From: Ktedonobacteria bacterium
GTDB taxonomy: Bacteria; Chloroflexota; Ktedonobacteria; Ktedonobacterales; JACDGC01
Direction of reading: 5' to 3'
DNA length: 33,177 nucleotides
Assembly (NCBI GenBank): GCA_027459705.1
Contig: DAIDHM010000123.1
Location: 66,538 to 99,714, forward strand
The notes under the pieces are model-generated. The model searched no databases. It was not told the DNA's origin and was given only the letters and a program-made list of their open reading frames with translations. The position numbers and the translations under genes were made by a program. How positions within the stretch are numbered: position 1 is the first letter of the stretch; each line of letters begins with the position of its first letter. Shown here piece after piece: positions 1 through 33,177 of the stretch.

Positions 1-2
1 CG

Positions 3-533
3 AACGGTATCCCCACCTTAAACCAGTTAAAATCCGCTGAAGTATTGCACCACACAATGATGGAGACATTGCGACTCTATTCGATCGCCCCTGGTGTTGA
101 TCGCATCGCCGCGCAATCCTTTGAATTTGGTGGCTATCGCGTAGAGAAAGGGCAGCGGGTCTTCATCGCTTCCACGGTGGCGCATTTCCTGCCTACGCTG
201 TACAAAGACCCAGACACGTTTGACATCACTCGCTACAGCGAGCCGCGTCACGAGAATCGTCAGCTGGGTGCCTATGCACCGTTCGGCATCGGCACCCATC
301 TCTGTCTTGGCGCGGGGGCCGCGGAGGTGCAAATCATGCTGGTGCTCGCTTCGATCTTACACATGGTACGCCTGGAACCCATCGGTTCGTTGGCGAATCT
401 GCCGATCAAGACAGATCCAACGCCGACGTTGGGCAAGCGCTTCAAGGTCCGCGTCGCGGAGCGCCGCCACCGCGTACAGATCTCCTCTGATCAAAATAAC
501 AACGAGATCGCGCTGCCCGAGTCGGCGGAGTGA
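3..533 (+). CDS. Cytochrome P450, C-terminal part (5' end outside window)
   Basis: The reading frame is open from base 3 to the TGA at 531-533, so the gene begins before the window and only about 176 C-terminal residues are visible. Three P450 landmarks appear in the right order. ETLR is the K-helix ExxR motif. DITRY is the region equivalent to the PERF motif. FGIGTHLCLGAGAA matches the haem-binding loop FxxGxxxCxG, with the cysteine as the axial haem ligand. These enzymes are haem monooxygenases that insert one oxygen atom from O2 into a substrate using electrons from a redox partner. The substrate cannot be read from this fragment, and no ferredoxin or reductase gene follows. The polar tail after the haem region is unremarkable. 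Family assignment is secure; subfamily is unknown. Confidence 0.93.
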   Translation, partial: NGIPTLNQLKSAEVLHHTMMETLRLYSIAPGVDRIAAQSFEFGGYRVEKGQRVFIASTVAHFLPTLYKDPDTFDITRYSEPRHENRQLGAYAPFGIGTHLCLGAGAAEVQIMLVLASILHMVRLEPIGSLANLPIKTDPTPTLGKRFKVRVAERRHRVQISSDQNNNEIALPESAE

Positions 534-555
534 GTGAGGAAGGTCTAACCATGCC

Positions 556-588
556 GCCAGGGTCAGGCGGGCATCGCCTGGCCCTGGC
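556..588 (+). terminator. Terminator-like hairpin downstream of the P450 gene
   Basis: A 14-bp stem (556-569 paired with 575-588, one T-G wobble) closes a 5-base loop, 23 bases after the P450 stop codon. No T-tract follows. The position fits a transcription terminator or an RNA 3'-end stabiliser. Confidence 0.5.
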
Positions 589-618
589 TATATGTATTCG
601 ATTGCCCATCCTTGCACT

Positions 619-884
619 TCACCCTTTTCCCGAATGCGGTATTTGTATCATCGGCCAATTGGTATTGATGACATCGCAGGCGGTGCTGCCTACCGGTAGC
701 ACAAAGTCGTCGCGACGGAACTGCACGAACTGGGCAGCAGCAGATTCGAGACCCTTCAGTGAACGTTGCTTGGCAAGACGGGAGCCGCCGCAAATTCGCC
801 GAAGCCGATAACGGTCTGGAACGGGGTGATCTGCACGCCGAAGTCGCTCAAGATCACCACTCGCTCATATGCTACTACAATTCG
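619..884 (-). pseudogene. Possible decayed gene fragment, function unknown
   Basis: On the minus strand, two adjoining frames read like protein with the GC-rich third positions typical of the neighbours. The first covers about 884 down to a TGA at 756-758 and contains VILSDFGVQITPFQTVIGFG. The second covers about 772 down to a TGA at 619-621 and contains SLKGLESAAAQFVQFRRDDF. They would join through a shift near 765-775. Neither piece has a convincing start codon or ribosome-binding site. I do not recognise the family. This may be a remnant of a lost gene or chance coding character. Confidence 0.3.
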
Positions 885-1061
885 CGCTGATGGCAAGTGG
901 GCACGTGTCTGTGCTGATGAGACAGCAGGCGGGGACGAGCCGACGCGCCCACTGCGTACCGACCGCCAACGGCCTACGCTTGTAGTCAAGAGACCGGGTG
1001 AGGTGTATGATAGCGGTATGCCATCTCGTAGGATCGCTATCTTCTCACTGAGGTGTACCGC

Positions 1062-2069
1062 ATGCGCCGCCACAGCATCGACTTTGCCCTCGCCTTTGTC
1101 ACTCTGGTCTGGGGTTTCTCGCCGATCGTCTTCGACATCATCCTGAATCATTTCGATCCGCTGGTCTTCGTGTTCGTTCGCTTCCTGCTGCTCAGCGTCG
1201 TCGCGGTCAGCGTCCTGACGATCCGCGGTGTGCGTGGCGGTCGGGCGTGGCGGGTGCGGAGGAAAGATGTCCCCTGGTTGATCGCCTCAGGACTCTGTGG
1301 CTATGGTATCTATCAGCTCTTCTATGTTACGGGCCTGGCGCACACGACCCCCTTCGCCAGTTCACTGCTCGCCAACACCGTGCCGATCTTTTCGGCGGTG
1401 ATCTTAGCAATCAGCCGTATTGAGCGTGTCGGATGGTTACAATGGGGCGGCATTGGCCTTTCGTTTGTCGGTATCGTTGCGTTCATGCTGCTCGCGGGTA
1501 GCCGTGGCGGTGTGGAGGTCATCGGACGCCACCTGAGTGTGGCAGAGATGATCGGCGCCGATCTTCTGACGGTCGTCGCGGCAATCCTCTTCTCAGCCTA
1601 TGGGATCATTAATAAACGGCTCGCACTGATCTATTCCGGTCCAGAATTGATGTGTTATACGCTGCTGATTGGCACCGCCGCGCTGATGCCATTCGCCATT
1701 CCCGCGACCATGCATCAGGACTGGCACCGTGTCACACCGTTCAGTTGGCTCTTGATCGGCTACTCGGTCCTCTTCCCGATCTACATCACATACTCGATCT
1801 GGAACTGGGCGATTGGTAAAGTCGGGGTCGCCCATGTCACACTCTTCTCGTACCCCACGCCCATCGTCACTGGCATCTTTGGCTGGCTCTTGATCGGACA
1901 ATCGTTGACAGCGGGACAAATTCTTGCCGCGGCTGTGGTCATTGGCGGCATGCTGCTGGCGCGCTGGGGTATCAGCCTGGCGGCACGTCATGCCACGAAC
2001 GCGCCGCCGCGCGAGGTTGCCCCGAGTGAAGCCACGCTCACCACAACGGCGCACCATGCCGCCGTCTAA
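1062..2069 (+). CDS. EamA/DMT-superfamily transporter
   Basis: A 335-residue inner-membrane protein of the drug/metabolite transporter superfamily. About ten hydrophobic segments are arranged as two repeated EamA halves of roughly 140 residues each. The first half opens with FALAFVTLVWGFSPIVFD and carries a conserved R-F-L-L stretch in its second helix (FVRFLLL). The second half opens near GADLLTVVAAILFSAYGI and ends with LIGQSLTAGQILAAAVVIGG, a typical closing helix pair. Members export amino acids, metabolites or drugs, but the substrate cannot be inferred. I chose ATG 1062 because GAGG lies eight bases upstream; an in-frame GTG at 1053 overlaps that site. The C-terminal tail of about 30 residues is polar and probably cytoplasmic. 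The gene stands alone, facing the convergent minus-strand block that starts at 2223. Confidence 0.88.
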   Translation: MRRHSIDFALAFVTLVWGFSPIVFDIILNHFDPLVFVFVRFLLLSVVAVSVLTIRGVRGGRAWRVRRKDVPWLIASGLCGYGIYQLFYVTGLAHTTPFASSLLANTVPIFSAVILAISRIERVGWLQWGGIGLSFVGIVAFMLLAGSRGGVEVIGRHLSVAEMIGADLLTVVAAILFSAYGIINKRLALIYSGPELMCYTLLIGTAALMPFAIPATMHQDWHRVTPFSWLLIGYSVLFPIYITYSIWNWAIGKVGVAHVTLFSYPTPIVTGIFGWLLIGQSLTAGQILAAAVVIGGMLLARWGISLAARHATNAPPREVAPSEATLTTTAHHAAV

Positions 2070-2222
2070 TCAACCGGTCGGGGTGTTGGCAAACGTGGGC
2101 GAATGCTGGCGCAGGACGGATCAACCTGTGCGGGAATGCAAACACCGGAACTCAATCGGCATGGTCGCTGCGCTGGCCCACGCCTGCGAATAAAGCAGGC
2201 GACCAGACGTGATTACTGATCC

Positions 2223-3638
2223 TCAGCCGCCCGCTTCGTTGGCAATCTCCGCCAGGGCGCGCGCGCGCATCTCCCGCATCCGCTGGCTATAGATCACCGG
2301 GTACGCCTCCGTGGGGTGCAGATGGCGGTAGCGCGCGGGGAGCCGCGCCAGGTCGTCGCGCGCGCGGATCATCGCCTGGTCGACCGTATCGCTGGCAAAC
2401 GAATTCCCCAGCGCACCGCCCACAATGGCGGATTGCAGCAACGGGGTATAGCCGGGTGGGAGCGTTTCGTCAGCTAGCAGGATGATATCACCTTCGAACG
2501 AATCGGCGCGCGCAACCTGCTTGATTCCAGGCCAGGTGGTTTTGTTCCCGGCCGATTTGAGCGCGGGGCGACTCTCGGCTCCTCCCACCCAGGCTAGCTT
2601 ATAGACACCACCCAGCGCGCCACCCTCGGCCTGATGTGCCAGCGAACCTATGCCATTGACCAGCGCTGTCCCGACACCGAAGCCGTCGATCGGCGCGCCG
2701 CGTGCCACGAGATCGGCGATGGCCCATTCATCCAGATCGCCCGACGCCAGAATCTGTGTCGTGGTCAACCCCGCATCATCCAGGATCACCCGGACCTGGC
2801 GGGCGAGGTCTTCCAGATTTCCCGAATCGATGCGCACCGCGGCCAGTTCATGCCCCAGCGTCGTCCTGGCCCATAGGCCTACCCGCGCCGCCAGCTTCGC
2901 GCCACCGATAGTGTCGTAGGTATCCAGTAACAAACGGAAGCGTGTATGCGCGGTGGCGATAGCCTCGAAGGCCGCATATTCTGTCGGAAAGAGCTCGATC
3001 AGCGCGTGCGGCACGGTGCCGCTGGTGGGGATGCCATAGGCGTCGGCGGCGGCCAGCAACGAGGTGGAGGCACACCCGCCGACGCGCGCGGCGTAGGCTG
3101 CGACCAGTGGCGACTGCGCGCGTCGGAAACCAAACTCCGCCACCGGGCGACCCGCGGCGGACTGCACGACGCGCGCGGCTTTGGTCGCCACCAGCGTCGC
3201 GGTATTGATCGCGTACAGCACACCAGATTCCACCAGTAGCGCTTCGCGGAATGGCGCGGTCACCCGCAAGATCGGTTCATTGGGGAAGACCACTCGTCCC
3301 TCGGGGACGGCGACCGCCGCGCCGCTAAAGCGCAATGCCCGTAGCGATGCCAGGTAATCTGCCGGGTAACCGAGCGATTGCAGTTCCGCCAGGGCTCGTG
3401 GACCATAGTGAAAGTCGGAGATAAACCGTAATGCGGCGTTGACCCCCGCCGCAACCATGTAGGTGCCGCTGAATGGAGCAGTTCGAGCGACGACATCGAA
3501 GGTCACGACGGGATTGCGTCCCGCTCGCCAGGCAACATAAGCGGCATCGGGATGGTAGAGATCGGTCCACAATCCAGGATCTCCCCATATGTCGCGTTCC
3601 TGATCCGGCGCGCCGGGGAAATGATCAGCAGGGTGCAT
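2223..3638 (-). CDS. pncB: Nicotinate phosphoribosyltransferase
   Basis: A 471-residue cytoplasmic enzyme of NAD salvage. It joins nicotinate to phosphoribosyl pyrophosphate to give nicotinate mononucleotide, using ATP to drive the reaction (Preiss-Handler pathway). Visible family marks are TDLYHPDAAY near the N-terminus, FGFRRAQ, the GTVPHA loop, LLDTYDT, VRIDSGNL and ILASGDLDE, in the order seen in the type II phosphoribosyltransferase barrel. PncB proteins are usually about 400-490 residues, so this one is full length. The start at 3638 has GGAGG upstream at good spacing, and the in-frame extension further upstream is arginine-rich and unlike the family. It is the last gene of a minus-strand run, about 100 bases after the MFS gene. 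Nicotinamide phosphoribosyltransferase is a related alternative, but the motifs fit the nicotinate enzyme better. Confidence 0.9.
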   Translation of the reverse strand: MHPADHFPGAPDQERDIWGDPGLWTDLYHPDAAYVAWRAGRNPVVTFDVVARTAPFSGTYMVAAGVNAALRFISDFHYGPRALAELQSLGYPADYLASLRALRFSGAAVAVPEGRVVFPNEPILRVTAPFREALLVESGVLYAINTATLVATKAARVVQSAAGRPVAEFGFRRAQSPLVAAYAARVGGCASTSLLAAADAYGIPTSGTVPHALIELFPTEYAAFEAIATAHTRFRLLLDTYDTIGGAKLAARVGLWARTTLGHELAAVRIDSGNLEDLARQVRVILDDAGLTTTQILASGDLDEWAIADLVARGAPIDGFGVGTALVNGIGSLAHQAEGGALGGVYKLAWVGGAESRPALKSAGNKTTWPGIKQVARADSFEGDIILLADETLPPGYTPLLQSAIVGGALGNSFASDTVDQAMIRARDDLARLPARYRHLHPTEAYPVIYSQRMREMRARALAEIANEAGG

Positions 3639-3741
3639 GCGATGCCTCCTCCAGCGCCGCGCTTCGGCGTTCCACCTCAGACTGTACCGCATGCCGCGCC
3701 CCGATGCCAATCAATGTGGCGCACCTTACGACCATCTCGCT

Positions 3742-5037
3742 TCAACTTGCCGCGACGATGCCCGATCGTTCTGGATGAAAATCTGGCTCAGCGAGCGGCG
3801 CCCCAATCTGTAACGGCGAGGGACTATGGTAAAGCGCAAAAGCGATGGTGACGGCAACCACAACAGCGAAAGCGGGCATGAGCCACATGGTATGTAACTG
3901 GGCTTGCAGATCATAGATCCGTCCGCCAATATATTGACCGACACCACCACCAATCCCAAGTCCCAGCACCGAAAAACCATAGAAGGCAGCCATCGCACTG
4001 GGGGGCGCCACCTGGGCAGTGATTGCTGACATCACTGGTAAAACTGCCAGCGTGCCAAAGGTAATCAACACGACCCCGGCGATCTGCCAGGCGAAATGAT
4101 CAGCCAGGAAGACCATGACCAGACCAGCGCCAGTGACCAGAGAACTGAGCGCCATCATTGTCGTTGGTTTGAGAAATCGCTCGGCGAAGCGAACCAACGG
4201 ATATTGCAGGGGGATTGCCAGGAACGCGTTCAACCCCAGTAAGATTGCTACGCCATCTTTGCCACCCAGCCGCTGACCATCCAGCGCCACAGTCAGTGAC
4301 ATCTGTGAACCGATGATCCAGAAGCCCATCAACAATAACACGACCCGTACGTAAGCTCGGCGCGCCAATATTGCGGTGAAGGTCTGGCGTATCGAAAGTG
4401 GCGCGGTGACCTGGCCAGGTTTCGTCACCACCGTACCCTCGGGCAACAGAAAGAATGCTTGAAAAGCGACATACACGAAAAATGCTGCCGAAACCAGCGC
4501 AACGACAGGAAAACCGTAGCGGACATAGAGCACGAAAGCGATGACTGGACCGAGCGCCGCGCCGATATTGTTAATCGTCGCCTGCAGGGCGAAGATACGG
4601 ACGCGTTGCTCTACGGATGCGTAGCTGGCCAGCGCGCCAGTCCCAGCTGCATCAAAAAAAACGCCGCCAACTCCCATCAATAATGCCGAGATCAATAGTT
4701 GCGAAAATTGGGTTGAGAATCCGGCCGCGCCGAAACCAACCGCGCGGATCAGGCAGCCAATCGCAATCGACGTGCGATAGCCGATGTGGTCAGCTATGAA
4801 GCCGCCAAAGATATCTAGCCCTTGCTGAACAATCTGTCGGATACCCAGCACCAGACCGACGGTTGCGGCGGCGAAGCCAAGATGGTTCGTAAAATGCAGA
4901 GCAAAGAAGGTGATGAAAGTAAAAAATCCCGTCAAGATCAAGAATGAATTGATCAGAGAGACGACCAGCCCACGGCGGCGTTGCGCGGCAGTAAGAGGCT
5001 GCAGGCGAGAAGTCGGGGTCGAGAATATGTGCACCAT
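3742..5037 (-). CDS. MFS transporter, drug-efflux (MdtH-like) type
   Basis: A 431-residue major facilitator superfamily protein with about twelve hydrophobic segments and a central cytoplasmic loop near LLPEGTVVTKPGQVTAPLS. The loop after helix 2 reads GGFIADHIGYRTS, the MFS motif A (GxxxDxxGxR). Helix 5 carries NNIGAALGPVIAFVLY, which resembles the antiporter motif C of drug/proton exchangers. It probably exports small molecules by proton exchange; the substrate is unknown. I chose ATG 5037, which has a weak AGG at nine bases. An in-frame TTG at 5058 lacks a ribosome-binding site and lies against the hairpin at 5064-5100. The upstream gene on the same strand encodes a pseudo-receiver protein, but the hairpin between them suggests they are not simply co-transcribed. 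Confidence 0.88.
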   Translation of the reverse strand: MVHIFSTPTSRLQPLTAAQRRRGLVVSLINSFLILTGFFTFITFFALHFTNHLGFAAATVGLVLGIRQIVQQGLDIFGGFIADHIGYRTSIAIGCLIRAVGFGAAGFSTQFSQLLISALLMGVGGVFFDAAGTGALASYASVEQRVRIFALQATINNIGAALGPVIAFVLYVRYGFPVVALVSAAFFVYVAFQAFFLLPEGTVVTKPGQVTAPLSIRQTFTAILARRAYVRVVLLLMGFWIIGSQMSLTVALDGQRLGGKDGVAILLGLNAFLAIPLQYPLVRFAERFLKPTTMMALSSLVTGAGLVMVFLADHFAWQIAGVVLITFGTLAVLPVMSAITAQVAPPSAMAAFYGFSVLGLGIGGGVGQYIGGRIYDLQAQLHTMWLMPAFAVVVAVTIAFALYHSPSPLQIGAPLAEPDFHPERSGIVAAS

Positions 5038-5063
5038 CGTATGATACCTATCGAACAAGATTC

Positions 5064-5100
5064 CCAGAAAACAGAGCGTATCACACGCTCTGTTTTCTGG
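5064..5100 (-). terminator. Perfect 16-bp inverted repeat between pseudo-receiver and MFS genes
   Basis: Arms at 5064-5079 and 5085-5100 are exact reverse complements with a 5-base loop. The hairpin lies 93 bases after the end of the 5193-5702 gene and 26 bases before the MFS start, read on the minus strand. No clear T-tract follows. It could end the upstream transcript, act as an attenuator in the MFS leader, or be a protein-binding operator. Confidence 0.55.
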
Positions 5101-5192
5101 TACGTTCCTTTGATATCAGTAAAGACGGGCTGAGCAATGTCTCCGTCACGCATTCCCACGGTACTTTAGTCCTGTTTAACGGATGATGAATA

Positions 5193-5702
5193 TCATCCAA
5201 CTTTCCGGGTCGATCGGTGCTGACGCATCAGCGTCGCATCGATCCGCTGCGCCATGCGTAAGAGTGGCAGATCGTGCGGAATCAGCAAATCGAGGCCGCT
5301 GCGAGCGATCTCCTCAATCTCGCAGAAGTCGCGTCGCGAGACCCCCGCCAGCAAAATCTGGCGATCTTGCGCCGCCCGGCGCAGGAGAGAGACGAGGCGC
5401 AAGGCTGAGATATTGATCGAGGAAAGCGAATGGTCAAGGGCATCGAGGTCGAGCAAGATGACTTCGGGATCGCCGCGCTCCACCCACTCGACCGCAGTAT
5501 GCCAGGCGCGGACGGAGCGTAAGGAATACTGAACGGCGCGAAATGTGCGTTGGGCATCGCGTGTTAGGAAACTGGCGGGTTCGACGGCGAGCACCGTACG
5601 GACCTGCCGACTCATCTGGGGCAGGGTCTCGGTCGCGGGTTCAACGAGGAACAATCCATTGTTTCGCTCGCGCACGGTGGATTGGGTAAGCATGGATGCC
5701 AT
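5193..5702 (-). CDS. Degenerate receiver-domain (pseudo-receiver) protein
   Basis: A 169-residue soluble protein. After about 33 N-terminal residues the chain follows the receiver-domain pattern: a first strand VRTVLAVEPA, an amphipathic helix, the strand VILLDLDAL with Asp85 at the phospho-acceptor position, a strand ILLAGVSRRD, and a closing segment LLIPHDLPLLRMAQRI. A functional receiver has an acidic pair after the first strand and a lysine before the closing proline; here the pair is reduced to one Glu (E41) and the lysine is absent. It may therefore signal without normal phosphorylation. There is no output domain. The start is well supported: AAAGGAG lies eight bases before ATG 5702. 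No kinase gene is adjacent. The fold call rests on pattern only. Confidence 0.65.
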   Translation of the reverse strand: MASMLTQSTVRERNNGLFLVEPATETLPQMSRQVRTVLAVEPASFLTRDAQRTFRAVQYSLRSVRAWHTAVEWVERGDPEVILLDLDALDHSLSSINISALRLVSLLRRAAQDRQILLAGVSRRDFCEIEEIARSGLDLLIPHDLPLLRMAQRIDATLMRQHRSTRKVG

Positions 5703-6060
5703 GGGCGTGCTCCTTTACGATACGACAGCGTCGGCATATCGTGGATCATGGTGTGGATCTCTGCGTGGCGCCAGTGCTATAGTGCGCTTTCGCCAGGCGC
5801 GCACAATCCGTGCCGCATCGCCCATGCGTCAGAGGCAACTTCTGGCTGACGCACAAAAAGTACCAGATTGTGAGAGGCACAGCCATGGCCATACGTCCCA
5901 ACCAGAGCGGCCAAATTCCCAGAAGCCTCCATTTGAGCTGAGCGCCATCTGGGCAAGGTTGGTGGCAATGTGCGATGATGTGATAAGCAGTTATCTACCA
6001 CATTGAACGATCACGCTGCGACGCATGGTTCACGTCGCATGAACAGGAAGCTGAGCACGT
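5703..6060. other. Divergent gap (358 bases) with small inverted repeats
   Basis: No gene is supported between the divergent starts at 5702 and 6061. Small hairpins occur at 5982-5995 (GATAA arms, GCAG loop) and 6017-6039 (TGCGACG arms, 9-base spacer), the latter 21 bases before the 6061 start. A weaker pair of GCGTCAG-type arms lies at about 5825-5851. I see no convincing promoter. Confidence 0.4.
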
Positions 6061-6819
6061 ATGACGGCTGCCATTATCCGTTCGCGTGGCCAGGCCGCGA
6101 TCTTCGCAGGCATCATTCTGGCGCTGGTGGTACCTCTCTTTCGATTAGGGGCGCTGGTGCCGACGGGGTATGCTGATGCGATTGCGCAATCCGCGGCCAT
6201 AAAAGATTACAGTCCACTCTTGAGCTGGGCAGGCGGCCATCTGTCGTTGGTCGTGGTGACAGCGCTCTTGCAGGCGATGCCGTTCGTAGTGATAGTGGCG
6301 TTGCCGTACACGCTCCGCCGGGTTGTTTTCGGCGCGGATGGCCGGGTTGCGCAGACGATCGGCCTGGCGGGTATCACCGTCTACGCGCTCTTCGCCCTGA
6401 TCGATCTCATCACACTGGTTGCCTTTGCCCGACAATTTGTCCAACACCCTGCCCTCATTGGGGGGCGATTTCGCGATATGGCCATCACGGAAGCCTTGAT
6501 CAGCAATGTGCTGGGGGGGATCCTTCTGACGGTTTGGCTGGTCATCCTGAGCATCCCCATGGCGCGCATCGACGGGTTAGAACGTTGGGTGGGGTTTGCG
6601 GGCGTGTTGGGGGCGGCGTTGTTTGGTGCGAGCGCGCTCCTGACACTCTATAACCCCTCACAACCAGTAGGCTCTGTAGTTGGTTCGGCTCAGGGTTGGT
6701 TCGGAGCGTGGCTGATCCTCGTTGGCGTCCTGCTCATTCGTCGCGCACCGGCGCTTGGAGACGAGGCGGCGGAATCCGCCGAGATGCCCTCTGAACCGAT
6801 CAATACCGCCTCGCGCTGA
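6061..6819 (+). CDS. Six-helix membrane protein of unknown function
   Basis: A 252-residue hydrophobic protein with about six membrane segments: residues about 12-32 (AAIFAGIILALVVPLF), 60-85, 100-125, 145-165, 178-200 and 205-225. A charged C-terminal tail of about 25 residues follows (DEAAESAEMPSEP). I recognise no catalytic or transport motif. The overall shape recalls small uncharacterised integral membrane families such as DUF4386, but I cannot confirm that. AGGAAG lies about a dozen bases before ATG 6061, a slightly long spacing. The response regulator gene starts 57 bases downstream on the same strand, so the two could share a transcript. Confidence 0.72.
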   Translation: MTAAIIRSRGQAAIFAGIILALVVPLFRLGALVPTGYADAIAQSAAIKDYSPLLSWAGGHLSLVVVTALLQAMPFVVIVALPYTLRRVVFGADGRVAQTIGLAGITVYALFALIDLITLVAFARQFVQHPALIGGRFRDMAITEALISNVLGGILLTVWLVILSIPMARIDGLERWVGFAGVLGAALFGASALLTLYNPSQPVGSVVGSAQGWFGAWLILVGVLLIRRAPALGDEAAESAEMPSEPINTASR

Positions 6820-6876
6820 ACGCGCGGTGGATCTCACCCTGCTACCACTTGGGAATCAGATAAAGGAACCTCACAG

Positions 6877-7647
6877 ATGACGCTAGAAAAACATGAGGAG
6901 GCCCTTGATCCTCGTGGAATCACCGTCCTGGTCGTCGACGATGAGCCACGGTTGCGCGATGTCCTGCGGATGAATCTGGAGATCGAGGGCTATGCGGTCG
7001 CAGAAGCTGCAACGGGCGTCGAAGCGCTGGGACAACTGCGCCAGGCCTTACCTGATCTCATTATTCTGGATGTCATGATGCCCGATATGGATGGCTATAC
7101 CGCGCTCAAACGCATCCGGGAACTCTCCAACGTTCCAGTCATCATGCTCACCGTCCGCGACGATGAACGGGACCGTATCCGTGGGTTGGATTTGGGCGCC
7201 GACGATTATATGACGAAACCCTTCAGTACGCCCGAGTTGCTCTTACGGATCCGGGCGGTGTTGCGGCGCACCTTCCAGACCGCGCCAACACGCAAGCAAC
7301 GGATGGTCATCGACGATCATCTTGCGATTGACTTTGATCGGCGCGAAGTGGTGGTGGATGGCAAATCTATCACACTCCGGCCGACGGAGGCGCGACTCCT
7401 CTATCACCTGGTCAGCAATGCCGGTCGTCTCCTCTCGCACTCTACACTTCTTGCCAAGGTGTGGGGTCAGGAGTATCGCGATGAAGACCAGTATGTCCGT
7501 TTGTATATCACTTATCTGCGCCAGAAGATCGAGCGTGACCCAGCGCACCCGGAATATATATTGACGGAGCGCGGCATGGGCTATCGATTCAAGGAACTCA
7601 ACGACACACACAGGGGCGAGCTGTTGCCCCGTGCCGAATCCAATTGA
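6877..7647 (+). CDS. OmpR/PhoB-family response regulator
   Basis: A 256-residue two-component transcription factor. Residues about 15-131 form a receiver domain with every key position present: acidic pair D21/D22, phospho-acceptor D65 in [14 protein letters not shown]92 in VIMLT and K114 in YMTKPFS. Residues about 145-245 form the winged-helix DNA-binding domain, including [13 protein letters not shown] and the recognition and wing region ending [14 protein letters not shown]. Phosphorylation by a sensor kinase normally promotes dimerisation and promoter binding. No histidine kinase gene is present nearby, so the partner must be encoded elsewhere. AAAGGA sits ten bases before ATG 6877. The sequence resembles KdpE-like regulators, but no kdp genes are in the window, so the regulon is unknown. 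Confidence 0.93.
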
Positions 7648-7694
7648 AGTGACTGGGGAATTTGACCATCAGCATGGGCTGAGACTACATTATC

Positions 7695-7703
7695 TGGTAC
7701 AAT
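7695..7703 (+). promoter_or_regulatory. Candidate extended -10 promoter for the TlpA-type gene
   Basis: TGGTACAAT at 7695-7703 fits an extended -10 element (TG, one base, then a near-consensus hexamer). A TTGACC at 7662-7667 could instead pair with TACATT at 7686-7691 (18-base spacer). Either would place the RNA start upstream of ATG 7768 and argues against the earlier in-frame ATG at 7702, which overlaps the -10. Confidence 0.4.
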
Positions 7704-7767
7704 GCATGTGGGCCTCCGCGCTTCGGAGTCTCGTGTGTTCGCATTACGGAAACGGTGGATTCTGGCT

Positions 7768-8361
7768 ATGGCAAACGCGACACCTGTCACCTCGCAGACA
7801 ACACCACGGACGGCCCAGCGGCGATTCAGTGGCCGTCAAGCCTTTTGGCTCGGACTGGGACTGCTTGTTCTGGCATTCGGTTTCTTCAGTTGGCTACTTT
7901 TTCAGCCCAGCGGCAATAATGGCGCGATTAATCTCCTCCCTATTGGCAAAGCGGCGCCTTCATTTACTCTCACCAACAGTCAAGGGACGCCAGTCACCTT
8001 GAGCCAGTTGCGTGGTCATCCGCTGATGATCAACTTTTGGTCAACCACCTGTGGCCCGTGTCAGAGTGAGACCCCGCTCCTGCAACGCACATACACTCAA
8101 TACAAAAGTCAAGGGTTTCTTGTCCTTGGCGTTTCAGAGACTGATCCCTTACCCAGCGTCATTCAGTTCGCAAATGATTATGCGTTAACCTATCCGCTTT
8201 TACCTGACCTTCAACGTAAAGTCAATGATCGTTATGGAGTCACCGGCCTACCCGTGTCGTATTTCATCGATGCGCAAGGCATCATCCGCTATACGGTAAA
8301 TGGCGCCCTGACACCGCAGACTTTGCAGTATGGACTCCGCACGATCGGACTGTCGGCATAA
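7768..8361 (+). CDS. Membrane-anchored TlpA/ResA-type thioredoxin
   Basis: A 197-residue thiol-disulfide oxidoreductase anchored outside the membrane. Residues about 25-45 form one hydrophobic segment (FWLGLGLLVLAFGFFSWLLF). The thioredoxin-like domain starts near GKAAPSFTLTNSQG and carries the redox pair C95/C98 in STTCGPCQSE. The cis-proline loop is GVTGLPVSYFID. This TlpA/ResA/AhpC-TSA layout is typical of proteins that reduce cytochrome c apoprotein or other exported disulfides. No ccdA or cytochrome c maturation gene is adjacent. I chose ATG 7768 because GGTGGA is upstream and because an in-frame ATG at 7702 overlaps a candidate promoter and lacks a ribosome-binding site. The last codons fall in a 14-base tandem duplication. 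Confidence 0.88.
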   Translation: MANATPVTSQTTPRTAQRRFSGRQAFWLGLGLLVLAFGFFSWLLFQPSGNNGAINLLPIGKAAPSFTLTNSQGTPVTLSQLRGHPLMINFWSTTCGPCQSETPLLQRTYTQYKSQGFLVLGVSETDPLPSVIQFANDYALTYPLLPDLQRKVNDRYGVTGLPVSYFIDAQGIIRYTVNGALTPQTLQYGLRTIGLSA

Positions 8362-8376
8362 AACTGTCGGCATAAA
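8349..8376. repeat. 14-base perfect tandem duplication across a stop codon
   Basis: ACTGTCGGCATAAA occurs twice back to back (8349-8362 and 8363-8376). The first copy contains the TAA stop of the TlpA-type gene at 8359-8361; the second is non-coding. This looks like a recent replication-slippage duplication. Confidence 0.9.
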
Positions 8377-8418
8377 TAGGAACTATTTTGCTCGAGCACA
8401 CCGCACTTGGGAGGCAAC

Positions 8419-10530
8419 ATGAGCGCACCACCAGAGCCGCGCGCCGGGCGTGCTCGGCGACCTGGACCGCCAAAGGTTTCGGTGCTTTTCAAAGTTAAGG
8501 CGCCGGATTTGGTGGAAGCGACATTAGCGGCATCTGAACCCCAAAATCCATTCGAGTACCTGAAGCGATCGATCTTAGGATCGCCCATCCCACTCGTGAA
8601 TGCCAAGGATGAATTGCTCAATCGCGCCCAGGCGCTAGCGATTCTCTCCTCCGATGCCCTCTCGAGTGTGGCCTATGGGACGGAAGCTTCACTGGCTGTG
8701 TTAGTCGCAGCTGGCCTGACAACCTTGCATATCAACCTCTGGATCGGCCTCGCCATCATCATTCTGATGGCGGTAGTGGCGTTCTCCTATCGGCAAACGA
8801 TCCATGCCTACCCTGGCGGAGGCGGTAGCTATATCGTCGCAAGTGACAATCTGTCGCCTGGCATCGGCCTCATCGCGGCCGCGGCATTGTTGATCGACTA
8901 CCTCCTCACCGTCTCGGTCAGTGTGGCCGCGGGCATCGATGCGATTGCTTCCGCACTACCCGCACTCCAACAGTGGACACTGATACTGGATCTCAGTGCG
9001 ATTTTGCTGATCACGTATATCAATATGCGTGGCGTACGTGATGCCGGACGTCTCTTCGCTATACCGACGTATGTTTTTCTTGTCAGCTTTGCTTTGATGA
9101 TTGTCTTAGGCGTTGGCCATGCGTTTGCTACAGGTGGTCTCTTCGTGAGCGCCCCCCCCGGTGCGCCTGATCCACATGTTCTCGCGTTGATCAAATCCTC
9201 ACAAGGCACCACCGCCCAGACACTGACCCTGTTATTGATCTTGACGGCGTTTGCCTCGGGTTGCTCAGCAATGACCGGGGTCGAAGCGATCTCCAATGGC
9301 GTACCGGTCTTTCAAGGGGCACAGCAACAAGATCAAGCAAGGAATGCCGCCCAGACCCTGGTTATTATGATCCTCTTGCTGATCGGGCTCTTTTTGGGCA
9401 CAACATATCTTGCCTGGCGGCTCGGCGCCCTACCTTCTCCAACTGGACAGCCAACCGTCACCTCACAGATTGCGACGGTTGCGTATGCGGGCGTGTTGCG
9501 TCCGATGTATTATGTCGTGCAATTCGCCACCTTCGCGATCTTGATCTTCGCGGCGAACACTTCCTATGCGGATTTTCCGCGCCTCTGCGCCATCCTGGCG
9601 CGCGATGGATACATGCCTGTTCTGTTTCAATATCGCGGTGAACGCATCGCCTTCAATGCGGGAATCGGTGTGTTGGCGGTCTTGAGCGCCATCGTCCTGG
9701 TCATCTTTAAAGGACAAGTCACCGCGCTCATCAACCTGTACGCTTTGGGAGTGTTCACCGCCTTCACCCTCTCGCAGGCGGGGATGGTGATCCATTGGCG
9801 CCGTCGTCGTCAGGAAGATCGTGGCTGGCGGCATAAGGCGATTATCAATGCCATCGGCGCTACGACGACGGGTATTGTGGCGCTAGTCATCGCCATCACC
9901 AAGTTCGACCGCGGTGGTTTCGTCGTGGTCCTTCTCGTTCCATTGCTCCTCATTCTCTTCAATCGCATCCATTACTACTATCAACGCCCACGTCAATTAC
10001 ATCCTGAAAAAATCCACGATCGCAAGCCATGCCAGCAGGTGATCATTCCAATTCTCACCCACCAACGATTGGTTGAACAGACTACCTCCAATGGCAAATT
10101 ACATACCCAACACCGCCATCTTTGGCCACATCTGGTGAACGAAGAGATTGCTATTGCCCTGACCTTCGATCCCGCTGAACTGCTCTTCGTGTGTGTCGTA
10201 TTTACCGATGAAGAAGCCGAAGAAGTACGCCACGACTGGCAGAGCACCCTTGCCGAAATCAGTCAGCGCCACCACATCGCGGTAAAACTCAAAATGATCC
10301 TCTCCCCATTCCGCACGGTCGTGCAACCTATCGCTAGATATATCCACGACTATTCGGAAGGTATGACAAAACCTGGTCTGATTGGGGTGATGATTCCCCA
10401 ACAGGTGCATGATCACCTCTGGGAAAAACCGCTACGCCGTTTTGCCGCAGAACGAATCTATCGGGTACTGAAGGGTCATGATCATGCCAATCTCAACATC
10501 ATCAAACTTCCCTATACTGTCGGCAGGTAA
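8419..10530 (+). CDS. APC-family amino-acid permease with C-terminal soluble domain
   Basis: A 703-residue membrane transporter of the amino acid-polyamine-organocation superfamily (COG0531 type). About 65 cytoplasmic residues lead into twelve predicted membrane helices. The first is preceded by the hallmark SSDALSSVAYGTEA, and YRQTIHAYPGGGGSYIVA matches the substrate-binding unwound region and first loop. From about residue 515 to the end is a soluble, mixed alpha/beta tail of about 190 residues (for example IALTFDPAELLFVCVVF and IKLPYTV). This tail is common in related large permeases and may be regulatory. The substrate is probably an amino acid but is not determined. ATG 8419 has a strong GGGAGG four bases upstream, so I prefer it to an in-frame TTG at 8407. 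It lies 57 bases after the TlpA-type gene. Confidence 0.9.
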   Translation: MSAPPEPRAGRARRPGPPKVSVLFKVKAPDLVEATLAASEPQNPFEYLKRSILGSPIPLVNAKDELLNRAQALAILSSDALSSVAYGTEASLAVLVAAGLTTLHINLWIGLAIIILMAVVAFSYRQTIHAYPGGGGSYIVASDNLSPGIGLIAAAALLIDYLLTVSVSVAAGIDAIASALPALQQWTLILDLSAILLITYINMRGVRDAGRLFAIPTYVFLVSFALMIVLGVGHAFATGGLFVSAPPGAPDPHVLALIKSSQGTTAQTLTLLLILTAFASGCSAMTGVEAISNGVPVFQGAQQQDQARNAAQTLVIMILLLIGLFLGTTYLAWRLGALPSPTGQPTVTSQIATVAYAGVLRPMYYVVQFATFAILIFAANTSYADFPRLCAILARDGYMPVLFQYRGERIAFNAGIGVLAVLSAIVLVIFKGQVTALINLYALGVFTAFTLSQAGMVIHWRRRRQEDRGWRHKAIINAIGATTTGIVALVIAITKFDRGGFVVVLLVPLLLILFNRIHYYYQRPRQLHPEKIHDRKPCQQVIIPILTHQRLVEQTTSNGKLHTQHRHLWPHLVNEEIAIALTFDPAELLFVCVVFTDEEAEEVRHDWQSTLAEISQRHHIAVKLKMILSPFRTVVQPIARYIHDYSEGMTKPGLIGVMIPQQVHDHLWEKPLRRFAAERIYRVLKGHDHANLNIIKLPYTVGR

Positions 10531-10589
10531 TCGTCGCCGGCACCCTATGGGGCGCGAGCGATGGACCCCGACATCCACGCTTGCATCGC

Positions 10590-10619
10590 TTGTCAATACA
10601 TCCCGCTGAGTGATACACT
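10590..10619 (+). promoter_or_regulatory. Candidate promoter for the DnaQ-DinG fusion gene
   Basis: TTGTCA at 10590-10595 and TACACT at 10614-10619 are separated by 18 bases, with a TG one base before the -10 hexamer (extended -10). The same -10 hexamer follows a perfect TTGACA upstream of the surface-protein gene at 16092. It lies about 115 bases before ATG 10733. Confidence 0.42.
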
Positions 10620-10732
10620 GACGGTAGACAAGACGCTGACCACCGCACTCGCTCGATGTATGCGAAAGTTGTGGGCGATCTGCCTGGCAAAAATGTGGGC
10701 GCGCGTGACGTGCCTTGGAAGGATCATGGCCG

Positions 10733-13534
10733 ATGACCACGCCCGCTGCGCTACGGGTGGCGATCGATCTCGAGACGACCGGATTACAGAGCGAGAACGA
10801 AAGTATTATCGAGATTGGCGCCGTGAAATTTCGCGGCGATGAGATCCTCGATACATTTGAGACCTTTATATCTCCTCCTCGACCCATCCCGTATCGCATT
10901 CAACGACTGACTCATATCACTCCAGCCATGCTCGTTGATGCGCCAGCAATAGCGAGTATCGCGCCGAAGCTGCGACAATTTCTCAGTGATCTCCCACTGG
11001 TCGGGCACAATGTCGGTTTCGACGCTGCATTCTTGCGGCGGCAACAGATCGCGCAGACCAACCCACTCCTTGACACATTTGAGTTAGCGTCCATTTTGTT
11101 GCCCGATCTCACGAACTATACCCTTGAACACGTCGCCGCGACGCTCGGCTTCTCCGCTCCCATCCATCATCGCGCGCTGGCCGACGCCCAGCTCTCACGC
11201 GAGGTCTTTCTGGCGCTCGAAGCGCGCGTCCGCGATCTGCCGGATCCACTCTTGAATACGCTGTGCGCGCTGGCGCCGGGAGCCAAACTGGCCATGCTTG
11301 GTTTCCTGCGGCGCGAACAACAAGCCCGGGGCATTCACCCGACAGGGGGGATCGCCGCAACCAGCTCACTTGGCGCTGCTTTTCAGAATCAGCTGCAGGT
11401 CAACCCCGCCATCCTGGGGACACAGCTGGCCACCCTTACCACGCCACTGCCCAACACCCTGGCCGCAGGGTCAACGCCGCCGTCGGCAACAATCGACACA
11501 CTGGCGCTCGCTGCGCCCATCCAGAGCGCACTGGAACAACATCAGACCCTGGTAGCGCAGATCCCACCCCAGCCAGAACAAGTCGATGTGGTCTTGCGGC
11601 CCGCACTGGAATGGGTAATCGCGACCGGCCAGCGGCTCGTCATCGCCGCCGCCTCGGCCGCCAGCGCCCGGGCGCTGGCACAGACGCATCTTCCGCGCGT
11701 CCTGGCCAGTCTCACACCCACCGAACCGCTGACTCAGGCGATCCTCTTCGAGCCCCGCGACTACCTCTGCACTCATCGCTGGTATGGACCAGCACGCGAA
11801 GCGTCTTCATTGGCGACCGATACCTTGCGAGGGTTAGCGAAATTAACGGTCTGGATTCAGACCACACAATCGGGAAGTCGTGACAGCCTCAACCTTGGCC
11901 CCACCGAACAGGTGGCCTGGGAGATCGTTCATGCCAGTGATACCGCATTAGAACTCCCACAATGTACGTACCGCGATCGTGGCTGGTGCTTTCCGCGCCG
12001 AGCCCGCGCTGCGGCCGAAACCGCGCGCATTGTCATCACCACGCAGGCCGCACTGCTTGGCGCGCATAAAGGGAGCCGCGACCAGGAATCAACGTATGTC
12101 CCCTCTGCCGATGGCTATCTCATCCTGGACGCCCAGTTGTTAGAAGATCGCCTGCTAGCGCAAGCTTCCTGGACCTTGGACCAGGAGACGTTGCTGGGTG
12201 ATCTCGATATGCTCTATACCCGCGATGGCCAGCAATTGCGCGGTCTACTGGCGCTGGCGGCCGAGGCTGTCCCCGGCGCTCGTCTCGCGTCCTGGGGACA
12301 ACAAGTCACCCGCGCCACCAGTGCGATCACCGACTTCATTGTGGCCTTAGGCGCACTGGCAACCGAAGCATATAACGACGATCAAGCCGCTGAGGCCGGT
12401 GGACCATTGCGGCTTGATAATAATGCCCGCACGCTGGGCGCCTGGGGACCGGTAGGCGACGCCTGGAGCGCGCTGGATCGCCGGGTGACCATGCTTGCCG
12501 ACACCCTGGCGCAGCTTGTGAAGGACTTGCGGCACACTCCGAGCGCAGGATCACTTGGTCTAGAATTGCACTCGGCTGCTCAACGCTTGCGACAGATCTT
12601 GCGTTACGGTCGTGAGAGCATCGCGCAACCACGCGCGGGCTGGGTGTATTGGATCCGAACATCCCAAGCCAATGGCCATCGCGGGCGAAACGGGCAGATG
12701 ACCAGCAGCGAGGGCGCATCACTATTCGGAGCACCCGCGCAGCTCTCGCGTGATACCGGCGCTGCCATTCAAGGATTGGGAGGCGGTGTCGTGCTCGCCG
12801 GGACAGCCCTCGCGGTGGATGGTCACTTCGATGTGGCCATCGAGCGACTGGGCCTGCCTGCCACTACACCAACGGCACTCGTAACGGCCGATTTCACGGC
12901 GCAATCCCTGGTTTTGATCCCTACCGATGTCCCGGAACCGAATGCGCCAGCCTACCAGCGCACGCTCAATGAAGCCATCGTTCAGGTGGCGACAGCGTTA
13001 GACGGAAATACCGTTGTGTTATTGGCGTCGCATACGGCGCTACGCACCACATATAGCGCCATCAAACCACTATTGGAAGCGCGGGATATCATGATTCTGG
13101 CACAAGGCATTGATGGGTCATTGCGCCAGTTGTGGCAGAATTATCGCACGCAATCGCGAGTGGTGATCCTGGGCGCTGGCAATATGTGGGAAGGATGGGA
13201 GTCCGATGGCGCCCGCCCACGTTGTCTCTTCGTGGCGCGCCTCCCTCTGCCCGCCTTGAACGAACCGCTCCTGGCGGCCCGCGCCGAGCTCTACGCGGAC
13301 TCTATGCAACAGTTTGTCGTGCCCCAGGCAGCGATCCGCCTACGGCTCGCGCTCAACCGCATGGCCTGGGAACACGACCGACGCAATGTCGTAATCATCT
13401 ACGATCGCCGCATTCAGACAAAAACCTATGGCATGAGCATCTTACATACCTTGCCGCACGTGACCGTACGTGACGAGAGCGTGACCATGTTGGGAAATAC
13501 CGCTCGGGATTGGATCGACTCATCAGCCATGTAA
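10733..13534 (+). CDS. DnaQ-DinG fusion: intact DEDDh exonuclease, degenerate helicase
   Basis: A 933-residue fusion. Residues about 8-165 form a DnaQ-type 3'-5' exonuclease with all DEDDh residues: D12 and E14 in VAIDLETTGL, D97 in GHNVGFDAAFL, and H146/D151 in HHRALADA. Residues about 255-930 follow the XPD/DinG helicase pattern, including YLC (C346), the ARAAAETARIVIT block, AVDGHFD, ILAQGIDGSLRQL, MWEGWE and ARLPLPAL. The catalytic motifs are gone. The Walker A region (about 274-284) reads VAQIPPQPEQV with no GKT/S. The DEAH box is LDAQ at 465-468. The motif VI QxxGRxxR is replaced by a stretch around LALNRMAWEHD. Only three of the usual four Fe-S cysteines are visible (C346, C411, C419). 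I infer a nuclease with a non-hydrolysing DNA-binding scaffold. ATG 10733 has GAAGG ten bases upstream; the earlier in-frame TTG 10715 overlaps it. Confidence 0.88.
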   Translation: MTTPAALRVAIDLETTGLQSENESIIEIGAVKFRGDEILDTFETFISPPRPIPYRIQRLTHITPAMLVDAPAIASIAPKLRQFLSDLPLVGHNVGFDAAFLRRQQIAQTNPLLDTFELASILLPDLTNYTLEHVAATLGFSAPIHHRALADAQLSREVFLALEARVRDLPDPLLNTLCALAPGAKLAMLGFLRREQQARGIHPTGGIAATSSLGAAFQNQLQVNPAILGTQLATLTTPLPNTLAAGSTPPSATIDTLALAAPIQSALEQHQTLVAQIPPQPEQVDVVLRPALEWVIATGQRLVIAAASAASARALAQTHLPRVLASLTPTEPLTQAILFEPRDYLCTHRWYGPAREASSLATDTLRGLAKLTVWIQTTQSGSRDSLNLGPTEQVAWEIVHASDTALELPQCTYRDRGWCFPRRARAAAETARIVITTQAALLGAHKGSRDQESTYVPSADGYLILDAQLLEDRLLAQASWTLDQETLLGDLDMLYTRDGQQLRGLLALAAEAVPGARLASWGQQVTRATSAITDFIVALGALATEAYNDDQAAEAGGPLRLDNNARTLGAWGPVGDAWSALDRRVTMLADTLAQLVKDLRHTPSAGSLGLELHSAAQRLRQILRYGRESIAQPRAGWVYWIRTSQANGHRGRNGQMTSSEGASLFGAPAQLSRDTGAAIQGLGGGVVLAGTALAVDGHFDVAIERLGLPATTPTALVTADFTAQSLVLIPTDVPEPNAPAYQRTLNEAIVQVATALDGNTVVLLASHTALRTTYSAIKPLLEARDIMILAQGIDGSLRQLWQNYRTQSRVVILGAGNMWEGWESDGARPRCLFVARLPLPALNEPLLAARAELYADSMQQFVVPQAAIRLRLALNRMAWEHDRRNVVIIYDRRIQTKTYGMSILHTLPHVTVRDESVTMLGNTARDWIDSSAM

Positions 13535-13537
13535 ACT

Positions 13538-13626
13538 GAACAATAATGATCAATAATCTCTTCTGCGCATCAAGTAGCAGAGGATGTGGGGGATTTGATC
13601 ATTTGTTCCTAGCCAATTATGGCTAG
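13538..13626 (+). terminator. Structured region after the DnaQ-DinG gene
   Basis: Three nested or adjacent inverted repeats follow the stop codon. The outer arms are GAACAA..ATGATCAA (13538-13553, with a 2-base bulge) and its complement at 13595-13608. A 7-bp inner stem formed by CTTCTGC and GCAGAGG lies in the loop. A separate CTAGCCA/TGGCTAG hairpin with tetraloop ATTA is at 13609-13626. No T-tract follows. Probable transcript end, possibly with a second role. Confidence 0.4.
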
Positions 13627-13745
13627 TTCGCCTGCCTTACCCTGGAATCTCAGTCGCACTGCTGCATATAGTGGAGAGTACCTGCCTGTGTACTCAACTA
13701 TTGGTGAGGTACACGGCGCAAATCTGAAAGATAGGGGTGGGAGCG

Positions 13746-14762
13746 ATGACACAGGTCGCGGATCTTGGCGAATTTAGCCTGATTGCTCGTTTGACGGCAT
13801 CGCTATCCACACCGCCGGATGTCATCGCCGGGGTGGGTGATGACGCGGCTATATTGGATATTCAGGGCGCCATGCTGCTCGCGACATGCGATGCGCAGGT
13901 GCAGGATACACACTTTCGTCTGGATCGCTCCGCGCCACAGGATATTGGCCGTAAAGCACTAGCGGTAAATATCAGTGATTGCGCCGCAATGGGAGCGCAT
14001 CCTCGCTTCGCCTTGATCTCGCTCCTGCTCCCACCGACGCTGGAGGTCGCAACCCTGGAGGGGATCTACGACGGGATGCGTCAGGAGGCCGAGCGATTTG
14101 ACGTGGCGATCATTGGCGGCAACATCGCGCGCCTCGCCGAACGGCTTGTGCTTGACATCACTATGTTAGGACTGGCAGATGAGCGCCGCGTCCTGCGTCG
14201 CCAGGGCGCGCAGCCCGGCGATGCGATCTTCGTCACTGGCACACTTGGACTAGCTGGCGCGGGGCTGCTGGCACAAGAAGACCCTACCCTTTCCGTGCCA
14301 CGAGATACACGCCAACGCGCTCTCCAGGCCCAACAGCGGCCAGAGCCACGCGTGGCGGCTGGCCTTTGGTTGGCGGCACACGGCGCAACAGCAGCAATTG
14401 ATGTCAGCGATGGTTTTCTCGCTGATCTGGAGCATTTATGCGAGGCGAGCGGAGTTCAAGCGGAGATCGCCATCGAAAGCCTCCCCATCGCCCACGCGAC
14501 ACGGACGATCGCCCAGGCAGCAGGGGTCGATCCGGTGGAACTGGCACTGTCAGCCGGCGAAGATTATGAACTGATCTTCACCGTTCCCATACATGCCGCA
14601 TCCGATCTCACGCGACAACTGGCAGAGGCAACTGGGACTACCGCAACCCAGATCGGCTTCTGCGCGGAGGGTGCGCCACAGGTGATGATCCGTGGGAATA
14701 CGCGCTCCGCGAACACGCCAACTGGATGGGATCATATGCGTGGACCTATGGCCCGCAATTGA
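13746..14762 (+). CDS. thiL: Thiamine-monophosphate kinase
   Basis: A 338-residue cytoplasmic enzyme that phosphorylates thiamine monophosphate with ATP to make the cofactor thiamine diphosphate, the last step of the pathway. Family marks are GVGDDAAIL near residues 28-36, the CDAQVQDTHF metal and substrate loop, GRKALAVNISDCAAMGA, GGNIARLAERL, GDAIFVTGTLG, the AAIDVSDGFLADL metal-binding stretch and ALSAGEDYELIFT near the C-terminus. Length is normal for ThiL. AGGGG lies eight bases before ATG 13746; an in-frame GTG at 13737 is less well placed. The following PhoU-like gene starts 14 bases after the stop, suggesting one transcript. The leader contains a small GAGTAC/GTACTC hairpin (13676-13695), but I see no TPP riboswitch core. 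Confidence 0.96.
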   Translation: MTQVADLGEFSLIARLTASLSTPPDVIAGVGDDAAILDIQGAMLLATCDAQVQDTHFRLDRSAPQDIGRKALAVNISDCAAMGAHPRFALISLLLPPTLEVATLEGIYDGMRQEAERFDVAIIGGNIARLAERLVLDITMLGLADERRVLRRQGAQPGDAIFVTGTLGLAGAGLLAQEDPTLSVPRDTRQRALQAQQRPEPRVAAGLWLAAHGATAAIDVSDGFLADLEHLCEASGVQAEIAIESLPIAHATRTIAQAAGVDPVELALSAGEDYELIFTVPIHAASDLTRQLAEATGTTATQIGFCAEGAPQVMIRGNTRSANTPTGWDHMRGPMARN

Positions 14763-14776
14763 AAGAGGATACTTAC

Positions 14777-15460
14777 ATGCAGAACATTGATGATCGGCTT
14801 GACATTGAAGTCCGCGCACTTACCAAAAGTGTCGTAGAGCTGAGTATATATATCGAAGAGCATTTCAAAAATGCTGTCGCCCAGCTCTTCACCCGCGATT
14901 GGGTCAGTGGCTACTTTCCAATCACCCCGGATATCTCCCCGATTACGCTCAATGGGCAAGCGTTCCAATTGCTCAGCCTCTGGGCGCCCTCGGGTGAGCA
15001 ATTTCGCACCATCATGATCATGCAAAAAGCCTGCAAAGATCTCGAGAGCCTCCTCGCGCTTGTTAATTCGATGGGTGAGCACGCTCGTATGCTTGACCGC
15101 GATGTGGAATATGAATTGGCGGCGCTCCCCTCCGAAGAACGCCAGGGACTGTACCGGATCATCAACCTGGCATATATGCAATTGCGCGGGTGCACCATCG
15201 CACTCAACACGTGCCAGAGCAGCTTCGCGCAGCGCGTTATCGAGCAGGATGGTGAACTGGATCTCGCTTGTCTCCGTATGCAGACTGCGCTGCAAGGGCT
15301 ACTGGAACTGGATGTCACGCGCGCCGTCCCCATCAATTACATCAAGCTCATTATCAGTAACATTGAACGGATGGGGAATTTTGTCACCCATATATGTCAA
15401 GGTATCCAGACCATCCCCGCATATCAAGGCGAAGTCGGCGCCTCGGCCTGGGCGCATTAG
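14777..15460 (+). CDS. PhoU-like helical protein
   Basis: A 227-residue, almost wholly alpha-helical, cytoplasmic protein. Its layout suggests two three-helix bundles, as in PhoU. The N-terminal part begins RLDIEVRALTKSVVELSIYI, and the final helix carries NIERMGNFVTHICQGI, which resembles the PhoU signature E-R-x-x-D/N-x-x-x-x-I. PhoU proteins restrain phosphate uptake and the PhoR kinase, and related proteins act with Na/phosphate cotransporters. No pst, phoR or phoB gene is nearby. The middle segment (about residues 40-75, with GYFPITPDISPITLNGQ) is unusual for the family. AGAGGA lies about eight bases before ATG 14777. The gene follows thiL by 14 bases and its TAG overlaps the stop codon of the convergent DUF402 gene. 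Confidence 0.65.
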   Translation: MQNIDDRLDIEVRALTKSVVELSIYIEEHFKNAVAQLFTRDWVSGYFPITPDISPITLNGQAFQLLSLWAPSGEQFRTIMIMQKACKDLESLLALVNSMGEHARMLDRDVEYELAALPSEERQGLYRIINLAYMQLRGCTIALNTCQSSFAQRVIEQDGELDLACLRMQTALQGLLELDVTRAVPINYIKLIISNIERMGNFVTHICQGIQTIPAYQGEVGASAWAH

Positions 15461-15924
15461 TCCCGCGGAGGGTTGGCGAACGGTCCACGCCGTTCTGCTA
15501 CCCAGCATAAGATAGTCTCAACCGCGACTCGTGCCTGCGCACGGGTCGCTTCGTCGAGCGTTGCGGCCATGAATTCATCTTCATCCAGCAGCGTCGTCTG
15601 GTAGGTGGCATCAACCCAGATATCCAGATAGAGATCATCATACGTTATCGTCGCATCAGCAAGCAACGCTGGACGGGTAATATTACAATACCAACCCTTC
15701 AGCGATCCATCCGTGCCACGATGAATACGGAATATATTGAACCACTGATCACTATAATAAAACTCGATGAAGCGATCTCCCTGGGCGAAGACCGTGTAGC
15801 CCAGGTCGTGATCTTGGCGTTCCCAAGTGGCATCGATGACCATCATTGCCGCCTGTCGCCGTGACAAAGCACCTGAGTATTCCAGCATCACCCGGCCATC
15901 TGGCGCGCGTTTGATAATTCGCAT
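15457..15924 (-). CDS. DUF402-family protein (possible nucleoside phosphatase)
   Basis: A 155-residue protein matching the DUF402 fold. It shows the block FIEFYYSDQWFNIFRIHRG, then LKGWYCNITRP, then ITYDDLYLDIWVD and LLDEDEFMAATLD. Those acidic and tyrosine positions are the conserved core of the family. Some members hydrolyse nucleoside di- and triphosphates with a divalent metal, and others remain uncharacterised, so the exact reaction is an inference. I chose ATG 15924 because a G-rich GGGGGG lies just upstream; the longer in-frame extension to 16197 is cysteine-rich, overlaps the divergent promoter and does not resemble the family. The gene converges on the PhoU-like gene with a four-base overlap at their stop codons. 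Confidence 0.8.
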   Translation of the reverse strand: MRIIKRAPDGRVMLEYSGALSRRQAAMMVIDATWERQDHDLGYTVFAQGDRFIEFYYSDQWFNIFRIHRGTDGSLKGWYCNITRPALLADATITYDDLYLDIWVDATYQTTLLDEDEFMAATLDEATRAQARVAVETILCWVAERRGPFANPPRD

Positions 15925-16026
15925 GCGGTACCCCCCACGAAACTGATTCTCGTTCGTTGTAACTCTATGGTAGCGCATCGCGAGTACAGATTGAAACTCC
16001 ACCGTCAGGCTGTGCACAACAGCACA

Positions 16027-16055
16027 TTGACATGACAAGGACTCGGTGGTACACT
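16027..16055 (+). promoter_or_regulatory. Strong sigma-70-type promoter for the surface-protein pair
   Basis: A perfect TTGACA (16027-16032), a 17-base spacer and TACACT (16050-16055). Transcription would start near 16062, giving a leader of about 30 bases before GTG 16092. The in-frame ATG at 16032 overlaps the -35 element and so is unlikely to be the start codon. Confidence 0.62.
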
Positions 16056-16091
16056 CGCTCCGCGGTGAGCAGTTGTGCTGGAGGATTCCTT

Positions 16092-17276
16092 GTGTGGTGG
16101 CGGTATCTTCGTGAACCCATTTCCAGATCTCGCGGAAAACACCGCGTAGTAGGGGCGTTGATCTGGCTGATCGTCGTGTTCTGGCTCGTGTCCACACGAC
16201 CTGCGTATGCAGCCGCTCTTTCTGGCCCGGGGGGTAATGCTCCCTCCCTGACTATCAGTTCACCCAACCCTCCGCAGGGACCGGAAGGGACACGTGTCGT
16301 CCTGGCAGGTGCACATTGGACGCCGAGTGCCAGCTTCGACTTCGCCTATAGCGTAGCTGGTGGATCGTGTGACGCATCTGAGACGCGTTTCGATGGGGTG
16401 ACGGCAACTGCGGACAACCAGGGGCAATTTCAAGTCGCGCTACAATGGCCAGCAACGCCGCCAGGCACTTACGCAATCTGCGCCCTTGGTGTCGGAACAC
16501 CGCTCTATGGTACATCCGCCGCGAATGTCTTTACGAAACTCGGCCAAGGCGCACCCAGCCTCACTGTGGTTGGCGCCGCAGTCGTTGGTCAGCCAGTGAC
16601 AATCAATGGCACAAATTGGTTCACCACTCAGGTCGGCAGCGCGAATCAGGTAGAAGTGCTCAGTGGAGACCCCAGCGGCAATGGTTGCACGACCCATCAA
16701 ATGACGCTGACCCCGGCGGCGGACGGTACAATTGAGGGAACCTTTACGCCGACCGCCACCGGACCCTTGCGACTGACCGCAGTGAATCCCCCCGGTACCT
16801 GCGGTAGCACGACCCAACCATCCCTCAGTACTTCGATCGTGATTATTGTTACGCCAACGTCGTCAGGTGGCGGTACTCCCGGCGCGGGCGGCTCTGGCAC
16901 TCCCGGCGTGAATCGACCTACCGCGACGCCATGCGCAACCACAAATTGTCGTCCCGCACCAGCATCGGGTATTCCTTTTGGCCCATTATGCCTAGCGTTA
17001 CTAGTACTTTTCGCTCTCTTGCTCTTACTCTTCTTGCTCCTTATTCGTCGTAGAAACGAGGAGATCATTGTGACGGAAGAGGATGTTACTGCGCAGATCG
17101 ATCCCGCCAGCGTCGCCCCTTTAGGCGCGATGCGCTTTGTGAAAACAGTTCGCGTCACCACTCAGGTCGCGGATAGGCGTACGGGAATGGTACGGCGCAG
17201 CCGATCGCGCGACTATGACGAATTTGCCGATACGAACGGCGTCATCCGTCGCCGACTTCGCACCACCACATCATAA
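16092..17276 (+). CDS. Secreted, membrane-anchored surface protein with Ig-like repeats
   Basis: A 394-residue protein starting at GTG 16092, which has GGAGG at an ideal seven bases. A positively charged stretch (SRSRGKHR) and hydrophobic core (about residues 20-38) ending RPAYAAA form a signal peptide. Two extracellular beta-rich repeats of about 100 residues follow, resembling bacterial IPT/TIG or Ig-like domains. The first begins PSLTISSPNPPQGPEGTRVV and the second PSLTVVGAAVVGQPVTINGT. A Gly/Thr/Pro linker (TPTSSGGGTPGAGGSGTPG) leads to a single membrane helix rich in Leu (LALLVLFALLLLLFLLLI) and the stop sequence RRRN. A cytoplasmic tail of about 75 basic residues ends the chain. The role is unknown, but surface anchoring is likely. 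It forms an operon with the next gene, whose anchor is nearly the same. Confidence 0.78.
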   Translation: MWWRYLREPISRSRGKHRVVGALIWLIVVFWLVSTRPAYAAALSGPGGNAPSLTISSPNPPQGPEGTRVVLAGAHWTPSASFDFAYSVAGGSCDASETRFDGVTATADNQGQFQVALQWPATPPGTYAICALGVGTPLYGTSAANVFTKLGQGAPSLTVVGAAVVGQPVTINGTNWFTTQVGSANQVEVLSGDPSGNGCTTHQMTLTPAADGTIEGTFTPTATGPLRLTAVNPPGTCGSTTQPSLSTSIVIIVTPTSSGGGTPGAGGSGTPGVNRPTATPCATTNCRPAPASGIPFGPLCLALLVLFALLLLLFLLLIRRRNEEIIVTEEDVTAQIDPASVAPLGAMRFVKTVRVTTQVADRRTGMVRRSRSRDYDEFADTNGVIRRRLRTTTS

Positions 17277-17343
17277 AAACATCCGAGATTCCAGGCAGCG
17301 TCCCCAGTGACGCACAACTCATTATTCAGAGGAGGAATCATTC

Positions 17344-17919
17344 ATGCCCCCATCTACGCGTCGATTGGCGACCATGGTTATCGCGCTGCTCGGTATCGCG
17401 GCAGCAGTCGCCTTAACTCTCACCCTGGGTATCAACCTCACCAGCGCGGCACCGCTCGGCGGCGTCCAGCCTACGCCGACGGGCATGGCCCAACCACCCG
17501 CCACTGTCGCCGCCACGGCAACCGCGGTGGTTGCTGCCACCGCGACACCCGCGCCCGCCGCGGCTACCGCGACGCCTGTGGCCGTGGTGCCTACGGCAAC
17601 CATAGCGCCAACCAACACGGCGGTTCCCCCTCCAGCACCCACCGCGACAACGGCGCCAGCAGCGAATCCCCCGGCCTTCCCACCGCCACTTGGATCGCCC
17701 GGTTGTCTGATCATCATCTTCTTATTGTTGCTCTTGCTGCTGTTGTTGTTGTTGCTCCTGCTCTTCCGCCGCCGGAATCAGAATAATCCCCAGAATCCCC
17801 CGCCAAGTAGCGGTACGACTCCGCCGGCTGGTGGCACGACTCCGCCGACTGGTGGCACAACGCCCCCCACTGGCGGCACGACACCACCTACGAGCGGTAC
17901 AACTCCGCCCACGAGCTAG
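17344..17919 (+). CDS. Ala/Pro/Thr-rich membrane protein with C-terminal 7-residue repeats
   Basis: A 191-residue low-complexity protein. A signal-like hydrophobic segment (about residues 10-35) is followed by an Ala/Thr/Pro stalk of about 80 residues (for example TATPAPAAATATPVAVVPTA). Next is a membrane helix containing a run of fourteen leucines, then RRRN, then a tail ending in five tandem copies of GTTPP plus two residues. The stalk resembles O-glycosylated surface spacers. If the first segment is a cleaved signal peptide, the stalk is outside and the repeat tail inside, which is unusual for such a repeat. GAGGAGG sits about eight bases before ATG 17344. It lies 67 bases after a gene with the same Leu-rich helix and RRRN stop. 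No catalytic domain is visible. Confidence 0.72.
   Translation: MPPSTRRLATMVIALLGIAAAVALTLTLGINLTSAAPLGGVQPTPTGMAQPPATVAATATAVVAATATPAPAAATATPVAVVPTATIAPTNTAVPPPAPTATTAPAANPPAFPPPLGSPGCLIIIFLLLLLLLLLLLLLLFRRRNQNNPQNPPPSSGTTPPAGGTTPPTGGTTPPTGGTTPPTSGTTPPTS
17812..17916 (+). repeat. Five tandem 21-base coding repeats
   Basis: Five 21-base units encode GTTPPAG, GTTPPTG, GTTPPTG, GTTPPTS and GTTPPTS, ending directly before the stop codon. The copies differ at synonymous sites, so the repeat is not brand new and the peptide seems conserved. Confidence 0.9.
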
Positions 17920-17960
17920 GTAAACCCTAGTACAGACCCCAACTGACGCGTGCTACACGG

Positions 17961-18000
17961 ATAGGAGCCAGAGCAGGAACGATCCCGCTCTGGCTCCTAT
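17961..18000 (+). terminator. Terminator-like hairpin after the surface-protein pair
   Basis: A perfect 14-bp stem (17961-17974 with 17987-18000) with a 12-base loop lies 41 bases after the stop at 17919. There is no T-tract. It probably ends the two-gene transcript. Confidence 0.6.
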
Positions 18001-18174
18001 AGTTGCCATCTCATGGGTTATCGTCCATGGACAAGCGGCTCTTCCAACGGACAGTGTATCGTTGACCTGCACATTCGGATGCTTTTCATCGATGGCTATT
18101 GACAGTCGTGTGGGTAGGCGCGTACCCTATCAACACAGTATGCTGCGCGCTGGCGCGGGAGGATAGGCCGAGCA

Positions 18175-19176
18175 ATGCTCCTGGTCGGAACGTCGGAGGG
18201 TATCATCGAGTTTGATGAGCCAGCCCTGGGTGCGCGCAGGCGACTCTGGCGTACTCCACCGATTGTCGCGTTGGCAACCCGCGGCAACACTCCGCTGGCG
18301 GCCACCGCCGCGGGGGAGATCTGGCAGCGCGGGCATCTGGGTTGGCGTCGCTACCTCACCCCACCGCTTGCAGCCGAAATGCCAACCGCGCTGGCCATAG
18401 CGGGTGATGGGGCCCTCTGGTTAGGCACTACACCAGCCTGCCTCTGGCGAGCGCACGACCGCTCATGGTCGCGGATCACGGCGCTCTCTGACCACGCCAG
18501 CACCCACCATTGGTGGGGGTTAGACGACGCCTCCGCACCGCGAGTCGTCGCAATTTCGCCAGATCCGCGCGATCCGGCAAGCCTGGTCGTTGCCATAGCC
18601 GTCGGTGGCATCTACCACACCATGGATGGGGGTGCAACCTGGCAGGCCATGCATGATGGCATCTCGCCGCTCTGCCCACCTGGCCCTCAGACCGCTGTTG
18701 CTCACCGCGATGTGGTTGCTTTGCAGCGTCATCCGCATTTTTTTAATATCAGCTATGCCGCCACAGAGTCCGCCATCTATCGCATTGAATTTCTGAATGG
18801 TGAGGGGCACTGGCGCGATATCACTCCACAAGTCGCAACTCCCTTGCCCCTCTGTCCCCAGGCTCTCATCCCGATCCCACGTGAGCGGGGTGGCGCTCTG
18901 GCGCTCATGGCACCACGCGCGGAGGCCGAGCAGATGAGCCTCTGGCGCACATTCGACGCGGGGTCAAATTGGGAGTCCGGGTCGGATCTCCCGCTCATCC
19001 AACGACCATCCGTCGACCAACTCGCACGCTGTCAGCTCTTGCTCGCGCCATGGTCCCCAGATATCACACTGCTCATGTTGCATGGGACCATCTGGCTCAA
19101 GGATGCGCGCACCAATTGGTCCATACTGGCCAGCGATCTGGGTCAACTCACCAGCGCCCTCTGGCTCGTTTCATGA
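18175..19176 (+). CDS. Beta-propeller-like protein with BNR/Asp-box repeat
   Basis: A 333-residue protein of short beta-strand repeats. It has no signal peptide or membrane helix, so it looks cytoplasmic. Repeated patterns such as GTSEGIIEFDEPALGAR, AGEIWQRGHLGWRRY, GDGALWLGTTPACLWRAHD and GGIYHTMDGGATWQAMHDGI suggest successive propeller blades. The last of these contains an Asp box (xxDxGxTW) as in sialidase or BNR and VPS10-type propellers, and FDAGSNWESGSD is a second, weaker one. Function is unknown; propellers of this type bind ligands or proteins, and no catalytic residues are evident. GGAGG lies thirteen bases upstream of ATG 18175, a long spacing. It follows a terminator hairpin and has no clear partner gene. 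Confidence 0.68.
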   Translation: MLLVGTSEGIIEFDEPALGARRRLWRTPPIVALATRGNTPLAATAAGEIWQRGHLGWRRYLTPPLAAEMPTALAIAGDGALWLGTTPACLWRAHDRSWSRITALSDHASTHHWWGLDDASAPRVVAISPDPRDPASLVVAIAVGGIYHTMDGGATWQAMHDGISPLCPPGPQTAVAHRDVVALQRHPHFFNISYAATESAIYRIEFLNGEGHWRDITPQVATPLPLCPQALIPIPRERGGALALMAPRAEAEQMSLWRTFDAGSNWESGSDLPLIQRPSVDQLARCQLLLAPWSPDITLLMLHGTIWLKDARTNWSILASDLGQLTSALWLVS

Positions 19177-19326
19177 TATCGAGCGCGTTGCACCTTGGGT
19201 TGGGCAGGGAAGCTGAGGACCATACAAAGCAGTCAACGATATCTTGTAGGATCTCGCTCGCACCGCTGGTCGGCACGGGGCCACGCCGATGTGCCAGTGA
19301 AATGCCACAGGGACAGATGAGAAATA

Positions 19327-19355
19327 TTGCGTCTGGATAAGAAGACAGGTATAAT
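19327..19355 (+). promoter_or_regulatory. Candidate promoter for the CoxG-like gene
   Basis: A perfect -10 TATAAT at 19350-19355 lies 17 bases after TTGCGT (19327-19332), which matches three of six -35 positions. The leader to ATG 19472 would be about 110 bases. Confidence 0.5.
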
Positions 19356-19471
19356 ATTGCCGGTTCGTCCGATGCCGGGTCGTTTGCCTTTTCGGTTCCG
19401 AACGATCCCCCATAGCTATACCATTCCCACCCAACTCAACGACACACAGAACTCAGAAGGAGATCAGTTTC

Positions 19472-19906
19472 ATGGACTTCAACGGGTCGTACAAATATGC
19501 CGCTCCCCCCCAGCAAGTCTGGAATGCTTTGATGAGCCCAGAAGCACTGAAGGCAGCTATTCCCAACGCGGAAAGCATTACCTTTCAGGGCACTTCGGCC
19601 ATCGAAGCCACCATTCATGTCAACGCGATGGTCTTCAGTGGCTCATTCACAGGCACAGCCCAGATCATCTCGGCAACTCCCCCTTCGCAGTTGGTGCTGG
19701 GCATCGATCGATCTGGCTCCTATGGCGCACTCAAAGGACAGGCAACCATTAACCTGGCCCCCGAAGGCACGGGCACCAATATGACCTACACAGCCCATTT
19801 CGATCTGTCAGGCAAAGTCAGCATGGCGGATAATCCGATCGGCCAGCAAGCCGCCAAAACCGCGCTCAACTCGTTCTTCAAGAACCTGGAGAGCCAGATC
19901 AAGTAG
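19472..19906 (+). CDS. SRPBCC/CoxG-family protein
   Basis: A 144-residue protein of the START-like SRPBCC fold, CoxG (carbon monoxide dehydrogenase subunit G) branch. It begins with FNGSYKYAAPPQQVWNALMS, includes PEALKAAIPNAESI and an IHVNAMVFSGSFTGTAQI strand pair, and closes with a long helix QQAAKTALNSFFKNLES, the usual order in the family. CoxG proteins help recruit or mature molybdenum-containing dehydrogenases in CO-oxidising bacteria, but many homologues occur without them and the fold binds varied hydrophobic ligands. No coxLMS genes are in the window, so a CO-related role is not supported here. AAGGAG sits about ten bases before ATG 19472. The gene ends in a long hairpin shared with the convergent gene. 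Confidence 0.85.
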   Translation: MDFNGSYKYAAPPQQVWNALMSPEALKAAIPNAESITFQGTSAIEATIHVNAMVFSGSFTGTAQIISATPPSQLVLGIDRSGSYGALKGQATINLAPEGTGTNMTYTAHFDLSGKVSMADNPIGQQAAKTALNSFFKNLESQIK

Positions 19907-19930
19907 GGAACACGCCTGCGTTATTCAGCA

Positions 19931-19980
19931 CACAGACGCCACGACCATGGGGCACAAGGACCATGGTCGTGGCGTCTGTG
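19931..19980. terminator. Bidirectional terminator: perfect 20-bp hairpin
   Basis: Arms at 19931-19950 and 19961-19980 are exact reverse complements with a 10-base loop. It lies between the convergent stops at 19906 (plus) and 19984 (minus), so it can end both transcripts. There is no T-tract on either side. Confidence 0.78.
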
Positions 19981-19983
19981 CAT

Positions 19984-21180
19984 CTAGGTTGTGGGCATCA
20001 TGCTATCGCCGGTTTCATAGAGACCAAAAGGGAGCAGATCACCCACGTGCCAGGTATTGGCAACCTGCGAGCGATAACCCGCTTCCTGCGTCCGCTCCAG
20101 CAATGCTGAGCCCATCCGCATTTGTCCGGGTTCCCAGCGCCGCAGCGCCGCGACTACATCACCGGAGGATTCCGCCAATGCCACACTCAACGTCCAGGCG
20201 TCTTCAGCGGCTTTAGCGGTACCAGCAGCGGCGTGGGGCCGCGCAACAAAGGCGGCATCGCCGATCAGGCAGATCCGGTCAAACGCCATTCGTGGAATAG
20301 ACAGATCCATGATCGCCTGTAAGAATGGTTCGGCAGTCGCGGCGATGACCTGTGCGATAGGGGGTGGCAACGTCCGTGCATCGGCACGCAACTCCGCCAA
20401 TGGATCATCCCTGACCATACCGGGTGGCAGTGAAATATCGCGACGTATCCCCTGGCGATCGGTCAGCAACGCGTCCAGTTGCGCGCCTTCGGCGACATTG
20501 CGATACCACAACCAGTTGATATTTGTGTGGACCGTACCAGTTAGGGGATCCACCACCGGGATAGGATAGATCAAGAGGTGACTATTCGGCAAAACATGAT
20601 AGGTGATCGCGGAGCGAAGCTCTGTAAACAAAGTGCTACTCAATTCGGCCGCATTGATAGTGCCGCGCCAGGCCACGTAGCCCGCATATCTGGGCAGTAG
20701 GCCATTGAGCAATCGCCGACGCGCTGATGAACGGATGCCGTCCGCGCAAACGAGGAGATCCGCGCGCTGAGCATGCCCATCGCTCAAGTGCACCGTCACA
20801 CCTTCGGTATCTTGCGCGAAGTCGGTCACCGCGACACCGAGATGATAATGCGCGCGGTCGAAAGACTGCAGCAGGCTTTCATACAAAGCATTGTAGGAAC
20901 TAAAGCGGTAGGCATTGCGCGCCGTGTGGATGATCGCGCCATCGTTTCCCATATAGCGCACCCAGTCTGTCGCGACGCTGATCTCTTCCAAATTAGCTGT
21001 CCGATGCTCCGTGAAATAGCGCACGGTCGCGGGATGCAAAACAATGCCCGCCCCCTGACCTGACAGCGGCACTTGTGAACGCTCATAGACATCGACTGTG
21101 TACCCCAGGTCACACAAAGTGAGCGCGGCCGTCAATCCACCCAGGGATCCACCCATAATCACCGCCCGTGTTGCCCTCAT
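19984..21180 (-). CDS. FAD-dependent aromatic hydroxylase-type monooxygenase
   Basis: A 398-residue class A flavoprotein monooxygenase. The FAD-binding Rossmann motif is GGSLGG (residues 10-15). LLVCADGIRSSARRRL is the conserved DG motif, and LIGDAAFVARPHAAAGTAKA is the GD motif that contacts the FAD ribityl chain and substrate. YAGYVAWRG and NWLWYRNV resemble 2,6-dihydroxypyridine 3-hydroxylase of nicotine breakdown, so a heteroaromatic or phenolic substrate is plausible. That is inference; no other degradation genes are adjacent. These enzymes use NAD(P)H and O2 to hydroxylate an activated ring. AAAGGAG lies eight bases before ATG 21180. A small CGTCTG/CAGACG hairpin sits just beyond it. 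Confidence 0.85.
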   Translation of the reverse strand: MRATRAVIMGGSLGGLTAALTLCDLGYTVDVYERSQVPLSGQGAGIVLHPATVRYFTEHRTANLEEISVATDWVRYMGNDGAIIHTARNAYRFSSYNALYESLLQSFDRAHYHLGVAVTDFAQDTEGVTVHLSDGHAQRADLLVCADGIRSSARRRLLNGLLPRYAGYVAWRGTINAAELSSTLFTELRSAITYHVLPNSHLLIYPIPVVDPLTGTVHTNINWLWYRNVAEGAQLDALLTDRQGIRRDISLPPGMVRDDPLAELRADARTLPPPIAQVIAATAEPFLQAIMDLSIPRMAFDRICLIGDAAFVARPHAAAGTAKAAEDAWTLSVALAESSGDVVAALRRWEPGQMRMGSALLERTQEAGYRSQVANTWHVGDLLPFGLYETGDSMMPTT

Positions 21181-21507
21181 TCTCGGTCTCCTTTCTTCCC
21201 GCGTCTGTGTGCAGACGAAAGTGATCGCTGGGCATGGAGAGGCAACGGGCTAGCGCGCTTTTCAACTTGCAACCACGTGCCCATTGTCCAGCATCGGTAG
21301 AGGCGTGGATCCTTCACTCCACAGCTTTGTAGTTGACCATGACACCTAGCCGGACCTTAGGTCGCTCTCCAACTTCTCCACAGATGCTCCCAGCAGGGAT
21401 CGATTATTCTGCCCATACCTTGCATTGAAGCGTAAGCGAAGAGCGGGGAGAAGACTATGGCTGGCCAACCGAAAGGAAGACCAATCTTTTGGAGAACGCT
21501 ACAGTCA
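21181..21507. other. 327-base gap between monooxygenase and chrA genes
   Basis: Both flanking genes are on the minus strand. Apart from the small hairpin at 21202-21217 I see no gene, terminator or convincing promoter here. Confidence 0.4.
21202..21217. promoter_or_regulatory. Small inverted repeat upstream of the monooxygenase
   Basis: CGTCTG and CAGACG arms enclose a TGTG tetraloop, 22 bases upstream of the start codon at 21180 and just beyond its ribosome-binding site. It could be an operator or a leader hairpin. Confidence 0.3.
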
Positions 21508-22745
21508 TCATGTGAGGAGAGACACCACACTGGTGCCCGCGATGGCGAGTATGATGAGTGCCCACGCTGGCCAGCGCCAGATGACGAGCAACGCAAAAGC
21601 GCCTAACCCCAGCGCGAAATCCACTGGTGTGTGAATGGCGCTCGTCCAAATGGGTTGATAGAGCGCGGCCAACAAAATGCCCACGACTGCGGCATTGACC
21701 CCACGCAGAGCCGCCTGAAACGCTGTGACCTGGCGCAAGGCGCTCCAGAACGGCAACAGACCGATCACTAAGAGTCCTGAGGGGAGATAGATCGCCACTA
21801 GAGCAATGATCCCCCCGAGCCAACCATTGGGCAGATGATTGGACGTGGCACCGAGATACGCGGTGAAGGAGAAGAGCGGTCCTGGCATAGCCTGAGCCGC
21901 GACATAGCCTGTCAGGAAACGATCATTGTTCACCCAGCCAGCAGGTACGCCACTTGTTGCAATAGCGGCAACACGACATGGCCACCGCCAAAGACGAGCG
22001 CGCCCGCTTGGTAAAACGACGCAAAAAGGTGGAAAGGGTAACTCGTGATTCCCACCATGGTCAACGGCAATCCGATCAGCAACACCACGAAGAGGGCCAG
22101 CGCCGCAACCGCAACGGACCGCGAGATCTGTACCGGAAGCATGCTGATGCCGACGGCACCTGGGGCACGCAGTAGCGCCCATCCCAGTAGACCAGCCAGC
22201 AAGATTATCGCGACCTGGGTCAGGCTCCCAGGCAGCAGCAAGGCCACGCCTGCCGCAACCAATGCCATCGTGCGCCGTGTCCGATCCGGACAGAGCGAAG
22301 TCGCCATCCCCCAGACAGCCTGAGCCACGACCGCGACAGCAATAATCAGCACAACGCGTAACCAGAGCGCATGTGATCCTCCGGGTAAATCGGCAGCGCC
22401 ATAGCCCAACCCGATCATCAGCGCCGCTGACGGCATAGTGAAGCCAATCCAGGCGGCGAGGCCGCCACGCCAGCCACCACGCGCCATGCCGAGCGCTATG
22501 CCAACCTGGCTGCTGGTGGGGCCGGGCAATGCTTGACACAGGCCGACGAGATCAGCATAACTCGTTTCATCTATCCACTGTCGGTGCAGGACGATCTCCT
22601 GGCGAAAATAGCTGAGGTGGGCAATCGGACCACCAAAAGAGGTGCAGCCCAACCGGAGGAAGACGATGAAGATTTGCCAGAACGATCCCGATGGGGTCGG
22701 CGACGCGAGACTACCATCGGCGGTTTCTGGTGAGATGGTGGTCAT
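21508..22745 (-). pseudogene. chrA: Chromate transporter gene interrupted by a one-base frameshift
   Basis: Together the two frames encode a protein of about 412 residues with the two-domain layout of the CHR chromate-efflux family. The first frame (22745-21930) has FLRLGCTSFGGPIAHLSYFR, LCQALPGPTSSQVGIALG, the whole first domain, and the start of the second with ALVFGGGHVVLPLLQQ, then stops at TGA 21930-21932. The second frame resumes at once with GVPAGWVNNDRFLTGYVAA and QAMPGPLFSFTAYLGA and runs to TGA 21508-21510. One extra base near 21953-21959 would rejoin the frames. ATG 22745 has AAAGGA upstream. ChrA exports chromate in some bacteria. This copy is either a young pseudogene or carries a sequencing error; it does not fit a natural two-gene short-chain CHR pair, because the break falls inside the second domain. 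Confidence 0.85.
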
Positions 22746-22869
22746 GGGGGTCCTTTCGGCGGCGCATCGGCCGCATGCCACATCCTTTGTTACGCTGAGT
22801 ACAATAACGTAAAAGCTGAGCCATCGCCACGTATGACAGTAGTGCTATGATCAGTGGGAGGGAAAAGCT

Positions 22870-22897
22870 GATTGACTGTGCACAGAGCCGGTCAATC
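22870..22897. promoter_or_regulatory. Inverted repeat in the divergent chrA-aroD intergenic region
   Basis: GATTGAC (22870-22876) and GTCAATC (22891-22897) are perfect half-sites separated by 14 bases that include the palindrome TGTGCACA. The position, between divergent starts at 22745 and 23017, fits an operator. Confidence 0.35.
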
Positions 22898-23016
22898 CTT
22901 GAGATCCCCGTAGGCGCTGCGCTGGTACGCAATCGATATGGCGAGACAATCATTTGGTGATATCGTTTGCTTACCGACCAGATGGTCTTGCGCGGACTGA
23001 AAGGAATTATCTCATC

Positions 23017-23811
23017 ATGGTCCAGCAACAGGTATGGCAACAGTTATTCGACTCAGGCCCGCTGATCTGCGTACCGATTGTGGCTGCCAACGCCACGGAC
23101 GCGTTACGTCAGGCGGAATTGGTCCTGATCCATGATCCCCGACCAGATCTGGTGGAATTGCGCGCTGATCACCTGGGCGATCTGGACCTTGAGGAGATGG
23201 TCGCCCTGCTCGCGGACATGGCGGCGGTACTCGGCAAGCATCTGCCATTGCTTTTCACGAATCGACGAGCAGCTGAAGGTGGGGCGGGTTTATATCCTGA
23301 AACTGAACGCATCGCCAGCATGCATGCCGCTATTACATCGGGACACATCGCCCTGATCGATTGTGAATTCGCGATCGAGACAGCGACCCGCACTTCGATC
23401 ACAACCGCAGCGCACGCGCATGGAGTCGGTGTCATTATCTCCGCGCATGATTTCACCGCAACACCACCAGATGAACAGTTGGATTCCTGGTTGGCGGAAT
23501 TGATGGCGGCGGGTGGCGACGTGGCGAAACTGGCCGTCATGGCGCGGACGCCGGACGATGCGCTGCGCCTCCTGGCGGCCACCGCCCGAGCGCGCGATAC
23601 AGGTAAATGGGCGGTTGCCAGCGGAGGTCACTTGATAACATTGGCCATGGGAAGCGCGGGCATGATGACGCGGCTGGCTGGCCCGGCCTATGGCAGTATG
23701 CTCAGTTATGCCACCATCGCGGCGAGTTCCGCGCCAGGACAGCTCCCGATTGAATTGGTGCATGCGTTCTGGCGCGCCGCCAGCTTGCGTGACCTGGAGG
23801 CGGGCACCTGA
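23017..23811 (+). CDS. aroD: Type I 3-dehydroquinate dehydratase
   Basis: A 264-residue cytoplasmic enzyme of the shikimate pathway. It dehydrates 3-dehydroquinate to 3-dehydroshikimate through a Schiff base. The barrel motifs are VELRADHL (E47, R49), TNRRAAEGG, the catalytic H144 in IISAHDF and the Schiff-base lysine K171 in DVAKLAVMA. The late loop with MGSAGMMTRL fits the substrate-carboxylate region. Length is normal. AAAGGA lies eleven bases before ATG 23017; the in-frame extension to 22954 lacks family similarity. No other aro genes are adjacent. The stop lies only three bases from the stop of the convergent UDP-glucose dehydrogenase gene, with no room for a separate terminator. Confidence 0.93.
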   Translation: MVQQQVWQQLFDSGPLICVPIVAANATDALRQAELVLIHDPRPDLVELRADHLGDLDLEEMVALLADMAAVLGKHLPLLFTNRRAAEGGAGLYPETERIASMHAAITSGHIALIDCEFAIETATRTSITTAAHAHGVGVIISAHDFTATPPDEQLDSWLAELMAAGGDVAKLAVMARTPDDALRLLAATARARDTGKWAVASGGHLITLAMGSAGMMTRLAGPAYGSMLSYATIAASSAPGQLPIELVHAFWRAASLRDLEAGT

Positions 23812-23814
23812 ACC

Positions 23815-25176
23815 TCACCCCTCGGACGATTCTTCCACCGTCACATCAGCCGTTGAGTGGTGACTTTCATGTGGTTGGCCTCGTCCAATGCCACGATAGG
23901 TGAACCCAGCATCGCGCATAGCGGCGGGTGCATAGACATTACGGCCATCGACCACGATCGGTTGACGCATCAGGCTCCGCAGGCGAGCCAGATCGATCGC
24001 CTTGAATTCATTCCAATGCGTCACGATGATCAATGCGTCAGCATCCTGAGCCGCGTCATAGGCATCGGCGCAGTACTGGATGTGCCCGTCGCCCAGCACC
24101 GCACGCGCAGTCGTGTGCGCCACGGGATCATAGGCGCGCACATGGGCACCCTGGGCGGTAAGGTTGCGGATAATCGTGACAGCAGGCGCGTCACGCATAT
24201 CGTCGGTATTCGGCTTAAACGCTAACCCCAACACAGCGATGGTTTTGCCACGCAGTGACCCTAACAACGTATGCACCTTATCGACGATCATCGCGCGCTG
24301 ATCATAGTTGATGTCCAGGACCGCCTCCAACAACTGGGGATGAAGGCCCGCAGCTTCGGCCATATGCTCCAGGGCCGTCACATCTTTGCCAAAACAACTG
24401 CCACCGAAGCCAACTCCGGCGTCCAGATGAAAGCGGCCAATGCGATGATCATAGCCCATGCCCGCCGCGACTTCTTTGATGTCGGCGCCCAGTCGTTCAC
24501 AAATGCGCGCAATTTCATTGATGAACGAGATCTTCGTCGCAAGGAAGGCATTCGAGGCATATTTGATCATCTCAGCGGTATACAGATCGGTGAGCATGAT
24601 TGGAGCCCGGAGCGGCATATAGAGCTCTGCGACGCGTTGGGCGGCATGTGCATCGGTCGACCCCAGGACAATACGATCGGGCTTCTGAAAGTTCGCGACG
24701 GCGACGCCCTGAGAGAGAAATTCTGGATTGGCGACAACACTGAAATGGACATTCGGTCGCGCTAAGTGGCGTGTAATGATCTCACTCACCAGATCGCCAC
24801 TACCGACCGGCATGGTACTCTTATTGACAATGATGGCATCATGGTCAAGATGTTCCGCAATCGAGAGCGCCGCGGATTGAACAAAACGCATATCCGCGCC
24901 ACCCTCGCCAGACGGGGTGTTGACGGCGATGAAAATAAACTCCGCCTCCTGCATTCCTACGGCATATTCCAGCGTAAACCGCAGGCGGCCAGCAGCGACG
25001 TTGCGCTTATAGAGATCGTTCAGGCCAGGTTCATAGATAGGGATCTCTCCCTGGTTCAAGCTCGTGATCTTTTGTTCATCAATGTCGATACAGGTGACGG
25101 AATTGCCCATATCGGCCAGGCATGCGCCCGTCACCAGACCAACATAACCAACGCCGATCATCGCAATGGTGCTCAT
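23815..25176 (-). CDS. ugd: UDP-glucose 6-dehydrogenase
   Basis: A 453-residue enzyme that oxidises UDP-glucose twice with NAD+ to UDP-glucuronate, a precursor for surface polysaccharides. The NAD-binding Rossmann motif is GVGYVG (residues 8-13), followed by the acidic end of the second strand (CIDID). The catalytic parts are E152 in NPEFL, K205 in TAEMIKYASNAF and the nucleophile C261 in GFGGSCFGKD. The C-terminal domain begins near KTIAVLGLAFKPNTDDMRD, a strong family signature. Of two adjacent ATGs I chose 25176, which places GGAG at a better distance than 25179. The final 25 residues are polar and non-conserved. No glycosyltransferase cluster is nearby. Related UDP-sugar dehydrogenases are possible, but the motifs fit UGD best. 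Confidence 0.94.
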   Translation of the reverse strand: MSTIAMIGVGYVGLVTGACLADMGNSVTCIDIDEQKITSLNQGEIPIYEPGLNDLYKRNVAAGRLRFTLEYAVGMQEAEFIFIAVNTPSGEGGADMRFVQSAALSIAEHLDHDAIIVNKSTMPVGSGDLVSEIITRHLARPNVHFSVVANPEFLSQGVAVANFQKPDRIVLGSTDAHAAQRVAELYMPLRAPIMLTDLYTAEMIKYASNAFLATKISFINEIARICERLGADIKEVAAGMGYDHRIGRFHLDAGVGFGGSCFGKDVTALEHMAEAAGLHPQLLEAVLDINYDQRAMIVDKVHTLLGSLRGKTIAVLGLAFKPNTDDMRDAPAVTIIRNLTAQGAHVRAYDPVAHTTARAVLGDGHIQYCADAYDAAQDADALIIVTHWNEFKAIDLARLRSLMRQPIVVDGRNVYAPAAMRDAGFTYRGIGRGQPHESHHSTADVTVEESSEG

Positions 25177-25386
25177 CATATCTCCACTTTCTCGCGCCAC
25201 TCATGCTCGACATCTCAATCGGGCATAACCATCGCTGCCTGTTGCCCGCCCGGGACGCCGTATCTCTATGATGTGTTTGATTGCCCCCATGAGGTTCAGG
25301 CCGATGCTCCTGCATTATGGACGAAGTGGCCCAGGTCGTGGCAACAGTATGCACGGATCAGCGTGCGCGTCCACCATGACCGATCT

Positions 25387-26430
25387 TCAATAGAATATCG
25401 TGCGGGTTCGATGGTAAGGGAGGTCGGTGGCATCAACAAGCTGGCCAGCCAGCCAGAGACGCGAGTCAATCTGCGCGGCAGTGACTGCTCCACGATGTTG
25501 CTGAGGGGCGACCTGCATCAGTTCGCGGCGCAGCCACTCAACACCCCAGACGGTCGCGGCGCGGATAGCTACCTCATCCGGATCTCCGGGATGGATCGGC
25601 TGATACGTGTCAATGCGCTCCGCGAGATCGTCCGCGTACGTGAGAATACCCAATCGGCGCAACAATTGCGGCACCTTATAATCGGCGAAGGCTGTCAATT
25701 GATCCATATTCGCTAAGTCGCCTGGACCTTCTCCACCGAAAGCTCCTGCAACATCAGCAACCAGAATCTGTGCTCGTTTGAAAAAATAGACCTCTCGTCC
25801 CTGCCAGAGCGCGACGTCACGAAAAGATGCCCAATGCCGAGCGATGAGCAACGCGAGTTCGACCGCGTCCCCATGCGCTGCAGCCAGGGCGGTCATGAAT
25901 TGCCCACCAAACGAACGTATCAAGCCATCGCCCAGCTCGCGCGTATGTATGACTCGCTGGGGGAAAAGGGGGATCGGTGGCGCGCCAGATATCGGGCGGA
26001 GAATCTCCGCCATGGTCGTCTCATCCATCGCCGCCAGATAAGCCGCATCCCAGAGCGGTCGATGATCGTCTACCACGGCACGCGTGAGCGCCGCCGCCAG
26101 CGCGTTATAGCCATTATACACTGCATCACGCCAACTGACTTGCCAGCGCGGGATCTCCTGGTTTTCTGACCAGAAACAAAAATTGAGCGCGTCCAGTAAC
26201 GCCAGCCAGTTTAACTGGCGTTCAGGCTGGGTCGGCTCAGTCCAATGTATACTGGTATCCCAGGGAGCATGGGGCCAGGGCGTCGCGGCCCATTGCGCGG
26301 CGACCGCTTGCACCCGCGCGCCATGCAAGGATATCTGCGGCGCTGTGCAGACGATTGGCCAGGTCGACGTGAGGACGCCGAGGCGATCCTCCGCAGGCGG
26401 GCCGAGGGATTCAGCGGGATCGATCAGCAT
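25387..26430 (-). CDS. Queuosine salvage enzyme, DUF2419/Qng1 family
   Basis: A 347-residue protein matching the DUF2419 family. Members release the base queuine from queuosine 5'-phosphate so that it can be reused for tRNA modification; a bacterial homologue from Sphaerobacter (Chloroflexota) has been studied. Marks are ALLDALNFCFWSEN (residues 77-90), DAVYNGYNALAAALTRAV, FADYKVPQLLRRLGIL (residues 248-263) and EVAIRAATVWGVEWLRREL. The start is uncertain. ATG 26430 has GGGG four bases upstream and fits the family N-terminus; an ATG at 26478 and a TTG at 26514 lie upstream in frame but lack usable ribosome-binding sites. No tgt, queA or queuine transporter gene is in the window. A palindrome at 26534-26555 lies in the divergent region with the glutaredoxin gene. 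Confidence 0.85.
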   Translation of the reverse strand: MLIDPAESLGPPAEDRLGVLTSTWPIVCTAPQISLHGARVQAVAAQWAATPWPHAPWDTSIHWTEPTQPERQLNWLALLDALNFCFWSENQEIPRWQVSWRDAVYNGYNALAAALTRAVVDDHRPLWDAAYLAAMDETTMAEILRPISGAPPIPLFPQRVIHTRELGDGLIRSFGGQFMTALAAAHGDAVELALLIARHWASFRDVALWQGREVYFFKRAQILVADVAGAFGGEGPGDLANMDQLTAFADYKVPQLLRRLGILTYADDLAERIDTYQPIHPGDPDEVAIRAATVWGVEWLRRELMQVAPQQHRGAVTAAQIDSRLWLAGQLVDATDLPYHRTRTIFY

Positions 26431-26533
26431 ATCACCCCGTCCATTCTGGTGCCAGGGCCACCCCAAGCGCGAGTCCATTCCCCAGTGTGTCAGTAGTGAC
26501 ACCGGGCAGCGCAACCAGGCAGCGTTCTTCTAT

Positions 26534-26555
26534 CTATGATCGATGCTCATCATAG
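26534..26555. promoter_or_regulatory. Operator-like inverted repeat upstream of the Qng1 gene
   Basis: CTATGAT (26534-26540) and ATCATAG (26549-26555) are perfect half-sites eight bases apart, about 100 bases upstream of the chosen Qng1 start. The spacing suits a dimeric repressor. Confidence 0.35.
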
Positions 26556-26711
26556 CATAACCGGCGGAACTGTCGCCGCTACGAGCGCTCAAGGGCGATC
26601 GGTGTACACACATTTGCGATCGAATATGTGGACGTGGGCTGGTCTCCTCGCGCTGTGCTATGCTTCTAATAATGGTCAACATTTGCTGCCTCAGGGTTTG
26701 TCGCGGAACTT

Positions 26712-26724
26712 TGCAACAGTTGCA
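26712..26724. promoter_or_regulatory. 13-base palindrome upstream of the glutaredoxin gene
   Basis: TGCAAC and GTTGCA flank a single central base, about 100 bases before ATG 26827. Possible operator; short enough to occur by chance. Confidence 0.25.
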
Positions 26725-26826
26725 GGAACAATACCAGCAATGCGGTAAACAAGCCACGCGAGTCGCTTGTGACCATAACAAACAGTGCCGCAGAATGACG
26801 ACGGCACACAATGAAAGGTATTTCCC

Positions 26827-27141
26827 ATGGCTCAACCAACTCATGAACCATCGATTTTGATGTACACAACATCCTGGTGCGGTGACTGCCGTCGCGCCAA
26901 GAAATGGCTGAACGAACATGCAGTCGCCTATCGGGATATTGATATCGATCAAGACGAAGCCGCTGCACAGGTGGTCATGCAGATCAATCATGGCAGTCGG
27001 GTCATTCCGACAATTTTATTCCCTGATGGTTCCGTCCTGGTCGAACCATCAAATCGTCAACTCGCGCTGAAAGTGGAAGAAACGCTCGGCGTGACCTCCG
27101 ACGATGCGCAACGCGCCCATGCGGCTGGCCAGCAAAGCTGA
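26827..27141 (+). CDS. Glutaredoxin/mycoredoxin-like protein
   Basis: A 104-residue thiol-disulfide oxidoreductase with the glutaredoxin fold. The active site is C18-x-x-C21 in SWCGDCRRAK. The cis-proline P61 in SRVIPTILFPDGS and the following glycine are conserved. Compared with classical glutaredoxins the CGDC motif is unusual (CPYC is commonest, CGYC in mycoredoxin), so the protein may use a low-molecular-weight thiol other than glutathione, or thioredoxin reductase. That is inference. GAAAGG sits about nine bases before ATG 26827. The C-terminal 20 residues are a polar extension. The marC gene starts three bases after the stop, so the two are probably translated together. Confidence 0.88.
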   Translation: MAQPTHEPSILMYTTSWCGDCRRAKKWLNEHAVAYRDIDIDQDEAAAQVVMQINHGSRVIPTILFPDGSVLVEPSNRQLALKVEETLGVTSDDAQRAHAAGQQS

Positions 27142-27144
27142 CAT

Positions 27145-27777
27145 ATGGTGGCTGCGTATGCGCTGAAGGTGCTGGTAACCTTCTTGACCGTCATCGATCC
27201 GATTGGATTGGTGCCACTGGTTCTTGGGATCACCGGCGGTTATCCCGAAGCCATGCGCCAGCGCATCGTGACCAAGGCGGTTCTGATAGCTGGCGGTGTC
27301 ATCGCGGTCTTTGGGATCTTTGGGCGCTTCATTTTGGAAAGCCTGGGGATCTCGCTCTATGCCTTCAACATCGCTGGTGGCGGGCTCCTATTCTTGGTGG
27401 CCATTGATATGCTCTTTGGCCGCCAATCTGGAGCCCGCGAGACGGCCAGCGAGGAAGAGGAAGCGCTTTCCCGCGAGGATGTCTCTACCTTTCCTCTGGC
27501 GATTCCACTCATCGCAGGACCGGGTACCATTGCCAGCACCATCCTGCTCGTGACCAGCGCCGGTACCAACGCCATGCAATTGAGTGCGATTGCGTTTGCA
27601 GCGATCTTCACCCTGGCGCTGGCCTGGCTCGCAATGCTGTTGAGCGGATGGATCGAGCAACGGGTCAGCAAGACTGGGATTACCGTGCTTTCGCGCATCC
27701 TGGGCATGGTGCTGGCCGCGCTAGCGGTGCAATTCATCCTCAATGGTATCACTCAGTTTGTCATCGTGCTTCGCTAA
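27145..27777 (+). CDS. MarC-family integral membrane protein
   Basis: A 210-residue protein with six hydrophobic segments in two repeats of three, the normal MarC/UPF0056 length and layout. Recognisable blocks are TFLTVIDPIGLVPLVL in the first helix, IAGGGLLFLVAIDMLFG, FPLAIPLIAGPGTIASTILL after the central charged loop and the closing LSRILGMVLAALAVQFILNG. The family was once linked to multiple antibiotic resistance, but its transport substrate is not established. The loop with ETASEEEEALSREDVS is acidic and likely cytoplasmic. The start codon has no clear ribosome-binding site and lies three bases after the glutaredoxin stop, which points to translational coupling in a two-gene operon. Confidence 0.9.
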   Translation: MVAAYALKVLVTFLTVIDPIGLVPLVLGITGGYPEAMRQRIVTKAVLIAGGVIAVFGIFGRFILESLGISLYAFNIAGGGLLFLVAIDMLFGRQSGARETASEEEEALSREDVSTFPLAIPLIAGPGTIASTILLVTSAGTNAMQLSAIAFAAIFTLALAWLAMLLSGWIEQRVSKTGITVLSRILGMVLAALAVQFILNGITQFVIVLR

Positions 27778-27850
27778 AGCTTGGGGTTCGCGTGCGGCCT
27801 GCTGGACGAACTCGGCAATTGTGCGCGAATTTCCCCAATAGTCCCACGAT

Positions 27851-27878
27851 TTGGCATGCTACACGCATGAGGTATAGA
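27851..27878 (+). promoter_or_regulatory. Candidate promoter for the 27999 gene
   Basis: TTGGCA (27851-27856), a 16-base spacer and TATAGA (27873-27878). The leader to ATG 27999 would be about 115 bases. Confidence 0.42.
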
Positions 27879-27998
27879 CTGAAGGACGAGTTCCAGGCAG
27901 GACGCCACCGCATACTATCTGAGAAAGTTCCGGTCCGCGTCTCTGCTGTCTCCTCTCTTCTATTGATCGCTGTTCTGAGAGAAGGAGTGAAGAGACCT

Positions 27999-28529
27999 AT
28001 GTTTCAGCAATCAGTTCGCGGTTATTCAGGTGGGGCACGTGTCATCGTCACCCAACATGCCATCGAACGCGCTATTGAGCGCTTCGGACGTCCCAATGCC
28101 TATTGCGCCGAGGCATGGTTGATGGATCAGGCGCTATCAGCCACGCGCCGCATGATCGCCACTCGTCCAGGGGAGTATCTTTTGGCGAATCCAGAATGCA
28201 AGCTCCTTGTCAAACAGGAAATTCTGGATGGCATCCCCCAGATGGTCGTGGTAACGACGTTGGAAGGGACGCAGTGGAGCCAGATGTACCGCCAGCAAGC
28301 ATCACGTCAGCGGCTCTGGTATCGGCTGATGTGGTATCAGACGACGCAAGGACAGGTAGCGCATCTTTGCACTGGCCTCTTCCGTATGACGCCCGAATGC
28401 GGCGCTGCCCAGGGCATTCCGCTCCGCTTTCAATTACAGACCGTTGCACCTGATCCCGAGCGCGTCTGTCGTGTATGTTTCCCCTATTATCAACGATGGG
28501 TTCACCGCCAAGAGCAGCGGCGTCATTGA
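27999..28529 (+). CDS. Small unknown protein with THAxxR-like N-terminal motif
   Basis: A 176-residue soluble protein of unknown function. Near the N-terminus VTQHAIERAIERFG resembles the xTxHAxxRxxxR pattern of DUF4258-type and related small RNase-like or phage-associated proteins, but similarity beyond that motif is not evident. The middle region (PGEYLLANPECKLLVKQEIL, then IPQMVVVTTLEGTQW) reads like beta strands. The C-terminus carries CRVCFPYYQRW, a CxxC pair that might bind metal together with earlier cysteines. GAAGGAG lies about twelve bases before ATG 27999. The longer open frame back to 27648 overlaps marC and has no family features. It sits alone between marC and a hydrolase gene. 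Confidence 0.6.
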   Translation: MFQQSVRGYSGGARVIVTQHAIERAIERFGRPNAYCAEAWLMDQALSATRRMIATRPGEYLLANPECKLLVKQEILDGIPQMVVVTTLEGTQWSQMYRQQASRQRLWYRLMWYQTTQGQVAHLCTGLFRMTPECGAAQGIPLRFQLQTVAPDPERVCRVCFPYYQRWVHRQEQRRH

Positions 28530-28546
28530 TTACGGCGTCGGCACGG

Positions 28547-28580
28547 TGCGCTAGAGCGCATGGATGCCGTATACTATACT
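28547..28580 (+). promoter_or_regulatory. Possible promoter/operator upstream of the hydrolase gene
   Basis: A near-palindrome with TGCGCT and AGCGCA arms (28547-28560) is followed by two overlapping -10-like hexamers TATACT at 28570-28575 and 28575-28580. No good -35 is present, so an activator-dependent promoter or chance are both possible. Confidence 0.28.
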
Positions 28581-28742
28581 TAATACTCTGTCAGTAGGAA
28601 CATCGTCCCCAAGCGGCGTGGTTCCTTTTCGACCCGGCGCGGCCCTGCTTCGCGGAGTGTCTGTGGAGCAAAAAAGCCGCGTCATGCAGACGGTCAGGGG
28701 CATGGTCGTGTGTGCTTGCCTGCGATGATGGGGGTAGGCGAT

Positions 28743-29807
28743 ATGTCAAAGTGGCATTGGATTGTCGCGAGCGCATCTTCAAGTGTGGCGATGTTAGGAT
28801 TGGTTGCGACCAGTGGCTTGATGGTGATCGCGAATCATTTCATCGATGACCTCACCAGTCCCAACGCCTCAATGGATGAGGCCGCCAAGCTCTTTGGGTC
28901 TTGGCTCGTCCCCAATCCCGAACCAGAACCACCGATCGAGTTGCAGCGAGCTTTGTCTTTCCATTCGCGTGGTGGTCCGTTGCTGCGTGGCGATTTCTGG
29001 GCACAACCTCACCCCGCGCCCACGGTGGTGATCTGCCATGGCTACCGCGTCTCGCGCGCGCGCCTGCGCAATGTGGCGGCGCTGGAATACCATAGTGGTT
29101 TCAATATCCTGCTCTTTGATTTTCGCGGGCATGGCGAGAGCGAAGCGGTCGCCACCAGCGGCGGCACTGCCGAAGTGCTGGACTTGCAGGCGGCGATTGA
29201 CCAGGCCGTGGCCCAACCCGAGACGCTCCCTGGCAAAATCATCCTGCATGGTTTCTCGATGGGCGCAGCTATCGCACTGTTAACACCACCACGAGCCGAA
29301 GTAGCGGGCATCATTGCCGACAGTCCATATGCTCGGCTTGATGAGATTATCGATCGTCTCATCAATTGGCGGCTCGCCGAAGCCAGCGCCGGGTGGCGGC
29401 AACCGTTGTCGCCTTTGCGGCGAACTCTTCCCGCTTTCGCCCGACTATTGGTGCGTACCAGCGGGTTGCTCTTTCGGATACGTTTCCACTACCGCTTGCT
29501 CGCGCAGCCCGCGACAGCGATGCGACAGTGGTTCGCGCCGCGCGCCAAACTCGCTGAAGCGCACCAGCCAATTCCGTTGTTACTCATCCACGCCATCGAT
29601 GATCCATTGATTCCACTGCATCACGCGCATCAGATTGTCGCGGCGGCGCACGCCAGCCATACACCACTCGAAATTCTTTTCGTGGCGACCGATGCCCATT
29701 GTGGCGCCTATGGCCACGATCCTCAGAGTTATGTTGATGCCATTCAACGATTTGTGGCACGCTATGTAGGCAACGACCTGGAAAACTCGCGACCTTCGTC
29801 GTACTAA
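28743..29807 (+). CDS. Membrane-anchored alpha/beta hydrolase
   Basis: A 354-residue hydrolase with one N-terminal membrane segment (about residues 7-30). The alpha/beta hydrolase core starts near TVVICHGYRVSRARLRNVAA, the strand and oxyanion region. The nucleophile elbow is GFSMGA with S172; the acid is in LLIHAIDDPLIPLHHA and the histidine in VATDAHCGAYGHDP. FDFRGHGES is another typical loop. Together these give a complete Ser-Asp-His triad. The likely activity is ester or peptide-type hydrolysis outside or at the membrane; the substrate is unknown. GGGGG lies eight bases before ATG 28743, so I prefer it to the frame start at 28710. An SCP2 gene follows 40 bases later on the same strand and may be co-transcribed, hinting at lipid-related work. 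Confidence 0.87.
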   Translation: MSKWHWIVASASSSVAMLGLVATSGLMVIANHFIDDLTSPNASMDEAAKLFGSWLVPNPEPEPPIELQRALSFHSRGGPLLRGDFWAQPHPAPTVVICHGYRVSRARLRNVAALEYHSGFNILLFDFRGHGESEAVATSGGTAEVLDLQAAIDQAVAQPETLPGKIILHGFSMGAAIALLTPPRAEVAGIIADSPYARLDEIIDRLINWRLAEASAGWRQPLSPLRRTLPAFARLLVRTSGLLFRIRFHYRLLAQPATAMRQWFAPRAKLAEAHQPIPLLLIHAIDDPLIPLHHAHQIVAAAHASHTPLEILFVATDAHCGAYGHDPQSYVDAIQRFVARYVGNDLENSRPSSY

Positions 29808-29847
29808 ATGAAGCGCTGAGCGCGCAGTGCATGAGAGAGGCTGTGAG

Positions 29848-30171
29848 ATGTTACCCTCAGAAATCATTCAGCAGTTGCCAGAGTATTTTCTGCCCCAACA
29901 AGCTGGGAACCTGAACGCAACCTATGTCTTTGATCTCACTGGATCGGAAGGTGGCTCATACTGGGTCACCGTCGCCAATAGCCAGGTGACCACCGGTGCT
30001 GGCGTCACGTCTCAACCCGCGACTGTCACGTTTACCATGACTGACCAGACCTTCGTCGAGATCATGACCGGGGTAACCAATCCCGTCACGGCCTACATGC
30101 AAGGGAAGGTGAAGATCGTCGGTGATCTGGGGATTGCATCGCGGCTCACTACCCTCTTTCGCCGACCATAA
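29848..30171 (+). CDS. SCP2 sterol-carrier-domain protein
   Basis: A 107-residue stand-alone SCP2 domain. It follows the family pattern: a helix LPSEIIQQLPEYFLP, the strand pair ATYVFDLTGSEGGSYWVTVANSQ, the TVTFTMTDQTFVEIMTGVTN block, and AYMQGKVKIVGDLGIASRL, where the last stretch (Q-G-K-x-K-x-x-G) is the clearest signature. SCP2 domains form a hydrophobic tunnel that binds lipids or acyl-CoA. GAGAGG lies eight bases before ATG 29848; an in-frame start further upstream is less well placed. The gene follows the membrane-anchored hydrolase by 40 bases, and the pairing is consistent with lipid handling, though this is inference. Confidence 0.88.
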   Translation: MLPSEIIQQLPEYFLPQQAGNLNATYVFDLTGSEGGSYWVTVANSQVTTGAGVTSQPATVTFTMTDQTFVEIMTGVTNPVTAYMQGKVKIVGDLGIASRLTTLFRRP

Positions 30172-30293
30172 GCCAGGAAAACCCAAGCAGAGACGCACAC
30201 TATCTTCACCCAATCGGTCCAGGCCTGTCTGGTGGGGTGATCCGACGCATGAGGTGGATGTTCGGTTATTGGCGCAGGCGAAGCCTTGATGTC

Positions 30294-30334
30294 TGCCATG
30301 CCGCTAGCCAAACTCGGGCGTGGCAGCGTATAAT
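30294..30334 (+). promoter_or_regulatory. Inverted repeat plus TATAAT upstream of the M50 protease gene
   Basis: A perfect -10 TATAAT (30329-30334) is preceded by a 9-bp imperfect inverted repeat (30294-30302 with 30317-30325, one wobble) that covers the -35 position. No consensus -35 exists, so the repeat could be an activator or repressor site. Confidence 0.38.
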
Positions 30335-30402
30335 GTGATCTATACGATATTGATGGGGTAAGCCACCCTATCTTTGCGCGCGCTGCGCCAGGGGGGAGCC
30401 TT

Positions 30403-31353
30403 ATGTTGCCTGATCCATTTTCACCGACACCAGAAACGGGTGGCCAGCAGCCAGGCTCCTCCGGCGCGCCATATAGCCAGCGGCCGGTATATCCGGGAGC
30501 GGACTATTATCAGGAATTAGCGCGTCAGCGCGAACAGCAGCCACAACCAGTCATCCCTCACGATATTTTGCCACAATCGCCCTACCAGCCATCAAAATAC
30601 GATGCCTATGCCAGTCCGACCCCCATCCAAGTACCCATCAGGACGCATAATCGCTGGACTCGATTTCTGGTGAGTTGGGGGGGTGGGCAGCGGTTAGCGA
30701 TCTCGCTGGGGACGATGGCGCTGAGTGTCGTCGTCTATTATTACTTCTGGCAATCGTGGTTTCTCGCGCTTGGCATAACCGTGTTGATCCTGATCCATGA
30801 GATGGGCCACGCCCTCACCTTGCGCTTCAAGAAGCTGCCCGCCACTTTCCCCATCTTTATCCCTGGTATCGGTGCCTTCGTCACATTGCCTAACCGCCCA
30901 ATGAGCATGCGCGACCACATTGATGTCTCACTGGCTGGCCCGTTCGCGGGTGGGCTGGGATCTCTCGCTTGTTTGCTTGTCGCGTTTGTCGCGCCTGATC
31001 CGTTTCTGTGGCGCGTACTGGCGATGCTCGGCTTCTTCTTGAATTTGCTGAATTTGTTGCCGGTCTTGCCGCTGGACGGTGGGCATGTCGCTGTCTTGCT
31101 GTCACGCTGGTTGGTTTATGCGGGCTTTGGTTTACTGATTCTGGGATTCTACTACACACACAGTTTCTTCATCATTTACCTGGCGATCTTCGGGTTGCCG
31201 ATGACCTTGCAGAGCCTGCGCGCGGCGCAGTATGGCATGCGTCCTACCGACCAGTTCAATGCCTGGGCGATGTATCTTGTGCTTTGCCTGGGTCTTTTCG
31301 CCGGATTGTTTTTTACGCAAATGATCCCCTTGCTCATCCAAATGTACGGTTAA
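30403..31353 (+). CDS. M50-family (site-2-like) membrane zinc metalloprotease
   Basis: A 316-residue membrane protein. About 85 Pro/Gln/Tyr-rich, probably disordered residues lead into six or so membrane segments. The catalytic zinc site is HEMGH (H132, E133, H136), and the third ligand lies in the second motif LLPVLPLDGGHV (D225). This is the S2P arrangement of intramembrane proteases, which clip anchored regulators such as anti-sigma factors or surface-protein precursors. The short form with no PDZ domain resembles the SpoIVFB/YwhC branch. The substrate is unknown. A purine-rich GGGGGGAG lies close before ATG 30403. An operator-like repeat with TATAAT lies upstream, and a strong hairpin follows the gene. 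Confidence 0.88.
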   Translation: MLPDPFSPTPETGGQQPGSSGAPYSQRPVYPGADYYQELARQREQQPQPVIPHDILPQSPYQPSKYDAYASPTPIQVPIRTHNRWTRFLVSWGGGQRLAISLGTMALSVVVYYYFWQSWFLALGITVLILIHEMGHALTLRFKKLPATFPIFIPGIGAFVTLPNRPMSMRDHIDVSLAGPFAGGLGSLACLLVAFVAPDPFLWRVLAMLGFFLNLLNLLPVLPLDGGHVAVLLSRWLVYAGFGLLILGFYYTHSFFIIYLAIFGLPMTLQSLRAAQYGMRPTDQFNAWAMYLVLCLGLFAGLFFTQMIPLLIQMYG

Positions 31354-31379
31354 CACCGCACGTGGGGATCGCGGGACAG

Positions 31380-31415
31380 AAGCGACACACTGTGACTCGT
31401 CACAGTGTGTCGCTT
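31380..31415. terminator. Bidirectional terminator: perfect 16-bp hairpin
   Basis: Arms at 31380-31395 and 31400-31415 are exact complements with a CTCG tetraloop. It lies between the convergent stops at 31353 (plus) and 31424 (minus). Confidence 0.78.
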
Positions 31416-31423
31416 GTTATCAG

Positions 31424-33022
31424 TTAGCGGCGCGCGATCGCTTTCCAGTTGCGCAATACTTCGTGCGCTGTGTTATACCCCGGAGCCCCCGAGACACCAC
31501 CACCGGGATGCGTGCTGGCGCCCGTCAGCCAAAGGCCCGGGATGGGTGTCTGGTACTGCGAGAGTTCAGGGAGCGGCCGGAACATAAACATTTGATCGAG
31601 GGTCATATCGATGTGCATCAGATGGCCACGCAGCAGACCGCCAATGCGTTCCAGGTCAGGAGGAGTCTTGATATAGATCCCGGTGATGTGGTCGCTAAAC
31701 CCAGGAGCGTATTGATCGACAATGCGTAACATCTTCTCTGCCTCGCGCGGTCCCTGCTCTTCCCATGAGGTGCCGTCAGCGAGCGTATAAGGATGCCATT
31801 GTGCCCAGATATTGAAAATGTGCTTGTTGGGCGGTGCCAGCTCTGGATCCATGGCTGTCGGCGTCATCGCCAGGATCGCGGGCGCGGTCGGCGCCATACC
31901 TAATTCGCTCTCGTGGTACGCGCGGCGGAGCGATGATAGCGATGGGCTGATCAACTGCATGCCACGGTGTGCCTCATTCGGCTGCTGTTCGATCATCGGC
32001 AAGGCACTATAATTGGGGAGCGCGTCGGCGGTACAACGGATCGTCATCCCCATCCCATTAGCAATGCGCAAGTTGCGCAGTTTCCGCACCAACTCGGCAT
32101 CGAGCAATTCGGGATCGACCAGATCGAGCAGAGTCGTCTGGACATGAGCATTGGAGATGACACAGCGGGCGTTGATGATCTCGCCATCAGCGAGTTCCAC
32201 TCCGCGTGCTTTGCCATCGTTGACCAGAATTCGCGCGACCGGTGCGGCGACGCGGACCTCGCCACCGTGGTGTTCCATGCAGCGGGCCAGTGCCTGTGCC
32301 AGCATACCCGAACCGCCTTTGGGACGCCAACACCCTGTCTGATGGCAAAGGATCTGCCAGGCCAGCATCTCTCCACCACCTGGATCATCTGGCGCGCCAC
32401 CAGACTGCGCGGCGAACCAGGCTAATGCCGCCTTCAAGCGCGGATCTTCGAAAGTGGTGTCGATGAGTTGCGCATAACTGCCAAAGATTGACTTGAGCAG
32501 ATCCGTCGTTTTCCCCAGGCCGACATTCTGTCGCAACTTCGCACCATTCCGTTTGATAATGCTCCCCAGCATAGAACCGGCACGGGGTGCTGCCAGGAAT
32601 GTCGCGTAGACCGGCTCATTGAATGTACCCCAGAGCGTTATGAAATTACGATAACGATCGGCATCTGCCGGATTCAACTGGGCGATCGACGCGCACGTCT
32701 TCTCAAGATCGCGCCAGAACGTGATTGAGGTGCCATCGGGAAAAGGCGCAAAACCGAATGGATCCATCGGCAGATATTCCAGACCGAATTGCTCCAGTCC
32801 TAATTCCTCGATAATCGGCAGAGCCTTGATAACGATATGAAACGAACTGCACGTATCGATCGCATAGCCCGCGAAGATATCATGCTCGGTCATGACCGCG
32901 CCACCCGCGATCGGTCGTCGCTCCACAATCAGCACACGCAATCCGGCGCGCGCCAGATAACAACCACAGACCAAACCATTGTGGCCAGCGCCAACAATCA
33001 CGACATCATACTGTTCGCCCAC
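31424..33022 (-). CDS. CrtI/PYROXD2-type FAD oxidoreductase
   Basis: A 532-residue flavoprotein of the phytoene desaturase-like superfamily. The N-terminal dinucleotide motif is VIVGAGHNGL (about residues 8-17), followed by YLARAGLRVLIVERRPIAGG. The C-terminal FAD-contact region is GLWLTGASTHPGGGVSGAPG. Internal blocks such as CWRPKGGSGMLAQALARCM and the GVELADGEIINARCVISNA stretch match the PYROXD2/CrtI-related clade. True phytoene desaturases act with carotenoid genes, which are absent here, so a different substrate is likely. I chose GTG 33022 because GAGG lies seven bases upstream and the protein then starts close to the Rossmann motif; an in-frame GTG at 33055 lacks a ribosome-binding site. 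It is convergent with the protease gene across a strong hairpin. Confidence 0.86.
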   Translation of the reverse strand: MGEQYDVVIVGAGHNGLVCGCYLARAGLRVLIVERRPIAGGAVMTEHDIFAGYAIDTCSSFHIVIKALPIIEELGLEQFGLEYLPMDPFGFAPFPDGTSITFWRDLEKTCASIAQLNPADADRYRNFITLWGTFNEPVYATFLAAPRAGSMLGSIIKRNGAKLRQNVGLGKTTDLLKSIFGSYAQLIDTTFEDPRLKAALAWFAAQSGGAPDDPGGGEMLAWQILCHQTGCWRPKGGSGMLAQALARCMEHHGGEVRVAAPVARILVNDGKARGVELADGEIINARCVISNAHVQTTLLDLVDPELLDAELVRKLRNLRIANGMGMTIRCTADALPNYSALPMIEQQPNEAHRGMQLISPSLSSLRRAYHESELGMAPTAPAILAMTPTAMDPELAPPNKHIFNIWAQWHPYTLADGTSWEEQGPREAEKMLRIVDQYAPGFSDHITGIYIKTPPDLERIGGLLRGHLMHIDMTLDQMFMFRPLPELSQYQTPIPGLWLTGASTHPGGGVSGAPGYNTAHEVLRNWKAIARR

Positions 33023-33109
33023 GACCCCACCTCTAAAGCAATCTTCCCCCCACACTCACCTCGTTGGGGTGCATCTTGAACCGTAGCGCAGCCGTGGCGG
33101 CACGCGCCA

Positions 33110-33175
33110 TCAGTTGGGCGGGCTGACGGCCGCGATATTTTCGGCTAAACGGGTCGCAAGGGCATCGCGAACGAC
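33110..33175 (-). other. Possible C-terminal end of a gene continuing past the window
   Basis: On the minus strand a frame entering from the right edge reads VVRDALATRLAENIAAVSPP before a TGA at 33110-33112. It looks protein-like, but only 21 codons are visible and another frame in the same stretch is also open. Confidence 0.25.
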
Positions 33176-33177
33176 AT

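Follow-up and report, generated by a model that had tools for sequence, protein, structure and literature searches.

In the Ktedonobacteria, the motor of an ExoDinG protein has been dismantled while its exonuclease domain was kept. A recognisable copy of this DnaQ(DEDDh)-DinG fusion is present in all 47 Ktedonobacteria genomes examined (26 genera, four families), the same set of losses is found in 44 of 44 full-length class copies and, as judged from a phylogenetic tree, the motor motifs were lost once, in an ancestor of the class. We propose, with a probability of roughly 0.7, that the protein acts as an ATP-independent 3'-5' exonuclease, for which the dead helicase serves as a passive single-strand clamp. 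With only the motor removed by evolution, and only once, the class amounts to a natural separation-of-function experiment, in which the conserved features of the proteins show which properties of the helicase body the nuclease requires without ATP. Automatic annotation of these genes with labels such as "ATP-dependent DNA helicase DinG" would be misleading.

The gene was found in a stretch of 33,177 nucleotides from a Ktedonobacteria bacterium, referred to here as the window. The open reading frame runs on the forward strand from an ATG at 10733 to a stop codon ending at 13534, and its 933 codons (10733-13531) are uninterrupted and of ordinary codon use (GC3 0.66, CAI-like index 0.72; other window genes 0.65-0.77), as the first-pass annotation of this DNA had described. 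The set of catalytic DEDDh residues listed in that annotation was also found to be complete (Table 1) and, together with homology and fold over the full length of MD1, Fe-S, Arch and MD2, this places the product among the "ExoDinG" type fusions. Pfam recognises RNase_T (2.8e-31, residues 9-159) and Helicase_C_2 (2.4e-19, residues 749-909) in the window protein. Pfam DEAD and DEAD_2 match neither this protein nor the two other class members tested, whereas both match an intact Chloroflexota relative and the stand-alone DinG of the same genome. The NCBIfam model PRK08074 (DinG) spans residues 9-927 (9.1e-94); the window protein scores far below the NCBIfam cut-offs (PRK08074, 315 vs 789 bits; TIGR01407, 283 vs 547.7 bits), as do the two intact Chloroflexota relatives tested (615-701 and 489-529 bits, respectively).

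Table 1. Features of the fusion gene and its product; positions are those of the window.
Feature	Position	Strand	Basis
ATPase-less ExoDinG gene, 933 aa + stop	10733..13534	+	ORF; ATG agrees with start of relatives
DEDDh 3'-5' exonuclease domain (putative activity), ~residues 1-167; D12, E14, D97, H146, D151	10733..11233	+	Pfam RNase_T
Motor lobe MD1, first part (~256-340), ATP-binding residues gone, fold kept	11498..11752	+	Identity comparison, AF2
Lost Walker A site, PPQPEQV, residues 278-284 (GTGTGKS in relatives)	11564..11584	+	Alignment
Fe-S domain, ~341-447, three of four cysteines (C346, C411, C419), class-specific H348	11753..12073	+	Alignment
T437 instead of VNH-motif Asn	12041..12043	+	Alignment
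Lost DEAH box site, LDAQ, residues 465-468	12125..12136	+	Alignment
Arch domain, ~501-640	12233..12652	+	Alignment position, helical pattern in AF2 model
Motor lobe MD2, ~691-931, retained ssDNA-binding lobe	12803..13525	+	Pfam Helicase_C_2, residue mapping, dN/dS
Lost motif VI, LALNRMAW, residues 872-879, W879 for second Arg	13346..13369	+	Alignment

The positions of the motor motifs were read from an alignment with 80 intact relatives. In this alignment, P279, E282, Q283 and V284 occupy the T, G, K and S positions of GTGTGKS, which confirms that the Walker A motif is lost, and L465-D466-A467-Q468 lies at the DEAH box. The first-pass annotation was also right in reading LDAQ as the replacement of DEAH, to which we add that an acidic residue, D466, is retained at the position of the catalytic Glu, the Asp position being without one. 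Its statement that the arginines of motif VI are missing stands for one of the two: QGFGRLIR has become LALNRMAW, with L872 for Gln, A873 for Gly and W879 for the second Arg, but the first Arg is still there as R876. None of the three signatures of an active SF2 XPD/DinG motor, that is Walker A GxGK[ST], the DExH box and motif VI QxxGRxxR, is present in the protein. A working Walker A or DEAH motif elsewhere in the chain, which the annotation had named as grounds for rejecting its reading, was not found: the window chain has no match to G-x-G-K-[ST] or DE[AC]H, and alternatives are likewise absent from the full-length class proteins. An alignment artefact was ruled out, since the sequence flanking each motif aligns on both sides in multiple alignments and the Pfam DEAD and DEAD_2 models separate the intact proteins tested from the class members tested. 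The Fe-S domain has, as first noted, three cysteines rather than four. C346, C411 and C419 are found in 44 of 44 class rows, the class members inspected lack the fourth, which would precede C411, and H348, within the first cysteine motif, is present in 44 of 44 class rows and is usually Arg outside the class. Three cysteines have been considered sufficient for cluster binding (PMC11981726).

A search with the window protein alone returned no relatives, whereas 80 loci were recovered with the family alignment as query. The comparison set consisted of 44 full-length class rows (from about 39 distinct genomes, some being represented from two collections) and 80 full-length proteins from other Chloroflexota. 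Outside the class, the DExH box and motif VI are kept in 80 of 80 homologues. The Walker A Lys is found in 0 of 44 class rows and in 79 of 80 proteins outside; the Asp position of the DEAH box is Leu or Val in all 44 class rows (L465 in 43) and Asp in 80 of 80 outside, and its Glu position is Asp (D466) in 42 of 44 vs Glu in 80 of 80. At the VNH motif, Thr (T437; 44/44) stands against Asn (80/80), and at the second Arg of motif VI, Trp (43/43) against Arg (80/80). The catalytic DEDDh residues are present in every class row that covers them and in all 80 outside proteins. Relatives with the same losses, the search for which had been suggested from the outset, are the close ones, and only relatives from outside the class are intact; damage to a single gene copy is ruled out by the class-wide sharing of the losses and by the dN/dS values given below. 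Among the proteins counted as intact outside the class, one from a Centralia MAG assigned to Chloroflexi (L109) has a damaged Walker A motif (MPGTGRS) and an altered motif VI (QGFDRLIR), possibly an independent loss in progress or an assembly error.

A maximum-likelihood tree of 54 proteins, calculated with the motif columns excluded, was unrooted and restricted to Chloroflexota. In this tree the dismantled proteins form one clade on one side of a single branch, set against the other Chloroflexota ExoDinG proteins (SH-aLRT 100; one change, seen in 0 of 500 shuffles). Intact motor motifs are the general condition among XPD/DinG proteins. Because a single branch of the unrooted tree separates the two states and the motifs are general in the family, we place the loss in an ancestor of the class.

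The ExoDinG proteins of S. aureus (PDB 8ZEF/9II8), B. subtilis and L. monocytogenes share with the class proteins the DEDDh-MD1/Fe-S/Arch/MD2 layout, the fold and the exonuclease residues. They differ in their motors: B. subtilis DinG is a single-stranded DNA-dependent ATPase that uses the Walker A Lys, L. monocytogenes DinG has both the P-loop and the DEAH box, and S. aureus DinG unwinds DNA, whereas the class proteins are without the ATPase residues, P-loop and DEAH box included. Conversely, the S. aureus and B. subtilis proteins lack the Fe-S cysteines, three of which are kept in the class. The description of S. aureus DinG as a helicase that became a nuclease, with which the window protein had initially been compared, is outdated, as the enzyme unwinds DNA at suitable ATP (PMC12345164); for ExoDinG proteins, helicase activity has been reported both as absent and as present (PMC11981726, PMC12345164). 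Ktedonobacterales are listed among the bacteria with ExoDinG in both of these 2025 papers, and we found no mention of the loss of ATPase residues in this order in their main texts. There are precedents both for an ATPase-less DinG body and for an inactivated helicase that accompanies a nuclease. sDinG of the Nostocales and related cyanobacterial orders is likewise a DinG-like body without a credible ATPase site (PMC11981726), but it has no exonuclease and no Fe-S domain, its Arch domain is short and it belongs to a different subgroup. In AddB and RecC, a motor-less helicase fold holds or reads single-stranded DNA beside a nuclease (PMC4824097); these proteins, however, are SF1 rather than SF2/XPD, act in multi-subunit motors with Chi recognition and work with a PD-(D/E)XK rather than a DEDDh nuclease.

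Estimates of dN/dS were obtained by the Nei-Gojobori method from close pairs with dS from about 0.1 to 1.3; distant pairs (whole-gene values 0.44-0.57, such as L004-L019) were set aside, as a dS of about 1 or above is unreliable with biased composition. For the whole gene, dN/dS was mostly 0.05-0.13 in close pairs, with one pair at 0.18. By part, it was 0-0.07 in the exonuclease, 0-0.08 in the Fe-S domain, with the exception of one pair (L023-L027) at 0.24, and 0-0.09 in MD2. In most pairs, constraint was weakest in the first part of MD1 (MD1a), the former site of the Walker A motif (dN/dS about 0.08-0.5; above 1 in one pair, with few sites). The gene is under purifying selection, which is strongest in the exonuclease, Fe-S and MD2 parts, and the ATP lobe alone is relaxed. 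When class pairs and intact pairs were compared at matched exonuclease identity (0.50-0.55), identity was 0.25 vs 0.61 in MD1a, 0.24 vs 0.44 in the DEAH segment, 0.42 vs 0.50 in the Fe-S domain and 0.47 vs 0.56 in MD2, so that identity fell mainly in the ATP lobe, in the DEAH segment and in the stretch preceding MD2. Taken together, the regional dN/dS values and these matched identities indicate that the ATP lobe was released from constraint, whereas the nuclease and the parts that bind the strand remained under it. At seven sites, four of which belong to helicase motifs (T437, L465, D466 and W879), the class and the outside proteins are fixed for different residues, and 32 sites gained constraint within the class, 15 of which lie in MD2. 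On the basis of these sites, the pattern reads as remodelling, not as random damage. Class-wide conservation, single origin and the low dN/dS in the nuclease, Fe-S and MD2 parts support the suggestion that the loss looked selected rather than decayed.

The AlphaFold2 model of the window protein (72 homologues; pLDDT 91.2, pTM 0.92), in which most of the first part of MD1 (~256-340) has a pLDDT of about 90-98, predicts that the entire helicase body folds. The structure prediction that had been called for thus returns a full DinG fold, with the S. aureus DinG-ssDNA complexes (9ii8/8zef) as the best Foldseek matches in the PDB, followed by E. coli DinG, CasDinG and XPD. In the crystals of the S. 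aureus complex, 7 nt are held by MD2 and 4 nt by the Exo domain, and unwinding by this enzyme requires K801, F804, F823, R858 and Y864 (PMC12345164). When these residues were mapped by pairwise alignment, the equivalents of K801, R858 and Y864 in the class were R836 (43/43), R893 (43/43) and Y899 (38 of 41 rows covered), and the equivalents of the two Phe residues were mostly not Phe (M/F/L839 and L/Q/M/I858). At the mapped DNA-contact positions, the polar contacts and the Tyr are, by alignment, kept in the class, and the two Phe mostly are not. Since single Ala mutants of F804 and F823 in S. aureus DinG bind DNA less well and do not unwind it (PMC12345164), the grip on the strand may be weaker or different in the class proteins. 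A role of the helicase body as a DNA clamp would fit both the S. aureus DinG-ssDNA crystals and the retention of R836, R893 and Y899.

We hypothesize that an ancestor of the Ktedonobacteria gave up ATP binding and hydrolysis in its ExoDinG, leaving a class-specific descendant that would trim single strands of DNA and/or RNA as an ATP-independent 3'-5' exonuclease. MD2, the Arch domain and the Fe-S domain, the latter possibly still binding metal, would form a passive channel that keeps hold of the strand and guides its 3' end to the DEDDh site, in the manner seen in the crystals of S. aureus DinG with ssDNA. The exonuclease activity is putative and is suggested by the catalytic residues and by the S. 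aureus, B. subtilis and L. monocytogenes DinG proteins; motor mutants of two of these, K290A in B. subtilis DinG (PMC12525004) and E465A in L. monocytogenes DinG (PMC12774634), retain exonuclease activity. The effect of ATP on the nuclease that is seen with S. aureus DinG would be expected to be gone, except for metal chelation, and unwinding would be left to a separate, intact DinG/YoaA-like helicase of the same genomes. Such a stand-alone protein was detected at E <= 1e-69 in 42 of the 47 class genomes; fragmentary assemblies are among the other five. Of 30 copies examined, 27 match the consensus search at all three motor motifs; the remaining three match DEAH and motif VI, one of these hits being without its N-terminus. 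The copy of the window's own genome (G000:C234, L003) has an XPD/DinG body, as does the fusion, but no exonuclease, and its Walker A, DEAH and QxxGRxxR motifs are intact. Judging by these motifs, the paralogue could cover unwinding.

The principal alternative is that structured or unprocessed RNA, such as rRNA precursors, is the main substrate and that the body binds RNA 3' ends. We consider this possible, though clearly the less likely reading: the exonuclease of L. monocytogenes DinG removes unprocessed rRNA, an activity spared by a DEAH-box mutation (PMC12774634), and S. aureus DinG degrades single-stranded RNA too (PMC12525004, PMC11981726), but no feature of the sequence or the neighbourhood discriminates between RNA and DNA as substrate, and the commonest neighbour, a Ham1-type nucleotide pyrophosphatase, points to general nucleotide housekeeping. 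We regard it as unlikely that a sequence or lesion in the passing strand is recognised by the dead helicase, which then switches the nuclease, much as Chi is recognised by AddB and RecC, whose inactivated SF1 domains bind it at the old single-stranded DNA tracking site (PMC4824097). The fixation of former motif positions to new residues (T437, L465, D466, W879) and the gain of conserved features in the body would suit this idea, but the gained constraint fits a simple clamp too, and a partner motor is not fused to the protein. We think it similarly improbable that, throughout the class, an XPD-family helicase became a non-motor strand reader in control of the 3'-5' exonuclease fused to it, its Fe-S site having been rebuilt from three Cys and possibly H348; if true, AddB and RecC, whose dead helicases read Chi, would have their equivalent in SF2.

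A pseudo-helicase that binds the intact paralogue or the replisome, with the nuclease riding along, is doubtful as well. The paralogue is present in nearly every genome, and E. coli YoaA is described as working with a clamp-loader subunit (PMC4636137), but fusion and paralogue lie on different contigs in the window's genome. That unrelated residues still bind nucleotide and drive movement seems very improbable to us: the RecA-like folds are mostly retained, as is E276, the residue at which strand 1 ends, but the Lys and Ser of the P-loop, both DE residues, the Gln and second Arg of motif VI and the VNH Asn have changed together, and, when compared with intact relatives, the class proteins are least conserved in the ATP lobe. 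Least credible is decay, in which the gene is being lost and the motif changes are neutral damage. The relaxed constraint in the ATP lobe would agree with decay, as would split ORFs of the fusion in two genomes (Dictyobacter kobayashii L046 and G001 L017), but for the class as a whole decay is refuted by the retention of the fusion in all 47 genomes, by dN/dS values well under 1 for the nuclease, the Fe-S domain and MD2 and by the fixation of motif positions to new, not random, residues. In D. kobayashii (5001-5858, 5765-8071), a frameshift splits the fusion in the exonuclease-helicase linker at a C/T-rich stretch, either through a sequencing error or as a true split.

Among the stand-alone paralogues, those of family f2 (L160-L174) are mostly open frames of 1040-1147 aa, compared with ~665 aa in most members from other families; a kinase-like C-terminal domain has been described in one Ktedonobacterales DinG (PMC11981726). 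Further DinG-like matches lie in very large frames of 1856, 1858 and 1489 aa (G006:C47, G038:C1:2924280-2926436 and G035:C222, respectively), which are neither the fusion nor the stand-alone paralogue. In three of the four families (f2, f3 and f4), a gene for a Ham1/RdgB-type nucleotide pyrophosphatase lies 29-185 bp upstream of the fusion on the same strand (for example L143:7254-7940), and in one intact relative from outside the class (L129) this gene overlaps the fusion by 4 bp. The pairing is absent from the window's family, and the Ham1 gene of the window's genome is on another contig. We take this neighbour as a hint of nucleotide or nucleic-acid housekeeping and no more. Downstream of the fusion, the window contains an AIR-synthase-family gene followed by a PhoU-domain gene that overlaps it by 37 bases (13737-15460), and genes of these two kinds also follow the fusion in a member of the same family (L135) and in one of f3 (L140).
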